From Rhodohalobacter sp. SW132 (GTDB taxonomy: Bacteria; Bacteroidota; Rhodothermia; Balneolales; Balneolaceae), in contig NZ_QUOK01000005.1 in the NCBI RefSeq assembly GCF_003390325.1, positions 1-64,000 of the forward strand: a DNA stretch of 64,000 nt, in the 5' to 3' direction. Below the pieces are notes generated by a model. The model saw only the letters and a list, made by a program, of their open reading frames with translations. It was not told the origin of the DNA and did not search any database. Shown in pieces: positions 1 to 64,000 of this stretch; position 1 is the stretch's first letter; every line of letters starts with the position of its first letter. The position numbers were made by a program, and so were the translations under genes.

Positions 1-381
1 GATCACAATAATCAAACTCCCGATTACTACCAAACCGTAATGCCCTATCTCATCGTAAAGGATGTAAATGAGTTCCTGGATTTCACACAAAAGGTGTTTG
101 GGGCTGACGTTAAGATGAAACACACTGATGATGACGGACGCATTGTCCACACCGAAATTACGATTGGTGATAGCACACTGATGGCGGGTGAAAGCAATCA
201 AGACTGGAGTTCTCAGCCTGGTGGATTGTATGTAAATGTAGACTCGGCTGATGAAATTTTTAAAAAAGCTTTGAACGCAGGAGCCGAAACAGTGCTGGAA
301 CTTTCCGACAAAGAATACGGACGTACCGGCGGTGTGAAAGACAGTAATGGAAATACCTGGTGGATTACCTCTCACCGATAA
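1..381 (+). CDS. VOC/PhnB-like family protein, 5' end outside window
   Basis: The reading frame is open from base 1. The first ATG (position 40) falls inside the conserved family opening (YQTVMPYLIVKD), so the true start almost certainly lies upstream and the gene is cut by the window edge. The visible part has the paired beta-alpha-beta-beta-beta pattern of the vicinal-oxygen-chelate fold, with the PhnB/glyoxalase-like strings FTQKVFGAD, IGDSTLMAG and GGVKDSNGNTWWI near the C terminus. Family members include glyoxalases, dioxygenases and antibiotic-binding proteins, so the family name does not give a substrate. A second VOC gene lies at 15.7 kb. The fold assignment is firm; the biochemical role is unknown. 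Confidence 0.8.
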   Translation, partial: DHNNQTPDYYQTVMPYLIVKDVNEFLDFTQKVFGADVKMKHTDDDGRIVHTEITIGDSTLMAGESNQDWSSQPGGLYVNVDSADEIFKKALNAGAETVLELSDKEYGRTGGVKDSNGNTWWITSHR

Positions 382-578
382 TTTCACTATCTCCTTTTAA
401 AAACTCTCACCAAAGAATTACAGCAACATGATGTTGATATAAAAATCTCAACCTCCATCATACTTTCATTACAGAAAGAAATTATATATCCAGTGGATCC
501 AGATAAAGCTTTTTGATACTTCCCCAAATATTTGCCTATTCCCTGACTATATCAACGTCAACTGGAGTTTACAAAAAA

Positions 579-608
579 ACCTGATCAGGTTTTAAAAACT
601 GATCAGGT
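579..608 (-). terminator. Intrinsic terminator of the lipoprotein gene
   Basis: Perfect 10-bp inverted repeat (ACCTGATCAG / CTGATCAGGT) with a 10-base loop. On the minus strand it is followed by a run of seven T (plus-strand A run at 573-579). It lies 27 bases after the stop of the minus-strand lipoprotein gene, the expected place for its terminator. Confidence 0.7.
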
Positions 609-634
609 CTTTATCCAAAGTTTCATTTCAAGAA

Positions 635-1213
635 TCAGCAGGATACCTTCGGATTAAAAGGCACTAACATCCCGTTTGGATTGTCTTTGTAAAGCCAGAC
701 ATGCAGGCTCCAGTGTGGCACTTCCTGAGCCATTAATGGCGGAACACCATCAATATCGAATGGATGGTCGCCAAAATGTGGTTGATCCTGGCCAATGTTA
801 ATCACAATGTACTCAACACCTACCAGCTTTAAATTACCGTTTTTATCCGGTTCGTAGAGAAGAGCCTCAGGGTTCGCCGGATCAAAAATTGGATCCACCA
901 AGTCTTCATTCGCCCAGTGATATCCCATGCCACCTAAACCCGGAACTTCTACACAATGATCATCCCCTTCGTAACCGGCACGAACAGCCTGTGTTGTGGA
1001 GTGATATCGGGCCGTTGCACGCCTGACCAGCTTAATTAAATCTGAATCGACGCCCTCATACTTTTTATCAGTCTTTGAATCCGATATATAAATCTCTGCA
1101 TTCCTGTCGGTATCAGCCACCGGACTTGTAAGTTGGTTACCATCACATCCTGTTAAAAATATTGCCAAAATAGCGATCAGGCCGAGTCGGTTGATCAAAG
1201 AGGTCTGAATCAT
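635..1213 (-). CDS. Conserved lipoprotein of unknown function
   Basis: I do not recognise a named function. The N terminus is a lipoprotein signal: a hydrophobic run ending in the lipobox LTGC, so the mature protein should be anchored by an acylated Cys. Two ATG starts are possible. The one at 1213 (preceded by AAGGA) gives a short, typical signal peptide. One at 1249 (preceded by GGAG) adds 12 residues. The mature part is rich in His, Trp and Asp, with blocks such as GGMGYHWANEDLVDP and PHWSLHVWLYKDNPNG, suggesting a compact conserved domain. It lies downstream of a diheme cytochrome c on the same strand (about 140 bp), so the two may be cotranscribed and work together in the cell envelope. 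That link is inferred from position only. Confidence 0.7.
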   Translation of the reverse strand: MIQTSLINRLGLIAILAIFLTGCDGNQLTSPVADTDRNAEIYISDSKTDKKYEGVDSDLIKLVRRATARYHSTTQAVRAGYEGDDHCVEVPGLGGMGYHWANEDLVDPIFDPANPEALLYEPDKNGNLKLVGVEYIVINIGQDQPHFGDHPFDIDGVPPLMAQEVPHWSLHVWLYKDNPNGMLVPFNPKVSC

Positions 1214-1354
1214 CCTGTTTTCCTTTTTTAGTAGTTTATATTTAGCCATACCAATCTCCAATATTTATGTTTAGTTGTTTTTTTATTATGAATCGGATTC
1301 TGCAGTTTAACTCCCCCATGCATAAATCAGATCATTTCCTTAACAGCCAATTTC

Positions 1355-2332
1355 TTAATCCGAAGGGCTAAAAATGGTTATCCTGTTATCTGCCGGCTCT
1401 ATCGTTCTTAAATATTCATAGATCGCCTCCAGATCTTCGCTCTCCATATCCGCATACATCAGCCAGGGCATCATGGTCTGAAACTGCCCGGGTTCAACTC
1501 TGCGTGGAACGTATGTGCTGTCGGCATACACTTTAAACCGCGTGACAAACTGTTCTTTGGTCCAGTTCCCGATTCCCGTTTCATGTGGTGTTATATTCGC
1601 TGAGCGTACGACCGAACCATCCGGCAGCTTAAATTCATTACCTCCGGCAAGCATTTCACCTACAAACGAACCCTTTTCAATCCGTGTGTGGCAGTCCGCA
1701 CAGGCAGCGGCATTAACAAGGTATCTGCCATAATTATTAACATCCTCTTTTTCCGGTTTTGGCTGTAAGTTGGGTTTCACCGGCATGGTATTTATCAGGA
1801 AATTCACCGGGAAATCATATTCTGAAGGGGGGCGTTCATATTCAACCGGCTCAAGAGTTCGAAGGTAGGCAATGATAGCGTGGACATCTTCTTCGGCCAG
1901 CTGGGAGTAGTTTGGATATGGCATAATTGGAAAAAGTGCAGATCCATCTTTTGACACACCGGAAGTTATAGCCCTGAAGATCTCACCATCGGTCCAGTCG
2001 CCCAACGCTGCAGGGGTTAAGTTTGGAGCAACAAAACTACCCGGCACTCCCAAATTATCCCGATCAAAAACTTCGCCCCCCGCTCCTTTGGTGCCCGGTT
2101 TGAGTGGCCCGGCAAACAGACTAAAATCTCTAACCGCATGGCAATCCATACAGAGCATAACATGATTTGCCAGGTATCTTCCGTGATCTACAATTTCATC
2201 GGTGATCTCTACACGGATTTCCGGTGCTGGTCCAACATCGGGTAAAACCAGCTTTACATAGCCGATAACAACTACAATAAGGATTGGAATAAAAGCCAAA
2301 GAATAAATTGAATAGCGGATCGGTTTTTTCAT
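1355..2332 (-). CDS. Membrane-anchored diheme cytochrome c
   Basis: Probable periplasmic electron carrier. After an N-terminal membrane segment (residues about 9-31, uncleaved anchor or signal) there are two similar cytochrome c domains. Each begins with a covalent heme site: CMDCH (residues 61-65) and CADCH in the second half. Each is followed by conserved proline/tryptophan blocks and Met-containing stretches (FPIMPYPNY, MMPWLMYADM) that could supply the sixth heme ligands. The duplicated layout is that of diheme cytochromes working with alcohol/aldehyde dehydrogenases or terminal oxidases, but no such partner is in view. The ATG at 2332 is preferred because it starts the basic n-region just before the hydrophobic segment. 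A TTG at 2362 is in frame and lies inside a repeat. The gene is divergent from the sigma-factor gene. Confidence 0.85.
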   Translation of the reverse strand: MKKPIRYSIYSLAFIPILIVVVIGYVKLVLPDVGPAPEIRVEITDEIVDHGRYLANHVMLCMDCHAVRDFSLFAGPLKPGTKGAGGEVFDRDNLGVPGSFVAPNLTPAALGDWTDGEIFRAITSGVSKDGSALFPIMPYPNYSQLAEEDVHAIIAYLRTLEPVEYERPPSEYDFPVNFLINTMPVKPNLQPKPEKEDVNNYGRYLVNAAACADCHTRIEKGSFVGEMLAGGNEFKLPDGSVVRSANITPHETGIGNWTKEQFVTRFKVYADSTYVPRRVEPGQFQTMMPWLMYADMESEDLEAIYEYLRTIEPADNRITIFSPSD

Positions 2333-2347
2333 GAGGTTCAGGATGCA

Positions 2348-2369
2348 GGTTTCAGGGTTCAAGGTGCAG
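2348..2369 (-). repeat. 22-bp repeat, copy 1 (upstream of cytochrome gene)
   Basis: On the minus strand this reads CTGCACCTTGAACCCTGAAA plus CC. It is identical over 22 bases to the plus-strand copy at 2513-2534, so the two form a perfect inverted repeat flanking the divergent promoter region. It begins about 16 bases upstream of the cytochrome ATG. Confidence 0.75.
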
Positions 2370-2512
2370 GGCTCTGCTAACCTTAATTACAGGAAAAAAC
2401 CATAACCCGGCTCATCTCTCTTTAATTTTTTTTTATTACTTTCTGTTTCGCATGCTTTCACAGGTAAATTGTTTAACTACCTGAAGCAGATTAGGCATCA
2501 ACATCTTGAACT

Positions 2513-2534
2513 CTGCACCTTGAACCCTGAAACC
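2513..2534 (+). repeat. 22-bp repeat, copy 2 (at start of sigma-factor gene)
   Basis: Identical 22-base match, in inverted orientation, to 2348-2369. It overlaps the likely TTG start codon (2520) of the ECF sigma gene. A diverged third copy (17 of 22 identical) lies at 3145-3166, over the TTG start of the kinase gene. Confidence 0.75.
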
Positions 2535-3083
2535 CATACTCCAACCAGGCTTATACAAGAATTTTCTGCCGGCGATAGTACCGCCCTGAATCAGCTTTTT
2601 GAGCTGATCTACGAAGAGCTTCATAGTGTAGCCCGCAGGCAGCGAAACCGGTGGAACGGTATGAATACCCTGAACACCGTTGCCCTGATCCATGAAACAT
2701 ATTTGAAACTCTGGAAACATCAGCCTGACCAGATTGAAAACCGTCGTCACTTTTTGGCAATCGCTTCAAAAGCGATGCGCCAGGTTCTGATCAATTATGC
2801 TGAAAAAAAGGCTGCCCAGAAAAGAGGCGGGAACGCTGTTCCGGTTTCTGCAAGTGAGATTGAACTGATAGCAGATGATCAGGCAGCAATTGAACTTCTT
2901 GAGATAAATGAAATCCTGAACCAGCTTGAAAGAGAAAATGAACGCCAGGCGAAAGTTTTTGAGTGCCGGTTCTTTGGAGGAATGACGGTTGAAGAGACCG
3001 CATTTGCAGTAGACATCTCTCCTGCTACGGTAAAACGAGACTGGCAGGCGGCCTGTAACTGGATCTATAACGAAACAATGTAG
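2520..3083 (+). CDS. ECF-type RNA polymerase sigma factor (Sig-70_X6/TIGR02999-like)
   Basis: Alternative sigma factor that would direct RNA polymerase to a small regulon. Region 2 is visible as LNQLFELIYEELHSVARRQ followed by TVALIHETYLKLW. Region 4 is near the C terminus, with helix-turn-helix MTVEETAFAVDISPATVKRDW. There is no ATG before the conserved part. The TTG at 2520 leaves about eight residues ahead of the first helix, as in relatives; another in-frame TTG is at 2469. The gene sits 68 bp before a Ser/Thr kinase receptor and no anti-sigma factor gene is adjacent. ECF-kinase pairs are known in Planctomycetota and other phyla, where the kinase is thought to control the sigma factor. 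That the same holds here is inference. Confidence 0.85.
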   Translation: MNPETHTPTRLIQEFSAGDSTALNQLFELIYEELHSVARRQRNRWNGMNTLNTVALIHETYLKLWKHQPDQIENRRHFLAIASKAMRQVLINYAEKKAAQKRGGNAVPVSASEIELIADDQAAIELLEINEILNQLERENERQAKVFECRFFGGMTVEETAFAVDISPATVKRDWQAACNWIYNETM

Positions 3084-3144
3084 TGAGCTTCTGTACAATC
3101 AATTTCTGTAGTTAAAGATGAAGTCATAACCTGAACCCTGATGC

Positions 3145-3166
3145 CTGTGCCTTGAATTCTGACACC
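3145..3166 (+). repeat. Diverged third copy of the 22-bp start-site repeat
   Basis: CTGTGCCTTGAATTCTGACA plus CC, 17 of 22 bases identical to 2513-2534. As in copy 2, the central TTG coincides with the probable start codon of the downstream gene. Confidence 0.5.
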
Positions 3167-5638
3167 GCATTTGAATTAGCCGAACGGCTGCTTGATTATC
3201 CGGAATCAGATTGGGATCAACTGATTATGGATTGGTGCGGCAACGATACGGAACTCAGGAAAGAAGTCACAAAAATTGCCGGTCAAAATCGAAATGCCCG
3301 TGATTTTGTTGAAAACCTGCAGAAGAGAATCTATACTCTTACAAAATCATCTCTTGCTACGGAAGCCATCCTGCCTGAAGAGATAGCCGGTTACAAGGTC
3401 CTTCAAAAACTGGGAGCAGGCGGCAGCGCAACGGTTTACCTGATCGAGCTATTCAACGGCCAAAAAGCTGCCCTGAAATTGCTTCACGGTATTCTGACCG
3501 ACTCCTTTTCGAGCCACCGGTTTGAGGAGGAAAAGCGGATCCTTTCCACTCTTAATCATCCAAATATTTCCCGGTTAATTGAAGGAGGTTTCTCCGACAC
3601 AGGTGAACCGTATGTGGTTATGGAACTTGCCGATGGAATTCCTATCGACAGATACTGCAGCCTCAACCGGCTGACCATTGAAGAACGGGTTCAACTTTTT
3701 CAAACTGTTTGCAGAGCTGTGAATTATGCACACCAAAATCTTGTGGTACATCGGGATATCAAACCGGAACATATCTTGGTTTCGAAAGATGGCCAGATAA
3801 AACTGATCGATTTTGGTATTGCTAAATTACAGGAACCAACACCGGTTCAATCTGCCGTATTTAAAACACGTACAGGAATGCGGGTCATGACACCAGAATA
3901 TGCCAGTCCGGAGCAGGTGCGGGGTGAAGCAGTTTCTACCGCTTCAGATATCTATTCTCTCGGTGTTCTGCTTTATCTTCTGCTCACCGGTAAACATCCA
4001 TATCGTTTTCAAACAACTTCAATGCTTGAAGTGGAGAGGATTGTTTGCATACAGGAACCTCCCAAACCGAGTTCCATCGTCCAAAAATGTACGATTAATG
4101 AATTAGAAATCGCCGGGCATCATAATATCTCTCAAAAACAGCTTGGAAGACGACTTTCAGGAGATCTTGACCGAATCGTACAGAAAGCGATGAGAAAAGT
4201 ACCCTCTCAACGTTATGCTTCCGTCCTGGCGTTCTCTTATGATCTTGAAAATTATGTAAAGGGTAAACCGGTTATCGCACGGGCACCTACGATCCGTTAT
4301 CGGGCTCGCAAATATATCACCCGTCACAGGTGGGGACTTTCTGCTGTTGCACTTGTAATACTTACACTGAGTGCAGGTTTGATCGGTACTCTGTGGCAGT
4401 CTCATCAAACCAAAATGTTTGCTGAACGTGCAGAAACCCAGGCACAGATAGCGGGCCAGGTTACCGATTTTCTCGTCAACCTGTTTGAATCGGGTGATCC
4501 TGCTGTAACCCAGGGTGCAACTATTACGATCGACCAACTGCTTGAACGTGGTGTAGCTCAGGCGCTTGAATCGCCCGGGGAATCATCTGTGCAACTACAC
4601 CTATTGTCAGTTTTGGGCAGAGTATACAATGGTATGGGCATCCATTATAAAAGTGCGGAACTGTTTGAGGCTGCTTTGGAAAAAGCCATGAATCAGAACC
4701 CTCCGGATCTGCTTCTGATAGCGGATCTACAAAGCAGGCTCGGATACAATATGAGAATCATGGGAAATCTTCCCGCCGCCGATTCCCTATACCATCTGGC
4801 ACTCGATAACCGAAGATCTGTATTAGGTGAAGACGATCCGCTGAGCATTCGGAGCCTGGACGAATGGGCCGGAGTTCATGCTTATCGCACCCGCGACACC
4901 AACCTTGCCGACTCCCTCTTCCAGGATATCGTAACCAGGCGAAGAGCTTCTCTCGATCACTACGACAAAGATTTCGCCGAATCTCTAAATAACCTGGCCT
5001 ACATTAAAATGATGAAACGAGAGTATCACCTGGCCATCCAGAACTATGAAGAATCTGCTGAAATCTACCGGGAAGTATTGGGAGAAAATCATCCCGAACT
5101 GCTGCGAACCCAATCAAGTCTGGCGGTTGCGTACCATCGGGCAGGAAACTACGGACGCTCAGAACAGATGTTCCACACATTGATTGATGCACGCAAAAAT
5201 GTTTTGGGAGAAACCCACCCACAGGTTGCGGTTTCCTGGCATCATCTGGCTGAACTGTTAAAAGATACCGGGCGACTGGACCAGGCTGTCTCTGCGATTG
5301 AAAAAGCCGCATTCATCATGCAAAACCTGGAAGCTCCCTATCAATTTCATCCTGATATTCTTTTTTCTATGGCATTACTTTACGAGCAGACAGATCAAAC
5401 AGAACTTGCATCTGAAACCTATCGCAAAGCCGGGGAGAAATGTTCTGAAATACGAGGAGCCCAGTCTCCCGGTTGTCTTAGAATTTACCAGTCGATAGGT
5501 GAATATTTCCTTAGCCAGGAATTGAACTCTGAAGCCCGATTTTATCTGCAGCAGGCTTTCGATGGATATAGTCAACGGTTAGATCCGGAGAGTGAAACGT
5601 TACAAAACCTCACTGTGATGCTTGAAGCTGTTGAGTAA
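3152..5638 (+). CDS. Ser/Thr protein kinase with transmembrane segment and TPR sensor domain
   Basis: Predicted membrane receptor kinase. Residues about 80-370 form a protein kinase domain: glycine loop LGAGGSATVY (87-96), VAIK-type lysine K109 in AALKLL, catalytic loop HRDIKPEHIL (200-209), DFG at 220-222 and an activation-segment MTPEYASPEQ. The canonical catalytic-loop Asn is replaced by His207. A single hydrophobic helix (about 395-415, WGLSAVALVILTLSAGLIGT) separates the cytosolic kinase from about 400 residues of tetratricopeptide repeats, presumably extracytoplasmic. The start is TTG at 3152; a nearby upstream ATG (3139) runs at once into a stop. The gene follows the ECF sigma gene, so phosphorylation of sigma or of shared targets is plausible but not shown by the sequence. 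Confidence 0.88.
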   Translation: MNSDTAFELAERLLDYPESDWDQLIMDWCGNDTELRKEVTKIAGQNRNARDFVENLQKRIYTLTKSSLATEAILPEEIAGYKVLQKLGAGGSATVYLIELFNGQKAALKLLHGILTDSFSSHRFEEEKRILSTLNHPNISRLIEGGFSDTGEPYVVMELADGIPIDRYCSLNRLTIEERVQLFQTVCRAVNYAHQNLVVHRDIKPEHILVSKDGQIKLIDFGIAKLQEPTPVQSAVFKTRTGMRVMTPEYASPEQVRGEAVSTASDIYSLGVLLYLLLTGKHPYRFQTTSMLEVERIVCIQEPPKPSSIVQKCTINELEIAGHHNISQKQLGRRLSGDLDRIVQKAMRKVPSQRYASVLAFSYDLENYVKGKPVIARAPTIRYRARKYITRHRWGLSAVALVILTLSAGLIGTLWQSHQTKMFAERAETQAQIAGQVTDFLVNLFESGDPAVTQGATITIDQLLERGVAQALESPGESSVQLHLLSVLGRVYNGMGIHYKSAELFEAALEKAMNQNPPDLLLIADLQSRLGYNMRIMGNLPAADSLYHLALDNRRSVLGEDDPLSIRSLDEWAGVHAYRTRDTNLADSLFQDIVTRRRASLDHYDKDFAESLNNLAYIKMMKREYHLAIQNYEESAEIYREVLGENHPELLRTQSSLAVAYHRAGNYGRSEQMFHTLIDARKNVLGETHPQVAVSWHHLAELLKDTGRLDQAVSAIEKAAFIMQNLEAPYQFHPDILFSMALLYEQTDQTELASETYRKAGEKCSEIRGAQSPGCLRIYQSIGEYFLSQELNSEARFYLQQAFDGYSQRLDPESETLQNLTVMLEAVE

Positions 5639-5650
5639 ACTTTATCCTGA

Positions 5651-5815
5651 ACCTGACGCCTTGGTTAAACACGGCTATCGCACTCTGCCCATACAAAAGG
5701 GGATAACTTAGAATTTCCTTTTTCGATAAAAAACAGGGTCAGCCAGACAAGACTCCTCCGGCTTGAATACACACTCTATTACCTAAAATAATAACTCACT
5801 TTCAAAAGAAAGTTT
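5651..5815 (+). pseudogene. Decayed remnant of an AlkC-like gene
   Basis: This stretch is recognisably homologous, at DNA and protein level, to the intact AlkC-like gene at 13557-14657. Bases 5652-5690 translate to PDALVKHGYRTL (intact gene: TDALVKHGCRTL). Bases 5702-5788 translate to DNLEFPFSIKN then TRLLRLEYTLYYLK (intact: DVLEFSFSVKN then SRLLRLEYALYFLRKN). About 80 bp of the intact gene is missing between the blocks. A TAG at 5708 in one frame and a TAA at 5789 in the other interrupt it. Similarity fades after about 5815. It starts 13 bp past the kinase stop codon. No promoter, start or 5' half remains. Confidence 0.85.
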
Positions 5816-5871
5816 GGTTCTACAGACCCCGAGTCAGTTAAGTTGGATTGATGATTATCTTTTTGAACCAG

Positions 5872-5900
5872 ACCTCCAAGGATTTAAAATCCTTGGAGGT
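5872..5900. repeat. Palindromic repeat ACCTCCAAGG-type, copy 1
   Basis: Perfect 14-bp arms (ACCTCCAAGGATTT / AAATCCTTGGAGGT) around a single base. Related palindromes sit at 16222-16256 and 16735-16763. It lies 26 bp beyond the stop of the minus-strand DUF72 gene, so it may act as a transcription-ending hairpin, though no T run follows on either strand. Confidence 0.75.
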
Positions 5901-5926
5901 TTAAGCCAAGGCTACAAATTCCACCC

Positions 5927-6823
5927 CTAAAACAGACTGGTCTGGTCTCCACCATTGGAATTCCCGGGCAAGGTCAAATCAGTCCCAATGTCCCTGTTCA
6001 GAGCTTTAATAAAATGCGCCGCAAGCGCCGGTGATTCTTTCTCTTCGTTCTGATGCACAAAAAAATGGATGTTTTGCAACCCCTGGTCGGTCCACGTTTT
6101 CAGCCGACTGGCCCAATCATCCAGCCGGGAGTAGTCGGTTTTGTGATTGGCACCCACATACCGGATGAACGCCTCGTTGTTGGTCAATCGCATATGCAGC
6201 AGATCGCGGCGGCCGGCGGTATCCACAATCACATTGGCTGCATTATTCTCCTCTAAAAGCGCATATAGCTCTTTTGCTATTTCCGGATCGTTAAACCAAT
6301 CCGTATGGCGGAATTCAACGGCAAGCGGCACATCACCGGGCCACAGTTCAAAAAAGTTTTTAACACGGCCAAAATGTTTCGGGGAAAAATTACCGCGCAG
6401 CTGCAAAAATACAGTGCCAAGCTTCTCCTTAAAGTGTACAATACTATCGAAAAATTCTTCGATATCTCCTTCGATATTGTTCAGCCATCTTCTGTGGCTA
6501 ATGGTTTGATATACTTTCGGAAAAAACCTGAAATCCTCCGGAGTTTTCTCATACCACTCCTGCACCTGTTCTTCTGGGAAATTCCGGTAAAACGTGGCGT
6601 TCAGTTCAATGGCGTTAAACTGCGTGGCATAATATTCCAGTTCATCTTTTGTACCCCTCGGATAGAAATTTTTTAGCTCCTGCCTGTTCCATTTTGCGCA
6701 TCCAACATACACGGAGGGGATTCCTTCCTTTTTCCGGGCTGATAAAACACCAGCGGTCCCGGGATGATCATCCGGCAGTGAAAAATCAATACCCTCTGGG
6801 TTATCAGTACTTCCAAATTTCAT
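5927..6823 (-). CDS. DUF72 (YecE-like) family protein
   Basis: Soluble TIM-barrel protein of the DUF72 family, whose biochemical role is not established. Family hallmarks are seen: VYVGCAKWNRQELKNFYP near residue 40, then FNAIELNATFYRNFPEEQVQEW, FFPKVYQTISHRRWL, LGTVFLQLRGNFSPKH and PLAVEFRHTDWF. The length of 298 fits, with about 35 extra N-terminal residues before the core. It is divergent from alkD with about 117 bp between the starts, which must hold both promoters. In other genomes DUF72 genes often sit near DNA-repair genes; here AlkD is next door, but that is only suggestive. Confidence 0.88.
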   Translation of the reverse strand: MKFGSTDNPEGIDFSLPDDHPGTAGVLSARKKEGIPSVYVGCAKWNRQELKNFYPRGTKDELEYYATQFNAIELNATFYRNFPEEQVQEWYEKTPEDFRFFPKVYQTISHRRWLNNIEGDIEEFFDSIVHFKEKLGTVFLQLRGNFSPKHFGRVKNFFELWPGDVPLAVEFRHTDWFNDPEIAKELYALLEENNAANVIVDTAGRRDLLHMRLTNNEAFIRYVGANHKTDYSRLDDWASRLKTWTDQGLQNIHFFVHQNEEKESPALAAHFIKALNRDIGTDLTLPGNSNGGDQTSLF

Positions 6824-6940
6824 AGCTAATTAACTCCTATCTTTTGATTTAACAGTTAAATTTATTGATAATTTATCATTCCATTGACAACGGACATTAA
6901 TACAAGATGCCACTTTAAATAATCAATTACACAACACAAG

Positions 6941-7654
6941 ATGACTGCAACCATCATCCAAAAAGAGCTTCGGGAACTGGCAGATCCAAAAGTAGCCGAA
7001 CACTCGGCCCGTTTTTTCAAAACCGGAAAGGGGGAATATGGTGAGGGGGACGTTTTTCACGGAATTCGGGTACCAAAACAGCGAAAAATTGCAAAAAAAT
7101 ATCGCGACCTGCCACTTAACGAAGTGCAAACTCTTCTACAGTCAGACTACCACGAAGAGCGGCTCACAGCCCTGTTGATTCTTGTGTACCGGTTTCCAAA
7201 AACTGATCCCGACCTGCAAAAAAAGATTTATTCCTTCTACCTGTCCAGCACAGACCGGATTAACAACTGGGACCTGGTGGACAGTTCAGCCCCGAAAATT
7301 GTGGGGGCATGGCTGCTGAACCGGTCAAGGAATATCCTTTTTGAACTGGCAAAATCTGATAACATTTGGGAACGGCGTATTGCCATCATGGCTACGTTCT
7401 ACTTCATCAAACAGAACGATTTTGAGGATACGCTAAAGATAGCCGAACTGCTTTTGGATGATCCGCACGATCTTATTCATAAAGCCACCGGGTGGATGCT
7501 CCGTGAAATTGGCAAGCAAAATGAACCCTTACTGGAATCATTTTTAAAGCCCCGTTACGGCAACATGCCCCGAACCATGCTCCGGTATGCCATTGAAAAG
7601 CTGCCAAAGAATAAGCGGAAAGCGTACCTCAAGGGGACCATGGATTCATCGTGA
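6941..7654 (+). CDS. alkD: DNA alkylation repair protein, AlkD-type HEAT-repeat glycosylase
   Basis: DNA glycosylase family that removes positively charged N3- and N7-alkylpurines by capturing the lesion along a HEAT-repeat solenoid rather than flipping the base. The sequence shows FHGIRVPKQRKIAKKYRDL in the first repeats and the family signature NNWDLVD (residues 108-114), which contains the key Trp and Asp. The pattern of paired helices continues to the end, with ATGWMLREIGK and MPRTMLRYAIEKLP. At 237 residues it is full length. Together with the AlkC-like gene at 13.6 kb and a fossil copy of that family at 5.7 kb, the neighbourhood is rich in alkylation-repair genes. No Ada-type regulator is visible. 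Confidence 0.92.
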   Translation: MTATIIQKELRELADPKVAEHSARFFKTGKGEYGEGDVFHGIRVPKQRKIAKKYRDLPLNEVQTLLQSDYHEERLTALLILVYRFPKTDPDLQKKIYSFYLSSTDRINNWDLVDSSAPKIVGAWLLNRSRNILFELAKSDNIWERRIAIMATFYFIKQNDFEDTLKIAELLLDDPHDLIHKATGWMLREIGKQNEPLLESFLKPRYGNMPRTMLRYAIEKLPKNKRKAYLKGTMDSS

Positions 7655-7741
7655 ATTGACCGATCACAAAAAAATCTCTTGGATGGAGACAGGTTATCTC
7701 CGATCATACGGGTAGAATTTCTGATATCTTCTGTTTAGAAT

Positions 7742-8410
7742 TCACCCTGCCTCGGCTGCAAGCACATCATCCACGACGGGATCTCCGAGAATTTCCCGGA
7801 TTCTCTGAATGGCTTCATCCGGCTTATTTTCTCGAAACAGGTCCAGGGCATCTGAATCGATCAGCTGATACCAGAGGTTTTTCCGTGTTTCAAAATCATC
7901 ATAATGGCGGCTCATCGGGTCCCGAAGTTTATGCATGAGTGTCAAAAACGTATCGTACTCTTCCCCAAACTCCTTTTCAAACCGTTCACGCAACCGCACC
8001 GCAAGTGTTGGGGCTGCACCGCTGGTAGAGATCGACAGGGTAAGCGGTCCCCTTTTTACGATCGATCCGAATGAAAAATTAGCGTGTGGTATGTCATCCA
8101 TCACATTTACAAGAATGCCCCGCTCTTCCGCTTCATTGAAAATTCGTTTATTTTCATCGGCTTCAAATTGAGCCGCAATCACCAGGAATGCCCCTTCAAG
8201 GTCGCCCTCATGGTATCGGCGGTTGATCCATTCAAATCGTCCCTCATCAGCCCATGCCCGTAAGGTATCGCTCAATTTTGGGCTGATCACCGTTAACTTC
8301 GCGTGACGCTCCAGCAGCTCTCCGGCTTTTCTCTCCGCTTCGTGATCGCCTCCGATCAACACGGTTTTCTTTTTGTGAAGCTGGGTTAAATAGATTGGAT
8401 AGGTATGCAT
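7742..8410 (-). CDS. Precorrin-2 dehydrogenase / sirohydrochlorin ferrochelatase
   Basis: Met8p/SirC-type enzyme for the last steps of siroheme synthesis: NAD-dependent oxidation of precorrin-2, then possibly iron insertion. The N-terminal Rossmann fold begins MHTYPIYLTQLHKKKTVLIG with the dinucleotide-binding glycines, followed by the AERKAGELL helix and HAKLTVISP. The family block VMDDIPHANFSFGSIVKRG and the STSGAAPTLA loop are intact. At 222 residues it is the stand-alone form, not the CysG fusion; the methyltransferase partner is the separate gene at 9359-10177. It is the last gene of the minus-strand sulfur cluster, 109 bp after cysH. Siroheme made here serves the neighbouring sulfite reductase. 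Confidence 0.9.
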   Translation of the reverse strand: MHTYPIYLTQLHKKKTVLIGGDHEAERKAGELLERHAKLTVISPKLSDTLRAWADEGRFEWINRRYHEGDLEGAFLVIAAQFEADENKRIFNEAEERGILVNVMDDIPHANFSFGSIVKRGPLTLSISTSGAAPTLAVRLRERFEKEFGEEYDTFLTLMHKLRDPMSRHYDDFETRKNLWYQLIDSDALDLFRENKPDEAIQRIREILGDPVVDDVLAAEAG

Positions 8411-8519
8411 GAATTTGTGGTTTTAGTGGGCGCTTAATGTTTTAAAAGCCGGATAAATCAAAAGTTTTAGACAGATTGCCGCAAAATAATCCGGTATTTC
8501 TACTATTTCGAATATCGCA

Positions 8520-9341
8520 CTATTTGCTATGATGACCATTTTTAAAATTCTGCGTTGGCAGATGGATTCCGCATTCCGTTTTCGTATTATTTTTCCATCG
8601 GCCGTCTCGTTCGTGTTCATTGCCTTCAACCGGTTCCGTACAAGGGATGCAGCCAATCGTGGGGTAACCGCTATCGTGAAGCGGATTGTAGGGAAGATTG
8701 TGTTTGTTGATATATTCCCAAACATCATCATTACTCCAAGTGGCAAGCGGGTTGATTTTAATCACTTCATTCAGCGGATCCCACTCAATCACCTGAGTCT
8801 TTTTTCTCGTTACGGCCTGGTTACGCCGAACCCCGGTAATCCAGGCTCTTTTATCGGTTAGATAATTTTTTAAAGGCAGCACTTTCCTGATATGACAGCA
8901 TCTGTCCGGATCTGATTTCCAAAGCTCCCCGCCATAAGTTTCAGCCTGCTCATCCAATGTAAGATTTGTGCTCACCCTTTCAACTTCTATCCCGAACCGC
9001 GCCTCAATTTTATCCCGCAATTGATACGTTTCATTGAAAAGAAGATGTGTATCGAGATAAAAAATTCGAATCGGGATCTGCTGTGTTACCAGTCGGTGGA
9101 TCAAATACACACCCGATAGGCCAAAACCGGTTCCAAGGACAATCTCGCGCCCAAATTCCCGGTATCCCCAGCTGAGTAATTCATCCGGATGGCGATTTTC
9201 AAATCGACGGTTAAGATCCCGGATCAGATCCAGATCGATTTTCCGCTGACTGACTTCTTCACTTTTATTAATGAATGTGGATTCTGTATCAGGTTCAAAA
9301 AGCAGGTCTGAAGCAATCTGTATATCTGTTTCATTTTTCAT
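8520..9341 (-). CDS. cysH: APS/PAPS reductase with [4Fe-4S] motif (CysH family)
   Basis: Reduces activated sulfate (APS or PAPS) to sulfite with thioredoxin. The nucleotide-binding loop is at GTGFGLSGVYL (residues 71-81). The paired cysteines CC (148-149) and CIPC (231-234) are the four ligands of the [4Fe-4S] cluster of the APS-reductase type. The catalytic ECGIH cysteine is at 257. This pattern suggests APS rather than PAPS as substrate, a family-level inference. The product feeds the sulfite reductase encoded upstream in the same cluster. The cobA stop and cysH start are 17 bp apart. No ATP sulfurylase (CysDN or Sat) is in the window, so APS must be made from genes elsewhere. Confidence 0.92.
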   Translation of the reverse strand: MKNETDIQIASDLLFEPDTESTFINKSEEVSQRKIDLDLIRDLNRRFENRHPDELLSWGYREFGREIVLGTGFGLSGVYLIHRLVTQQIPIRIFYLDTHLLFNETYQLRDKIEARFGIEVERVSTNLTLDEQAETYGGELWKSDPDRCCHIRKVLPLKNYLTDKRAWITGVRRNQAVTRKKTQVIEWDPLNEVIKINPLATWSNDDVWEYINKHNLPYNPLHDSGYPTIGCIPCTEPVEGNEHERDGRWKNNTKTECGIHLPTQNFKNGHHSK

Positions 9342-9358
9342 GATGGGTATCTCCCCAC

Positions 9359-10177
9359 TTAGCCGGTTACTGTTTTTCGTTGTTCAATCTGAAGATGATT
9401 TTTATTCTCATAAGGCTCCTTAAACCATGCAAAATCGTGACCGAGTGCTGCCAGTTTTCCAATCACAATGGTGGCCGGCGGTGAAAGCTCAGCCGCTTTA
9501 TCTACGATTGTGTCCAGTGTGCCGATTACTGTTCGCTGGCAATCGTAAGTCGCTTTTTCTATTATAGCAACCGGTGTTTCAGGAGATCTTCCATAGAGAT
9601 ACAGTTTGCTGATAATGGCTGGTAAATTTTTCATTCCCATTAAAATGACCAGGGTGTCAGAATGGGCAATATTCTCCCAGTTTTCGAACAACTCATCTTT
9701 ATTTTTTGTGTAGCCTGTAACCACAGTAAACGATCTCGCTTGTCCCCGGTGTGTAAGCGGAATACCAGCATATGCAGGAGCGGCAATTGCGCTGCTGATT
9801 CCGGGTACAATTTCGAAATGAATTCCTTCTTTGGCCAGGGCCTCGCACTCCTCCCCTCCGCGGCCAAAAACAAAAGAGTCGCCTCCTTTCAGTCTCACTA
9901 CCGTTTTTCCCTCTTTTGCTTTCGCAACCAAAATCCGGCTGATCTGCTCTTGCGAAACTGACCGCTTGTCAGGTCGTTTACCTACATAAATTCTTTCAGA
10001 ATCTTTCGGTGCATTCGACAGAAGTTCAGGGTTTGCCAGCCGATCATAAACCAGAACCTCCGCTTTTTTGATGGTATTCAAGCCGCGAACGGTAATCAAA
10101 TCGGGATCCCCCGGGCCAGCTCCCACAAGAAATACTTTACCTTTCGGTTGATAAGATGTTCTGTTAAGTATACTCAT
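9359..10177 (-). CDS. cobA: Uroporphyrinogen-III C-methyltransferase (SUMT)
   Basis: SAM-dependent enzyme that methylates uroporphyrinogen III at C2 and C7 to give precorrin-2, the entry point to siroheme. Motifs present are VFLVGAGPGDPDLITVRG, VLVYDRL, VVRLKGGDSFVFGRGGEE, EIVPGISSAIAAPAYAGIPLTHR and TLVILMGMKNL, spanning the whole family core. The start codon overlaps the sulfite reductase stop in an ATGA arrangement, indicating translational coupling. With the precorrin-2 dehydrogenase three genes on, it supplies the siroheme cofactor of the sulfite reductase, so cofactor and apoenzyme are made from one operon. Confidence 0.95.
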   Translation of the reverse strand: MSILNRTSYQPKGKVFLVGAGPGDPDLITVRGLNTIKKAEVLVYDRLANPELLSNAPKDSERIYVGKRPDKRSVSQEQISRILVAKAKEGKTVVRLKGGDSFVFGRGGEECEALAKEGIHFEIVPGISSAIAAPAYAGIPLTHRGQARSFTVVTGYTKNKDELFENWENIAHSDTLVILMGMKNLPAIISKLYLYGRSPETPVAIIEKATYDCQRTVIGTLDTIVDKAAELSPPATIVIGKLAALGHDFAWFKEPYENKNHLQIEQRKTVTG

Positions 10178-11841
10178 TCTGCCACCTCTGCTTCTTCAAG
10201 TAATCCTGTTCGTTCATAAAAATCGCCAAAAGATTCTCCTTCATTCCGGTTTTCACTATAGCGGCGCAGCAACGGGGTTACTTCACTGATCAGATCTTCG
10301 AGCGGCACCAGTTCTTTATACAAGCTGTTCAGACGGGTTCCAGACGGATCACCACCAATAAATACTGAATATTTATTCAGCGATTGCCCCACAAAACCGA
10401 TATCCGCCACGTATGGACGGGCACAGCCGTTCGGGCAGCCGGTCATTCGCACCGATAAATTTTCGTCTTCAAGACCCAGATCGTGTATCACGGATTCCAG
10501 GTCACGAATCACATCCGGAAACACCCGTTCCGATTCGGTAATCGCCAGCCCGCAGGTTGGCAGCGCCGGGCATGCCATGGAGAGTTTGAGCAGATTTGAA
10601 TACTCTTCGCCCCATACAATTCCATGTTCACGAAGTAACTTATCAACACCAGCTTTATCCTTTTCAGCGATGTTCGTGAGCAGCAGGTTGTGATTGGGAG
10701 TGAAACGGACTTCCGGCTGAAATTTCTCGATCGTCTTGCGAAGTCCCGTTTTAAGCTGACGATCTTCATCATCCTTAATCCTGCCGTTTTCGATGGAAAG
10801 TCCTAAAAACCACTTTCCGTCCGATTGCTGATGCCAGCCTAAGTAGAGATTCAGTTCAAATTTTGGCATATCGCGAAACGGTTCAAGTGAATAACCCAGA
10901 CGTTCTTCCAGTTCGGCTTTGAATTTTTCAATCCCCCAATTATGGATCAGGTATTTCATGCGAGCCTGTTTGCGATTTTTCCGATCTCCATTATCTCTCT
11001 GAATTGCAATGATTTCCTTCACCACCTCGCTCACTTTCTCCGCCGGAATATATCCGATATGATCACCCAGTCGCGGAAACGTACTCTCTTTTTTATGGTG
11101 CATTCCCATTCCGCCGCCGACCACTACATTAAACCCTTCAATCGTATTACTCTCATCAAAAAATGCCACCAGTCCGATATCCTGAGTATACAGATCTACA
11201 CTATTGTCACCCTGCAGTGCAACAGCGATTTTGAATTTTCGGGGCAGGTAATCTTTCCCATAAAGCGGTTCTCCATTTTTTACCTCTTCCTCACCGGAGT
11301 AGACCTTCTCTCCATCAAGAAAAATTTCGTGGTAGGCGTTGGTTGCCGGGAGCAGTTCATCTGATAATCGGTCTGCAAAGGCCTGGGCCTGGGATTGACG
11401 GCCATCGATATCCGGCACCGGGGTAGCCATTACGTTTCGCACAATATCCCCGCACGCACCAACGGTTGTGATCATTGCCCGGTTTAAATCCTGAAGTGTG
11501 GCTTTCAGTTCTTTTTTGATGACTCCGTAGAGCTGGAACGTCTGCCGTGTAGTGGCGCGAATTGTGCCATCACCATACTGATCAACAATATCATCAATCG
11601 CAAGGTACTGCCCGGCTGTGATTCGTCCGCCCGGAATCCGACCACGGATCATAAACATCCAGTGTTTGTCCCTCCCTTTTCTGAGGTCGCGGTCATCCTG
11701 TTGATACGAGCCGTGAAATTTTAATATCTGGTAGGCTTCCTTGCTGATTGACGGTTCATCGTTTTCCATCTCTTCAGCAAGAGGGCCGCGTAAATAGTTA
11801 CTGTTCTCTTTTATAACTTCAACTTTGCTCTTTTTTCTCAT
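10174..11841 (-). CDS. cysI: Assimilatory sulfite reductase, siroheme/[4Fe-4S] subunit (CysI-type)
   Basis: Six-electron reduction of sulfite to sulfide. The N terminus has the CysI signature SNYLRGPLAEEM and IKFHGSYQQDDRDLR-like text. The siroheme-iron-sulfur ligands are in CPALPTC (Cys424 and Cys430) and CPNGC (Cys469 and Cys473), spaced as in the family. At 555 residues it is complete. No flavoprotein subunit (CysJ) is adjacent, so electrons may come from ferredoxin or a distant reductase. The ATG is only 14 bases after the T run of a strong hairpin (11856-11913). No Shine-Dalgarno sequence is close, since the GGAGG in that hairpin is 21 bases away. Expression therefore probably depends on read-through of the upstream transcript. 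Confidence 0.93.
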   Translation of the reverse strand: MRKKSKVEVIKENSNYLRGPLAEEMENDEPSISKEAYQILKFHGSYQQDDRDLRKGRDKHWMFMIRGRIPGGRITAGQYLAIDDIVDQYGDGTIRATTRQTFQLYGVIKKELKATLQDLNRAMITTVGACGDIVRNVMATPVPDIDGRQSQAQAFADRLSDELLPATNAYHEIFLDGEKVYSGEEEVKNGEPLYGKDYLPRKFKIAVALQGDNSVDLYTQDIGLVAFFDESNTIEGFNVVVGGGMGMHHKKESTFPRLGDHIGYIPAEKVSEVVKEIIAIQRDNGDRKNRKQARMKYLIHNWGIEKFKAELEERLGYSLEPFRDMPKFELNLYLGWHQQSDGKWFLGLSIENGRIKDDEDRQLKTGLRKTIEKFQPEVRFTPNHNLLLTNIAEKDKAGVDKLLREHGIVWGEEYSNLLKLSMACPALPTCGLAITESERVFPDVIRDLESVIHDLGLEDENLSVRMTGCPNGCARPYVADIGFVGQSLNKYSVFIGGDPSGTRLNSLYKELVPLEDLISEVTPLLRRYSENRNEGESFGDFYERTGLLEEAEVAE

Positions 11842-11855
11842 ATATATATGTTTTT

Positions 11856-11913
11856 AAAAAAACCTCCGGGATTTCAGACCACAGGTTTTATCCTTATGGA
11901 TAAACCACGGAGG
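11856..11913 (-). terminator. Terminator-like hairpin between sulfurtransferase and sulfite reductase genes
   Basis: On the minus strand CCTCCG (11913-11908) pairs with CGGAGG (11868-11863), with an inner stem GGTTTATCC / GGATAAAACC and a four-base loop. Seven T follow directly (11862-11856). The structure lies between the sulfurtransferase stop (11935) and the cysI ATG (11841), too close to cysI for another promoter after it. It is either an internal attenuator or a partial terminator that sets relative expression. Confidence 0.6.
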
Positions 11914-11934
11914 CTTGAGGTTACACTGCTTAAG

Positions 11935-12777
11935 TTATCGTTCGATAGGTGCATCAATTAGGTTTCCCCATTCCGTCCATGAGCCATCGTAATTCCGAAC
12001 ATTGGGGAATTCCAGCAGTTCATTCAATACAAACCAGGAGTGTGCCGAACGCTCCCCGATTCTGCAATAGGCGATAATATCTTTATCAGGGGTAATTCCT
12101 TCTTCTTCATACAAGGATTTGAGTTCCTCTTTGGATTTGAAAGTCCCGTCTTCGTTCACAGCTTTCGACCACGGAATATTACTTGCTCCCGGGATATGAC
12201 CGGCTCGCTGAGACAACTCATTGAGACCCTCAGGTGCCAGGATTTTCCCGCTAAACTCATCCGGAGAACGAACGTCCACCAGGCCGTGTTTATCGCTGCC
12301 AAGTGTCTGGGCAACATCATCCCGAAACGCCCTGTATTCCTCCCTTACATTTTCAATCGTATAATCCGCGGGATCAACTTCGGTGGTTTTTGTGGTTAAC
12401 TCCCGGTTTTCAGCTTCCCACTTTTTGCGGCCGCCATCCAGAATTCGGACATCCTCATGGCCGTAATATTTCAGGAGCCAGTAGGCCCATGCGGCAAACC
12501 AGTTGTTGTTATCACCATACAGAATGATGGTGGTATCGTTGCTGATTCCGGATTTCGAAAGCAGGTTTTCGAAATCTTCTTTTGAGGCGATGGTGCGCCG
12601 AAGCTGATCCTGCAGTTCTGTTTTCCAGTTCCAGCCAATGGCTCCGGGAATGTGGCCCGAGTCGTAGGATCGGGTGTTCACATCAACTTCTACAAACCGG
12701 ACTCCTTCGTCGGTCAGATGATTGGCGGCCCAGTCGGTCGATACCAGTGTTTTTTCTTGTGTGAGTGTTGCAGACAT
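11935..12777 (-). CDS. Thiosulfate sulfurtransferase, two-domain rhodanese
   Basis: Tandem rhodanese: an inactive N-terminal domain (residues about 10-140, with VRFVEVDVNTRSYDSGHIPG) and a catalytic C-terminal domain (LVDVRSPDEF, then the active loop CRIGERS with Cys238). The CRIGERS loop is the thiosulfate type rather than the mercaptopyruvate type, so it probably transfers sulfane sulfur from thiosulfate to cyanide or another thiol acceptor. It is the first gene after the Met/Cys-rich leader and its terminator, which places it under the same control as the assimilation genes. Its role there may be to use or handle thiosulfate as a sulfur source, which is inference. Confidence 0.92.
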   Translation of the reverse strand: MSATLTQEKTLVSTDWAANHLTDEGVRFVEVDVNTRSYDSGHIPGAIGWNWKTELQDQLRRTIASKEDFENLLSKSGISNDTTIILYGDNNNWFAAWAYWLLKYYGHEDVRILDGGRKKWEAENRELTTKTTEVDPADYTIENVREEYRAFRDDVAQTLGSDKHGLVDVRSPDEFSGKILAPEGLNELSQRAGHIPGASNIPWSKAVNEDGTFKSKEELKSLYEEEGITPDKDIIAYCRIGERSAHSWFVLNELLEFPNVRNYDGSWTEWGNLIDAPIER

Positions 12778-12865
12778 AATAAAAGTGCTTTGTGTTACGG
12801 TTTGCGGTTTAGGATTAATTCACAAAGCCAGCGTCAGCAGAGATAGAAGAGCAAAATTTAAACAT

Positions 12866-12900
12866 AAAAAAAGCCCGCTATCTATGCCGGATAGCGGGCT
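12866..12900 (-). terminator. Attenuator terminator upstream of the sulfur operon
   Basis: Perfect 11-bp stem (AGCCCGCTATC / GATAGCGGGCT) with a 7-base loop, followed on the minus strand by six T (12871-12866). It stands about 90 bp ahead of the sulfurtransferase start, in the 5' leader, not after a gene. Its 5' arm is also complementary to the end of the leader ORF (12937-12947), so it has a built-in competing antiterminator. A T tract also follows on the plus strand, but no plus-strand gene precedes it. Confidence 0.85.
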
Positions 12901-12929
12901 TTTTGAAAAGTTATTTATAAATCAACCAG

Positions 12930-12995
12930 TCATTTTAACCCGCTATCGTTATGCATGCACATACAGCACATCATAGCCATCGGGCTACACATCAT
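12930..12995 (-). CDS. Met/Cys-rich leader peptide of the sulfur operon
   Basis: A 21-codon ORF on the minus strand: ATG ATG TGT AGC CCG ATG GCT ATG ATG TGC TGT ATG TGC ATG, then seven more codons and TGA. The peptide begins MMCSPMAMMCCMCM: seven Met and four Cys among the first 14 residues. No Shine-Dalgarno sequence is evident, as for many genes here. Codons 17-20 (GAT AGC GGG TT) pair with the 5' arm of the terminator at 12866-12900. Stalling at Met/Cys codons should leave that segment free and prevent termination, while efficient translation to the stop should cover it. The ORF sits directly upstream of the sulfur-assimilation genes. Identification as an attenuator rests on composition, position and base pairing; no similar described leader comes to mind for this phylum. 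Confidence 0.75.
   Translation of the reverse strand: MMCSPMAMMCCMCMHNDSGLK
12937..12947 (-). promoter_or_regulatory. Antiterminator strand overlapping the leader ORF end
   Basis: On the minus strand GATAGCGGGTT. It can pair with AGCCCGCTATC (12900-12890): nine Watson-Crick pairs, one G-U and one A-U. This pairing is mutually exclusive with the terminator stem. The same nine bases GATAGCGGG recur as the 3' arm of the terminator, the classic duplicated-strand design of an attenuator. Confidence 0.75.
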
Positions 12996-13002
12996 AACGA
13001 TA
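12944..13002 (-). promoter_or_regulatory. Leader hairpin enclosing the leader ORF start
   Basis: Perfect 10-bp inverted repeat (plus-strand TATCGTTATG at 12944-12953 and CATAACGATA at 12993-13002), with a small internal stem TAGCC/GGCTA at 12974-12987. On the transcript the 5' arm contains the leader ATG, and the 3' arm overlaps the antiterminator strand by four bases. In the absence of translation it would compete with antitermination and favour the terminator. Confidence 0.65.
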
Positions 13003-13556
13003 TTCAGATTTAAAACTTGGCTGTTCATATTTTGAAAATGTTTACTTGGTTTCTATCACTGCAAGCAGATTAATAACAATTAACTTATATATCAAAATTG
13101 ATTGAAATTTAAATTTCCCGATGACTTCAAACTATCATATTTGGATAATGCAAACTAAAAAAGCGCTTTTATTTGTTTAAAATTTCGCTTATAAATGCTC
13201 ATTTGAAGATTTCTTCTGAAAATAAATTAAGAAAATCTTCAAATACTGTGCGTATTCTTATTAATCGACATCGTTTTCAAACATTGATGCCATACGTTCG
13301 AATAGAAACTGAAACCAAAAATTCCGCGGTTTATTTATCGATTGACATAAGGGTGTCAAAACTGCGAAGTACTTTTCCAATCGATCCTTTTTCAAACGTA
13401 TAAAATTCCAAAACCAGTTTTTTCAAATTATATCATCCACCAACCCTGCTGGCGTGTCATAGGTTTTCAGTTTTACAGTCATCCATAAATCACCTGGTGA
13501 TTTCTCAATATGTTATTATTGACACGACACTTCATCCTTCAGAATATCAAAATTCC
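13003..13556. other. 554-bp AT-rich intergenic region
   Basis: It should hold the promoter for the minus-strand sulfur operon and the plus-strand AlkC-like gene, but I cannot point to a convincing one. The one clear structure is a hairpin at 13202-13243 (TTTGAAGATTTCTT against AAGAAAATCTTCAAA, one bulge) without a T tract. A 76-codon frame at 13173-13403 has no protein-like composition and I do not call it. Confidence 0.5.
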
Positions 13557-14657
13557 ATGCCTACACTCCTTAAAAATATCTATTCAAAACCGTTTTATGA
13601 GAGTTTTTCCGAAACGGTATATCAAACTATCCCTTCTTTTGATCAGGAAAAATTCATTCACCTCATTTTTAATGATGAATTTGATACGTATGAACTGAAA
13701 GATAGAATGCATCATACCGCAACCGTAATGCATCAGTTTCTATCTGATGATTTTCCTGAGGCCATGGTTCAGATCAAAGATATCATCAAAAATCTCCGGC
13801 AAACCGAGCAGAAAAAACTCTCACTGGAATTCATGTTTTTCCCGGATTATGTGGAACAGTACGGACTGAACCATTTTGAACCTTCCGTTGATGCGATGGA
13901 ATTCATCACACAGTTTACCAGCTGCGAATTTGCAGTTCGTCCGTTCATTCTGGAATACGATCAAAAAATGCTGGACCGGATGCAGGCCTGGTCAGATCAT
14001 GAAAATCACCACGTGAGGCGGCTTGCCAGCGAGGGATCAAGACCGCGATTGCCGTGGGCGATGGCACTTCCCCCGCTAAAAAGTGACCCGGCTCCCATCC
14101 TGCCGATCCTGGAAAACCTGAAGGAAGATCCATCTGAATATGTTCGCAGAAGTGTGGCGAACAACCTGAACGACATCTCAAAAGACAACCCGAAAGTTAC
14201 GAAATCCATTGCAGTCCGCTGGCTCGACACCTCCGCTGAGACCGACGCACTGGTTAAACACGGCTGCCGCACTCTGTTCAAACAAGGAGATATGGAGGTC
14301 ATGAACCTCTTCGGATTCAGCAGCGAAAAACTGGAGTGTGCAGAATTTGTAATCCACACTCCACGGGTAAAACGAGGAGATGTATTAGAATTTTCTTTCT
14401 CAGTGAAAAACAGAGATCAACAATCAAGGCTTCTCAGGCTGGAGTACGCACTCTATTTTCTGAGAAAAAATGGCACCCATTCAAAGAAAGTATTTAAAAT
14501 AAGTGAACGGGAAATTGAGCCGGGAGAAGAATTATCCATCACCCGGAAACAGAGCTTTCGTCCTATCAGTACCCGCAAATACTACCCGGGGCAGCAAAAA
14601 GTTTCTGTGATTATGAATGGTAAAGAGAGTGATTCCTATTCTTTTAGACTGATATAG
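13557..14657 (+). CDS. AlkC-like DNA alkylation repair protein with C-terminal Ig-like domain
   Basis: HEAT-like repeat DNA glycosylase family acting on alkylated bases. The conserved opening is MPTLLKNIYSKPFYESF, so I use the ATG at 13557 rather than the upstream in-frame GTG at 13497. Residues to about 260 are helical repeats carrying the AlkC hallmark HHVRRLASEGSRPRLPWA. After about residue 260, the segment from FVIHTPRVKRGDVLEFSF onward is a beta-rich Ig-like domain, seen in AlkC structures where it helps grip DNA. The protein looks complete. A decayed copy of the same family lies at 5651-5815, so there were once two. It stands alone between the sulfur leader and the ArsR gene. Confidence 0.87.
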   Translation: MPTLLKNIYSKPFYESFSETVYQTIPSFDQEKFIHLIFNDEFDTYELKDRMHHTATVMHQFLSDDFPEAMVQIKDIIKNLRQTEQKKLSLEFMFFPDYVEQYGLNHFEPSVDAMEFITQFTSCEFAVRPFILEYDQKMLDRMQAWSDHENHHVRRLASEGSRPRLPWAMALPPLKSDPAPILPILENLKEDPSEYVRRSVANNLNDISKDNPKVTKSIAVRWLDTSAETDALVKHGCRTLFKQGDMEVMNLFGFSSEKLECAEFVIHTPRVKRGDVLEFSFSVKNRDQQSRLLRLEYALYFLRKNGTHSKKVFKISEREIEPGEELSITRKQSFRPISTRKYYPGQQKVSVIMNGKESDSYSFRLI

Positions 14658-14683
14658 TCAACTTTGATAAAAAATAAATTTGC

Positions 14684-14725
14684 GTAACTAAATAGTTACA
14701 TATAAATTAGTAACCAAACGGTTAC
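14684..14725. promoter_or_regulatory. Twin operator palindromes upstream of the ArsR-type regulator
   Basis: Two nearly identical 16-bp palindromes, GTAACTAAATAGTTAC (14684-14699) and GTAACCAAACGGTTAC (14710-14725), centres 26 bp apart, lie 16-57 bp before the regulator ATG. Size, symmetry and position fit binding sites for a dimeric ArsR-family repressor controlling its own operon. A TTTG at 14679-14682 and TATAAATT at 14701-14708 could be the promoter they cover. Confidence 0.75.
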
Positions 14726-14740
14726 ACTTTATAAACGACT

Positions 14741-15061
14741 ATGTCGCAAAAACTTTTCCACGCAATTTCGGATCCGACCCGCCGGGAGATCATCGATCTC
14801 CTTGCCGATAACACCCTTCCTGTAAATGATGTGGCGGAGCGGTTTGAGATCAGCCGTCCTGCCGTATCCAAACATATTAAAATACTGAATGAGTGCGGGC
14901 TGGTGGTGATCAAAAAAGAAGGGCGAAAGCGCTATTGCCGTGCCGATACGCGAAAGCTGCAGGATGTAATGGAGTGGTTACAGCGATACCGAAAATTCTG
15001 GGATACCCGACTGGATGCACTGGAAACAGCTTTGGCAGAGGATCAAAAAAATATTGAATAA
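14741..15061 (+). CDS. ArsR-family transcriptional regulator
   Basis: Winged-helix repressor of 106 residues. It opens LFHAISDPTRREIIDLLA and has the recognition region VNDVAERFEISRPAVSKHIKIL followed by the wing VVIKKEGRKRYCRAD. There is no ELCVCEL-type metal-binding cysteine motif, which argues against a metal sensor. It belongs instead to the SdpR-like/SRPBCC-linked group. The next gene, 15 bp on, is an AHSA1-type SRPBCC protein, the usual partner. Two 16-bp palindromes immediately upstream are the likely autoregulatory operators. The inducing signal is unknown; it may be a small hydrophobic ligand bound by the SRPBCC partner, which is inference. Confidence 0.9.
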   Translation: MSQKLFHAISDPTRREIIDLLADNTLPVNDVAERFEISRPAVSKHIKILNECGLVVIKKEGRKRYCRADTRKLQDVMEWLQRYRKFWDTRLDALETALAEDQKNIE

Positions 15062-15076
15062 AATTAAAACTGATCT

Positions 15077-15535
15077 ATGAAGAATTCCCATAGAAACTCA
15101 GCTCTTAAGATAGTCCGCAAATTCGATGTGGCCCCGGAAAAAGTATTCGATGCCTTTACAAAACCCGAGGCCATGCGGGTATGGTGGACCAGCGACACAG
15201 AATTTGATATTGATTTGAAAGTTGGTGGGCAATGGACCATCACTCGGGAAGAAAATGACATGACACTAACCATGACCGGTGAGTACCTCGAAGTGGATCC
15301 GCCGCACCGGCTGAAATATACTATCGCTATGCCACAGTTCTCGCCCAACAGCGACGTTATCATGATAGACATCAAACCGGATAGGAAAGGATGTGTAGTT
15401 ACATTCGTGCAAACGGGAAAAGATATTGCGGCTGAACTTCATGAATTACCAGAGGGTGCGGTTTCAGAAAGCGAAAAGGGATGGCAGCAGGGTTTCGACC
15501 TGATGGCTGCTGCCTGGAAAAATAAACAAGAATAG
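15077..15535 (+). CDS. SRPBCC (AHSA1-type) domain protein
   Basis: Helix-grip fold protein of 152 residues that would bind a hydrophobic ligand. The family opening IVRKFDVAPEKVFDAFTKPEAMRVWW is clear, followed by DLKVGGQWTI, GEYLEVDPPHRLKYT and the C-terminal helix EKGWQQGFDLMAAAW. No catalytic residues can be assigned. It lies 15 bp downstream of the ArsR-type regulator in the same direction and is presumably its co-regulated partner, a pairing common across bacteria. Two further SRPBCC proteins are encoded at 16.3 and 16.8 kb, so this neighbourhood has expanded the fold. Function beyond ligand binding is unknown. Confidence 0.9.
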   Translation: MKNSHRNSALKIVRKFDVAPEKVFDAFTKPEAMRVWWTSDTEFDIDLKVGGQWTITREENDMTLTMTGEYLEVDPPHRLKYTIAMPQFSPNSDVIMIDIKPDRKGCVVTFVQTGKDIAAELHELPEGAVSESEKGWQQGFDLMAAAWKNKQE

Positions 15536-15718
15536 AATTCATTTATTTTCAACCACTTTTTTTTACGAGATGAAAAGTCTTTGCACTCTTTTCGGTTTGA
15601 TACGCTCATACAGGATTATAGCGATCCACTGCCAAAACTGTTAAGAGACCCCAAGTGAATTTCCCAAAATAAGAATGGACCAATATGATTAAAAACTCTG
15701 AACAAACCATCCATAACC

Positions 15719-16210
15719 ATGAAAACCATAACCTTTCTGGCAACTATTCTATTCGTTGTAACAATACAAATACAAACCATAAATGCACAAGATATGAATC
15801 CAAAAATCACCACATTCTTGATGTTTGAAGGTGATGCAGAAGAAGCAATTACATTTTATACATCTCTGTTTGATGACTCCGAAATCGTTCGTATTGCAAA
15901 ATACGGGCCTGACGGACAGTTTGGGCCGGACGCTGAAGGCACCGTACAACACGCCCTCTTCACCCTGAAGGGACAACCATACATAGCAATTGACAGCTAT
16001 GGGCACGATTTTACATTCACACCCGCCATCTCGCTGTTTGTAGAATGCGATTCCGAAGAAGAGATTGACAAATTGTATGAAAAACTGAGTGACGGCGGCG
16101 AAGTGGCAATGCCGCTCAACAATTATGGATTCAGCACTAAGTTCGGCTGGGTTCAGGACCGGTTCGGGGTCTCCTGGCAGTTGAATTACGGGGCGTTAGA
16201 ATTTGAATAA
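15719..16210 (+). CDS. VOC/PhnB-like protein with putative signal peptide
   Basis: The first 24 residues (MKTITFLATILFVVTIQIQT then INAQ) look like a cleavable Sec signal. They are followed directly by a PhnB-type VOC domain: TTFLMFEGDAEEAITFYTSLF, IVRIAKYGPDG, VQHALFTLKGQPYIAIDS and FGWVQDRFGVSWQLNY. PhnB-like proteins are normally cytosolic. An internal ATG at 15797 (MNPKITTFLMFEG) would give the usual cytosolic form, so either translation start is possible. The downstream perfect hairpin at 16222-16256 probably ends the transcript. Substrate unknown. Confidence 0.82.
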   Translation: MKTITFLATILFVVTIQIQTINAQDMNPKITTFLMFEGDAEEAITFYTSLFDDSEIVRIAKYGPDGQFGPDAEGTVQHALFTLKGQPYIAIDSYGHDFTFTPAISLFVECDSEEEIDKLYEKLSDGGEVAMPLNNYGFSTKFGWVQDRFGVSWQLNYGALEFE

Positions 16211-16221
16211 CTTGGTAAGTT

Positions 16222-16256
16222 AAACCCTCCAAGGGTTTGGAACCCTTGGAGGGTTT
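16222..16256. repeat. Palindromic repeat ACCCTCCAAGGG-type, copy 2 (likely terminator)
   Basis: Perfect 16-bp arms (AAACCCTCCAAGGGTT / AACCCTTGGAGGGTTT) with loop TGG, followed by two more T. It lies 12 bp after the stop of the VOC gene and 33 bp before the next start, so it can serve as a terminator. Same family as 5872-5900 and 16735-16763. Confidence 0.8.
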
Positions 16257-16288
16257 TTAATTAAGACCATCTCAACTCATAAAAACCT

Positions 16289-16717
16289 ATGCCTAATATC
16301 GAAATCATCAACTATCTAAATGCACCCGGCGAGGCCGTGTTCAAAGCCCTCACCACTCAAAAAGGGCTCTCGGAAGTCTGGACTCGCCAGTGTGATGTAA
16401 AACCCGAAACCGGTTATACCTGTACATTCGGTTTCGGTGATGAAGATCCCACGAAATTTAAAATCACAGAACTTCTACCCAGCCATACCCTCCGATGGCA
16501 CTGCACCGAATCGGACCCGGAGTGGATTGGAACGAATGTTTCTTTCGATCTCAGGGAAGAAAACGGGAAAACAAAAGTAACTCTGGTGCACGGTGGATGG
16601 AAAGAAATAACCGAGTTTTACCGATGGTGCAACTACAACTGGAGCTTTTTTCTCCATAGCCTGAAAAACTATTGCGAAGAGGGGAAAGGAATTCCGTTTC
16701 AGGAACGGAAATTTTGA
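16289..16717 (+). CDS. SRPBCC domain protein
   Basis: Helix-grip ligand-binding fold of 142 residues. It opens IEIINYLNAPGEAVFKALTT with the characteristic helix, then has the strand-rich middle TCTFGFGDEDPTKFKITELL and SHTLRWHC, and the long C-terminal helix WCNYNWSFFLHSLKNYCEEG. It resembles the AHSA1/START-like group often annotated as SRPBCC domain-containing. Palindromic repeats of one family sit directly before and after the gene, so it is probably an independent transcription unit. No catalytic motif is visible and the ligand is unknown. Confidence 0.85.
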   Translation: MPNIEIINYLNAPGEAVFKALTTQKGLSEVWTRQCDVKPETGYTCTFGFGDEDPTKFKITELLPSHTLRWHCTESDPEWIGTNVSFDLREENGKTKVTLVHGGWKEITEFYRWCNYNWSFFLHSLKNYCEEGKGIPFQERKF

Positions 16718-16734
16718 TTATTAAACTTAATCAG

Positions 16735-16763
16735 ACCTCCAGGGTTTTTGAAACCCTGGAGGT
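16735..16763. repeat. Palindromic repeat ACCTCCAGGG-type, copy 3 (likely terminator)
   Basis: Perfect 13-bp arms (ACCTCCAGGGTTT / AAACCCTGGAGGT) with loop TTG, 17 bp after the stop of the SRPBCC gene. Third member of the family at 5872 and 16222. It is followed at 16790-16805 by the unrelated 16-bp palindrome TCCCGAAATTTCGGGA and a T-rich stretch. Confidence 0.75.
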
Positions 16764-16837
16764 ATTTTCAACTCTGATCCGTAATGTCTTCCCGAAATTT
16801 CGGGACGGTTTTTCTTCAACCTCTAACATCAAACTTT

Positions 16838-17386
16838 ATGAACAAAAAGCACGGCATTTTTCCCGAACCCGGAACCGTCCAATTCGAACGCCTCCTCCCC
16901 GGCCCGCCGGAACGGATCTGGGATTATCTCACCAAATCGGAACTGAAGGAGAAATGGCTCTCCGCAGGTGATGTGGAACCACGCGTAGGCGGAAAAGTCG
17001 AATTTCGGTTCAAACACAATGACCTCTCCGACGTCGATGAACCCATTCCTGAAAAGTATAAGCATATGCAGGACGGCACCTATTTTGAAGGAAAGGTAAC
17101 TGAGTGGAACCCGTACAAAAAGCTCAGTTACACCTGGGGAGAAGAAACCGGTGAAGAATCGATTGTGACGTACGAACTAATTCCCAAAGAGGAGAATAAA
17201 GTTCTGCTGCGCCTGACCCACCGCAAGCTGGGAGACGACCTCAAGATTCTCATCAGTGTTGGTGCCGGCTGGCATACGCATCTCGATATTCTGCTTGACC
17301 GTCTGGAAGAAAACTCTCCAAAAGGGTTCTGGAGTGTACACGGCCAAATGGAATTACAGTATGAAAAAATAATAGAAGAAAATTAA
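16838..17386 (+). CDS. SRPBCC domain protein (AHSA1-like)
   Basis: Third SRPBCC protein in this region. The ATG at 16838 is chosen because the longer frame from 16784 would run through a palindrome and hairpin, and because the family core begins soon after (VQFERLLPGPPERIWDYLT). Other family blocks are LKEKWLSAGDVEPRVGGKVEF, VTEWNPYKKLSYTWG, LRLTHRKLG and the C-terminal helix AGWHTHLDILLDRLE. Length is 182 residues. Its TAA overlaps the TAA of the convergent membrane-protein gene in the four bases TTAA (17383-17386), so the two genes share their stop codons. Ligand unknown. Confidence 0.87.
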   Translation: MNKKHGIFPEPGTVQFERLLPGPPERIWDYLTKSELKEKWLSAGDVEPRVGGKVEFRFKHNDLSDVDEPIPEKYKHMQDGTYFEGKVTEWNPYKKLSYTWGEETGEESIVTYELIPKEENKVLLRLTHRKLGDDLKILISVGAGWHTHLDILLDRLEENSPKGFWSVHGQMELQYEKIIEEN

Positions 17387-17709
17387 AAAATGAATAATAA
17401 GAAGCTGTTGAGAACGGATATCAGCAGGCCATAGAGAACTGCCCAGCCAAAGTTTTTAATCTTGAGACCATCAACAAATTTATCCGTCAGCATAAGTATC
17501 CAAGCGTTAATTACCAGCACAAACAGGCCGAGCGTGATTATAGTCAGCGGGAGTGTAAGCAGCACAATGAGCGGGCGGATAAACATATTCATAATAGCAA
17601 GAACAATGGCCACGCCGATTGCCGTCCAGTAATTTTTGATGGTAACCCCCGAAAGAAGGTGAGCTCCGAGAAAAATTACGATACTGTTGATCAATAATGT
17701 TTTTATCAT
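17383..17709 (-). CDS. Phage-holin-4_2 family small membrane protein
   Basis: Small integral membrane protein of the family named after phage holin 4_2, which in most bacteria is an ordinary chromosomal membrane protein with no lytic role (YvlD-like). About four hydrophobic segments are seen: IKTLLINSIVIFLGAHLL, TAIGVAIVLAIMNMFIRPLI, LTLPLTIITLGLFVLVINAW and the C-terminal AVLYGLLISVLNSFLLFIF. The conserved NMFIRPL and LTLPLTIITLG blocks support the family. The ATG at 17709 begins the first hydrophobic segment; an in-frame start at 17757 adds 16 polar residues. It converges on the SRPBCC gene with overlapping stop codons. Function unknown. Confidence 0.85.
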   Translation of the reverse strand: MIKTLLINSIVIFLGAHLLSGVTIKNYWTAIGVAIVLAIMNMFIRPLIVLLTLPLTIITLGLFVLVINAWILMLTDKFVDGLKIKNFGWAVLYGLLISVLNSFLLFIF

Positions 17710-17766
17710 AAACCCTTTATTAACTTGTCGTTTGGAGATCGTACGGAATAATTTCAAAAAAGTTTT

Positions 17767-18231
17767 ATGAGAATGAAATGGATTTTATATAACTCACTTG
17801 AAGAGTGTACTATACCCCACCTCTATGAAATTTTAAAATTACGCGAAGAAGTATTTATAATTGAACAAGATTGTATTTATGATGATATAGACGGCATCGA
17901 TTACGTCTCTTCCCACCTTTTAATGCTTGATGATGCTATTCTGGCGGGTTATCTGCGTATGGTACCTGCCGGTGAAAAATTTAATGAAATATCACTCGGC
18001 CGGATTGTAATCAGAAAAAAGTATCGCGGAAAAAGATTGGGGAAAGAGCTAATCCAAAAAGGATTGGAAGAATCTGCGAAAAAGGGTTCAGAAATGATAC
18101 GCATCGAAGCGCAGGCACATCTTGAAGATTACTATTCAGAGTTTGGTTTTAAAACTGATTCAGAAATCTATGATGTGGACGGGATACCTCATCTTCAAAT
18201 GCTTGTAAATTACAAGGAAATTCAAGATTAG
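17767..18231 (+). CDS. elaA: GNAT acetyltransferase, ElaA family
   Basis: Acetyl-CoA-dependent N-acyltransferase fold. ElaA hallmarks are LYEILKLREEVFIIEQDCIYDDIDG near the start, HLLMLDDAILAGYLRMVP, the acetyl-CoA pyrophosphate loop region ISLGRIVIRKKYRGKRLGKELI, and the C-terminal AQAHLEDYYSEFGFKTD with the family-typical DGIPHLQM. The length of 154 is normal. The start may be the ATG at 17767 or the second ATG at 17773. Its start lies 57 bp from that of the divergent membrane-protein gene. The physiological substrate of ElaA proteins is not established. Confidence 0.92.
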   Translation: MRMKWILYNSLEECTIPHLYEILKLREEVFIIEQDCIYDDIDGIDYVSSHLLMLDDAILAGYLRMVPAGEKFNEISLGRIVIRKKYRGKRLGKELIQKGLEESAKKGSEMIRIEAQAHLEDYYSEFGFKTDSEIYDVDGIPHLQMLVNYKEIQD

Positions 18232-18254
18232 GTATCCAGTCTTTTATAAGAGAA

Positions 18255-18329
18255 TCAACCTGTAGAGATAACGATTGCGATCACTACAAGCAGAGCAATT
18301 TTAAAAAGCAGTGATTTCCAGTTTTTCAT
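18255..18329 (-). CDS. Possible 24-residue membrane peptide
   Basis: In the gap between the acetyltransferase and copA the minus strand carries ATG to TGA with the composition of a single-span membrane peptide: a basic start MKNWKSLLFK followed by an uninterrupted hydrophobic run IALLVVIAIVISTG. There is no clear Shine-Dalgarno sequence or promoter. It might be a real small protein; chance hydrophobic ORFs of this length also occur. Nothing else is seen in the rest of the 18232-18527 gap. Confidence 0.35.
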   Translation of the reverse strand: MKNWKSLLFKIALLVVIAIVISTG

Positions 18330-18527
18330 GTTTGAGAGCAGTTTTAGATATTAGATAATTTTAAGGGGCTAATAGGTATAAAAAGTTCAGCTTAAGATCA
18401 ACTTATCCACAAAGAAAGTTTAATTTTTGCTAATATTTTTATCGGCTGCCAACGCCCTTTACATAAACAAGAGTATCTTGGCAAAGAAATGTTACAAATT
18501 AGAGAATTTTAATTTTCCCTCTCCTGC

Positions 18528-21002
18528 TCACGGTTGTTTTTTACCCAGTCGTTTTGAATTGCCCACCACGTTAATTGAACTCATCGCCATTGCAATTTCA
18601 GCAAGCACGGGATGCATCCAGCCAACGACTGCGGCTGGTATCATCAACACATTATAGAAAAAAGCCCAAAAGAGATTTTGACGTATTTTTTTCATTGTCA
18701 TACGGCTTACATTTATGGCTTTAATCACCCCATCTAAATCTCCTTTTATTAGTATGATGGAGCCTGACTCAATAGCGATGTCCGTACCGCTTCCAAGCGC
18801 TATACCTACATCAGCCTGCGCCAGGGCCGGAGCATCATTTATACCATCTCCAACCATAGCTACAACCTGTCCTTCCGACTGCAGCTCCTTTATAATTTCA
18901 GACTTCTCACCCGGTTTTACCTGTGCCTTCACACTGGTAATCCCGGCCTCATGTGCAATCGCTTCAGCTGCCTCTTTTTGATCACCCGTAATCATCAATG
19001 TTTCGTAGCCCATTTGATGAATTTTGTCGATCGAGTTGCGGGCTCCCTCCTTCAGCGTATCCTGCAGGGCAATCAGAGATATCAACATGTTATCCACAGC
19101 CACAAAAATCACGCTCTTGCCCTCTTTCATATATCCTTTTGCAGTCTCATTTGCATCAGTTGGAATGTTGACTTTAAATTCATTCATCAGATCAATATTT
19201 CCGGCTATATAATGGTGATCTCCTGTTCTTGCCTCAACACCCATCCCGGTATGAGATTTAAAATCACGGACTTCTTCGGAAGAATTATCTGCTTCAAAAT
19301 ATCTTGCAATCGCTCCCGCAACCGGGTGTTCAGACTGTTTTTCAATAGCAGCTACACGCTTCAACTGTTCTTTGTCAGCTTCACCAATCATTTGCAGGTC
19401 CGTAACTTCCGGCCGGCCCACGGTTAATGTGCCGGTTTTATCGAATGCGATGGTTGTCACTTCTTCGAGACGCTGAATTGCCTCACCTCTTCGAATCAGA
19501 ATTCCGTTTTCGGCTCCAAGACCGGATCCAACCATCAGTGCGGTTGGTGTGGCCAGGCCGAGTGCACACGGGCATGCAATCACCAAAACCGCAAGCGTGG
19601 CATAAAACGCCTGGCTCCATACCGGCAGATCGGTAAGAATCCAGGGCACGAATTGGTCACCAAACTCAAGAATCGGGATGTAAAAGCCGGGAAACAGAAC
19701 CCATGTAATAAAAGTTAGCAGGGCCAGCAACAGAATTACCGGCACAAATACTGCAGTCACCCGATCGGCAAAATCCTGAATTGGAATTTTTGATCCCTGT
19801 GCCTCTTCAACAAGCTGCACAACCTGGTTCAGAAATGACTCTTCACCAATTTTCGTTACCTGAAAGCGTAAAACTCCTTCCGTATTTATGGTTCCACCGA
19901 TCACTGAATCACCTTCACTTTTCACCACCGGCATCGATTCTCCCGTGACCATCGATTCGTTGACGGTACTTTTTCCATCTATCACGTCACCATCAGCAGG
20001 AATTTTCTCACCCGGTTTTACCAGCACCACATCTCCCTTTTTAACATCTTTCAGGTCAATCATCTCCTCTTTTCCGTTCCGGATAACCCGGGCCTCTTCG
20101 GCTTCGAGTGTTAGCAGTTTGGTTATTGCATCAGAAGCTCTCCCCTTTGCTTTCGTCTCTATGTAGCGGCCCGTCAAATGAAATGCCATAATCATCGCAG
20201 CGATACCGGCAAAACTATACATCTGTACCGAACTAATTCCAAGATGATACGCCAGGGCGACTCCGCCGGTAATCAGTGAGGCGATTGTTCCGATAGCGAT
20301 GAGTACATCCATATTCGGATTCAGGTTTGATGCCGATCTCCACGCCCCTTTCAGCGTATCAAGCCCCGGATAAAAAATAACTACGGAGGCAGCGATTGTC
20401 ATCACAAACTCCATGGTTGTGTGCCCGGTAATTGTAATCCCAAACACCATCTCTACAAACATCCAGATCATCAGCGGCAACGTGATAATCCAGCTCAGAA
20501 CCATTTTTTGACGCGCATCTTTCAGTTTACTCTCGTCACGCGACCGTTTCTCTTTTAACTTATTCTCTTTCTCACCATTTACTATGCTGGCGCTGTACCC
20601 TGCGGATGTAACGGCATCAATCAGCTCATCTAAATCACCGCCATCTTCAATATCCACAAATGCTTTTTCAGACGATAGATTAACGGATGCCTCTCTCACA
20701 CTACTCACAGATTTCAGCGCTTTCTCTACACTTGAAACACAGCCTGCGCAGTGCATGCCGTCAATCTGGAGCGCTACACCATTTTTATTCTTTTTAGGGA
20801 TCTCCAGCTCATAGCCTGCATCCTTCACCGCACCGGCAATTTCAGATTCCGAAAGTTTATTTTCATCAAAATTTACGGAGACTTTTTCCGAAGCCAGGTT
20901 TACGGATACGGATTCAACACCATTAAGATTTCGAATGGATTTTTCAACTGATGATGTGCACCCTGCGCACATCATTCCCTTCACAGGATAAGTTTGTTTC
21001 AT
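18528..21002 (-). CDS. copA: Copper-translocating P1B-type ATPase with two HMA domains
   Basis: Cu(I) efflux pump of the inner membrane. Two N-terminal heavy-metal domains carry CAGC at residues 12-15 and 85-88. The transmembrane metal site is CPC in IACPCALGLATPTALMVG, the phosphorylation site is DKTGTLT, the nucleotide domain has SEHPVAGAI, and the hinge is MVGDGINDAPALAQADVG. The intramembrane MSSINVVGNSKRL at the C-terminal end completes the Cu+-ATPase signature. At 824 residues it is full length. It lies 84 bp downstream of an HMA-AraC fusion regulator in the same direction, so copper-responsive control of the pair is likely. Confidence 0.96.
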   Translation of the reverse strand: MKQTYPVKGMMCAGCTSSVEKSIRNLNGVESVSVNLASEKVSVNFDENKLSESEIAGAVKDAGYELEIPKKNKNGVALQIDGMHCAGCVSSVEKALKSVSSVREASVNLSSEKAFVDIEDGGDLDELIDAVTSAGYSASIVNGEKENKLKEKRSRDESKLKDARQKMVLSWIITLPLMIWMFVEMVFGITITGHTTMEFVMTIAASVVIFYPGLDTLKGAWRSASNLNPNMDVLIAIGTIASLITGGVALAYHLGISSVQMYSFAGIAAMIMAFHLTGRYIETKAKGRASDAITKLLTLEAEEARVIRNGKEEMIDLKDVKKGDVVLVKPGEKIPADGDVIDGKSTVNESMVTGESMPVVKSEGDSVIGGTINTEGVLRFQVTKIGEESFLNQVVQLVEEAQGSKIPIQDFADRVTAVFVPVILLLALLTFITWVLFPGFYIPILEFGDQFVPWILTDLPVWSQAFYATLAVLVIACPCALGLATPTALMVGSGLGAENGILIRRGEAIQRLEEVTTIAFDKTGTLTVGRPEVTDLQMIGEADKEQLKRVAAIEKQSEHPVAGAIARYFEADNSSEEVRDFKSHTGMGVEARTGDHHYIAGNIDLMNEFKVNIPTDANETAKGYMKEGKSVIFVAVDNMLISLIALQDTLKEGARNSIDKIHQMGYETLMITGDQKEAAEAIAHEAGITSVKAQVKPGEKSEIIKELQSEGQVVAMVGDGINDAPALAQADVGIALGSGTDIAIESGSIILIKGDLDGVIKAINVSRMTMKKIRQNLFWAFFYNVLMIPAAVVGWMHPVLAEIAMAMSSINVVGNSKRLGKKQP

Positions 21003-21086
21003 AGCTTTTTCTTTTTACATAAAAACTAATGAAACCCATCACATTCACCCTCACAGAAATCCGGTGCAGATGTGTAATATTTTTGG

Positions 21087-21650
21087 TTATAACTTATCGA
21101 TGGAGATTCTCGAACCTCTGCCCTGCTGCTTATATTCGGTAACTGTTTTACCCGTTATTTTTTTAAACTGGTTCGACAGATACTGTACGCTGCTGTATTT
21201 GAGCCGATGAGCAATTTCGCTAAGCGTGTAGCGATTAAAGCTAAGCAGCTCTTTCACTCTCTCGATTTTTAACTTTATGAGATAAGACTCAATCGTAGTC
21301 TTCTCATTTTCTGCAAAAATATGGCTCAGGTATGAGTAGTTATAGTGGATTTTATTTGATACAAATACAGAAACCTTTTGTGGAGATTCGCTGGTTTCAA
21401 GATGGTTGAGATATGCAATCAGAGCAGATTTTACACGGTTAACCAGTTCCGTTTCACGATCTGATACGAGTTCGAATCCCCTCTTCTGCAATTCATCCGA
21501 AAAGCGGGTGAGTTCATCTTCAGATAGCCTTCGGTCAAAATCCACGCTGCCGATTTCTACACTCGAAACCGGCAAACCCATCTCTTTCGTGATGGAATCC
21601 ACCGATTCGACACAGCGCGGACAAACCATATTTTTGATAACTTTTTCCAT
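21087..21650 (-). CDS. AraC-family regulator with N-terminal HMA-like metal-binding domain
   Basis: Transcription factor of 187 residues. Residues 1-60 look like a degenerate heavy-metal-associated domain: VIKNMVCPRC places Cys10 and Cys13 in a CxxC at the usual loop position, and the ferredoxin-like beta-alpha-beta pattern follows to GFELV. The C-terminal part (about 90-187) is an AraC/XylS double helix-turn-helix: IESYLIKLKIERVKELL, YTLSEIAHRLKYSSVQYLSNQFKKITGKTVTEYK. It directly precedes copA. The simplest reading is a copper sensor that binds metal with the same fold as the pump it controls. DNA targets were not identified. Metal sensing is inferred from the CxxC and the neighbour. Confidence 0.87.
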   Translation of the reverse strand: MEKVIKNMVCPRCVESVDSITKEMGLPVSSVEIGSVDFDRRLSEDELTRFSDELQKRGFELVSDRETELVNRVKSALIAYLNHLETSESPQKVSVFVSNKIHYNYSYLSHIFAENEKTTIESYLIKLKIERVKELLSFNRYTLSEIAHRLKYSSVQYLSNQFKKITGKTVTEYKQQGRGSRISIDKL

Positions 21651-21710
21651 ATAGATTTAACAATGTATGGAAAAAATGAGTTTCAACCCGAGTTCGATTT
21701 TGAAATTGAG

Positions 21711-21882
21711 TAAAGAAGTGGCTGATGCTGTCCAAATCGGGCGAACAACAATGAATTTGTCATTTATCTTAGTACCGTCATGCCGGACTCAGATCCGGCA
21801 TCTCTGGTCTGTATTAGAGATAGTAGATCTCGCATCGAGCACGAGATGACGCCCATTTTGGACAGCATCAGCTACTCTTTTA
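21711..21882. mobile_element. MITE-like inverted-repeat element
   Basis: A 172-bp element with imperfect 33-bp terminal inverted repeats (28 of 33 matching; core GCTGATGCTGTCCAAA), at 21711-21743 and 21850-21882. It contains no ORF. Inside are a GCCGGA/TCCGGC palindrome (21782-21799) and a CTCG/CGAG palindrome, similar to widespread genomic GTCATGCCGGA-type repeats. No target-site duplication is obvious. It sits between the end of glmS and the start of the HMA-AraC gene, in that regulator's promoter region. The rest of the gap shows nothing. Confidence 0.5.
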
Positions 21883-21958
21883 ACATTAAAACTAAGTATT
21901 ATCAATCGAACTCAGATTTTCAGAATAAAGATGATTGGTCAGATTAATAAATAATCAC

Positions 21959-23797
21959 CTATTCCACCGTTACGCTCTTCGCCAGGTTTCTGGGCTGATC
22001 CACATTACATTTCCTGTTCACAGCAATGTAATACGAAAGCAGCTGAAGCGGAATAACGGTCAGCAACGGTGAAAAACAATCTTCTGTGGATGGAATTTGA
22101 ATTGAGAACTCCGACAGATCCTTCACCGCACCATTTTCGCTATTCATGATGGAGATGATTCTTCCTTTTCTGGCTTTTACCTCTTCTATATTCGATATCA
22201 TTTTATCGTTGGTATGATCCGTGGCAGCAATCACCACAACCGGCATCATCTCATCAATCAGCGCAATTGGACCGTGTTTCATCTCTGCAGCAGGGTAACC
22301 CTCAGCATGAATGTAAGATATCTCTTTCAGTTTTAATGCGCCTTCAAGGGCAACCGGGAAGTTGTAAGTCCGCCCAAGATAAAGGAAGTTCGGAGCATAG
22401 GTGAACAGTTTTGCCATCTCTTTAATCGGCTCATTGTTCTCTTCCAAAATCTGTTCCACTTTACCGGGAATATTATTCAGTTCCTCAACAAGTTCTTTTC
22501 CGCGCTCTTTTGAGATTATACCTTTATCCATCCCGAGGCGGATGGCCATCATGGTCAGAACTACAACCTGGGCTGTAAACGCCTTGGTAGAAGCGACTCC
22601 AATTTCCGGACCGGCGTGCGTAAATACCCCGGCATCTGTCTCGCGTGAAATGGTTGATCCAACCACATTACAAATTCCAAGCACGAGCGCACCGCGCTTT
22701 TTAGCTTCGCGAAGTGCAGCGAGTGTGTCGGCTGTTTCCCCGCTTTGAGAGATTACCAGAAGCACATCTCCTTCACCAATCAGCGGATCGCGGTATCGAA
22801 ATTCTGATGCGTACTCCACTTCAACAGGCTTTTGCGCAAGTGTTTCGAAAAGATATTCCCCAACCAACCCGGAATGCCAGCTCGTTCCACATGCGGCAAT
22901 CACAATTCGATTTGCTGAAGCGAGTTTATCAATCACGTCGGCTAATCCACCCAGTTGAATGGTCCCATTCTCCGGGTGTATTCTGCCTCTCATGCAATCA
23001 GCAATGGATCGGGGTTGTTCAAAAATCTCCTTCAGCATAAAATGAGGGTAGCCCGCTTTTTCAATCGCTTCGAGCCCCATAGCCAGTTCATGAATCTCTT
23101 TAGTGAGCTCCACATCTTCAATCGTTTTCACCTGGTAGCTGTCTTTGGTGATCACGGCCATTTCACCGTCATCCAGGTAAATTACCTTATTTGTATATTC
23201 TACAATTGGTGATGCATCCGATGCAATAAACATCTCGTTATCTCCAATACCGAGCAGAAGAGGTGAGCCTTTACGAGCTACATATAGTTTTTCCGGCTCA
23301 TCCATATTCGCAATTGCCAGACCGTATGTTCCAACAATTTGCTTCAGGGCAAGCTGAATTGCCTGCTCAAATGTAACGTCGGATGTTGAGTAAATTTCTT
23401 CAAGGAGCTGAGCAACAATTTCAGTATCTGTATCGCTCTTGAACGTTCTTCCGCGCTCAATCAGTTTCTTTTTTAGAGAAGTATAGTTCTCGATGATTCC
23501 ATTATGAACAACTGCAATATTTCCTGATTCGCTCAGATGGGGATGTGAATTCACATCGTTCGGTTCACCATGCGTAGCCCAGCGTGTGTGTCCAATACCA
23601 ATTTTTCCGTGGGCATTATTTTTGATCATCAGGTTTTCAAGGTTCACAACCTTTCCTTTTCCCTTGTGAACCTGCATCTCTCCATTCATCAGTGCGATAC
23701 CTGCTGAATCGTACCCTCGGTACTCTAACCTTTTCAAACCTTTCACCAGTATTTCGCCGGCATCTTTTTCGCCTACATATCCTACTATTCCACACAT
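21959..23797 (-). CDS. glmS: Glutamine-fructose-6-phosphate aminotransferase
   Basis: Makes glucosamine-6-phosphate from fructose-6-phosphate and glutamine, the committed step to UDP-GlcNAc for peptidoglycan and outer-membrane glycans. The N-terminal nucleophile Cys2 is in MCGIVGYVG, followed by LKRLEYRGYDSAGIA and GIGHTRWATHGEP of the glutaminase domain. Two SIS isomerase domains follow (ACGTSWHSGLVGEYLFE, VISQSGETADTLAALREAK, LYLGRTYNFPVALEGALKLKE) and the C-terminal NLAKSVTVE is present. At 612 residues it is complete. It is divergent from the GlmU-like gene, which acts later in the same pathway. No glmS-ribozyme-like fold was noticed upstream. Confidence 0.96.
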   Translation of the reverse strand: MCGIVGYVGEKDAGEILVKGLKRLEYRGYDSAGIALMNGEMQVHKGKGKVVNLENLMIKNNAHGKIGIGHTRWATHGEPNDVNSHPHLSESGNIAVVHNGIIENYTSLKKKLIERGRTFKSDTDTEIVAQLLEEIYSTSDVTFEQAIQLALKQIVGTYGLAIANMDEPEKLYVARKGSPLLLGIGDNEMFIASDASPIVEYTNKVIYLDDGEMAVITKDSYQVKTIEDVELTKEIHELAMGLEAIEKAGYPHFMLKEIFEQPRSIADCMRGRIHPENGTIQLGGLADVIDKLASANRIVIAACGTSWHSGLVGEYLFETLAQKPVEVEYASEFRYRDPLIGEGDVLLVISQSGETADTLAALREAKKRGALVLGICNVVGSTISRETDAGVFTHAGPEIGVASTKAFTAQVVVLTMMAIRLGMDKGIISKERGKELVEELNNIPGKVEQILEENNEPIKEMAKLFTYAPNFLYLGRTYNFPVALEGALKLKEISYIHAEGYPAAEMKHGPIALIDEMMPVVVIAATDHTNDKMISNIEEVKARKGRIISIMNSENGAVKDLSEFSIQIPSTEDCFSPLLTVIPLQLLSYYIAVNRKCNVDQPRNLAKSVTVE

Positions 23798-23892
23798 ACT
23801 AATACACTTGCATTAATTGTTTATCGTCTTCAATGATTTTTGCCTAATTTAGAAATCAGAATCCCGACATAAAATTATTTATTTCTATAAGT

Positions 23893-25101
23893 ATGGCTGA
23901 AATTACGGTTTATTTTGAAGACAATTTCCTGAAAAATTTTCATCCCTTAACGCTTACCCGCCCTCTTTTTGATCTTCGTCTTGGAATTCTGACACTGGGC
24001 GAAAAATGGAATCATGATCTTGAGATTGAAAATAAACCCTCCGGAATCGTCCGCCATCCTCTAAATGGTCTGTTCAGTGAATCTGAAGTGCTTCATGATG
24101 ATACCATAGCATATTGGATAAACCCAAGGGTTCTGCCAGATAAACATGTCGTAAATGCAGTACAAAACCTTGCTATCAATTCTGCCTGTTTACATGATAA
24201 TTCTCTAATTGCCGCAAAAATTGATCATAAAACTCATAATCGCTGGCTTTCAAACGGTATTGATTACACGGAGCTAAAACAGGTTGAAGCCAACCAGTCT
24301 TGCAGCCTGCTTTCCAATAGCTGGGATCTTTTCCAGCAAAACGGACAAGAGATTAAAAACGATATTAAGCGTCTGAATCATGTTAAACCTGTCAACCCTG
24401 ATGATTTTCCCGGTGCAACATTTGTGAACAGCGAGCAGATTTTTGTTCGTGAAGGCGCCACATTTGAACCCGGAACAATTATTATTGCAGACGACGGGCC
24501 GGTTTACATCGGTAAAAATGCCCGGATTATGGCGCAATCCGTCATTCGCGGAACGACCGCCGTGTGTGATCACGCAACTGTAAAAATGGGTGCTAAAATT
24601 TACGGGGATACTACGATCGGTCCGGTCTGCAAGGTTGGTGGTGAGATTGCCAGCGTTATTTTCCATTCCTATTCCAATAAAGCACACGACGGCTTCACAG
24701 GAAACTCAATTTTTGGCCAGTGGTGTAATTTGGGAGCGGATACGAACACATCAAACCTCAAAAATAACTACAGCAATATACGAATCAACGACTGGGAATC
24801 GGGTGAAGAGATAGATACGGGTCAGCAGTTTCTGGGTACAATTATGGGGGATCATTCCAAAACCGGAATCAATGCAATGCTTACTACCGGCACGGTTTGC
24901 GGGGTTAGCTGTAATCTATTTGCTGTTGAATATCACCCCAAGTTAATCCGATCGTTTAGCTGGTTGAGTAACAACGGCGCTGCCACTTACCGGTTTGATA
25001 AAGCGATATCTGCAATGCAAAAAATGATGGCACGTAGGGATATTGAATTGACACCCGCCTACAGGAACATGATGAAATCAATTTTTGAGTCCTCAGAATG
25101 A
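23893..25101 (+). CDS. GlmU-like sugar-phosphate nucleotidyl/acetyltransferase (alternative bacterial form)
   Basis: Bacteroidota-type protein that replaces or supplements GlmU, with a short nucleotidyltransferase-like N terminus (FEDNFLKNFHPLTLTRPLFDLRLG) and a C-terminal left-handed beta-helix of hexapeptide repeats (from about residue 190: PGTIIIADDGPVYIGKNARI, then GTTAVCDHATVKMGAKIYGD). Such proteins are predicted to convert glucosamine-1-phosphate to UDP-GlcNAc. It lies back-to-back with glmS (95 bp between starts), which supplies the precursor, supporting that role. The catalytic residues of classic GlmU are not visible as such, so activity is inferred from family and context. Confidence 0.85.
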   Translation: MAEITVYFEDNFLKNFHPLTLTRPLFDLRLGILTLGEKWNHDLEIENKPSGIVRHPLNGLFSESEVLHDDTIAYWINPRVLPDKHVVNAVQNLAINSACLHDNSLIAAKIDHKTHNRWLSNGIDYTELKQVEANQSCSLLSNSWDLFQQNGQEIKNDIKRLNHVKPVNPDDFPGATFVNSEQIFVREGATFEPGTIIIADDGPVYIGKNARIMAQSVIRGTTAVCDHATVKMGAKIYGDTTIGPVCKVGGEIASVIFHSYSNKAHDGFTGNSIFGQWCNLGADTNTSNLKNNYSNIRINDWESGEEIDTGQQFLGTIMGDHSKTGINAMLTTGTVCGVSCNLFAVEYHPKLIRSFSWLSNNGAATYRFDKAISAMQKMMARRDIELTPAYRNMMKSIFESSE

Positions 25102-25184
25102 TCTCCAGAAGTTTTCAGTTGCAAATCCTCATTTTTTTTGTTTATTAAGGTATCAGACAGTAACCACGATTAAATTGAGGGCTT

Positions 25185-25628
25185 ATGAAGGTAAAAGATA
25201 TACTTGATGAGAAAGGGTATGATATACTCTACACAGAACCTGAAAATACCGTTTACGAATGCATCGCTAAGATGGCTGATCACAATATCGGCGCATTGTT
25301 GGTAATGAAGGACAGTAAACTGCTTGGGATTATTTCGGAACGGGACTACAGAAATAAAATCATCTTAAAAGGAAAAGCTTCAAAAGAGACGAAAGTTTCT
25401 GAAATAATGGTAGATAAGGTAATTGCTGTAAAACCAACGGATAATATCAATCTCTGCATGCAGTTAATGACAAATAAAAAAATCAGGCACCTGCCGGTTT
25501 TGAACGATGAAAAAGTAGTAGGCGTGATCTCCATTGGAGATGTGGTAAAAGCCGTAATCCGCTCGCAAAAAAACGAAATTGACTCTTTACGGGATTATAT
25601 CGCTACCGGTGGCGGGTATATGTCTTAG
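25185..25628 (+). CDS. CBS-domain pair protein
   Basis: A 147-residue protein consisting almost entirely of two cystathionine-beta-synthase motifs, forming one Bateman module that binds adenine nucleotides. Repeat one has VYECIAKMADHNIGALLVM followed by GIISERDYRNKIILKGK. Repeat two has NLCMQLMTNKKIRHLPVLN and VVGVISIGDVVKAVI. No catalytic domain is attached, so it is probably a soluble energy-state sensor acting on an unknown partner. It is followed by a strong terminator at 25649-25687 and stands alone between the GlmU-like gene and the carboxylase. Confidence 0.93.
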   Translation: MKVKDILDEKGYDILYTEPENTVYECIAKMADHNIGALLVMKDSKLLGIISERDYRNKIILKGKASKETKVSEIMVDKVIAVKPTDNINLCMQLMTNKKIRHLPVLNDEKVVGVISIGDVVKAVIRSQKNEIDSLRDYIATGGGYMS

Positions 25629-25648
25629 TGAATCCAGAATATAAATAG

Positions 25649-25687
25649 AAAAGTGAACCCCGCTAAAAGAACGGGATTTCACTTTTT
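25649..25687. terminator. Bidirectional terminator
   Basis: Stem AAAAGTGAA / TTCACTTTT with an inner CCCG/CGGG stem, followed by T on the plus strand and preceded by A on the opposite side. It lies between the converging CBS and carboxylase genes and can end transcription from both. Confidence 0.8.
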
Positions 25688-25715
25688 GTCATCTGATTTT
25701 TAGAAACGAAAGCAA

Positions 25716-27266
25716 TCAGAGTGGTAAATTATCGTGCTTCTTTTTGGGAACAGTATCTACTTTGTTCTGGCACAGTTCAAAGGCGCTAATCAGTTTTTCG
25801 CGGGTCTCTTCCGGCAGAATTACATCGTCAATGAATCCTCTTGCGGCCGCTTTATACGGATGAGCAAACTCGGCGCTATACTGCTCTTCGAGTTCTTTCT
25901 GTTTTTCTTCCGGATTCTCCGCTTTGGCAATCTCTTTTCTGAAAATGATCTCCACAGCACCTTTTGTGCCCATCACCGCAATTTCGGCAGATGGCCAGGC
26001 AACATTATAATCGGCGCGAATATGTTTACTGTTCATAACATCATACGCCCCGCCATACGCTTTTCGGGTGATGACGGTCATTTTGGGGACCGTAGCTTCA
26101 CAAAACGCATAAAGCAGCTTTGCACCGTGTTTGATGATTCCGCCCCACTCCTGGTCGGTGCCCGGCAGAAAACCCGGCACGTCTTCAAAAACCACCAGCG
26201 GAATGTTAAATGCATCACAAAAGCGAACGAATCGTGCACCTTTCACAGATGCGTCAATATCGAGCACCCCGGCGAGTGACAGCGGCTGATTTGCCACGAT
26301 TCCAACCGACCGGCCATCAAGCCGTGCAAACCCAACGACGAGGTTATCAGCGTAGTTTTCATGCACTTCATAAAATGAACCTTTATCCATCACCCCATCA
26401 ATAACATCCTTGATGTCATACGGCTTGTTAGGATTATCGGGTACGATCTCATTCAGCTTTTCAGCTTTTGATTTATCTGGCTGAATCGGGTCTGCCGCGG
26501 GTGCTTTCTCCTCGCAGTTTTGCGGCAGATAGCTCATTAATTTCCGTATATCGTGGAGGCAAACGGCATCGTTGTCACTGGCGAAATGTGCCACACCCGA
26601 TTTTGTACCGTGTGCGGATGCACCGCCAAGATCTTCCGAAGTTACTTCTTCATGTGTAACGGTTTTTACCACATTCGGGCCTGTTACAAACATATAGCTG
26701 GTATCTTTCACCATAAACACAAAATCAGTAAGCGCCGGACTGTAAACTGCTCCACCAGCGCAAGGCCCCATAACAGCAGAAATCTGAGGCACAACGCCGG
26801 ATGCCATCGAGTTTCTCCAGAATACTTCCGCATAACCGCCCAGCGAGCTAACGCCTTCCTGGATTCTTGCACCACCCGAATCGTTCAGCCCGATGATGGG
26901 AACCCCGTTTTTCAGGGCCAGATCCATCACTTTGCAAATCTTTTCGGCATGTGTTTCTGACAGTGACCCGCCAAAAACAGTAAAATCCTGGCTGAAAAGA
27001 TAGACGGGGCGGCCTTCGATTTTTCCATATCCCGTAACCACACCATCGCCGGGAATATGTTGCTTATCAAGACCAAACGCGTTGCTCCGGTGAGTTACAA
27101 AAGCATCGATTTCCTGGAAACTGCCTTTATCAACAAGAATTTCTATGCGCTCCCTTGCCGTGAGTTTTCCTTTTTCATGCTGCTTTTCAATTCGCTTTTT
27201 TCCTCCGCCTAATCGTGATTCCTCGCGAAGTTTTTTTAGCCGCTCAATTTTATCCTGTTTACTCAT
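25716..27266 (-). CDS. Acyl-CoA carboxylase, carboxyltransferase (beta) subunit
   Basis: Carboxyltransferase subunit of a biotin-dependent acyl-CoA carboxylase, most like propionyl-CoA carboxylase beta, moving CO2 from biotin to the acyl-CoA. Crotonase-fold halves are seen: [27 protein letters not shown] with the oxyanion glycines, [16 protein letters not shown], then [20 protein letters not shown] and [20 protein letters not shown]. At 516 residues it is the expected size and C-terminally complete. No biotin carboxylase or biotin-carrier gene is adjacent. The upstream neighbour is a 602-residue acidic protein with a 10-bp gap, suggesting cotranscription with it. Confidence 0.93.
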
Positions 27267-27276
27267 TTAAAGTTTT

Positions 27277-29085
27277 TTATGATTTATACTGATCAAAATA
27301 GGTTTGCATCCGATCGGTGAAATCTACCGCATCTTCGTCGTACATATCCACAAAATTTCGGGCAAAGATCTCTTGCTCAATGTAGGTACTTGCCTTTTTC
27401 CAATTCTCAAATTCATCCAACTCCATCAGGGCTTGTTCGTATGCTTTATCTGAACCGCTGAATATTGAGCTCGTAAACCGCTGTTCGTCATCTTCCATCC
27501 AACCGATTAATTTTTCAGCATTGCCATTCTCTTCGTCCCGGTTTTTCGTCAGATCGATCAGTGGCTCATCTTCCTCAAACTCATTAAGTTCAGAAAATGC
27601 GGAGTATTCAGGCTCCTCAATATCATCATCCAAAATGTGCTCTTCATCTCCAAGAAACGACTGCCAGATAGGTTTCTCATCCGAAGCTGAACCCTCATCC
27701 GGCCGAACATAATCCCGTTCATCCGATCCGAATAAATTCATTTCAAGATCTTCCTCAGGCGTCCGTTTGTCGCTCGATGGTTGTTCTTTTTCCACCGGTT
27801 TTGGCTGTTTTAACTCCTCGGATGTTGATTCTGCAACAGACTCATCAGGCTTTTCTTCGTAATCGCGGGAAATCGGATCCCATGTTTCTTCATCGGGAAA
27901 AAGATGATCCGATTCATCAGGATCTTCAGTTTCCTCGTCATCGGAAAAAAACTGGTTATACAGAGATGAAATTTCTTCATTTTCTTCTGCATTATCCTCC
28001 TCGACCTCTTCATCTTGAATTCCGGGATGAAATTGTTCTGCATCCGGCTCTTCGTCCTTTTCCTCACTTTCCAGGCGTTTATTCTGAAAAGATGAGAGAA
28101 GTGTATCTTCTTCCGGCTCATCAACGTGCAAATCTTCTTCTTCTTCAGCATACCAGGGAGTCTCTTCCTGGTCTGCTTTGTCAGTGTCCTGACGTTCCCG
28201 GTCACCTGTTTTCCCCGCAGGTTTTTTGTCTTGATTTTGTTCTGCTTCCTTTCTGATATCGGTGCTTTGTTCTTGTTGTTCGGTTTCAGCTTCCGTACCG
28301 GATGAAAAGGGAGCTGATGAAACATCAAAAAGTGTTGATGGTTCATCCTCATAGCTATCCTCATTCAGAAGATCAGGTGAGCTCAGGATTTCAATAAATT
28401 CCGTTTTATTCACAGGCTGTTCGGTAAGATCGAATCTTCTTGCAAATTTATTGAGATTACGGTCCTGGAAAAAAATTCGAAGATGCTCTGAATCAACCTT
28501 TGGTCCGGCAAGCAGAAAAAGCGGATGAAGAAATTGAGCCCAGTTAAGTGAGTTGTAATTTTCGGTAAGCCGGTTATCAACCTGTTCCACGATTTTCTGG
28601 CTCTGTTCACGCGTAACACGCTCCTTGCCTTTTCGGTCCATATAGCGGATTACCGCATCAGAAAGATGGGTATGAACTGTAATAAACCGGCTCCGTTTCA
28701 AAATTTCACTCCTTGAGAGTTCTTGCTCGGGCCCGAATAAGATCGCGGGTATCGATTTTCGGGGTTGTATGATCATCTCCAGAACATCAGCAATAGACGT
28801 CTCGAAAACCGACGACGCATATGATGCAGGCATCCGAACTTCAGCCACAATCGCGTTGATAAACATCTCCCATGCATTCTCAACGTCCGGAGCAGACATG
28901 TCCGCCCATTCAGAATCGGGAGGTACAATCGATTCATTTAAATTTCTGTAGATTTCGACCTCAATTCTCTGAATGACAAATTCCGGGATATCCAGTTTTC
29001 TGAGATCATCCGGAGTAAAAAATGCGGTTCCATCCGGAAGCAGTCCTGTATATTTTTTTGTGAGATTGCGTATGAGTCGCTCCAT
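27277..29085 (-). CDS. Large acidic protein of unknown function
   Basis: I do not recognise this protein. The N-terminal 240 residues are ordinary in composition and look globular and helical (LTKKYTGLLPDGTAFFTPDD, FGPEQELSRSEILKRSRFI, WAQFLHPLFLLAGPKVDSEH). From about 250 to 530 the sequence is extremely rich in Glu and Asp with scattered Pro, Ser and Gln, and is probably disordered. It ends in a conserved-looking helix (QALMELDEFENWKKASTYIE, then FARNFVDMYDEDAVDFTDRM). No signal peptide or membrane segment, so it is cytoplasmic. It may be an adaptor or scaffold, but that is speculation. It lies 10 bp upstream of the acyl-CoA carboxylase gene on the same strand. Long antisense frames exist only because of the biased composition. 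Confidence 0.8.
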   Translation of the reverse strand: MERLIRNLTKKYTGLLPDGTAFFTPDDLRKLDIPEFVIQRIEVEIYRNLNESIVPPDSEWADMSAPDVENAWEMFINAIVAEVRMPASYASSVFETSIADVLEMIIQPRKSIPAILFGPEQELSRSEILKRSRFITVHTHLSDAVIRYMDRKGKERVTREQSQKIVEQVDNRLTENYNSLNWAQFLHPLFLLAGPKVDSEHLRIFFQDRNLNKFARRFDLTEQPVNKTEFIEILSSPDLLNEDSYEDEPSTLFDVSSAPFSSGTEAETEQQEQSTDIRKEAEQNQDKKPAGKTGDRERQDTDKADQEETPWYAEEEEDLHVDEPEEDTLLSSFQNKRLESEEKDEEPDAEQFHPGIQDEEVEEDNAEENEEISSLYNQFFSDDEETEDPDESDHLFPDEETWDPISRDYEEKPDESVAESTSEELKQPKPVEKEQPSSDKRTPEEDLEMNLFGSDERDYVRPDEGSASDEKPIWQSFLGDEEHILDDDIEEPEYSAFSELNEFEEDEPLIDLTKNRDEENGNAEKLIGWMEDDEQRFTSSIFSGSDKAYEQALMELDEFENWKKASTYIEQEIFARNFVDMYDEDAVDFTDRMQTYFDQYKS

Positions 29086-29180
29086 GCCTGTGATCTAATT
29101 TTTGGGGAATATATGGTTTCAATACCTTTCAACGAAAATAATCTCTGATATTTCATTCGCACATCAGAAAAAATTCCGTG

Positions 29181-29188
29181 TATCTTTG
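29181..29188 (+). promoter_or_regulatory. Candidate -7 promoter element of the ABC ATPase gene
   Basis: TATCTTTG matches the Bacteroidota -7 consensus TAnnTTTG exactly and lies 34 bp before the ATG at 29223. The -33 region is weak (TTCG near 29156). Confidence 0.4.
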
Positions 29189-29222
29189 TATTTACATTTT
29201 TTCCTGATCAGTTTTATTCTGC

Positions 29223-29837
29223 ATGACAGCACTCACTGTAAAAAATCTTACAAAACAGTACCCTGGCAAACCGGTTTTCAGAGATCTTTCGGTTCAGGCT
29301 GAAAACAGAAAAGTAGGGGTTGCGGGATCAAATGGAGCCGGTAAATCCACTTTTTTGCGCTGCATAAGCGGGTTGATCCCATCTAATTCAGGTACAATTG
29401 AGTGGACGGTTGACCAAAATAAATATTCAGCCACTGAGATTCAGCCATTTCTTGGATTTTCAGCACCTTACGTTGAACTGTATGAAGAACTGACAGCCGC
29501 TGAAAACCTGCAATTTATCCGGGATCTCAGAAGCGATCAGGATTGCGCAGAAATTCCTGAACTGATTAAACGGTTTGAGATTTCTGAATTCTTCGATTCG
29601 CTTTACGGCTCTCTCTCATCCGGACAGCGCCAGCGGGTTAAACTTGCGGCATCCGTCCTGCACCGTCCTAAAATTCTTTGCCTGGATGAACCCGGCACAA
29701 ATCTCGATGAAGATGGTCATCACCTGGTTCGCAACATGACGGACCAGGCTGTAGTTGATGGGGGGATCGTGTTGCTGGCGTCAAATCAGCCGCATGAACT
29801 GGAGTTGTGTGATATCGTCATCCGGCTGGGCGGGTGA
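29223..29837 (+). CDS. ABC transporter ATP-binding protein (CcmA-like)
   Basis: Cytoplasmic ATPase subunit of an ABC transporter, 204 residues. Walker A is GSNGAGKST, the Q loop follows ATEIQPFLGFSAPYVELYE, the signature is LSSGQRQRVK, and Walker B is ILCLDEPG, with the catalytic position occupied by Glu. The H-loop region reads LLASNQPHELELCD. The short length and overall form resemble heme exporter protein A (CcmA), but the CcmB-type membrane partner is not adjacent: downstream are a terminator and tRNA-Ser on the opposite strand. It must pair with a membrane subunit encoded elsewhere, or act in another process. The substrate is not assignable. Confidence 0.87.
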   Translation: MTALTVKNLTKQYPGKPVFRDLSVQAENRKVGVAGSNGAGKSTFLRCISGLIPSNSGTIEWTVDQNKYSATEIQPFLGFSAPYVELYEELTAAENLQFIRDLRSDQDCAEIPELIKRFEISEFFDSLYGSLSSGQRQRVKLAASVLHRPKILCLDEPGTNLDEDGHHLVRNMTDQAVVDGGIVLLASNQPHELELCDIVIRLGG

Positions 29838-29870
29838 TTCCCGGAATCAATAGATCAGAATACAAAAAAA

Positions 29871-29903
29871 AGCGCAATCCGAATGGGTTATTCAAATTGC
29901 GCT
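29871..29903. terminator. Bidirectional terminator between ABC ATPase and tRNA-Ser
   Basis: Stem AGCGCAAT / ATTGCGCT with a 17-base loop, T run on the plus strand (29903-29906) and A run on its left (29864-29870) giving a T run for the minus strand. It ends both the plus-strand ABC gene and the minus-strand tRNA. Confidence 0.75.
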
Positions 29904-29910
29904 TTTCAGC

Positions 29911-29998
29911 GGAGAGAGAGGGATTCGAACCCTCGATACCCCGTTGAGGGTATACTCCCTTAGCAGGGGAGCGCTTTCGACCACTCAGCCATCTCTCC
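29911..29998 (-). tRNA. tRNA-Ser (anticodon GCU)
   Basis: 88-nt class II tRNA on the minus strand. Acceptor stem GGAGAGA pairs with TCTCTCC. The D-arm is GCTGAGTGG, the anticodon loop CTGCTAA gives anticodon GCT (reads AGC/AGU), the long variable arm GTATACCCTCAACGGGGTAT forms a stem, and the T loop is GGTTCGAATCC. The 3' CCA is not encoded. The variable arm and anticodon both identify serine. Confidence 0.96.
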
Positions 29999-30113
29999 GT
30001 GTGGTCAAATCAGGATAAATCCTGTTCTGAAGAGCATCAAATATAGGAAGCTTTTCATCGCCTTTGCAACATTCTTTTCAATAATTTTCTCAGGCGGTTC
30101 CAGTCCGTATAAA

Positions 30114-30668
30114 TCACTCTTCCAATATATAGATCTGTGCGAGATTTCTGCCTTCCTGTGCATAATCTAATCCGTATCCCAGTACAAAAAGATTTGAGAT
30201 CTTAAAACCGGTGTATTTTAATTCAACATCGTGGTGTGTTGCTTCAGCTTTATGCAGCAGCGTTACAGCAGAAAGAGAAGCCGGTTCAAACCGTTTCAAC
30301 TTTTCAAACAGGTAATTCATGGAAAGGCCGGTATCTACAATATCTTCAACCAGAATCACATGCCGGCCTTTGATATCGGCATCGATATTTTTAAGATCAG
30401 TAACATTTCCTGAGGATACTTTTTCATCTCCGTAGCTGCTCAGTTTCAGAAAATCGACCTCGCATGGAATTGAAACATATCGCATCAGATCAGCCAAAAA
30501 AATAAATGCACCGTTAAGCACACCGATAAAAATGGGGCGTTTATCTTTATAATCCAGGCTGATTTGCTTGCCCAGATTTTTTAACCGCTGCTGAATCTCT
30601 TCCTGGGTGAGATACACCCGAAATTGTTCTCCATTTATATTTACTTTTTCAGGTAAAAATTGGTCCAT
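30114..30668 (-). CDS. hpt: Hypoxanthine phosphoribosyltransferase
   Basis: Purine salvage enzyme joining hypoxanthine or guanine to PRPP to make IMP or GMP. The PRPP-binding signature is VILVEDIVDTGLSMNYL, preceded by IFIGVLNGAFIFLADLMRYV and the flexible-loop region VDFLKLSSYGDEKVSSG. FVLGYGLDYAQEGRNL near the end is the family's purine-binding region. I start at the ATG at 30668 (MDQFLPEKVNI), whose A is shared with the TGA stop of tilS, so the two are translationally coupled. An upstream in-frame start would lie inside tilS. Last gene of the ptsH-ptsI-birA-tilS-hpt block. Confidence 0.93.
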   Translation of the reverse strand: MDQFLPEKVNINGEQFRVYLTQEEIQQRLKNLGKQISLDYKDKRPIFIGVLNGAFIFLADLMRYVSIPCEVDFLKLSSYGDEKVSSGNVTDLKNIDADIKGRHVILVEDIVDTGLSMNYLFEKLKRFEPASLSAVTLLHKAEATHHDVELKYTGFKISNLFVLGYGLDYAQEGRNLAQIYILEE

Positions 30669-32035
30669 CAGAGATCTTTTTCTATTTCTAAAATCGTTTG
30701 TGTGCCGGAGCTGCATTTTACCTGCTCCGATATGATTCCCGCATGACCGCCGGAATTGTAGTGCGGGAATATAACGGCGCTGACAATTCCATCAAAAGAT
30801 TCTATCAAAAAGGCGCGTCTTTTTTGTGTGGTGGAGATTTTATGATCAGAAAGCAGATCCGCTACCAGCTTGCTTCCTGTCATGCCCAGAGGTGTAATTC
30901 TATCTCCATCCCTCCACTTTCGGACTGTTATGGGCCAGTCGATTTTATCCGCATCCAATTGCAGAAGGTTCGGTTGAATTTTTTCATCCCATTTCTTTAA
31001 TCGAAATGAACAGCTGTTCAGCCGAAGCTCATCTCCAATATCCTTTCGGCTGATGCAAATTTCACTCTCCGGTTCACTTTTTGACTTAGAAACCATTTTG
31101 AAAAACTTTCTGTCCCTCACAATTTTCCATTCCGTACTGATCGCAATCTCCCCGCCGGTCTGCAGCTCACTAATCTCCCGAAACCGGTTTATCACTCCTT
31201 CTGAAAGAGATACACCTGGTTGATTTTTTGATATAAACCGGTGTAAAAGCAACGGCCGGATTACTTCCGGTTTATGCAGAAGCTTCTCCCTGGAAATCTC
31301 ATTTTCCCCTGATACGATATCATCCAGCAAAAGGTCGGCCATTATGGAAAATTCCTCTGCGCGCCGGGTCAGCTTCAATACATTATCCTGCCATCCGGGG
31401 AAAAACCGATCCATTTCGGGATAGAGATCATGCCTTATAAAATTCCTGGCATATTCAGCACGTTCGTTCGTTTCATCTTCGCGAAACGGAATGTGGTTTT
31501 CTTCTGCAAATGTTTTGATCTGTTCTTTTGTAAGATCGATCAAAGGCCGGGCCAGGTCGCCATCCTGCAGGTCAAGTGCGTTCCATGAGGCCATGCCCGA
31601 TCCGCGCCAGATCTTCTGCAGAATCGTCTCAATTTTATCTGTCTGATGATGTGCCGTAAAAATATAATCCGCCCCGATCTGTTTTTTCAGGTCCCTGAAA
31701 ACCCGGTATCGTTTTGTACGTGCCCACTCCTGTGTATTTTCGTTTTCAGCTTCTGATGGATCAAACGTTGCGGTGATGCAGTTTAAGTTCCACATGGCTG
31801 AGATCTGCTCAACCAGCTCCCTGTCTTTCTCCGAAGCTTCGCCACGCAGCCGGTAATTGCAGTGCACAACTGTGCAGTTTATACTGTGGCGTTGAATCAG
31901 ATAGAGAAGGGTCATTGAATCCACGCCCCCGCTTACCCCGCAGATTACTGACGGATGCTCTGTCCCGTTTCGTTCAAGCTTAGAAATATTTTCCCGAAAA
32001 GATTTAACGACGGGGGAAGATTCGAATTTGCTCAT
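30668..32035 (-). CDS. tilS: tRNA(Ile)-lysidine synthetase
   Basis: Converts the wobble cytidine of tRNA-Ile(CAU) to lysidine, needed to read AUA codons. The N-terminal ATP-pyrophosphatase domain carries the P-loop SGGVDSM and continues CTVVHCNYRLRGEASEKD, with the family segment YIFTAHHQTDKIETILQKIWRGSG. The C-terminal part is the substrate-binding TilS domain (WRDGDRITPLGMTGSKLVADLL). The start is taken at the ATG at 32035 (MSKFESS); an in-frame upstream ATG exists at 32053. It overlaps the end of birA by 32 bp and shares a base with the hpt start, so it sits in a tightly packed operon. Confidence 0.94.
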   Translation of the reverse strand: MSKFESSPVVKSFRENISKLERNGTEHPSVICGVSGGVDSMTLLYLIQRHSINCTVVHCNYRLRGEASEKDRELVEQISAMWNLNCITATFDPSEAENENTQEWARTKRYRVFRDLKKQIGADYIFTAHHQTDKIETILQKIWRGSGMASWNALDLQDGDLARPLIDLTKEQIKTFAEENHIPFREDETNERAEYARNFIRHDLYPEMDRFFPGWQDNVLKLTRRAEEFSIMADLLLDDIVSGENEISREKLLHKPEVIRPLLLHRFISKNQPGVSLSEGVINRFREISELQTGGEIAISTEWKIVRDRKFFKMVSKSKSEPESEICISRKDIGDELRLNSCSFRLKKWDEKIQPNLLQLDADKIDWPITVRKWRDGDRITPLGMTGSKLVADLLSDHKISTTQKRRAFLIESFDGIVSAVIFPHYNSGGHAGIISEQVKCSSGTQTILEIEKDL

Positions 32036-32798
32036 AGGAAAACGTTTTAACATCCAGCTCTTTGTTCAGCATCACGCATTCAGCTTTTTCATTCATTCCC
32101 AGGAACTTGAACTCTCCCTCCTTAACAGTGCCGTTCATGGATGCGGTTACCCACTGGCCAAAGCCCTCAATTGTACTATTCACATCTTTACATAGGTCGC
32201 TCTCACGGCGCGTCCATCTTGTATATTGATGTTCAAACTCCTGTAGCAGTGAACAAAGCAAATCTTCTCGCCGAACCTCTTTCCCCTTTTCCAGCTTAAC
32301 TGAAGTTGCTTCGTAGTTTAGCTCATTGCCAAACGTTTCCTGATTCACATTCAGGCCGATACCAATCAACACACGATCCGGCTTTTGTCCAAGAAACACC
32401 GTTTCGGTCAGCAGCCCGCCCACTTTTTTGCCATTAATCAGAATATCATTTGGCCATTTGATCCGTACGTTTTCAATATCCAGCCGTTTTAAAGCGCGTA
32501 CAATTCCAAATGCGAAGGTGAGTGTTAATAGCGGCAGGCGATCCCCTGATGACGGCTTGAAAGCAACTGTAAATGTCAGATTCTTTCCACGCTGTGATTC
32601 CCAGCTGCGCTCGTATTGCCCGCGTCCCTGGGTTTGATGATCGGTAAGCAGGACCGTTCCGTGGTCAAACCCGGAAGAATCCATTTTTTTCAGATAGGTA
32701 TTTGTGGATTTCAGCTCCGGTTCATAGACAAAATCCGCACCCAGCCACCGGGTTTTCAACTTTGCTCTGTATCGGTTCAGGTCAAATTGTGAATTCAT
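32004..32798 (-). CDS. birA: Biotin-[acetyl-CoA-carboxylase] ligase
   Basis: Attaches biotin to the carrier protein of biotin-dependent carboxylases via biotinyl-AMP. The nucleotide/biotin loop GRGQYERSW is the family GRGRxGRxW variant, followed by KWPNDILINGKKVGGLLTE and GIGLNVNQE. There is no N-terminal helix-turn-helix, so this is the class I ligase without repressor function. The ATG at 32798 (MNSQFDLNRYRAKL) is preferred; earlier starts run through the adjacent gene boundary. The acyl-CoA carboxylase subunit encoded at 25.7 kb belongs to a complex that needs this modification, though its biotinylated subunit is not in the window. Confidence 0.94.
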   Translation of the reverse strand: MNSQFDLNRYRAKLKTRWLGADFVYEPELKSTNTYLKKMDSSGFDHGTVLLTDHQTQGRGQYERSWESQRGKNLTFTVAFKPSSGDRLPLLTLTFAFGIVRALKRLDIENVRIKWPNDILINGKKVGGLLTETVFLGQKPDRVLIGIGLNVNQETFGNELNYEATSVKLEKGKEVRREDLLCSLLQEFEHQYTRWTRRESDLCKDVNSTIEGFGQWVTASMNGTVKEGEFKFLGMNEKAECVMLNKELDVKTFSYEQIRIFPRR

Positions 32799-32844
32799 AA
32801 TCAATTTCCAAAAAATGAGTAGCTCAGAAAGTTCCTGGTGGTTA

Positions 32845-34587
32845 CTACTGCTGTAACTCAACCTTTTTCTGCCATTCCGTAAACAGCAATTCTACCTCGG
32901 TATATGTTTTTGCTTTCAGAACCGACCAGGCAAGCTGCCTGAATTCACTCATATCGTGTGTGCAGAGCATTGATTTTACTGCCGGAATAGAATTTGTGGT
33001 CATACTCAGATCGTTCAATCCCATCCCCATGAAACATGCGGCATACAGCGGGTTTGACGCCATCTCGCCACAAACAGATAACGGCAAATCTTTGTCTCGG
33101 CAAACTTTAATCACCCGGTTAATGATCCGCCAAACGGATGGGTGGCCCGGCTGATAAAGCGAAGATATTTTTCCATTTCCCCGGTCCACCGCCAGCATAT
33201 ATTGCGTCAGATCATTCGTACCGATGCTGAAAAAATCAACCATATCTGCAGCTTCAGATGCCATAAGCGCGATACCGGGAACTTCTATCATGATACCAAA
33301 CGGAATGGTGTCATCAAACAGAACCTTTTCTTTACTAAGCTTATTCTTTACTTCCTTAAGTATCTCTTTTGAACGGTTAATCTGCTCAATATGAGAAATC
33401 ATAGGGACCAGAATTTTTATCCTTCCCGGAAATTCTGCCGATACTTTAAGAATTGCCTCATACTGCTGCCGAAGCAGATCGGGGCTATCGAGCAGCATAC
33501 GTATGCCGCGCCATCCGAGAAACGGGTTGTGCTCTTCCTCGTGATTATCAGGCAGTTTATCCCCGCCGGCATCAAAGAGGCGGATGATTACGGGATGATC
33601 GCCAGACGCCTGTGCAACTTGCCTGTAAAATTCAATCTGTGTCTGCACATCAAAATCTTTTGATTCAAACAGAATGGTTTCTGTTCGAAGCAATCCCACA
33701 CCGCTCGCCCCCCGGGTTGAGAGACGCGGGAGTTCATTCACAAATTCAATATTTCCGCGGATGGTAAACGACTTACCGCAACGGGTTTTATTTTCCTCCT
33801 CTGCCCACTTCAGCGCAAGTTTCTCTTTCCTATACTGATTTTGCTGATACTCCTCAAATTCATCAATTATTTTATCTGTGGGATCAAAAAGTACCGATCC
33901 CACGTCACCATCAATCAATACAGATTCAAATCGTTCAGGTTTGATCAGGTGCCAGTCAGCGCCAATCACACAGGGAATACCGAGTGATTGAGCAAGTATG
34001 ACCATATGAGAGGTAAGTCCGCCTTTTTGAGAGACAATTCCTGCCGGATTCAATTTACTGAGTTTCACCATTTCGGTAGGCGAAAGTTCAACCGCAAAAA
34101 TCACAGCATTATCGGCATCCAGCTCCCGAGGCTGATGATTTCGGATAAGGTCAATGAGCTGATCACGAATGGAGATGATATCCACCGTACGGTCGTTCAG
34201 CCATTTTGCACCGGAATTCTCCAATATCTGTATATAATCATTAAATGAAGAGAAGACGGCATAAATCGCTTTGTAATGCTGTTCTTCGATCATCTCACGG
34301 ATTTTTTCCCGGAGTTCCGGATCGTCTAAAACCTGTATTTGCGATTCAATCACCTCCTCCACATCTCTCTCATTGCTCACCAATTTCAGATCGTAAAACT
34401 CCTTCTTAAGCTCATCAATCTCCCGGTTGATGAAGCGCAACTCATTCTCCTCTTCACCCTTTTCTATTTTTTCTGGCTTTACAACGGTTTTTTCACGATT
34501 TAAAACTACAGGTCTGCCTAAACCACGACCTCCGGCTCCCGGCGTACCCAACAGCGTACGCTGTTTAATTGTATCTTTCGTACTCAC
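32845..34587 (-). CDS. ptsI: Phosphoenolpyruvate-protein phosphotransferase (enzyme I)
   Basis: Transfers phosphate from PEP to HPr. The phosphohistidine loop is SQKGGLTSHMVILAQ, with His194 in the active position. The PEP-binding barrel follows with RGASGVGLLRTETILF, NPFLGWRGIRMLLDSP and FFSIGTNDLTQYMLAVDRGN, and the catalytic Cys/Gly region SVCGEMASNPLYAACFMG. Length is 580 residues and it is complete. ptsH is 2 bp upstream. No sugar-specific enzyme II genes are in the window, and many relatives have only a regulatory PTS, so the role may be regulation rather than sugar uptake (inference). Confidence 0.96.
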   Translation of the reverse strand: MSTKDTIKQRTLLGTPGAGGRGLGRPVVLNREKTVVKPEKIEKGEEENELRFINREIDELKKEFYDLKLVSNERDVEEVIESQIQVLDDPELREKIREMIEEQHYKAIYAVFSSFNDYIQILENSGAKWLNDRTVDIISIRDQLIDLIRNHQPRELDADNAVIFAVELSPTEMVKLSKLNPAGIVSQKGGLTSHMVILAQSLGIPCVIGADWHLIKPERFESVLIDGDVGSVLFDPTDKIIDEFEEYQQNQYRKEKLALKWAEEENKTRCGKSFTIRGNIEFVNELPRLSTRGASGVGLLRTETILFESKDFDVQTQIEFYRQVAQASGDHPVIIRLFDAGGDKLPDNHEEEHNPFLGWRGIRMLLDSPDLLRQQYEAILKVSAEFPGRIKILVPMISHIEQINRSKEILKEVKNKLSKEKVLFDDTIPFGIMIEVPGIALMASEAADMVDFFSIGTNDLTQYMLAVDRGNGKISSLYQPGHPSVWRIINRVIKVCRDKDLPLSVCGEMASNPLYAACFMGMGLNDLSMTTNSIPAVKSMLCTHDMSEFRQLAWSVLKAKTYTEVELLFTEWQKKVELQQ

Positions 34588-34589
34588 GA

Positions 34590-34856
34590 TTACGCGGTTT
34601 TAAATTTATTCTCAAATAATTCTGTAACAGCTTCCATAGCCTCTTCTTCATCCGGTCCGTCCATAATCAACTCCATTTCAGACCCTTTCTCTGCGGCAAG
34701 TGTCATCAACCCCAAAATACTTTTGCCGTTTATCCTGTAGCCATACATTTCGATAAACAGATCTGATTTAAATTGGGATGCAGTTTTTACCAATATTGAC
34801 GATGGCCTGGCGTGTAATCCGGCTTCATTCAGCACTTTTACTTTTTTCTTAATCAT
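34590..34856 (-). CDS. ptsH: HPr phosphocarrier protein
   Basis: 88-residue phosphocarrier. The phosphorylated histidine is His15 in GLHARPSS and the regulatory serine is Ser46 in NGKSILGLMTL, the site used by HPr kinase where that enzyme exists. Both are intact, so the protein could receive phosphate from enzyme I (the next gene, 2 bp on) and be modified by a kinase. The C-terminal helix EEEAMEAVTELFENKFK completes the fold. First gene of the operon; its promoter must be in the 172 bp before the DMT transporter, which is transcribed in the same direction and ends at 35029. No clear promoter seen. Confidence 0.96.
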   Translation of the reverse strand: MIKKKVKVLNEAGLHARPSSILVKTASQFKSDLFIEMYGYRINGKSILGLMTLAAEKGSEMELIMDGPDEEEAMEAVTELFENKFKTA

Positions 34857-35028
34857 TGAATATTTCTTGAGGAAATTGTTTCGAATCCGATGCTGACCAA
34901 TTTTTTTAAAATAACCATTTATTCGTTCAATGGAAGTGTTCGGGTTGATTTTTTACTGCATTGCGTGTTCATTTCGTGTTATAGGTTTATTGATTTGATG
35001 ATACCGTTTCTCAAAAAACTGATCGTAA

Positions 35029-36021
35029 TCAATCCTGTTTCCCGCTGCTAACTACCGAAAGCTGATCTTCATCCGGCGTCGTTACTTTATTACGTTTGAT
35101 AACATCAATTACCTGGATAAGGATTGCCCCGGCAATAATTAATCCCCCGGCTACTATTTCGAAAACCGAAGGGTTTTCACCTATTGAAAGCCATGCTATA
35201 AACATTGCAGCGAGCGGAACGAGATTACCATAGATGACCACTCGGGTGGGCCCCAGCTGCCGGAGAGCCCTCACTTTCACCCACTGCCCGATACCAACCC
35301 CAATTCCGCCACCCGCAATTATGGCAAACCAGGTCCAGAATCCAAATGTCAGCCACTCTTCACCTGCAAGTGACGGTGATGCGATAACCAGGTAGAGAGA
35401 ACCGCCAATTGCCGTTCGCATCGCCACCATACTGATCGAGCCATATTTTTTTGCCAGCGGTTTGATCAGATGCAGTTCTACAACGGTCATGGCCAGGGCC
35501 ACCAGCAGAAGAAGGTCGCCGGCCCAGTAACCCTGACCGGGACGAAGTCCGTCGAACGCCATGATCAGGGTGCCGACTCCGGCAAGCAGAATTCCGATGT
35601 AACCGTATCGGCCCAGTTTTTCGGTTCTCATCAGCAGACCGCATCCTGTGCTGATTGCGGGTCCGAGCGCCAGCCAGATCGAAGCGCGTGAACCGTGTGT
35701 GAGGTCCAGCCCTTCAATTCCGAGCCATGGCGCAAGTGTTGCGCCCAAAACGGCTACGATCAGCAATTTTCCCCAGTCTTTTTTCTCAATCTTCGGGAAA
35801 AATTGAAAGGCTTTATTTTCCCGTTTGGCATCTGCATAACACTGAGCATACAGTACCATCAGCATCATGATTCCGCCAACTGCAAAACGGCTAACACTAA
35901 ATGAGATGGGTGACATTTCCCTCAGCGCGATTTCGGCCAAGATAAAGTTCGCACCCCAGAAAAACGTAAACAGGGTAAGCAAACTGTGATGAGATACTGA
36001 ACTGCGGTTCGTAACGTCCAT
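35029..36021 (-). CDS. DMT/EamA-family transporter
   Basis: Ten-helix drug/metabolite exporter. Two EamA repeats are visible: the first from LLTLFTFFWGANFILAEIAL to about residue 150, the second from WAGDLLLLVALAMTVVELHL to the end, each with the family-typical small-residue-rich helices and the conserved VVIYGNLVPLAAMFIAW of helix 8-9. At 330 residues it is full length with a short polar tail. Substrates of such carriers (amino acids, nucleotide sugars, metabolites) cannot be told from sequence. It is transcribed on its own between the LLM gene and ptsH. The upstream gap is described separately. Confidence 0.93.
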   Translation of the reverse strand: MDVTNRSSVSHHSLLTLFTFFWGANFILAEIALREMSPISFSVSRFAVGGIMMLMVLYAQCYADAKRENKAFQFFPKIEKKDWGKLLIVAVLGATLAPWLGIEGLDLTHGSRASIWLALGPAISTGCGLLMRTEKLGRYGYIGILLAGVGTLIMAFDGLRPGQGYWAGDLLLLVALAMTVVELHLIKPLAKKYGSISMVAMRTAIGGSLYLVIASPSLAGEEWLTFGFWTWFAIIAGGGIGVGIGQWVKVRALRQLGPTRVVIYGNLVPLAAMFIAWLSIGENPSVFEIVAGGLIIAGAILIQVIDVIKRNKVTTPDEDQLSVVSSGKQD

Positions 36022-36347
36022 GCAGCTATACGGTTTTCATGAAAGGAATTTATATGATAACAGCTCCGGCATGTTAATAGATACTCTATTCTTTGATAAC
36101 CGTTAAGGATTCCACATCTTTTTTTAATTTTTTAACGTTCTGGAAAACGGATCAATCCGGCAAACAGAGGCGGATATATTGAAGTGCTGAAAGCAGGAAA
36201 GCTTCTTGACAGAATATTTACAAAAACTACACTATGCTATGTGTGATAACCGGCAGCAGAGAATCGGAATATCGAATCATGAATAATGAACGCAGAATTT
36301 CGAAAGGATCCGTTCAATATTCAGTGTTCGATATTCGATATTTTAAA
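36022..36347. other. 326-bp gap with a long inverted repeat
   Basis: Between the DMT and LLM genes, both on the minus strand. Its only clear structure is an imperfect inverted repeat of about 27 bp, arms 36265-36292 and 36311-36337, of the low-complexity GAATATCGAA type. I see no ORF worth calling. The DMT promoter should be in the left half. Confidence 0.6.
36265..36337. repeat. Inverted repeat of GAATATCGAA type
   Basis: Arms CGGAATATCGAATCATGAAT... and its near complement CGTTCAATATTCAGTGTTCG... over about 27 bp, with an 18-base loop. It lies 11 bp after the stop of the LLM gene and could fold in RNA, but it has no T tract. Confidence 0.6.
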
Positions 36348-37385
36348 TCAGGCTTCTACCGCCTTCAATTCTTTTCGCACCGCCGGAGCCACTTTTGTAG
36401 CAAAAAGCTCGATGGATCGCATCAGTTTTTCGTGTGGAATACTGCCGACGCTCATCTGCAGCTGAAATCGGGTATGACCAAATATCTCGTGCTGATGTAA
36501 TATTTTTTCAATGATCTGCTCCGGGCTTCCCACAACATTTGCGCCGTGCAGAGTGGTTGAGGCTTCAAATTGCTCGCGGCTCATTGGCGGCCACCCTCTT
36601 TCTCTGCCGATTTTATCCATTTGAACTTTAAACGCCGGAAATGCGATGTCGTGGGCTTCCTGTGAAGTATCGGCAAGAAATCCGTGAGAGTTGATGCTCA
36701 GCGGCTGCTTCTCCTGCCCGTTTTCTGCAGCTCCGCGGCGATGAAGGTCAGCAAGCGGTTTCATCCGGGCGGGCTCTCCGCCAATAATAGCAAGGGCCAT
36801 CGGAATTCCGAGTGCTCCCGCACGATAGGCAGATTGTGGAGTTCCGCCAACAGCGATCCAGATGGGCAGATCAGACTGCATCGGGCGCGGATATACTCCC
36901 CGGCTGCTAATCGATGGCCGGTATTTTCCGCTCCAGCTCACCGTTTCATTTTCCCGAAGTTTCAGCAGCAGTTCCAGGTTTTCTGCAAATAGCTCATCAT
37001 AATCTTCCAGGTCCTGTCCGAAAAGCGGAAAGGATTCTACAAAGGAACCGCGGCCGACCATAATTTCAGCCCTCCCCTGCGAGAGCAGATCAAGCGTGGA
37101 GTATTGCTGAAATACGCGAACAGGATCTTCGGAACCCAATACTGTTACCGCACTGGAGAGCCGAATCTTTTTCGTGCGTTCAGCGGCTGCCGCGAGAATT
37201 ACCGCGGGCGCGGATGAAATATATTCCGAACGGTGATGCTCACCAATCCCTACAATATCAAGTCCCGCTTCATCAGCCAGTTCAATCTCCTCCATCAAAT
37301 TGCGAAGGCGTTCAGATGGATGAAGGGTTTGCCCTGTATCCGCTACCGGTGTGTTTTCTACGAATGTATAAAGTCCTAATTCCAT
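36348..37385 (-). CDS. LLM-class flavin-dependent oxidoreductase
   Basis: Luciferase-like TIM-barrel monooxygenase family (FMN- or F420-type), 345 residues. Family features are [13 protein letters not shown] at the start, [66 protein letters not shown] and the C-terminal [20 protein letters not shown]. No neighbouring flavin reductase is seen. The cofactor and substrate cannot be assigned. The region just upstream of the start has a palindrome GTTTAACATTAAAC bracketed by two copies of a 15-bp direct repeat, one of which includes the start codon, suggesting a repressor site. Confidence 0.92.
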
Positions 37386-37431
37386 AATGCTTTTTCTTAT
37401 TTAGTTTAACATTAAACATAATGCTTTTTCT
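37383..37431 (-). promoter_or_regulatory. Direct repeats and palindrome at the LLM gene start
   Basis: Two identical 15-bp copies of CATAATGCTTTTTCT (37383-37397 and 37417-37431) flank the palindrome GTTTAACATTAAAC (37404-37417). The first copy covers the LLM start codon. The arrangement is compact and symmetric enough to be a regulator site, though it could also be a small duplication. Confidence 0.4.
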
Positions 37432-37526
37432 GGACTAAATCATTCCATTCAACAACACTTTTATATTCCGGTTTCGGTGATGAGCATTTCTTTTGATTTG
37501 ATATACAAAGAAAACTCAACTCTAAA

Positions 37527-39521
37527 CTAACGGACAGAAATGGAGGCACGCTCCACCCTGTCGCCAATTCTGAGTTTGTCTACAACATCCATCCCCCGAA
37601 CAACCTCACCAAACCGCGTATAGCTTCCATCGAGATGAGGTGCCCAAATGTGCATGAAATAAAACTGTCCGCCCTCGGTGTCGGTGCCTGAACTTGCAAT
37701 CCCCACAGAGCCGCGTTCAAAAGAGCGGGTTGATGGTTCCGTTGGAATACGATAGTCCGGTCCCCCAAATCCATCCCTTCGATCAAAATCTCCGCCCTGA
37801 ACCACAAAATTCCGAACAACCCGGTGGAACGCTGCTCCTTCGTAAGCGCCTGCGCGCGTCAGGCTGTCGATGGATGATACGGTGAACGGGGCCGTGAGCG
37901 GATCAAGCCGAACCTCTACCACTCCCCGGCTGGTTTCGAGCCGCCAGTGGGGACGTGTACCCAGCGCATGCAATCGATCCCAATCGGGCATTCTGAACTC
38001 TTTTTGAAATGCATCATGCCGCTGAGTGTATCGATCAGGAAAGCGGCTCTCCAGATTCTGACCCAGCTGCTCCGCAAATTCATCATATCCATTCTCAACA
38101 GCATCTGTATAAACGCCGTCCAGCCATTCAAAATCAGTCTCTTCAATTATGACTTCATCATTCAGCAGCGTGTTTAATCCCGAAATGGCGCTTCGGCTTT
38201 GAGATTCTACCGCTATCCGGACTAACCGGTGAATTTCTGCCCGATGGGCATCCGCATCATTCTCTGTCCAGAATTGTGAAAGAGATTGCGTTGCGTGAAG
38301 GGATCGGATCTCACCCGCTTTGATATGTTCCTCAATTTTACGGAGGTACTCATCAGGTGACTTTTCAGTCCTGTAAAATTCCAGGTATCGATGGGTAAGG
38401 TATGGTCCGGCTTTTTCAGCAAAGAGCTGTTTTTCAGCTAATCCCGACAGATTTATATTTTGCTGCTGAAGGTATTCCAGGGATGTAATAAAAACTTCAG
38501 GATTCCGGGTAGGAACCGTGATCTCACTATAAATAAAATCGTTTAATTCATCTGAAGAAAACGCATGCTGCTTGAGTGTTTCCAAAGTTTGTGCAATCAC
38601 ATGTGGGTTGGAGTGGCTCAGAAATGATTTTATCCGGTCTACATCAGAATGCTCATCTCCGGTCAGGGGAATGTTTCGGGCAATCTCCACAGCCAGCGGA
38701 ATATCATTGACCCGGCGGATTCCACCGTGTAGTTCAAGAAGATTTTCAGCGGCTTTTTCACCAAGAATTCTCACCATGTAGCGATCGGTTTCTTTTTCAC
38801 TGCCGAACACTGTCTCCAGCCAATCATCCAAAATCGCCTGCCGCAATTCACTTTCGGGTTCAGGACGGTTCAGTCCGCTTCGATAAAATCCATACAGCAG
38901 ATTTCTTCGGTATTCGGGATTTTCAGACTCAAAAGCACGATTTAAAATATCGCGTTTCATCTCATCATTAATTTCTACCCTGGAAACAATCGCCCCAATC
39001 GCCGCAGCACATCGATGGGCATGTTCTGATGGATCCTTTTTCTGCAATAACATTGGAATGTGGTCGGCATCCCCCTGCCGCCGGTAAAATTCACACGCTT
39101 TGATGTATGTATTGTCCTCGCGTTGCAATAGTTCATCAACTTGCTCAACACCTTCCGCATCGATTTCATAAAAAGAGAGTGCCTGCCACGCAGCAATACT
39201 ATTTTCACGAATAACTGCAGTTAACAGTCTTTCGGTTTGATCGGTCTCACTTTTCCCAATCGCATGCCAAGCTGCAGCTCTCACATTCTCATCTTCGTGG
39301 GAGAGATAACCATGAAGCTGATCAAAATCACGGCTAACCACAGCTTCTGCCAGACCGGGATACACATCTACAATAACAGGATTTGTGTAAATCGGTTCAG
39401 GCTGACCGGAACAGTTGGTCAGCAGTAAAAGGATGATACTGAATGATACGATCCCCAAAGATGAATGAAGAATATTCACGATCTCGTTGTTTTTTAAAAA
39501 AGTTATTTGTTTCTTGCACAT
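37527..39521 (-). CDS. Lipoprotein with HEAT-like repeats and C-terminal cyclophilin domain
   Basis: Predicted surface or periplasmic lipoprotein of 664 residues. The signal ends in a lipobox-like LLLTNC (Cys about 37). Residues about 60-480 are helical repeats of HEAT type (AAWHAIGKSETDQTERLLTA, then AWQALSFYEIDAEGVEQVDE). Residues about 490-664 are a cyclophilin-type peptidyl-prolyl isomerase: VEVRLDPLTAPFTVSSIDSL, GAAFHRVVRNFVVQGGDFDR, SGTDTEGGQFYFMHIWAPHLD and YTRFGEVVRGMDVVDKL. It probably folds or holds exported proteins, but the client is unknown. Stands alone between the LLM and lexA genes; no terminator was noticed after it. Confidence 0.88.
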   Translation of the reverse strand: MCKKQITFLKNNEIVNILHSSLGIVSFSIILLLLTNCSGQPEPIYTNPVIVDVYPGLAEAVVSRDFDQLHGYLSHEDENVRAAAWHAIGKSETDQTERLLTAVIRENSIAAWQALSFYEIDAEGVEQVDELLQREDNTYIKACEFYRRQGDADHIPMLLQKKDPSEHAHRCAAAIGAIVSRVEINDEMKRDILNRAFESENPEYRRNLLYGFYRSGLNRPEPESELRQAILDDWLETVFGSEKETDRYMVRILGEKAAENLLELHGGIRRVNDIPLAVEIARNIPLTGDEHSDVDRIKSFLSHSNPHVIAQTLETLKQHAFSSDELNDFIYSEITVPTRNPEVFITSLEYLQQQNINLSGLAEKQLFAEKAGPYLTHRYLEFYRTEKSPDEYLRKIEEHIKAGEIRSLHATQSLSQFWTENDADAHRAEIHRLVRIAVESQSRSAISGLNTLLNDEVIIEETDFEWLDGVYTDAVENGYDEFAEQLGQNLESRFPDRYTQRHDAFQKEFRMPDWDRLHALGTRPHWRLETSRGVVEVRLDPLTAPFTVSSIDSLTRAGAYEGAAFHRVVRNFVVQGGDFDRRDGFGGPDYRIPTEPSTRSFERGSVGIASSGTDTEGGQFYFMHIWAPHLDGSYTRFGEVVRGMDVVDKLRIGDRVERASISVR

Positions 39522-39578
39522 ATATTATACATAAAATCGTTATGCTGTTAAAAGCGTAATACATTAACTCATATTCCC

Positions 39579-40238
39579 ATGGACCACGCACAATTAACCC
39601 GAAAACAGAAAGAGTTCTTTGATTTTATAACAGATTATAAAATGGAGTATGATGTATGGCCAACCTATCGGGAAATTTCGGATCAATTTAATTATAAATC
39701 ACCCAACAGCGTAACACAAAACATTCAGGCGCTGCTAAAAAAAGGATATCTCATTAAAGGTGAGGATGAAGAGTACGATATCCATCCGGAATATGGCGAG
39801 GTTCTTGACGATAAAAAAAGCACCGGAATCCCGGTAAAGGGTTTAATTGCAGCCGGTTATCTGCAGGAAGCCGTGGAATCTGATCTGGGTGAAATCACCC
39901 TCGAAACACTCTTTCCGAATATAGAGAGCCTTTTTGCCCTCCGGGTTTCGGGAATGAGCATGAAAGATGCCGGAATATATGATGGTGACTTTGTTCTTTT
40001 GATGGATAGTGATGTTAAAGACGGGGATATCGGAGCGGTTCTGTTTAACGGAGAAACCAGTCTCAAGAAAATTTACTATGGCAAAAATGGACTCCGGCTG
40101 GAACCTGCCAACTCCGAATTCAGTGATATTATAGTTGAACCCGACATTTTTGAAGAAGTACGTATCATCGGAAAATATATTGGGCACGTGAACAAAAACG
40201 GTATTCACCGGGCTGTTCCCGCACGGAAAGCGAGTTAA
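39579..40238 (+). CDS. lexA: LexA repressor
   Basis: SOS repressor and self-cleaving protease, 219 residues. The N-terminal winged helix includes VWPTYREISDQFNYKSPNSVTQNIQALLKKGYL. The linker has the Ala-Gly cleavage site at residues 92-93 in LIAAGYLQEA. The catalytic dyad is Ser127 in SGMSMKDAGI and Lys163 in TSLKKIYY. So it should be cleaved in response to RecA filaments and release the SOS genes. I could not pick out a LexA box in the short upstream gap, and Bacteroidota boxes differ from the classical ones. It converges on the 70-residue gene, separated by a hairpin. Confidence 0.95.
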   Translation: MDHAQLTRKQKEFFDFITDYKMEYDVWPTYREISDQFNYKSPNSVTQNIQALLKKGYLIKGEDEEYDIHPEYGEVLDDKKSTGIPVKGLIAAGYLQEAVESDLGEITLETLFPNIESLFALRVSGMSMKDAGIYDGDFVLLMDSDVKDGDIGAVLFNGETSLKKIYYGKNGLRLEPANSEFSDIIVEPDIFEEVRIIGKYIGHVNKNGIHRAVPARKAS

Positions 40239-40265
40239 CTGAACCGGATAAATATCCGGATTCAG
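40239..40265. terminator. Hairpin between converging lexA and small ORF
   Basis: CTGAACCGGATA pairs with TATCCGGATTCAG around two bases (one bulge), immediately after the lexA stop and 18 bp before the stop of the minus-strand gene. No T tract on either side, so termination ability is uncertain. Confidence 0.5.
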
Positions 40266-40282
40266 AATCTGCACTCTTTCTA

Positions 40283-40495
40283 TCAGATTGATTTTACCTT
40301 ATCACTTGGTGTACCGGGTTCTTTCAGCTGCTTATCCACCCGTGTAAGCAATTTCCCATTCACTCCATGTCTGGCTTCATAAAGTTGTGAATCTTTAATC
40401 CAGGCTCGTCCCCCGTCGTGCTGAAGCTTTTTTGAGTTTTTATATTTGAATGCCTGCCTGTGCAGATCCGGTAATTCTTTACTCATGGTGTTCAC
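40283..40495 (-). CDS. Small conserved-looking protein of unknown function
   Basis: A 70-residue basic, soluble protein with no signal peptide and no domain I recognise. It has the text KLQHDGGRAWIKDSQLYEAR followed by GKLLTRVDKQLKEPGTPSD, with Lys, Arg and charged residues spread throughout. A second ATG at residue 4 may be the start. Its codon use is like its neighbours and it fills the space between lexA and the rplU promoter region, which argues it is a real gene. I would not assign a role. Confidence 0.5.
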   Translation of the reverse strand: MNTMSKELPDLHRQAFKYKNSKKLQHDGGRAWIKDSQLYEARHGVNGKLLTRVDKQLKEPGTPSDKVKSI

Positions 40496-40533
40496 CGCTA
40501 ATAATTAAAAGTTAAAAAGGTGATTTTAGTTTT

Positions 40534-40563
40534 TTTGAATTAAATCAAAATACCCTATCTTTC
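40534..40563 (+). promoter_or_regulatory. Candidate rplU-rpmA promoter
   Basis: TTTG at 40534-40537 and TATCTTTC at 40556-40563 match the Bacteroidota -33/-7 pair (TTTG, TAnnTTTG) with one mismatch and an 18-bp spacer, 37 bp before the rplU ATG. Confidence 0.5.
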
Positions 40564-40600
40564 GTGTCTATCTAAAAAAGCAATATAAAGGATTTTAATT

Positions 40601-40909
40601 ATGTACGCTATCGTAAAAATTGGCGGGCATCAGTATAAGGTTGAAGAAGGTCAGACGATCTTTGTAAACCGGCTCGCAACTGAAGATGAAAACGTCACCC
40701 TTGAAGACGTTTTACTTCTGAAGGATGCCGACGGAAATGTTCAAATTGGTCAGCCGACCATTGAGGGATCAACGGTTACGGCCAAAGTTCTCGACAACCT
40801 GAAAAGTGATAAAGTAATCGTTTTCAAAAAGAAACGACGAAAAGGCTACCGGGTTAAAAATGGCCACAGGCAGCCGATTACTCAGCTCAAAATTGAAAAA
40901 ATTTCTTAA
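40601..40909 (+). CDS. rplU: 50S ribosomal protein L21
   Basis: 102-residue L21, bound to 23S rRNA in the large subunit. It has the start [20 protein letters not shown], the region [40 protein letters not shown] and the C-terminal ITQLKIEKI. It heads the usual two-gene rplU-rpmA operon, with rpmA 15 bp downstream. A candidate promoter lies at 40534-40563. Confidence 0.97.
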
Positions 40910-40924
40910 AACAGGAGTTTAACA

Positions 40925-41182
40925 ATGGCACATAAGAAAGGACAAGGTTCAACAAGAAACGGACGGGATTCAGAATCCAAACGTCTTGGTGTTAAAAAAT
41001 TTGGCGGTCAGGTTGTAAAAGCCGGAAATATTATTGTACGCCAGCGCGGCACCAAGTTCCATCCCGGAATAAACGTAGGACGCGGCGGAGATGACACGCT
41101 TTTTGCGCTCTCCGACGGAACGGTAACATTCAGGAGAAAAGGAAACGGACGTAAATTTGTATCCGTAGAGCCAACTGCCTGA
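40925..41182 (+). CDS. rpmA: 50S ribosomal protein L27
   Basis: 85-residue L27, reaching the peptidyl-transferase centre with its N terminus. The start [20 protein letters not shown] lacks the cleavable N-terminal extension found in Firmicutes, and the family core [20 protein letters not shown] follows. It is cotranscribed with rplU. The strong hairpin and T run at 41204-41240 end the operon. Confidence 0.97.
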
Positions 41183-41203
41183 TTGTTTATATATAATAAT
41201 TTT

Positions 41204-41240
41204 AAAGCCTCATCACTTTATCTGTGTTGAGGCTTTTTTT
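41204..41240 (+). terminator. Terminator of rplU-rpmA
   Basis: Stem AAAGCCTCATCAC / GTGTTGAGGCTTT (12 of 13 paired), loop of seven, then a T run (41234-41240). Placed 22 bp after the rpmA stop and 12 bp before the next ATG. Confidence 0.9.
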
Positions 41241-41251
41241 ATTTTGAGCCC

Positions 41252-41905
41252 ATGAACTACAAAATACCTGACTTTCCCGATCTCTCCTACGGCACCGTGT
41301 ACTGCATCGGCAGAAATTATTCGGAACATATTGAAGAGATGAAAAGCAGCCGGACCAAAGATCCGGTGGTTTTTTTAAAGCCCCGAAGCAGTATCATTCA
41401 TTCCGGAGAGAAAGTTGTCATTCCCAAACAATCTTCTGATGTACACCACGAAGTTGAACTGGTGCTTTTAATTGGGAAAACTACAGAAAATGTTTCTCCG
41501 GACAATGCTTTGAATTGTATCGAAGCTTTTGGAGTGGGAATCGATTTTACGGCACGGGATCTTCAAAATGATGCAAAGAAAAACGGGAAACCATGGAGCC
41601 TTTGCAAAGGCTTCAGGACGTTTGCACCTGTGGGCAACCTTATTGGTTATGATGGCAATACAGATATTGACCGCTTACAACTAACGCTGACCGTAAATGG
41701 TGAAAACCGCCAGAATGACAACACAGACCTGATGATCTTCAACTCTGCGGAGATCATTTCATATTTATCACATCAATTTATACTCACTCCTGGTGATTTA
41801 ATTTTCACAGGTACGCCAAAAGGTGTTTCGTCCGTTACAAGAGGCGATATCATAACGGGAAAAATCGGCGACGGCCTCTCAACCATTGATGTAGATGTTC
41901 AGTAA
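41252..41905 (+). CDS. Fumarylacetoacetate hydrolase family protein
   Basis: FAH-family metal-dependent C-C bond hydrolase or decarboxylase, 217 residues. It shows YCIGRNYSEHIEEM, FLKPRSSIIHSGEKVVIPKQ, the metal ligands in HHEVELVLLIG (Glu residues), GIDFTARDLQ and the C-terminal LTPGDLIFTGTPKGVSSVTRGD. The substrate of such short family members (acylpyruvates, oxaloacetate, others) cannot be told. Its end overlaps the start of the M23 peptidase gene by 11 bp, so the two may be translationally coupled, but no functional link is obvious. Confidence 0.92.
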   Translation: MNYKIPDFPDLSYGTVYCIGRNYSEHIEEMKSSRTKDPVVFLKPRSSIIHSGEKVVIPKQSSDVHHEVELVLLIGKTTENVSPDNALNCIEAFGVGIDFTARDLQNDAKKNGKPWSLCKGFRTFAPVGNLIGYDGNTDIDRLQLTLTVNGENRQNDNTDLMIFNSAEIISYLSHQFILTPGDLIFTGTPKGVSSVTRGDIITGKIGDGLSTIDVDVQ

Positions 41906-43787
41906 ACAAAAATTATTTCATTGCCTGTTGGTTTTGCTCTTTTGGAGTTCGTCCGCCATACCCGGACAGACACAGGACCTCTCTTTTCTAAGCGACTCGG
42001 TCTCCTACCTTTGGCCTACCAATGCCAGTCCCTATCTCTCTTCAACATTTGGGGAGACACGTTCTGCGCATCTTCACTCAGGTATAGATATTCGAACATG
42101 GGGTCGTGAAGGCTACGAGGTGTATGCTACGCGCGATGGAATTGTTCACAGAATTGGTATCAGCCCAAACGGTTACGGAAAAGTTATTTACCTGAAGCAT
42201 GATGACGGATCATTTTCGGTTTATGCCCACCTGCATCGGTTTGAACCAGAACTGCGCGCCTATGCTGATTCTGTCCGCCTGCAAGATTATCGATTTGAAA
42301 TCGACCGTGTGATTGAAGGTGAAAACTTCAGGTTTAATCGCGGGGACATCATCGGGTATACCGGATCAACAGGAGTTGGCCCCCCGCATCTTCATTTTGA
42401 ACTCAGAACGCCGGATTTTAAACCATTCAATCCGCTTCTTACAAACTTGAGTGTAGCCGACAATCTGCCACCGGTTTTCAACGGGCTTGCCGTGGAAGTT
42501 CTCCACCCGGAAACTCTGCACTTTAAAGAATACCGAAGGGTCCAGCCGCAAAGCAATCAAACGGGAATTACTGATTTCGGAACCATCAAAACCTCCGAAC
42601 CGATCGGCCTGGCTGTAAATGTTCACGATCGTGCAAACCGCACCCCGAATGTTTACGCCGTTTATGAGTTGATGACGATTGCGGATGGTGATACGCTTTT
42701 TCACTCCAAAGCGGACCGTTTTGGGTTTGGAGAATCGCAAATGATGTTTCTGGATCGCTCCTACCCAATACTTGCAGCGACAAGAAGAGGCTATCAGCGG
42801 CTCTTCGTTGTGAACGGTAACCGGCTGCCACTCTATAAATCCATTAAGAACCGGGGAGTTTTAGCGCTTGATGCCGGAATACATAAAATTGATATCATTG
42901 CGAAAGACATCTATGGCAATGAAAGCAGAGCCACCGTAAATGTTGAATTCGAAAACGATATTTCTGATCTGAATATCAGTTCAGTACCTGCGTACCCGTA
43001 CCATAACTTTCGGCAAGCAGGAAAACGCTCCCAGGGGCATCCTAATTCTGCAAAACCCGCACCCTCCTATTTTATTACTGAATCGGTTACCGGCGGGCCA
43101 TCTGCCAACGGTGATCGAAGGTATATATTCACTGACAGATCAAACCCGGAATCCGCCGGTAAAACGCTAATTCCCGGCAGAAAAAGCACGCTGCCCAGCA
43201 TCAATAACCGCGCCTGGATGGACATCCCGGCTGATGCTCTTTATGATACACTTTCCGTAACCATGACGTACAACACGACAGGAGACATCCCGGCGATTCG
43301 TTTTTCTCCAAACCGGCTGCCGGTAAACCGTCCGCTGGATATAACCATGATTCTACCGGAATCACACAGAAATTTAAATGGATTGGGTCTTTATTCATAC
43401 GATGAATTCCGAAACCGGTATGTGTTTATTCCATCAAGAATTGAAAACGGAATTTTAAAAGCAACTATAAACGAGTTTGCTGAACTAAGAATCAGGCAGG
43501 ACCAGATTGCCCCCTGGATCGGAACTCCGAAAATCTCACTTGATGTTGATGATGGCTATGTGGTACACCTGCCGGTGACTGACACTGATTCAGGAATTGA
43601 TTACAGAAGATCAGAGATTACTGTAAACGGAAATCCCGGTATTATTGAATTTGACCGGGATAAAAAAATTCTGATTTACTATCATCCTGAGTTTAAGCCC
43701 GGTACAGGAACCCATCAGATTTCGGCAACTGTCTACGACAGAAGCGGAAATCGTAATACGCGATTATTCACGATCTCCCACCCATAA
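41895..43787 (+). CDS. Exported M23-family metallopeptidase with C-terminal Ig-like region
   Basis: Cell-wall hydrolase or its regulator. A signal peptide begins MFSKQKLFHCLLVLLFWSSS. The peptidase domain (residues about 40-190) has the zinc ligands HLHSGIDIRT and the conserved HLHFEL, with VYAHLHRFEP and GYTGSTGVGPPH between. This is a LytM-like active site, so the domain could cut peptidoglycan cross-links. Residues about 190-630 are beta-rich repeats of probable Ig type (AVNVHDRANRTPNVYAVYEL, ITVNGNPGIIEFDRDKK). Likely acts in the periplasm or at the outer membrane. Starts at ATG 41895, overlapping the upstream gene. Confidence 0.9.
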   Translation: MFSKQKLFHCLLVLLFWSSSAIPGQTQDLSFLSDSVSYLWPTNASPYLSSTFGETRSAHLHSGIDIRTWGREGYEVYATRDGIVHRIGISPNGYGKVIYLKHDDGSFSVYAHLHRFEPELRAYADSVRLQDYRFEIDRVIEGENFRFNRGDIIGYTGSTGVGPPHLHFELRTPDFKPFNPLLTNLSVADNLPPVFNGLAVEVLHPETLHFKEYRRVQPQSNQTGITDFGTIKTSEPIGLAVNVHDRANRTPNVYAVYELMTIADGDTLFHSKADRFGFGESQMMFLDRSYPILAATRRGYQRLFVVNGNRLPLYKSIKNRGVLALDAGIHKIDIIAKDIYGNESRATVNVEFENDISDLNISSVPAYPYHNFRQAGKRSQGHPNSAKPAPSYFITESVTGGPSANGDRRYIFTDRSNPESAGKTLIPGRKSTLPSINNRAWMDIPADALYDTLSVTMTYNTTGDIPAIRFSPNRLPVNRPLDITMILPESHRNLNGLGLYSYDEFRNRYVFIPSRIENGILKATINEFAELRIRQDQIAPWIGTPKISLDVDDGYVVHLPVTDTDSGIDYRRSEITVNGNPGIIEFDRDKKILIYYHPEFKPGTGTHQISATVYDRSGNRNTRLFTISHP

Positions 43788-43795
43788 GTAAAGAC

Positions 43796-43828
43796 CCTGC
43801 CGGTATCAGCATTATGAAACCCGGCAGG
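43796..43828. terminator. Hairpin between converging M23 and RidA genes
   Basis: CCTGCCGG and CCGGCAGG form a perfect 8-bp stem with a 17-base loop between the M23 stop (43787) and the RidA stop (43837). There is no T run, so it may end transcription only weakly. Confidence 0.55.
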
Positions 43829-43836
43829 TATCCACA

Positions 43837-44217
43837 TTAAATGTATGCAATGCAGCTGATTTCAACTTTTACGTGTTTAGGCAGCGTTTCAACAGCTACT
43901 GTTTCGCGGGCCGGAGGATTTTCGCCGAAATATTCGCTGTAAATTTCATTTACTTCCTTAAAATCTCCCATGTCATCCAGGAAAATTGAACATTTCACCA
44001 CTTTACCAAAACTGGTGCCTGCTTCCAGAAGTACCTGTTTCAGGTTTTCCATCACCTGACGCGTCTGTTTTTGAACACCACCCGGAACAACATCCATCGA
44101 TGCGGGATCCAGCGGAATCTGACCGGCGCAATACACAATATTGTTATGAATAACAGCCTGGCTGTAAGGTCCGATCGCTGCCGGCGCTTTTTTTGTTTGA
44201 ACTACAGTGTGATTCAT
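43837..44217 (-). CDS. ridA: RidA/YjgF/UK114 family protein
   Basis: Reactive imine/enamine deaminase family; protects PLP enzymes by hydrolysing 2-aminoacrylate. 126 residues. It has the family start APAAIGPYSQAVIHNNIVYC, GQIPLDPAS, QTRQVMENLKQVLLEAGTSF and the C-terminal ARETVAVETLPKHVKVEISC, with the Arg of PPARETVAVE in the substrate pocket. It is not next to the PLP enzyme at 46.9 kb but lies in the same region. Well supported as RidA family; the exact subgroup is not determined. Confidence 0.93.
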   Translation of the reverse strand: MNHTVVQTKKAPAAIGPYSQAVIHNNIVYCAGQIPLDPASMDVVPGGVQKQTRQVMENLKQVLLEAGTSFGKVVKCSIFLDDMGDFKEVNEIYSEYFGENPPARETVAVETLPKHVKVEISCIAYI

Positions 44218-44319
44218 GTCATTTAGATTTTTTAGAATTGAAACATTTTACTTTATCCGAACTTTAATATAAGGCTGTAATCGTGAACTCCGCTAAATTT
44301 CTTCCTGATGATTTCGTTG

Positions 44320-44351
44320 ATTGCGATATGCTGAACTAATGTTTACTTTTG
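44320..44351 (+). promoter_or_regulatory. Candidate promoter of the TPR lipoprotein gene
   Basis: ATTG (44320-44323) and TACTTTTG (44344-44351, an exact TAnnTTTG -7 match) with a 20-bp spacer, about 40 bp before the ATG at 44392. Confidence 0.5.
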
Positions 44352-44391
44352 AACAACTCTAAAAAAATATTAACCGACATCTCATAAAAAT

Positions 44392-45708
44392 ATGAAGAGC
44401 CTAAAATTTATACTATTTCCATTCTTGTTGGCTGGATTTATCTGGGCATGTGAAGCTACTGATCCCCTTGTAAGTGAAATGGAGACCAACTCGCTACTTG
44501 GCAACTACGATGCCGTACTTGAAACCGCAAACCAGGCACTTGAACAAGACTCAAGCAATAGCCTGGCGTATTTCTACCGCGGACTTGCCTACGGATCACA
44601 AGCTTATGATATTGAACTTCCCTGGGAAAGAACGGAACGCTACGCTGATTCACGCCAGGCTTTTGTTTCAGCAAAAGAATGGATGGAGCGAGCAGAAAGC
44701 CGCCCGAGTGAATATGAAGAAATTGATGAAATTATTACCGGGTTCTGGGCAGAAGAACACAATGAGGCTGTCGGTTATCTAACAGATGACAGCCTCCGGG
44801 CAACAGTTGATGATCCGGAAAGATATGCAATCGGCCACCTCAACAATGCAATCACCATTCAGCCGGATAGCTCTCTCAGCTATATCGTCCTCGCCTCCAC
44901 CCAGTTTAACCAGGGAGATGTTCCGGCATCTATTGAGACGTATGAAATGGCGATGCAGCGTATGGAAACGCCTGAAGTTGAAGATTATGAATTCCTGATC
45001 AGCCTCTATATTGATCAGGGCCGTTTCGACGATGCTGAAGCCCTTACGCAGGAAGCAGTTGAAAATCATCCGGATAACACACAGTTTATCCAGTTTCTGG
45101 CAGATATTTACATCCAGCAGGGAAATATGGATGAAGCAATTTCTATTATTGAGGAATTGATTGCCGATGAGCCTGATAACCCACAGTATTACCGCGTGTT
45201 GGGAACCCAGATTTATCAGAATGTTACTTCCATAAATGACCGAATCTCCCAGAAATATGACGAGGTTTTCCAGAAAGAGCGTGAGGCACGTCAGCTTTCA
45301 GGTGAAGAAGGTGAACGGGCGATGAACGAAGTGGAACAGCTGAGAGAAGAAATTGCTGAACTCGAAGCTGAATCACAAGAACTTACGGATATTGCTATCG
45401 AAAATATGGAAGAGGTGGTTCGCCTGAACCCCGATGATGATGATGGTTACAATATTCTTGGTATCATTTATCAAAATCAGGCCGCCCTCTATTTCGATCA
45501 GCGTAACAGCATTGTTGATGATCAGCAAAGAGTTCAGGAACTGGATGAACTGGCCCGTGAATCCCTTGAACAGGCCCGCCACAACTACGAGCGAGCCGCT
45601 GAAATTGATCCAAATGTTGCTGAGTACTGGGAATCACTCCTGCAGGTTTACACAAATCTGGGAATGGAAGAAGAAGCCCGCGAAGCGATGGAACGCGCCG
45701 ACATGTAA
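44392..45708 (+). CDS. TPR-repeat lipoprotein, first of a tandem pair
   Basis: Signal peptide with lipobox (LLAGFIWAC, Cys20), then a solenoid of tetratricopeptide repeats (NYDAVLETANQALEQDSSNS, AIGHLNNAITIQPDSSLSYI, ADIYIQQGNMDEAISIIEEL). A charged coiled-coil insertion near residue 290-340 (KEREARQLSGEEGERAMNEV) separates two groups of repeats. It should act as a protein-binding scaffold anchored to a membrane facing the periplasm. The next gene is a diverged paralog with the same layout. Partner proteins are unknown. A candidate promoter is at 44320-44351. Confidence 0.87.
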   Translation: MKSLKFILFPFLLAGFIWACEATDPLVSEMETNSLLGNYDAVLETANQALEQDSSNSLAYFYRGLAYGSQAYDIELPWERTERYADSRQAFVSAKEWMERAESRPSEYEEIDEIITGFWAEEHNEAVGYLTDDSLRATVDDPERYAIGHLNNAITIQPDSSLSYIVLASTQFNQGDVPASIETYEMAMQRMETPEVEDYEFLISLYIDQGRFDDAEALTQEAVENHPDNTQFIQFLADIYIQQGNMDEAISIIEELIADEPDNPQYYRVLGTQIYQNVTSINDRISQKYDEVFQKEREARQLSGEEGERAMNEVEQLREEIAELEAESQELTDIAIENMEEVVRLNPDDDDGYNILGIIYQNQAALYFDQRNSIVDDQQRVQELDELARESLEQARHNYERAAEIDPNVAEYWESLLQVYTNLGMEEEAREAMERADM

Positions 45709-45732
45709 TGACAACATTGAACTGAGTTTTAT

Positions 45733-46938
45733 ATGATTAATTATCCAACCCGAATGACAGGCTTCGTGCTTGTCTTCGGGATTTTTTTTACCCTCTCTTG
45801 TGCATCTCTGTTTTCAACCGGCGAAAATGCCGAAAATCTTTACAATCAAAATAAATACGCCGCCGCTTTAGAAAAGGTGGACCGTGAATTAGCGGATGAT
45901 CCGGAAAATCACCAGCTTACACTGCTGAAAACGCAGATTTTACGTGATTATGCTATCCATGAGCGTTCGCCTTCTGACAGGCAACTGCTGTACCAAAACT
46001 TAAGAAGCACGGCCGATGAGCTCCGCTTTTCTACGGATCAGTTTACCGCTAAATCTGATAGTGTTTTAAAATCAGCCTGGTCGCATGAACAAAGTGAAGG
46101 TGTGCGTCAGCTTCAGCAGGAAGAAAACACAGATATTGACAGGGTGATTGCTCACTTTTCGAATGCGATAACCATCATCCCCGATAGTATCGTAACTTAC
46201 AATCTAAAAGCTACAACGCACTTCAGAAACAACGACCTTGGAAAAGCGATCGAAACGCTTGAATCCATTGAGAAATCCGGTTACAATCGTCCCCCGGAAA
46301 CCGAGGAAAAACTTGCTTACCTCTACCTGGAAGCTGGTATGATCGACCAATCCATTGAAATTTATGAGCAGCTTGCTGCAAGTCATCCCGAGAGTGAAAT
46401 TTATCGGCAGGGGCTGGTCAACGCATATATTCTTGGCGAACGCCATGGTCAATCCATTGAACTTCTTGAACAGCTTGCTGAAGAATTTCCAAACCGGGCA
46501 GAATACAGGGAGGCACTTGCTACCGAACGGTTTTACCTGCTAAAAATAGAGGCCCGGAACCAAATGGCTGCAGAGGAAATTTCTGAAGAAGATGCAGATC
46601 GCTATGTCACGGCTATCAATGATATATCAACGATTTACAGTGATATTGATAATGCACTTCCCACTTCAGAAGAGAGAAATGAACGCATTGCAGAATTTCA
46701 TATCAGCGCATCCGGTCTTTTGAATGAATTAGGAACAGTTGCGGAGGCGGATTCCGACTTATCTCAGAAAGTTAGCGATGAAGCGGAAGCTCATCTGCAT
46801 AATGCACTGCCCTACCTTCGCTCCTTATTCGAATCAAATGCTGATAATGTAGCCTATGCACAGAGATTGATACGGATATATAACCAGTTAGGAATGGAGC
46901 ATGAAGCCGAAACGTTGGAGCGACAAATCAATTTTTAA
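45733..46938 (+). CDS. TPR-repeat lipoprotein, second of a tandem pair
   Basis: Paralog of the preceding gene, 24 bp downstream. Signal peptide ends in the lipobox ending FTLSC (Cys23), then TPR units (NLYNQNKYAAALEKVDRELA, NAITIIPDSIVTYNLKATTH, YLEAGMIDQSIEIYEQLAAS). It keeps the matching NAITIxPDS repeat but lacks the long coiled-coil insertion of the first. Probably another membrane-anchored scaffold, perhaps acting as a pair. The following gene (PLP enzyme) starts 8 bp later and is probably in the same transcript, but a functional link is not obvious. Confidence 0.85.
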   Translation: MINYPTRMTGFVLVFGIFFTLSCASLFSTGENAENLYNQNKYAAALEKVDRELADDPENHQLTLLKTQILRDYAIHERSPSDRQLLYQNLRSTADELRFSTDQFTAKSDSVLKSAWSHEQSEGVRQLQQEENTDIDRVIAHFSNAITIIPDSIVTYNLKATTHFRNNDLGKAIETLESIEKSGYNRPPETEEKLAYLYLEAGMIDQSIEIYEQLAASHPESEIYRQGLVNAYILGERHGQSIELLEQLAEEFPNRAEYREALATERFYLLKIEARNQMAAEEISEEDADRYVTAINDISTIYSDIDNALPTSEERNERIAEFHISASGLLNELGTVAEADSDLSQKVSDEAEAHLHNALPYLRSLFESNADNVAYAQRLIRIYNQLGMEHEAETLERQINF

Positions 46939-46946
46939 ATCTACCT

Positions 46947-48089
46947 ATGAAATTTAATACCAAAACGATACACGCAGGACAAGAACCTGAGCGGACTACC
47001 GGGGCTGTGATGCCGCCGATTTTTCAAACATCAACCTATGCACAGGAAGCACCCAACGTTAACCAGGGATATGATTATGCCAGGGTTGGCAATCCTACCC
47101 GAACAGCACTTGAAAAAATGATCGCCGGTCTTGAAAATGCAGACCATGGAATCTGCTTTTCAAGTGGTGTAGCCGCGATTGACGCCATTATCCGGATGTT
47201 CAGGCCAGGTGATCATGTGGTGGCGAGCAACGATCTATATGGCGGCACATATCGTTTGTTTACAAAAATGTTTGAGCCGTTTGGTATTACATTTTCCTTT
47301 GTTGATATGACTAACCTGGACAACGTTCAGGATGCGATTAGCAAAAAAACGAAGCTAATCTGGATCGAAACTCCTACTAATCCGCTGCTCCGTGTAGTGG
47401 ATATCGCCGGAGTTATTGAGATCGCAAAAAAATGCGGTGCGCTTACAGCCGTTGACAATACATTTGCATCGCCATACCTGCAGCAGCCACTGGATCTCGG
47501 TGCAGATATTGCCATGCATTCAACTACAAAGTACCTGGGCGGGCACTCTGATACTATTGGCGGTGCGGTAGCAACATCCAGCCCGGAAGTGGAAGAAAAT
47601 CTTCGGTTTCAAATTAAAACCACCGGTGCGGTTCCCGGCCCTATGGATTGCTACCTGGTGCTCAGAGGCATTAAAACACTTTCTGTCCGGATGCAGCGCT
47701 CTGTAGAGAATGCTGTACAAATTGTAGATTTTTTGAAAGATTCGCCCCAGGTGGAAGTCGTGCATTATCCCGGACTGCCATCACACCCCCAACACAACAT
47801 TGCAAAAAAACAGATGCGTGACTTTGGTGCGATGGTATCTTTCAGCCTCAAAGACGATTCCATCGAAGCAGCTAACAACCTGATGAGCCGTACGAAAGTA
47901 TTCACTCTCGCCGAAAGTCTTGGAGGCATAGAATCACTCATTAGTCACCCCGCAACGATGACACACGGATCTATTCCCAAAAACGTTCGTGAAAAAGCCG
48001 GGTTGTTCGATTCGCTGATTCGTCTCTCTGTTGGAATAGAAGATGCGGATGATCTTATAGATGATTTAAAACAAACATTGAACCGTTAA
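46947..48089 (+). CDS. Cystathionine gamma-synthase / gamma-lyase family PLP enzyme
   Basis: Cys/Met-metabolism PLP-dependent enzyme, 380 residues. PLP-binding Lys195 is in the conserved HSTTKYLGGHSD motif. Other hallmarks are GQEPERTTGAVMPPIFQTST, the YDYARVGNPTR loop, DLYGGTYRLF, and the C-terminal LAESLGGIESLISHPATMTH followed by IRLSVGIED. The family contains synthases, gamma-lyases and sulfhydrylases and the sequence does not settle which. Its sulfur-amino-acid role makes it a natural consumer of the sulfide made by the 7.7-12.8 kb cluster, though it lies far away. The upstream gene is a TPR lipoprotein 8 bp away. Confidence 0.92.
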   Translation: MKFNTKTIHAGQEPERTTGAVMPPIFQTSTYAQEAPNVNQGYDYARVGNPTRTALEKMIAGLENADHGICFSSGVAAIDAIIRMFRPGDHVVASNDLYGGTYRLFTKMFEPFGITFSFVDMTNLDNVQDAISKKTKLIWIETPTNPLLRVVDIAGVIEIAKKCGALTAVDNTFASPYLQQPLDLGADIAMHSTTKYLGGHSDTIGGAVATSSPEVEENLRFQIKTTGAVPGPMDCYLVLRGIKTLSVRMQRSVENAVQIVDFLKDSPQVEVVHYPGLPSHPQHNIAKKQMRDFGAMVSFSLKDDSIEAANNLMSRTKVFTLAESLGGIESLISHPATMTHGSIPKNVREKAGLFDSLIRLSVGIEDADDLIDDLKQTLNR

Positions 48090-48102
48090 ATCCACCGAAA
48101 CT

Positions 48103-49281
48103 ATGAAAAACGTTGTAGTCGTTAGCGCAAAACGAACACCCATTGGATCATTCGGGGGATCACTTTCCTCATTTTCAGCACCGGAACTTGGTTCAGCTGC
48201 TATCCTGGAAACCATCAAAAGTGCAGGTATTAAACCTGAGGATGTGCAGGAAGTTGTGATGGGGAATGTTCTCACAGCCGGAGTTGGGCAGGCACCCGCA
48301 CGTCAGGCTGCCCTTAAAGCGGGATTAGCGAATATCACACCTGCAACTACAGTGAATAAAGTCTGTGCATCGGGAATGAAAGCTGTAATGATTGCGGCGG
48401 ATCAAATAGCTCTCGGTCAGGCTGATATCATAATAGCAGGTGGCATGGAGAGTATGAGTAACGTTCCATACTACAACAGTAAGCAGCGATTTGGAGCAAA
48501 ATTGGGCCATTCACAAACGGAAGATGGAATCATCAAAGATGGATTGTGGGATGTCTATAATGATTATCACATGGGCAACGCTGCCGAACTTTGTGCCAGG
48601 GAGTGCGGTATTGGCAGGGAAGACCAGGATAAATACGCTGTGCTTTCATACAAACGTGCAATCCAGGCGCGTGATAACGGATTGTTCGATGACGAGATAA
48701 TCGAAATGAAAGTGAAAGGCCGAAAAGGTGATGTAACGAAAGTCACATCCGATGAAGAGCTCGGTAAGGTGAATTTTGACAAAATCCCAACACTGCGGCC
48801 TGTATTTGATAAGGAAGGAACCGTTACTGCCGCAAATGCAAGCAGCATAAATGATGGAGCTGCAGCCCTTTTACTGATGAGTGAGGATAAAGCAAAAGAG
48901 CTTGGCCTTGAACCGATGGCCCTGATCAGAAGTCATGCCAGTGCGGCCAAAGCGCCGGAATGGTTTACCACAGCTCCCGCAGATGCACTGCCGATAGCAC
49001 TTAAGCGCGCAGGAGTTAAAAAAAATGAGATCGGTTTATTTGAAATCAATGAGGCTTTTTCAGTCGTTTCTCTGATAAATAATCATAAACTTGAACTGGA
49101 TCCGGCCATTGTAAATGTGAATGGCGGAGCTGTAAGTATTGGTCATCCAATCGGGTGCTCAGGAGCCCGGATTCTGGTTACTCTTTTGCATGCCATGAAG
49201 AAACGAGGAGTATCACTTGGAGCATCAGCAATCTGCAACGGCGGTGGCGGAGCATCAGCTATGGTTCTCGAATCTGCCTGA
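48103..49281 (+). CDS. Acetyl-CoA C-acyltransferase (thiolase)
   Basis: Thiolase of the acetyl-CoA acetyltransferase type, 392 residues, joining two acyl-CoA units or cleaving beta-ketoacyl-CoA. The nucleophile Cys88 is in VNKVCASGMKAV. The catalytic His is in NVNGGAVSIGHPIGCSGAR and the second Cys in AICNGGGGASAM. Both halves of the duplicated fold are intact. It starts 13 bp after the PLP enzyme stop. A 12-bp hairpin with a T run at 49297-49336 ends the unit. Direction (biosynthetic or degradative) cannot be decided. Confidence 0.95.
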   Translation: MKNVVVVSAKRTPIGSFGGSLSSFSAPELGSAAILETIKSAGIKPEDVQEVVMGNVLTAGVGQAPARQAALKAGLANITPATTVNKVCASGMKAVMIAADQIALGQADIIIAGGMESMSNVPYYNSKQRFGAKLGHSQTEDGIIKDGLWDVYNDYHMGNAAELCARECGIGREDQDKYAVLSYKRAIQARDNGLFDDEIIEMKVKGRKGDVTKVTSDEELGKVNFDKIPTLRPVFDKEGTVTAANASSINDGAAALLLMSEDKAKELGLEPMALIRSHASAAKAPEWFTTAPADALPIALKRAGVKKNEIGLFEINEAFSVVSLINNHKLELDPAIVNVNGGAVSIGHPIGCSGARILVTLLHAMKKRGVSLGASAICNGGGGASAMVLESA

Positions 49282-49296
49282 TAAAAGCTTCTCTTC

Positions 49297-49336
49297 AGAT
49301 CTTCCTATGAATCCAAGAAATAGGAAGATCTTTTTT
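49297..49336 (+). terminator. Terminator after the thiolase gene
   Basis: Perfect 12-bp stem AGATCTTCCTAT / ATAGGAAGATCT with an 11-base loop and T run 49331-49336, 15 bp after the stop. Confidence 0.9.
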
Positions 49337-49705
49337 ATACGTTTTAAATACTTCTATCACAATATCCCTTCTCTGGCACCCAAATACGCTTCCTGCTGTT
49401 GAAAAACCCATTTTTGCAAAAAAAAGTAAATCGGTCGTTGATTTTCAATTTTGAGGGGTGTATTATTTAGAACGAATTAAACTCAAATCAACCCACTCTC
49501 TATAGACTAAAGCTACGATCATTTTTTAATTAACCCTTTGTGATCATGCTGCAGCTTTTTCTATACCTGTACCAACTTCCAGTTGGTGTCTCCTCTTCAA
49601 TTATTTACAATCCATTAAAGCAGAATCTGCCTATTTCTTAGAGCTACTACGCAAACATTACTTACTAATGTAAACTGCTTTTAGGTTTTATCCGATTGTA
49701 ACGCT
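49337..49705. other. 369-bp gap before the PorU-like gene
   Basis: AT-rich leader of the secretion locus. The only clear structure is a small perfect hairpin ACCAACTTCCAGTTGGT near 49570-49586 with no T tract. I see no ORF or promoter I would defend. Confidence 0.5.
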
Positions 49706-52700
49706 ATGCCAAATTTTTTCATCAATACCGTAGCCGGAATTCTGTTCTTCTTCTGTGCTATAAATGTGCAGGGACAAACATTGAAGGTGGTTGCTGAGAC
49801 TGACCAGTTTATCGAATACCATTTCCTGAATGACAGTCTTGAGGTTGTCCATTCCTATGATTTTTTAGTAGAACACAGTTCAAGTACAGTCTACACTGTC
49901 ACCCAACAGCAGACAGTTACCCATACGCTGCAAAGGGATGCATCATCCGTAATTGAAGCCTACGCCTTAAGCGACAGCAACACCCCTCTTTTCAATATTG
50001 TGAATCCGGGTATCAGCCGTGGCATAGAAGTTGCAAACCTGATCTTTCACCCGGTTCGTTTTTCAGCATCCAATCCCCGTGAGCTGGTTGTTGTGAAGGA
50101 AGCCCGATTCAGAGTTTACAAATCCGATCGCGGCAGGCAATTTTCAACCCAGGCAGCACGAGCCGTTCAGTCAGAATCTTCTCCCCTTGCAGATGGCGAG
50201 TGGTATAAAATCCCCATCCATAACGGGGGTATACACCGTATCGATTATGAGTACCTGGTAGAGTTAGGGATAAATCCATCGCAGCTCAACCCCGGGCAGC
50301 TGCAGATTTGGGGTGTGCCCGGCGGAGAGCTTCCCCGCCTGAATTCAGCGGAGAGGCCCCAGCTGCAACAGGTACCTATCATTGTTGAGGCGGATGGCAA
50401 TTCGTTTTCCCAGGGAAATGAACTGCTTTTCTATGCCGATTCGCCTCACATCGTTTCCCGAAACAGTAATTCAAACACCTACTCCCATCAGCTGCACCGG
50501 TACAGCGAGCAGCATCACGTCTATCTTCATGTATCAAACAACGAAACTTCTCTTCGGTTAACAGAAGAAACTCCTGCAGGAACAGGTACAACCATTACTG
50601 AATTTCGTGATTTCAAATGGTTTGAAGAAGACCTCGTAAAATCAGAACCGAGAATTCGATCAGGGTTAAACTGGTACGGCATCACTCTTGCAAACAGTTC
50701 TGGTCAGCAACAGCGCACAATTTTTGATGAAACTATTCCCGGCCTCATCCCCGGGCGAGACATGAGCGTAGAAATTCAATTTGTGGGAAGAAGCACGCAA
50801 AGTATGTCCCTCGGGTTTTTCTATAACGGATCGTCCATCGGAACTTCATCAAACGTTCCGCGAATTTCGAACTACCAGTCAGAAGAAGGGCAATCCGGAT
50901 ATCTCAGAAGTTTTAATACAACCACAACAACCCAGGGCTCTGAAAATGTTGAATTAGTTGCACAGATCAACGCATCGGCCCAGAACAGCCAGGGATTCAT
51001 CGACTGGATCCGGCTTACATACGATAGAGAACTCCGGGCAGATGATGACATTCTTGAAATCTTTTCGCCCGCTGCCGTTTCGAACCAGGCCGGTACCTAC
51101 CAGATGCAAGGCTTTACCGGAACACCGGTTGTGATGGAAATTTCCGATCCGGTTAATCCCCGGCTCCTTCGTGTAACCGGGTCAGGTTCTCAGTACAGTT
51201 TCTCCTATCAGCACCAGGATCAGAACCGTTTTATTGCCCAGAACCGATTTCACACTCCGGAACCGGGCACGAGAATTATCAACCAAAACCTGAGAGGTAT
51301 TCAGTCTCACCCCGATTACGTGATTGTTACTTCCGAATTCTTTCTCGATCTCGCCAATGAATGGGCCGACTATCGGCGCGACCGCGATAATTTTGAAACC
51401 GTGGTCGTCACACAAAATCAGATTTTTAACGAATTCTCGGGCGGAACACCTGATGTAACCGCAATTCGCGACTATATAAAATTTCTGTACGACCGTGCTT
51501 TAAACGCCGGTACAGAGCCGCTGCAACATCTTCTTTTGTTCGGAGATGCCACTTACGATTTTCGAAATATTGTGGAAGGTCCCATCACAAACCATGTGTT
51601 CACCTTCCAGAGCGAGGAGTCACTGAACCGAATTAACAGCTACGGGAGTGATGACTATTTTGGACTGATGGGAGACAATGAAGGTGAATGGCTGCCATCA
51701 AATACCTCCGAGCGGATTGACATTGGGATTGGTCGTTTTCCGGTCAATACCATCGGGGAAGCACGTGTTGTGATGGATAAAACGCGTGAATATGAAAGCG
51801 GAGAAACATCCGGCGACTGGCGTACAAATTTTACCTTTGTATCTGATGACGACTTCCCTGAAGTAGAAACAAATCGCGATATGCACTTGCTGAATGCTGA
51901 CGGAACGGCACGCGAAATCGATAAAACATCAACGGCAACACGGGTGAACAAAATTCACATGCTTTCCTACCCTGTTGAAACATCCGCTGCCGGGCGCCGG
52001 GTGCCCGGAGCAACCCAGGATTTTATCAGCGCTTTTAACGAGGGATCACTGGTCATCAATTACTCAGGTCATGGAAACCAGTTCGTGCTTGCCGACGAGC
52101 GGTTATTTACCGAGGAGATGATCCCCAGGCTAAACAACAGAGACCGTCTCTCCATATTTGTTACCGCCACCTGTCAGTACGGCCGCTATGATGATACCGA
52201 TTCAAATTCGGGTGCAGAACAGACGATGCTTTGGAGCCAGGGCGGAACAGTAGCGTCATTTACTACCACACGGGTTGTATTTACCAGCCCGACCCCCGGC
52301 AGCAATAATTACGGGCTGAATATTCAGCTTACCCGGCAGATGCTTGAAAGAGATCAGGATGGCAGGCCGCAGCGGCTTGGAGATATCTACCGGAGAACAA
52401 AAAACACGAACCAGGCAAGCAGTTTAAACGGCAGAAAATTTATTCTGCTCGGTGATCCAGCGATGAGAATCGGCCTGCCGGAAGCGAAAACACAAATTAC
52501 CTCAATCAACGGAACAAACCTTCAGGCATCACCGGATTCAGTTTTACAGATCAGAGCTCTCGACAAAATGACCATCGAGGGAATGATGACGGACCGGCAG
52601 GGCAATCCGCTGCCTGATTTTAATGGAGAAACCACAATTACGGTTTTCGACTCAGAAAGAGTTGTTAACCTGCCAGATAAATACTGGGTTCAGGAAGGGC

Positions 52701-53599
52701 GATGTTTTCAGCCCAATTGCCAATATACAGTAGAAAACGACATCCTGTTCAACGGCCGAGCATCTGTGCGCAACGGTACTTTTCAATCAGAATTTATTGT
52801 ACCCCGCGATATCACATTTTCCGAGGATCGTGGCAGAATATTAGCCTACACTTCATCAAACGGTATGGATGGTGCCGGATCTGCCGATAATATCGTTTTC
52901 AACGGTGTGAATGAAGATGCAGAGGGGCAGGATACAGAGGGGCCGACGATTGACGTTTATCTGAACGACCCGAATTTTGTAAACGGTAATCTTGTGGGCA
53001 GTTCATCAATGCTCATTGTGGATCTTGAAGATGAATCTGGCATAAATACAACAGGAACAGGAGTTGGACATGAGATCATAGCTACAATCGATACAAACCC
53101 AAGAAAAACCATCGTGTTAAACGAATTCTACCAGAGTGATCTGGATGATTTTCGAAAAGGACGTATCGAGTATCCCCTCGATGAATTATCGGCGGGGAGT
53201 TACACGCTAAATGTACGGGCGTGGGATGTATATAATAATCCGGAAGAGGCCACTATCCATTTTGAGGTGGCCGACAGCGATCAGCTTGAAATCCGAAATG
53301 TGTATAACTATCCCAATCCAATGAGTCGGAACACGCGCTTCGTATTTGAACACAATCAACCCGGTAATCTGCTGGATATAGATATCCGAATCTATACACT
53401 CAGCGGACTCCCGGTTATGCACCTGCAAGAATCACAAATAACATCGAATTCATATGCTAACATTGAATGGAATGGTCTTGACCGCGATTATGATCGCCTG
53501 GCTAACGGTACTTATATTTATGTGCTTAGGGTTGGAGCAGATACCCCAGAAGGAAAGCAAACCGAGGAAAAAATCGAAAAACTTGTCATAATCAGATAA
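49706..53599 (+). CDS. porU: PorU-like type IX secretion C25 peptidase (sortase)
   Basis: Gingipain-type cysteine peptidase that in T9SS bacteria removes the C-terminal sorting domain of exported proteins and attaches them to the cell surface. Signal peptide: MPNFFINTVAGILFFFCAIN. After several hundred residues of beta-rich N-terminal region, the C25 catalytic domain (about 545-920) has the His in VINYSGHGNQ (His789) and the Cys in FVTATCQYGRYDD (Cys823). The C-terminal 90 residues are a beta-sandwich with the T9SS-like pattern NYPNPMSRNTRFVFEHNQPG and the ending KLVIIR. At 1297 residues it is in the PorU size range. PorV-like follows directly. Confidence 0.88.
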   Translation: MPNFFINTVAGILFFFCAINVQGQTLKVVAETDQFIEYHFLNDSLEVVHSYDFLVEHSSSTVYTVTQQQTVTHTLQRDASSVIEAYALSDSNTPLFNIVNPGISRGIEVANLIFHPVRFSASNPRELVVVKEARFRVYKSDRGRQFSTQAARAVQSESSPLADGEWYKIPIHNGGIHRIDYEYLVELGINPSQLNPGQLQIWGVPGGELPRLNSAERPQLQQVPIIVEADGNSFSQGNELLFYADSPHIVSRNSNSNTYSHQLHRYSEQHHVYLHVSNNETSLRLTEETPAGTGTTITEFRDFKWFEEDLVKSEPRIRSGLNWYGITLANSSGQQQRTIFDETIPGLIPGRDMSVEIQFVGRSTQSMSLGFFYNGSSIGTSSNVPRISNYQSEEGQSGYLRSFNTTTTTQGSENVELVAQINASAQNSQGFIDWIRLTYDRELRADDDILEIFSPAAVSNQAGTYQMQGFTGTPVVMEISDPVNPRLLRVTGSGSQYSFSYQHQDQNRFIAQNRFHTPEPGTRIINQNLRGIQSHPDYVIVTSEFFLDLANEWADYRRDRDNFETVVVTQNQIFNEFSGGTPDVTAIRDYIKFLYDRALNAGTEPLQHLLLFGDATYDFRNIVEGPITNHVFTFQSEESLNRINSYGSDDYFGLMGDNEGEWLPSNTSERIDIGIGRFPVNTIGEARVVMDKTREYESGETSGDWRTNFTFVSDDDFPEVETNRDMHLLNADGTAREIDKTSTATRVNKIHMLSYPVETSAAGRRVPGATQDFISAFNEGSLVINYSGHGNQFVLADERLFTEEMIPRLNNRDRLSIFVTATCQYGRYDDTDSNSGAEQTMLWSQGGTVASFTTTRVVFTSPTPGSNNYGLNIQLTRQMLERDQDGRPQRLGDIYRRTKNTNQASSLNGRKFILLGDPAMRIGLPEAKTQITSINGTNLQASPDSVLQIRALDKMTIEGMMTDRQGNPLPDFNGETTITVFDSERVVNLPDKYWVQEGRCFQPNCQYTVENDILFNGRASVRNGTFQSEFIVPRDITFSEDRGRILAYTSSNGMDGAGSADNIVFNGVNEDAEGQDTEGPTIDVYLNDPNFVNGNLVGSSSMLIVDLEDESGINTTGTGVGHEIIATIDTNPRKTIVLNEFYQSDLDDFRKGRIEYPLDELSAGSYTLNVRAWDVYNNPEEATIHFEVADSDQLEIRNVYNYPNPMSRNTRFVFEHNQPGNLLDIDIRIYTLSGLPVMHLQESQITSNSYANIEWNGLDRDYDRLANGTYIYVLRVGADTPEGKQTEEKIEKLVIIR

Positions 53600-53657
53600 C
53601 CATACATTAAAAAAGGTTTATTTGCGTTATATTTACCAAAATTAAACATCCTATTAT

Positions 53658-54794
53658 ATGAGAAAATTAGTTTTACCTTTCTTAGCCGTATTTCTACTCA
53701 CCGGAGCATTTTCAGTGACCAACGCACAGGTTGGAATTACTGCTGTTCCCTTTCTGCAAATTGAGCCCGATTCCCGGGGTGCCGGAATGGGAAATACCGG
53801 AGTTGCCATAGCCGATAATGCATCTGCAATGTTCTGGAATCCAGCAGGTCTTGCTTTTCAGGACAAAAACCAAATCAGCATTACACATGCGAACTGGCTT
53901 CCTGCCTTCAATGCCGACCTTTTTTATGACTACCTCGTTGGCACCTACTATGTTGAAGGAATTGGCACGATTGGCGGGCATATTACCTTTCTGAATCTTG
54001 GACAGCAAATCCGGACCAGTGAAGACAATGTTGAACTTGGCCGATTTAACAGTTTTGAAATTGCCGGTGGTCTCTCTTACGGATTTGAACTTTCAAGAAA
54101 TTTAGCTCTCGGTACCGGATTCCGCTTTATCTATAGTTCTCTTGCGGATGGAACCGTGGCCGGTCAAAAAGTAAATCCCGGTGCAAGTGTGGGAGTTGAT
54201 CTCGCTGCACTCTACAAAACGGATCCTTTCTCCATCGGTTCAAGAAGTGCCAATGTAAACTTCGGCATGAACCTTTCTAATATCGGACCGAGTATCCAGT
54301 ATACCGATAACGCCCAGAAAGATCCGCTTCCTACTGTATTAAGAGCCGGCTGGGCATTCACCACAGAACTGGACTCCCGCGGATATAACACCCTTACCAT
54401 TGCCAATGATGTATCCAAGATTATGGCCCGCAACGAACGCATCAGCGGTGACGGTGAAGGCGGCGATACCTATGAAGCGATGGGCTCACTTGAAGCAATT
54501 TTCAATTCATGGGGTTCTTTTGATAGATTCAACGGAAGTGAAACCGTTACCCTCAGCCTGGTTGATCAACTTATGTTTGGAAGCGGATTTGAATACTGGT
54601 ACAATAACCAGTTTGCGCTTCGGGGCGGATATTACCACGAACACGAAGAGAATGGAAACCGCCGTTTTATGACCTTCGGTGCCGGACTTCGATACAATAT
54701 CGTTGGAGTTGACTTCAGCTACATTTACACTCTCGAAGAAGATCACCCGCTTGCAAATACAATCCGCTTAAGTTTACTGCTAACTTTCAACTAA
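53658..54794 (+). CDS. porV: PorV-like outer-membrane barrel of the type IX secretion system
   Basis: Outer-membrane beta-barrel of the PorV/PorQ (FadL-like) family, 378 residues. After the signal peptide (MRKLVLPFLAVFLLTGAFSV) comes the family hallmark FLQIEPDSRGAGMGNTGVAI followed by ASAMFWNPAGLA. The rest alternates short polar and hydrophobic segments as in a barrel (NLALGTGFRFIYSS, VNFGMNLSNIGPS) and ends in a long strand pair LANTIRLSLLLTFN. In known systems PorV carries cargo from the translocon to the PorU sortase, and the gene is next to PorU here. Its short leader (58 bp) suggests one operon with PorU. Confidence 0.9.
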   Translation: MRKLVLPFLAVFLLTGAFSVTNAQVGITAVPFLQIEPDSRGAGMGNTGVAIADNASAMFWNPAGLAFQDKNQISITHANWLPAFNADLFYDYLVGTYYVEGIGTIGGHITFLNLGQQIRTSEDNVELGRFNSFEIAGGLSYGFELSRNLALGTGFRFIYSSLADGTVAGQKVNPGASVGVDLAALYKTDPFSIGSRSANVNFGMNLSNIGPSIQYTDNAQKDPLPTVLRAGWAFTTELDSRGYNTLTIANDVSKIMARNERISGDGEGGDTYEAMGSLEAIFNSWGSFDRFNGSETVTLSLVDQLMFGSGFEYWYNNQFALRGGYYHEHEENGNRRFMTFGAGLRYNIVGVDFSYIYTLEEDHPLANTIRLSLLLTFN

Positions 54795-54819
54795 GCTTCA
54801 ACTCCCCCGGCGGCCATCT

Positions 54820-57800
54820 ATGGTATTTATCAACTGGATGAACAGTACCAGAATATCCACGGTACTGTTCATTTTCTTTTTTTTTGCGGGTACAACAATC
54901 TATTCTCAAACGCTTGACCGATCGTATTCGATTCCGGCGCAGAATGCTGCACAAGCCTCCTCTGTGATCTCTGACGGAACACTGCACATTGTTGCCGTGA
55001 TGACTGAATTCCAGCCCGACACAAACCGGTTCACATCCGGTGATGGAACTTTTGGTCCGAACAGCATCTCCTACCTGAATAGTGATGAAATTACCATCGA
55101 CCCGCTTCCGCACAACAAGCCCTATTTTGAAGCACACCTGGAATTTGCCAAAAACTACTACTCTAAAATGTCTTCCGGTGCTCTTGAAATTGAGTACCAT
55201 GTCCTCGACCAGGTTTTCAGGCTGCCGCATGAGATGAAAGAGTACTCTCCGATTGGTGTCGACCCATCATCCGAACCACTGGCAGAGCTTGCAAGAGATG
55301 TATGGACCGATGTTGAGAATCTGGGTTCTTTAGACCTGAACCTGAACAGCGGAGACCGTATAGCGTTTGTCGTTTTTCACGCCGGAGTTGGCCGTGATGT
55401 GGAACTGACAGGCACCATCCTTGAAAAAACTCCACAGGATATTCCATCCGTGTATATCAGCAAAAACGCCTTTCAGAGGCTGTTTGATGATCCATCCTTC
55501 AGCGGTTTCCCGATTGACAACGGAAATTTAATTGTAGATAACACACTGATTCTCCCACGAACACTTACAAGAGCCGGGGAGGATGTGACAGGATCTGAAG
55601 TAATTCTGCAGCTATCCATCAATGGTATGGTTACTGCACAGATTGGAAGCCACATCGGGTTGCCGGACCTGTTCAATACAGAAACCGGTGAATCGGGTAT
55701 CGGCAGGTTTGGTCTGATGGATGGCGCTGGAATTTTTGCTTATAACGGACTTTTTCCGCCCGAACTCTCCGCCTGGGAAAAGGTCTATATGGGATGGGAA
55801 ACTCCATTTGAGATTGATTATAATCACCCAGACCCCATTTCACTTGCGGCTGCATCATTACGCCAGCCAAACAGTATTGCCAAAGTCTCAATCTCGGCAA
55901 GCGAATATTTTCTTATCGAAAACCGGCACCGTGAAGCCGATCAAACCGGTACAACACTGACGATACAGAGGCCTGACGGCACGCGTGAATCACAAACCTT
56001 CACCAATGCTGACACCGCTTTTGTATTTCAACAGTCTGATTTTGTAGAACTCCTTGAGCCCGGAGTGGTTGTGGATGTCTCCAACTACGATTTTGCTCTT
56101 CCCGGAGGACCTGCTGAACTTTTAGATGAAACCGATGAAGACGACAGCCGGATGCTGAACGGTGGTATCTTAATCTGGCATATCGATGAGGGAATTATTG
56201 ATCGCCAGTTATCCCTTCGCAGAGGAATCAATGACGATCCAACCCGGCGAGGTGTACATCTCGTTGAAGCAGACGGCGCACAGGATATCGGACGCCCCAC
56301 TGCAATCGGGTTTTTCCAGAATGAGGTAAACGGGTCGGCATTCGATTTCTGGTGGAGCGGAAATGATGCGTCGGTCATTACCCAAACCGGTACCATCACG
56401 CTATATGATAATCGCTTTGGCCCTGACACCACGCCCAATAACAACAGCAATTCAGGGGCAAAATCAGCTTTCGAACTCATCGAATTCTCCGAAAACCTGC
56501 CAACAGCAACCTTTCAGATTCAGCCTTTTAGTACGGGTGGGGATCTTTACGAAGTTGTGGAATCCACACAGATCACTCCAACTATCAATTTTTCCACGCC
56601 CGGCGATAATCCGTATTGGAGCCGCTATCCCCTCTCTATCATCGCAACGGGTCAGCAATCGGAATTGATCCTTCCGGGGTCGGACCAGGTTTTATACAGA
56701 GATCACCAGGGGGACATCATTCCGATAACACCTTCCGGGCAAAACTCCTACCAGCAGCCTTTATACAACAGCGACACCGAGACACTCACGATTGGATCAA
56801 ATCCTGGCCCGTCAGATCAGCAAATTACCACCACAATATTTGAACGGAGTGCAACCGGTTTTACTGAATTCTGGAATTTTGAAACAGCGGCCAATAGCGG
56901 CTTGATAAGTTCTCCGCTTTCTGATTTTATTCAATTTGATGGAACTACGGCCCGGGCAAGAATCAGTAACCAAACCATCGATGAGGAGTATTATCCCACA
57001 GCCGGACACCGTTCAGAGCAGATCAATGGATTTGAATCATTCATTTCGAATAGCGGTGAGATTACGTTCATCACCCCGGCCGAAACAAGCACTACGCAAA
57101 TTAGTGTTCCCGATGAACCGTTCCTCCGAAAACATATCGGCTTGGCAGAACAGCAGAATGGAGATTTTGATACATTTCTGATCCTTGAGAATGATCTGTA
57201 CCTGTTCCGGAACACATCGGGTGAACTGGAGCGAAGAACAATTCACTCATCTGAAAATATGGACTGGCCCGCACTTGCCGATATCGACAGATCCGGAACC
57301 ATAGATTTCATATTTATAGATCGGGCTGAAAACCAGCTTATCGCAAAAAACCAAAATGGCGCCATGCTTTCTGGTTTCCCTATCGACTCACCCGGTGGAG
57401 TAAGGTTTACCGGAACTCCTTTGATTGCTGACCTGGATGGAGATGGAGAGTTTGAAATTATCATATCCGGTCAGGATCAACAATCGCTGAATGTATACGG
57501 ATATCGCTCAAATGGCAGCCAGGTCAATGAGTTTCCTCTCCTGGTGGGAGGAGTTTCAACGCAGGATGATGATCCGGTTCACCCGGCAATTGGAGATCAA
57601 TATCTCTCGGCCATCAGCCCGGATGGAGATCTCCGGGTCTGGCGATTTCCAAATTTGAGCACCACCTTATGGGGTTCAAAATATGGTAACACCGGAAGTA
57701 ACAAACTCACTGGCCGGCTGCTGACCGAAACAATTGCCACACCCGATTTTGGAATTTTAAATAACGAAGAAACCTACAACTGGCCGAATCCCGCCCGAAA

Positions 57801-58032
57801 TGAAACCTATTTGCGATTCCAGACAGAATCCCCCGGTGATGTGCAGATTAAAATTGCCACCACAAGCGGACGTTTGATTTACGAGCGAACGGTACAAAGC
57901 CGCGGATCAGGGCCGGAAGAGATTATGATTGACACCTCAGGATGGGGAAGCGGCGGGTATCTTGCTGTTGTGACAGCTACCGTAAACGGACAGACTGAAC
58001 GTAAACTTGTTAAAATTGCAATTGCCAAATAA
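54820..58032 (+). CDS. Secreted M6-like exoprotein with lost zinc motif and T9SS sorting domain
   Basis: 1070-residue exported protein. Signal peptide: FINWMNSTRISTVLFIFFFF. The first half resembles M6/immune-inhibitor-A peptidases: GIGRFGLMDGAGIF and LSAWEKVYMGW match the M6 pattern, but the HExGH zinc site is replaced by AQIGS (residues 273-277) just before HIGLPDLF. All three catalytic or ligand residues are gone in the GLPDL-anchored register; shifting by one gives QIGSH, still no HEXXH. So it is probably inactive. The second half has FG-GAP-like repeats (ADIDRSGTIDFIFID, IADLDGDGEFEIIIS) and ends in a type A T9SS sorting domain (NWPNPARNETYLRF ... KLVKIAIAK). It sits directly after PorV-like. 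Confidence 0.82.
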   Translation: MVFINWMNSTRISTVLFIFFFFAGTTIYSQTLDRSYSIPAQNAAQASSVISDGTLHIVAVMTEFQPDTNRFTSGDGTFGPNSISYLNSDEITIDPLPHNKPYFEAHLEFAKNYYSKMSSGALEIEYHVLDQVFRLPHEMKEYSPIGVDPSSEPLAELARDVWTDVENLGSLDLNLNSGDRIAFVVFHAGVGRDVELTGTILEKTPQDIPSVYISKNAFQRLFDDPSFSGFPIDNGNLIVDNTLILPRTLTRAGEDVTGSEVILQLSINGMVTAQIGSHIGLPDLFNTETGESGIGRFGLMDGAGIFAYNGLFPPELSAWEKVYMGWETPFEIDYNHPDPISLAAASLRQPNSIAKVSISASEYFLIENRHREADQTGTTLTIQRPDGTRESQTFTNADTAFVFQQSDFVELLEPGVVVDVSNYDFALPGGPAELLDETDEDDSRMLNGGILIWHIDEGIIDRQLSLRRGINDDPTRRGVHLVEADGAQDIGRPTAIGFFQNEVNGSAFDFWWSGNDASVITQTGTITLYDNRFGPDTTPNNNSNSGAKSAFELIEFSENLPTATFQIQPFSTGGDLYEVVESTQITPTINFSTPGDNPYWSRYPLSIIATGQQSELILPGSDQVLYRDHQGDIIPITPSGQNSYQQPLYNSDTETLTIGSNPGPSDQQITTTIFERSATGFTEFWNFETAANSGLISSPLSDFIQFDGTTARARISNQTIDEEYYPTAGHRSEQINGFESFISNSGEITFITPAETSTTQISVPDEPFLRKHIGLAEQQNGDFDTFLILENDLYLFRNTSGELERRTIHSSENMDWPALADIDRSGTIDFIFIDRAENQLIAKNQNGAMLSGFPIDSPGGVRFTGTPLIADLDGDGEFEIIISGQDQQSLNVYGYRSNGSQVNEFPLLVGGVSTQDDDPVHPAIGDQYLSAISPDGDLRVWRFPNLSTTLWGSKYGNTGSNKLTGRLLTETIATPDFGILNNEETYNWPNPARNETYLRFQTESPGDVQIKIATTSGRLIYERTVQSRGSGPEEIMIDTSGWGSGGYLAVVTATVNGQTERKLVKIAIAK

Positions 58033-61000
58033 GTGACCTACCTAAAGCATACATACCGATTGGTTTGGTTTATTCTCCTGCTGGCATTTGCCGGTTCTGT
58101 TCAGGCTCAAATCAGTCCGCAATTCCTGGATTATCCCCAAAATCATCTCCCGTGGTTTACTATCGAGAGCGATCATTTTGAGGTCCATTACCAGGAAGGG
58201 AGTGAACGAACTGCACAGGTGACATCAAAAATTGCCGAGGAAGTGTACGAACCGATCACATCGCTCTACGGCCTGGAACCGCGCCGCAAAGTCAGCATTG
58301 TGTTGCGCGACAGGGAAGATTATTCGAACGGAGCTGCATTTTTCTTTGATGACAAAATCGAAATCTGGGTCCCTGCCCTCGATACTCCCCTTCGCGGTAC
58401 ACACAACTGGCTGCGCAATGTAATTACTCACGAATTCACGCATATTGTTCAGCTTCAGGCCTCCATGAAACGGTCTCGTACGATTCCGGCCATCTATTTT
58501 CAGTGGCTCTCGTACGAAGGCGTGCGCCGCCCGGATGTACTCTACGGATTCCCCAACGGAATTGTAACCATGCCGTTTGCTACCGTTGGTATACCGGCGT
58601 GGTTTGCTGAAGGTACCGCGCAATATCAGCGATCGGGATTAACCTACGACTACTGGGATTCCCACCGCGATATGCTTCTGCGGTCACGCATCATGAACGA
58701 CACCTATCTCGATTTTAATGAGATGGGAATATTCTCCTCTAAAACGAGTATTGAGCGCGAAACCAACTACAACCAGGGCTTTGCATTCGTTATCTATCTT
58801 GTGGATCGTTTTGGTGAAGAGGTCGTGGCTGATATATCTCGGGCGGCAGCTGAGAGCGGAAAAAACGATTTTTCAAAAGTTATAGAAGCAGCTACCGGTC
58901 ATTCCGGTACAGCGCTATTTGCAGACTGGATTGAAGACCGTAAAGAGTTCTACGCCCGTCAAACCGAGCATATCGAGCCAACCGATTTTGAACATGTTGT
59001 ATCGATTGGCTTTTTCAATTTCTATCCTCAATTTAGTCCCGACTCCGCGGCTTTTGCTTATCTCTCCAACCTTGGGCGTGATTTTGCAGCAACTGCGCTG
59101 GTGGTTCGTACAGACACAGCTGTGGTAACAATTGATGAAGTAGGTGGTGAACAGCAGCTCGACTCCGATCAGCTGTACCAAATGTCGCATGGAATGGGTG
59201 CAAATCTCGCGCTCGATTTCATCAGCAACCGTTTCTCCTTCTCTCCCGGCAGCGATAAAATTCTCTACAGCAAAGCAGAAAAAAACCGTTATGGAGAAAC
59301 ATATCAGGATCTATACATTTACACCTTTGCGGATGAAGATTACGAACAGATCACCGACAGTCAGCGGATTCAGGAACCGGCATGGCATCCAAGCCAGAAC
59401 CGGGCTGTAGCCGTGAAACAGCACGACGGCACACAGAATCTCGTGATGATCGATTTGGATACGCATGATATCACCTCTCTCACGCAGTTCACTGCAGGCG
59501 AAACCATTAACACCCCGGTATGGCATCCCAGCGGTGAAACTGTTTATATGGCTAGTGCCCGCAATGGAAACAGAAACTTGTTTAGTATTGATACTGAAAC
59601 CGGGCAAACCGAAACCATTTTTGAAAGCACACTGATTGATTATCGTGATCCCTGGGTGGATCCGAACGGTCAGTATCTCTATTTCTCATCCGATATCGAT
59701 GGCATTTTTAATATCTACCGCAAACATCTCTCCGAAAATCAAACGGAACAGTTGACTACAACTACCGGTGGTGCATTTATGCCAATCGTTCAGAATGATA
59801 CACTCTACTATTCCCACTACATCAACGACGGTTACAAAATATCTAAAACCGGTCTCAAAGATTCTTACGAGCCGGTAGCCATAACGCATCCGCACGGCCA
59901 CAATATTTTTAGTGAGTACGATCGCGCGGCCGGACTGAATCGGATTCAGCAAATGAATGAAATCGATGACAGCATTATCGGAGATCTGCCATTTGATACC
60001 GGTATGTATGAAGATGAGCCGATTGAATTTGAAATTGAGACTGAATTTGAATCCGACCGGCGAACCTGGAGTCCGTATAGTGAAACCATCACCAGTCTGA
60101 ACGTATTTCCAGTGGTTCGGTTTGATAACTACTCCAAAATAAATGGCAGTAACTCGCGGCTGCTTACCGCCGGACATTTCGGTTCATTGGGAGAAAATCT
60201 GTGGCGGGATATGAAAGTCGGCGCCTATTTATCTTCGCGGGATGTAACGGAAAAGCTGAGCATTTTCGGCGGCGGACTGATCGGTTTTGGCTCAACGCCT
60301 GCAAGTGGAATCGGGGACTTTTTCTCACCAAGCCGGATCAACGACCTGGATCGCGATATATTCCTGATTATCGAACACCGCGGAATTCCGTTTATCGAAA
60401 GAAGCTGGTCCCCTACCGTAAGTCTTGAGCTGTACAACCTGAAAAGAAACGTTCGTGACGGGCTGTCCATCGAGGAATTTCCCTGCACATCCTGCCTGCC
60501 CGAAACCAAAAATATAGACATCCGGTATTCCGTTTGGGAAGCAAACCTGTTTTTGCGAAGTAAACTGAACCGATGGAGCCTTCTGGAATTCGGCGCTGCA
60601 TACTCTCCTTACAGTGTTTCAACCGAAGGATTCCTATCTGATGAACTTCAGCAATTTATTCCCGGAAGTACATCGCAATATTTTCGCGGACACAGATTTT
60701 CGGCATCCTATATAGCGGAATTGATAGAACCATCCCGTAATATGGATATAACGCCGATTGGTATCCGTAGCAGTCTGCGGTACCAGTATGAACCCAGCCG
60801 GCTGCTCGATGAATTTGAAGTTAATGACGGCATACTTTCTCCGGTCTACAAATCAGACCGAAACCACTCTCTTGAACTCCGTCACCGCTGGGGATTCCGG
60901 CTTGGCGGCGACGATGCTGGTATGATTACAACCCGCGGATTTGCGTACCTGAATAATCCCGAAGATCTTTTTTACCTTGATTACCTGGGCGGACTCACCG

Positions 61001-61401
61001 GATTGAGATCCTACCCGTTTTTCTCAATTGGCGGGCAGCGAACCGCATTCATGCGCGCATCATACCTCACACCAATTTTCCAGTCGATCAACAAACAGGT
61101 TGGAGCCTACACGATTGATAAAGTTTTTGCACACCTGTTTGCCGAAACCGGAAATGGATGGGGCAGCTCTCTGGATATCGGAAATCAGCTCAAATCCGGG
61201 ATCGGAGCAGAGCTGAGAATGTCGTTCAACAGCTATTATCTTTTCCCGATGAAATTTTTTGTAAACGGAACGTATGGTCTGAACCGTTTTGACGTTACCT
61301 TTTCTGATGATTTTATTACCGGATCGGGCGATAACAAGGTATCTTACGGACGGGAATTCCTGTTTTACTTTGGATTAACATTTGATTTCGACCTTTTATG
61401 A
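58033..61401 (+). CDS. Gluzincin peptidase fused to beta-propeller and outer-membrane barrel
   Basis: 1122-residue protein. A signal peptide (HTYRLVWFILLLAFAGSVQAQ) precedes a zincin-like domain with the motif HEFTH (133-137) and a downstream Glu193 in WFAEGTAQY, the spacing of gluzincins. Next come WD40/PD40-type beta-propeller repeats (FYPQFSPDSAAFAYLSN, EPAWHPSQNRAVAVKQHDGT, TPVWHPSGETVYMASARNGN, FSSDIDGIFNIYRKH). The last 400 residues look like outer-membrane beta strands (VSYGREFLFYFGLTFDFDLL at the end). It starts with GTG directly after the previous stop and overlaps the next gene by 4 bp. Likely a surface protease or secretion-linked outer-membrane protein; the fusion is unusual and its role unknown. 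Confidence 0.8.
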   Translation: MTYLKHTYRLVWFILLLAFAGSVQAQISPQFLDYPQNHLPWFTIESDHFEVHYQEGSERTAQVTSKIAEEVYEPITSLYGLEPRRKVSIVLRDREDYSNGAAFFFDDKIEIWVPALDTPLRGTHNWLRNVITHEFTHIVQLQASMKRSRTIPAIYFQWLSYEGVRRPDVLYGFPNGIVTMPFATVGIPAWFAEGTAQYQRSGLTYDYWDSHRDMLLRSRIMNDTYLDFNEMGIFSSKTSIERETNYNQGFAFVIYLVDRFGEEVVADISRAAAESGKNDFSKVIEAATGHSGTALFADWIEDRKEFYARQTEHIEPTDFEHVVSIGFFNFYPQFSPDSAAFAYLSNLGRDFAATALVVRTDTAVVTIDEVGGEQQLDSDQLYQMSHGMGANLALDFISNRFSFSPGSDKILYSKAEKNRYGETYQDLYIYTFADEDYEQITDSQRIQEPAWHPSQNRAVAVKQHDGTQNLVMIDLDTHDITSLTQFTAGETINTPVWHPSGETVYMASARNGNRNLFSIDTETGQTETIFESTLIDYRDPWVDPNGQYLYFSSDIDGIFNIYRKHLSENQTEQLTTTTGGAFMPIVQNDTLYYSHYINDGYKISKTGLKDSYEPVAITHPHGHNIFSEYDRAAGLNRIQQMNEIDDSIIGDLPFDTGMYEDEPIEFEIETEFESDRRTWSPYSETITSLNVFPVVRFDNYSKINGSNSRLLTAGHFGSLGENLWRDMKVGAYLSSRDVTEKLSIFGGGLIGFGSTPASGIGDFFSPSRINDLDRDIFLIIEHRGIPFIERSWSPTVSLELYNLKRNVRDGLSIEEFPCTSCLPETKNIDIRYSVWEANLFLRSKLNRWSLLEFGAAYSPYSVSTEGFLSDELQQFIPGSTSQYFRGHRFSASYIAELIEPSRNMDITPIGIRSSLRYQYEPSRLLDEFEVNDGILSPVYKSDRNHSLELRHRWGFRLGGDDAGMITTRGFAYLNNPEDLFYLDYLGGLTGLRSYPFFSIGGQRTAFMRASYLTPIFQSINKQVGAYTIDKVFAHLFAETGNGWGSSLDIGNQLKSGIGAELRMSFNSYYLFPMKFFVNGTYGLNRFDVTFSDDFITGSGDNKVSYGREFLFYFGLTFDFDLL

Positions 61402-62360
61402 AACTTGTAGTTTCGTTTGTCATACTCAGCTTACTCCCACTGCTGCTGGCCGGTCAGCCGCTGAAAAGCAATCTCAGCGAATCCGTATTGCAGGCAGATG
61501 CTGAATCAGAAACAGTTCATATCTCTGACTTTATTTCTCCGGTACTCTCCCGAAGTTATTCCGATGAAACATTCGATAATTCTCTTCAGAGAAGATTTAC
61601 CGAAACCCCTGCTCTTGGTTTACTCTCATCGGCAATTCTGCCCGGCAGCGGCCAGATGATTAACAACAACTGGATTCGCGGCGGACTGTTCGCAGCTATT
61701 GAGATCGCATCAATCTATATGATTGTGGAGTACCATAATCGCGGAAACCGTGGTGAACAGCGATACGAAAATTTTGCCGATCAAAACTGGAGTGTTACTC
61801 AGTATGCACAGTGGCTTGTGGAATATCACGATGAAAACGGCATTAATAATGCCAACCTTGCACAGCTAAGAAACATGGTAGAGGGTATCGATCCAGCGTT
61901 TGATACCTCCGTTGACTGGCAGCAAATTGATATCGACATTCTCAGGGATGTGGAGCGAAACACCCCGTTTATTACGCCTGATGCGAATCGAACAAGTAAT
62001 TTTTCCCATATCTTACCCGGATATGGATCCCAGCAGTATTACGAGCTGATATCAAAATATTACCAATACCAGGCAGGGTGGGCAGATTATTACGGGTATC
62101 ACAGTGCCAATAATTCAAATCCGTACCGCATTTCGCGTGATGGAGATAAAGCGAGCCCTCTTTTTTCAGAAGGAATTTCGCTGGCAGAACAGTTCAATGA
62201 AGATTTCAGAACATCCAAAAACTTCAAAATGCTATTGATCGCAAACCATGTTATTTCCGCTTTCGATAGTTTCTTTACCTTTCAGCTGAAACAAAACCGG
62301 CTGCAGGCAGCTACAAGTATGTCTCCCGCGAGCTATATTCAGCTCACCTATAACTTTTAA
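61398..62360 (+). CDS. DUF5683-like secreted/membrane protein
   Basis: 320 residues, signal peptide MKLVVSFVILSLLPLLLAGQ. The segment PALGLLSSAILPGSGQMINNNWIRGGLFAAIEIASIYMIV contains the conserved glycine-rich SSAxLPGxGQ motif and a hydrophobic helix, typical of the DUF5683 family, followed by soluble His/Tyr-rich text and a further hydrophobic region. The function of the family is not known. Its start overlaps the stop of the previous gene in ATGA, so it is translationally coupled to the gluzincin-barrel gene and probably supports it or the T9SS cluster. Confidence 0.75.
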   Translation: MKLVVSFVILSLLPLLLAGQPLKSNLSESVLQADAESETVHISDFISPVLSRSYSDETFDNSLQRRFTETPALGLLSSAILPGSGQMINNNWIRGGLFAAIEIASIYMIVEYHNRGNRGEQRYENFADQNWSVTQYAQWLVEYHDENGINNANLAQLRNMVEGIDPAFDTSVDWQQIDIDILRDVERNTPFITPDANRTSNFSHILPGYGSQQYYELISKYYQYQAGWADYYGYHSANNSNPYRISRDGDKASPLFSEGISLAEQFNEDFRTSKNFKMLLIANHVISAFDSFFTFQLKQNRLQAATSMSPASYIQLTYNF

Positions 62361-62388
62361 TGACTCCCGAAAATCCGCAGTTAATCAT

Positions 62389-63219
62389 ATGGACTTGCTA
62401 AAAAGAATATTTACAAACAAATACCTGTATATTTTTACAGGCGGTTTGATTGCATTTGCGGCAGTAGCAGCACTATTACTGAATTTTGTGATCATGCCGA
62501 ACTATACAAATTATAATGAAGGGGTTACGGTCCCAGATATCACAAAAATATCTTTGTTAGAAGCTGAACAATTACTCGAAGAGTATGGATTGCGTCACGA
62601 AGTACTCGACCGAAGAGCCAATGCAGCATATCCTGCAAATTATATTATCGATCAATCTCCTTCTCCCCGTCAGTTGGTTAAACCGAACCGCAAAGTGTAT
62701 CTTACTGTGAACACCGAGGTCCGGCCCACGGCTGTGGTTCCTGATCTTGTTGATTTGTCGCTCAGAAATGCACGAATCCAAATCGAGAACTATGGTTTCA
62801 CGATGGGAACAACAAGCTACGAATCTTCCCGATTTAGGAATACGATAATGAGGCAGTCGCTTACTCCCGGCGATACAGTAAACCGGGGCGCAGTGATTAA
62901 TCTTGTGGTGAGCGACGGACTGGGTGACCGCATTGTAACCGTTCCCGAGATTACCGGTTTGAGCTTATCACAAGCGCAGCAAAATATTCGGCAGGCCGGG
63001 TTACGGGTTGGCGAAATCCGGTTTGAATCGAGCCGTGAAGAACCGAATACCGTACTTTCAGTATCCCCTGAAGCTCAGGAACTAACCGAAGGCGAAACAC
63101 TCACACTTGTTGTTGCCGAACGGTTTGATGCCCGGGAGGAAGCCGAAACCGGTGCTGTAGATACCGACACCACCATCCAGGCACCCCCAGATACCACACG
63201 AATTGATGATAACGAATAG
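62389..63219 (+). CDS. Single-pass membrane protein with three PASTA domains
   Basis: A basic cytosolic start (MDLLKRIFTNKY) and one membrane helix (about 14-36) are followed by three PASTA domains of about 70 residues (VTVPDITKISLLEAEQLLEE, AVVPDLVDLSLRNARIQIEN, VTVPEITGLSLSQAQQNIRQ) and a Pro/Thr/Asp-rich tail. PASTA domains bind cell-wall muropeptides or beta-lactams. Here there is no kinase or penicillin-binding domain attached, so it is a stand-alone sensor or scaffold. It lies 28 bp after the DUF5683-like gene and 12 bp before rpe. Confidence 0.92.
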   Translation: MDLLKRIFTNKYLYIFTGGLIAFAAVAALLLNFVIMPNYTNYNEGVTVPDITKISLLEAEQLLEEYGLRHEVLDRRANAAYPANYIIDQSPSPRQLVKPNRKVYLTVNTEVRPTAVVPDLVDLSLRNARIQIENYGFTMGTTSYESSRFRNTIMRQSLTPGDTVNRGAVINLVVSDGLGDRIVTVPEITGLSLSQAQQNIRQAGLRVGEIRFESSREEPNTVLSVSPEAQELTEGETLTLVVAERFDAREEAETGAVDTDTTIQAPPDTTRIDDNE

Positions 63220-63231
63220 CCAGATACCGAT

Positions 63232-63921
63232 ATGACATTTGACTCTCCCATTCTTGCCCCTTCGCTTCTGGCAGCTGACTTCACCAAACTGGGTGACGAA
63301 ATTCAAGCCTGCCTGGACTCAGAAATTAGGTGGCTGCACTGCGACATCATGGATGGGAAATTTGTACCCAACATAAGTTACGGACCGTTTGTGGTGGAAG
63401 CGATCCGCCGTGCAGCGCCGGAAACTTTTCTGGATGTGCATTTGATGATTGAAAACCCCGATGCATTTGTTGAACCCTTCGCTGATGCGGGGGCCAACCT
63501 TATATCCGTACACCAGGAGACCTGTCCGCACCTGCACCGCACCATTCAGCATATTAAAAACCAGGGATGTTTAAGCGGTGTGGTCATCAACCCGGCAACT
63601 CCGGTAGATACGCTCTACCCGATTTTTGAAGATGTAGACCTTGTGCTCGTGATGAGCGTTAATCCGGGTTTTGGAGGTCAGTCGTTCATCGAATCTAGTC
63701 TGAAGAAAATTTATAAACTCAATGAGATCAGAAAACAAACACAAATGGAATTTCTGATTCAGGTTGATGGTGGCGTAAACCGGGAGAACTGCACCCAGCT
63801 GGTTAGAAAAGGGGCAGATGTGCTCGTTGCCGGCAGCAGTGTTTTTAAACAAGAGAGCATTTCAGAGGCAATTCAGGGCCTGAGATCTAAAATGAATGCG
63901 GGCCGCGCTGATTTGGTTTAA
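63232..63921 (+). CDS. rpe: Ribulose-phosphate 3-epimerase
   Basis: Interconverts ribulose-5-phosphate and xylulose-5-phosphate in the pentose phosphate pathway, 229 residues. Signature regions are LAPSLLAADFTKLGDEI, HCDIMDGKFVPNISYG with the metal-binding His and Asp, VHLMIENPDAFVEPF, MSVNPGFGGQSFIESSLKKI and VDGGVNRENC. It has the TIM-barrel ending VLVAGSSVFKQESI. It is 12 bp after the PASTA gene and is probably cotranscribed, a positional link only. The last 79 bases of the window hold no feature I can support. Confidence 0.97.
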   Translation: MTFDSPILAPSLLAADFTKLGDEIQACLDSEIRWLHCDIMDGKFVPNISYGPFVVEAIRRAAPETFLDVHLMIENPDAFVEPFADAGANLISVHQETCPHLHRTIQHIKNQGCLSGVVINPATPVDTLYPIFEDVDLVLVMSVNPGFGGQSFIESSLKKIYKLNEIRKQTQMEFLIQVDGGVNRENCTQLVRKGADVLVAGSSVFKQESISEAIQGLRSKMNAGRADLV

Positions 63922-64000
63922 ATAAAGCTGAATTCTGACTATTTTATAGGATTGTTTTCCTATCATTCAAAAAATTAATAATACATATCGAAACCAAAGA

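Follow-up and report, generated by a model that had tools for sequence, protein, structure and literature searches.

Ribosome-mediated transcription attenuation is a textbook mechanism class. In the trp, his, thr, leu and ilv leaders of proteobacteria, a short open reading frame (ORF) is enriched in codons for the amino acid that the operon makes, helices 1:2, 2:3 and 3:4 exclude one another, and an intrinsic terminator precedes the first gene. To our knowledge, little has been described of the control of sulfur assimilation in Balneolota and most Bacteroidota. Elsewhere, the uORFC-8-2 motif found 5′ of cysS in Rhodobacterales is a Cys-codon attenuator (PMC8632094), in which the Cys codons of the upstream ORF lie in the first stem, an intrinsic terminator is present, and stalling at low Cys-tRNA has been proposed. 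Leader ORFs with runs of Cys codons also precede cys operons of mycobacteria and other actinobacteria (PMC1262725; Canestrari et al. 2020, cited in PMC13236596), and the title of Canestrari et al. calls these ORFs leaderless. In addition, a Flavobacterium study describes leader-peptide attenuators for amino-acid operons, and its section on them does not name sulfur genes.

The locus compared here lies in a window of 64,000 nucleotides (the whole stretch of DNA that was analysed) from Rhodohalobacter sp. SW132. Judged from its sequence, the leader is very probably a ribosome-mediated transcription attenuator of the trp/his layout, in which Met and Cys codons together would serve as the sensor. 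Sulfur uptake and assimilation would thereby probably be turned on when protein synthesis lacks Met or Cys. The host is a marine bacterium. The leader comprises the following features, in the order of transcription.

13067 to 13095, minus strand: promoter-like site, with a -35 element TTGATA (13095-13090), a 17-nt spacer and a -10 element TAATCT (13072-13067)
12930 to 13028, minus strand: leader ORF of 32 codons plus stop, MNSQVLNLNIVMMCSPMAMMCCMCMHNDSGLK, supported by homologous ORFs in relatives
12993 to 13010, minus strand: region 1, 5′ arm of the sequestering hairpin 1:2, from folds and the partner-swap test
12954 to 12995, minus strand: putative regulatory Met/Cys codons 12-25 of the leader ORF, 11 of 14 being Met or Cys
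12937 to 12953, minus strand: region 2, 3′ arm of hairpin 1:2, which includes the antiterminator arm GATAGCGGG (12947-12939)
12890 to 12899, minus strand: region 3, GCCCGCTATC, partner of region 2 (antiterminator) or region 4 (terminator)
12873 to 12882, minus strand: region 4, GATAGCGGGC, 3′ arm of the terminator
12861 to 12904, minus strand: predicted intrinsic terminator, stem 12904-12868 plus U-rich tail, hairpin -22.9 kcal/mol

The initial annotation had placed a 21-codon Met/Cys-rich ORF here. Its count of 11 Met or Cys in 14 codons holds, but its extent does not, as it represents the 3′ two thirds of a 32-codon ORF that begins with the ATG at 13028 and ends with the stop codon at 12932-12930. 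The leader ORFs of relatives have this same start, mostly M-N/K-x-Q. Similarly, the element that had been delimited as 13002-12866 extends instead from ~13095 (promoter) to 12861. The other two frames of the same stretch contain 4 and 0 Met or Cys codons, and in 100 dinucleotide-shuffled versions of the leader the count per 14 codons averaged 3.6 and never exceeded 7. Even 7 of 14 was met by a single short ORF besides the Gracilimonas homologue in 1.77 Mb of strand-bases from other loci. The proposed folding check gave a clear result as well, with the leader folding at -63.2 kcal/mol and its shuffled versions at -38.5 on average (z -6.5; 0/200 shuffles as low). On the basis of these shuffle, other-DNA and fold controls, the Met/Cys run is not a product of chance.

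As in trp-type attenuators, an intrinsic terminator separates the leader ORF from the first structural gene, and it ends 90 nt 5′ of the operon. The terminator that had been noted from the sequence was found, its 11-bp stem with T tail becoming 15 bp if flanking A-T pairs are counted. It is also correct that GATAGCGGG in the last codons of the ORF is complementary to the 5′ arm of this terminator, with the same bases forming its 3′ arm, and the antiterminator helix 2:3 is exclusive with the terminator. A 10-bp hairpin had been proposed to mask the start codon, but the start at 13028 lies upstream of this hairpin, which is inside the ORF. There it surrounds the Met/Cys codons and keeps the antiterminator arm paired, a role like that of hairpin 1:2 of trp. 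The partner-swap test and footprint model described below indicate that the codons are placed such that a stalled ribosome could open helix 1:2.

The expected sulfurtransferase, sulfite reductase, siroheme and APS reductase genes downstream were confirmed by NCBIfam and Pfam matches.

11935 to 12777, minus strand: first operon gene, rhodanese/mercaptopyruvate-sulfurtransferase-like, 280 aa (NCBIfam/Pfam)
10174 to 11841, minus strand: assimilatory sulfite reductase hemoprotein, CysI-like (NF010029, 781 bits, cut-off 457)
9359 to 10177, minus strand: uroporphyrinogen-III C-methyltransferase, CobA/SUMT (NF004790)
8520 to 9341, minus strand: APS/PAPS reductase, CysH (NF002537)
7742 to 8410, minus strand: siroheme synthase N-terminal domain, precorrin-2 dehydrogenase (TIGR01470)

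Compared with the proteobacterial amino-acid leaders, the SW132 leader is distinct in mixing Met and Cys codons, in its target (assimilatory sulfate reduction) and in its host, a member of the Balneolota. The motif uORFC-8-2 (PMC8632094), which occurs in Alphaproteobacteria, has a tandem pair of Cys codons but no run of Met, and its target is the gene for cysteinyl-tRNA synthetase. Membership of the SW132 leader in that class was rejected, since its first gene encodes a rhodanese, not cysS, and its codons are mixed Met/Cys rather than tandem Cys near 14-15. The actinobacterial ORFs contain Cys only, lack a conserved intrinsic terminator and are described as acting translationally or possibly through Rho. 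An assignment to the mycobacterial poly-Cys type was likewise rejected, because the SW132 leader has a terminator and 38 nt separate its predicted -10 element from the ATG.

In the mechanism that we propose, transcription would start ~30 nt 5′ of the leader ORF. In the absence of a ribosome, region 1 would pair with region 2, region 3 would be free for region 4, and termination would occur before the operon. When Met-tRNA and Cys-tRNA are plentiful, the ribosome would reach the stop codon and cover region 2, and the terminator would form. A shortage of charged tRNA-Cys or tRNA-Met would stall the ribosome at codons 12-23, where it would occlude region 1; the free region 2 would then pair with newly made region 3, which would preclude the terminator and let RNA polymerase continue into the operon. 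We infer that the ORF is translated, that ribosomes stall on it, that charged tRNAs are the signal, and that termination and read-through respond in this way in vivo. Folds with the ribosome masked, which are model calculations using an E. coli-like footprint, are consistent with this scheme. With a stall at codons 12-23, all nine antiterminator-arm bases are predicted to be free, and helix 2:3 would be in the minimum-energy fold (-20.9 to -28.8 kcal/mol) before region 4 is made. With a ribosome at the stop codon, no base of this arm would be free and the terminator alone would be possible, and a stall at codons 24-25 would cover part of region 2. For stalls at codons 12-23, however, the terminator is predicted to beat the antiterminator by ~2.5-6 kcal/mol after synthesis of region 4. 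Because the completed terminator is more stable, antitermination would need kinetic priority of helix 2:3. The trp switch is generally held to depend on timing.

The search for similar leaders covered 147 related genomes, many of them draft or metagenome assemblies, in which sulfite reductase was found in 19 Balneolaceae (SW132 included), four members of family f3 and one of family f14; SW132 belongs to family f1 (Balneolaceae), as does genome G050. All 19 of the sampled Balneolaceae with sulfite reductase carry a Met/Cys-rich leader ORF and terminator 5′ of the operon. In G060 and G151 the leader is also present before the rhodanese gene, and in G079 it lies near sulfite reductase with just the end of the rhodanese left. 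The same arrangement precedes sulfite reductase at 4/4 loci of f3, whose leaders were recovered by covariance model R1 as well, and at the one f14 locus. None of the rhodanese relatives retrieved from other phyla has a comparable leader. An unregulated terminator accompanied by a chance ORF might be entertained on the grounds that strong GCCC-stem intrinsic terminators are common in these genomes and that most weak model matches in the SW132 genome have no cognate leader. Given the conservation in 19/19 genomes of the family, the recurrence in other families and before other targets, and the chance controls, we consider that explanation almost negligible.

Comparison of the 21 leaders in alignment A1 supports the three helices of the attenuator. 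In the antiterminator helix 2:3, 88.9% of cells are paired and 8/9 pairs are formed in at least 20 of the 21 sequences. Pairs changed on both sides number three in helix 2:3 and four in helix 3:4, and both helices collapse when slid by 1-3 columns and have more paired cells and higher covariation scores than shuffles. In a test independent of column-by-column pairing, the partner of each region was swapped for its counterparts in all other genomes. Pairing with the own partner was stronger in helix 1:2 (-20.9 versus -15.6 kcal/mol swapped, 0/5000 permutations as good among the 21 leaders), helix 2:3 (-16.4 versus -15.2, 1/5000) and helix 3:4 (-24.9 versus -22.7, 0/5000), although both the covariation and the swap controls ignore kinship of the sequences. 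Thus, the alignment of relatives that the initial annotation had called for bears out its expectations, with conserved Met/Cys codons, a leader in 19/19 genomes and own-partner preference in all three helices.

Region 2 is of the GGTAGTGG type in most relatives and GATAGCGG in SW132, and region 3 changes to match. In leaders L006, L009, L011 and L012, region 2 reads as VV, not GSG, and since the frame differs, it is the RNA rather than the peptide that is conserved there. Region 2 is kept as RNA in these two frames while its distance from the ATG takes 10 values, and the Met/Cys codons remain in the frame of the start codon as region 2 shifts frame. Across the 21 leaders, Met/Cys codons per 14 average 9.7 in the ATG frame versus 3.6 and 0.8 in the others, and in none of them did any of 100 shuffles reach the leader's own in-frame count; the leader ORFs were partly picked for Met/Cys content, yet every locus of the family with the operon had one. 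Substitutions among close relatives (87/85/106 by codon position) are weakly third-position biased, and it is therefore frame and codon content, not a dN/dS-type signal, that support coding. The leader ORF thus has a cluster of codons for operon-related amino acids that is kept in relatives.

These observations bear on whether the leader might be an RNA-only element, such as a riboswitch or protein-binding RNA, with an incidental ORF. Its extensive structure (z = -6.5) is what such an element would have. However, the frame-locked Met/Cys codons and the occurrence of region 2 in two frames argue against it, no Rfam family reached gathering score in a scan of the SW132 leader and related loci, and the trp leader of SW132 shares this layout but uses Trp codons. 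We regard an RNA-only element as extremely unlikely. Matches to Thr_leader, Trp_leader, STnc230 and other Rfam models were weak, far below cut-off, and identity as a SAM riboswitch, T-box or other Rfam class was rejected because no covariance model matched the leader at gathering score.

A promoter-like site accompanies most of these leaders. The pattern TTGA[CT][AT]-N16-18-TANNNT occurs in 19/21, with a spacer of 17 in 18 of those, versus a shuffle mean of 0.58 (maximum 4), a lenient control because the pattern was defined post hoc from the sequences. The site ends mostly 38-53 nt 5′ of the ATG. A generic promoter scan of the leader region did not report the 13067 to 13095 site. The Bacteroidetes-type promoter TTTG-N18-22-TANNTTTG was considered and rejected, as it is absent 5′ of all 21 leaders, where TTGAca-17-TAnnnT is conserved instead. 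As a separate observation, the promoter-like sites at these 21 Balneolales loci are of the TTGACA-17-TATAAT type, unlike the Bacteroidetes TTTG/TANNTTTG type.

Leaders of this kind are not confined to sulfite reductase operons. A codon pattern, ATGTGYATGTGYATG, was matched 43 times in 394 genomes, where its reversed control was matched 7 times, and several of these matches were discarded as plain coding sequence or unrelated ORFs. Matches to model R1, which was built from the 3′ part of the leader and gives rough E-values, mostly looked like ordinary terminators when found phylum-wide outside the class; among the loci inspected, just G259 and G362 had a Met/Cys or Cys ORF. Similar leaders precede genes for an SLC13/CitMHS-type (sulfate) permease with CysD, SUMT-CysH (cobA-cysH), CysH alone, SfnG, SusC-like receptors, MetY and, in a Cys-only form, CysK. 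For example, a Met/Cys leader lies before dimethylsulfone monooxygenase SfnG and FMN reductase at L196 (G122, f3), and a Cys-rich leader, MANCCCCCKTC, with terminator lies before cysteine synthase CysK at L233 (G362, f45). Three Met/Cys leaders were found in the SW132 genome, located before the sulfite reductase operon, a SusC-like receptor gene and CoA-binding protein-MetY genes. The second of these precedes a SusC-like TonB receptor gene at G000:C9:214915-215049, minus strand (L153, L307), with an S-adenosylhomocysteinase gene nearby, and SusC-like receptors at L191, L195, L197, L204 and L207 are also preceded by a Met/Cys leader, which suggests uptake of a sulfur-containing nutrient.

The codon mix follows the downstream gene, with Met and Cys before sulfate assimilation genes (averages of 5.5 Met and 5.8 Cys before the cys operon), Met-rich leaders with few Cys before metY in families f27 and f33, Cys only before cysK, and Trp rather than Met/Cys before trpE. 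The trpE leader of SW132 (NISWWWPN; G000:C2:505166-505290, minus strand; L223, L309) has the same antiterminator/terminator style, is common to many Balneolaceae and lends itself as a positive control for this layout. This variation bears on how many amino acids are read. That a single amino acid, most likely Cys, is sensed, with Met codons as passengers or serving the fold, is a reading that overlaps with the preferred one and that we consider unlikely but worth weighing. The nearest published sulfur-gene attenuators use Cys codons alone (PMC8632094, PMC1262725), and the leader hairpins contain base-paired AUG and UGU-type codons, some of which could serve structure. Against Cys-only sensing stand the Met-rich metY leaders of other families, the Cys-only cysK leader and the nearly even mix before the cys operon. 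Because codon content differs with the downstream gene, both Met and Cys appear to be selected.

Alternatively, codon-dependent stalling might play no part, and the nascent peptide itself could be the sensor, as an arrest peptide binding a metal, thiol or sulfide. Met/Cys-rich peptides are generally able to bind soft metals and thiols. However, order and length vary (MMCCMCM, CCCMCMCMMC, MCMCCC) while total Met/Cys content is kept, whereas a fixed motif is usual in arrest peptides, and the identified targets are sulfur and Met/Cys genes, all of which makes a peptide sensor quite improbable relative to codon-dependent stalling.

Before metY, the leader occurs together with a known riboswitch. 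All 10 of the Balneolaceae metY-type loci scanned have a Met/Cys leader and terminator followed by a SAM-I aptamer (RF00162, 63-84 bits), and a second terminator lies 3′ of the aptamer in the two loci inspected at full length.

G000:C2, ~250.3 kb, minus strand: Met/Cys leader plus SAM-I before CoA-binding protein-MetY genes (L271, leader near 4100 on the L271 minus strand)
L260, L262 and L264-L270: other loci with the leader plus SAM-I tandem

The SAM-I (S-box) riboswitch resembles the leader in controlling Met and sulfur genes by premature termination, but it senses SAM, not charged tRNA, and is absent from the leader of the sulfite reductase operon. The tandem at metY is apparently a two-input series switch and would constitute a natural two-input RNA logic element. 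In family f27, two tandem Met/Cys-rich leader ORFs precede metY in five genomes (L277-L280, L283), some with weaker Met/Cys content.

It seems likely that in Balneolota, and partly in other Bacteroidota, a whole sulfur regulon is under Met/Cys leader attenuators, with the metY leader and SAM-I in series requiring both low charged tRNA and low SAM. In this reading, the attenuators would control uptake across the outer membrane, the sulfate permease, sulfate activation, the reduction of sulfate and sulfite, the use of dimethylsulfone, and the synthesis of homocysteine. If true, a regulon would be wired by charged-tRNA sensing, one leader would read two amino acids, and leader codon content could serve to assign functions to genes not yet characterised, for instance those for SusC-like receptors. 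Leaders that mix Met and Cys codons, that govern a whole sulfur regulon or that stand in tandem with a SAM riboswitch provisionally appear to be undescribed, in that the open-licence full-text literature, which leaves most subscription papers outside, contained no mixed Met/Cys leader, Balneolota case or leader-SAM riboswitch tandem.

Two further observations concern neighbouring sequences. At Salinibacter-like loci of family f12 (L026-L028), which were left out of the leader counts, a Cys-rich ORF ending in CLCSCLCGMSASCRG or similar lies ~340-410 nt 5′ of the rhodanese gene and is followed by a short, weak terminator-like stem, and is possibly a Cys leader. Between the terminator and the rhodanese start (12778-12860 of the window, minus strand), SW132 and its relatives share a conserved block, CTG..TCAG..GGCTTTGTGA, ~30 nt, ACACAAAGC, the last of which adjoins the rhodanese start codon. 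RNAalifold gave no consensus structure for this post-terminator region, conserved by eye, and GCTTTGTG and CACAAAGC within the block are complementary.
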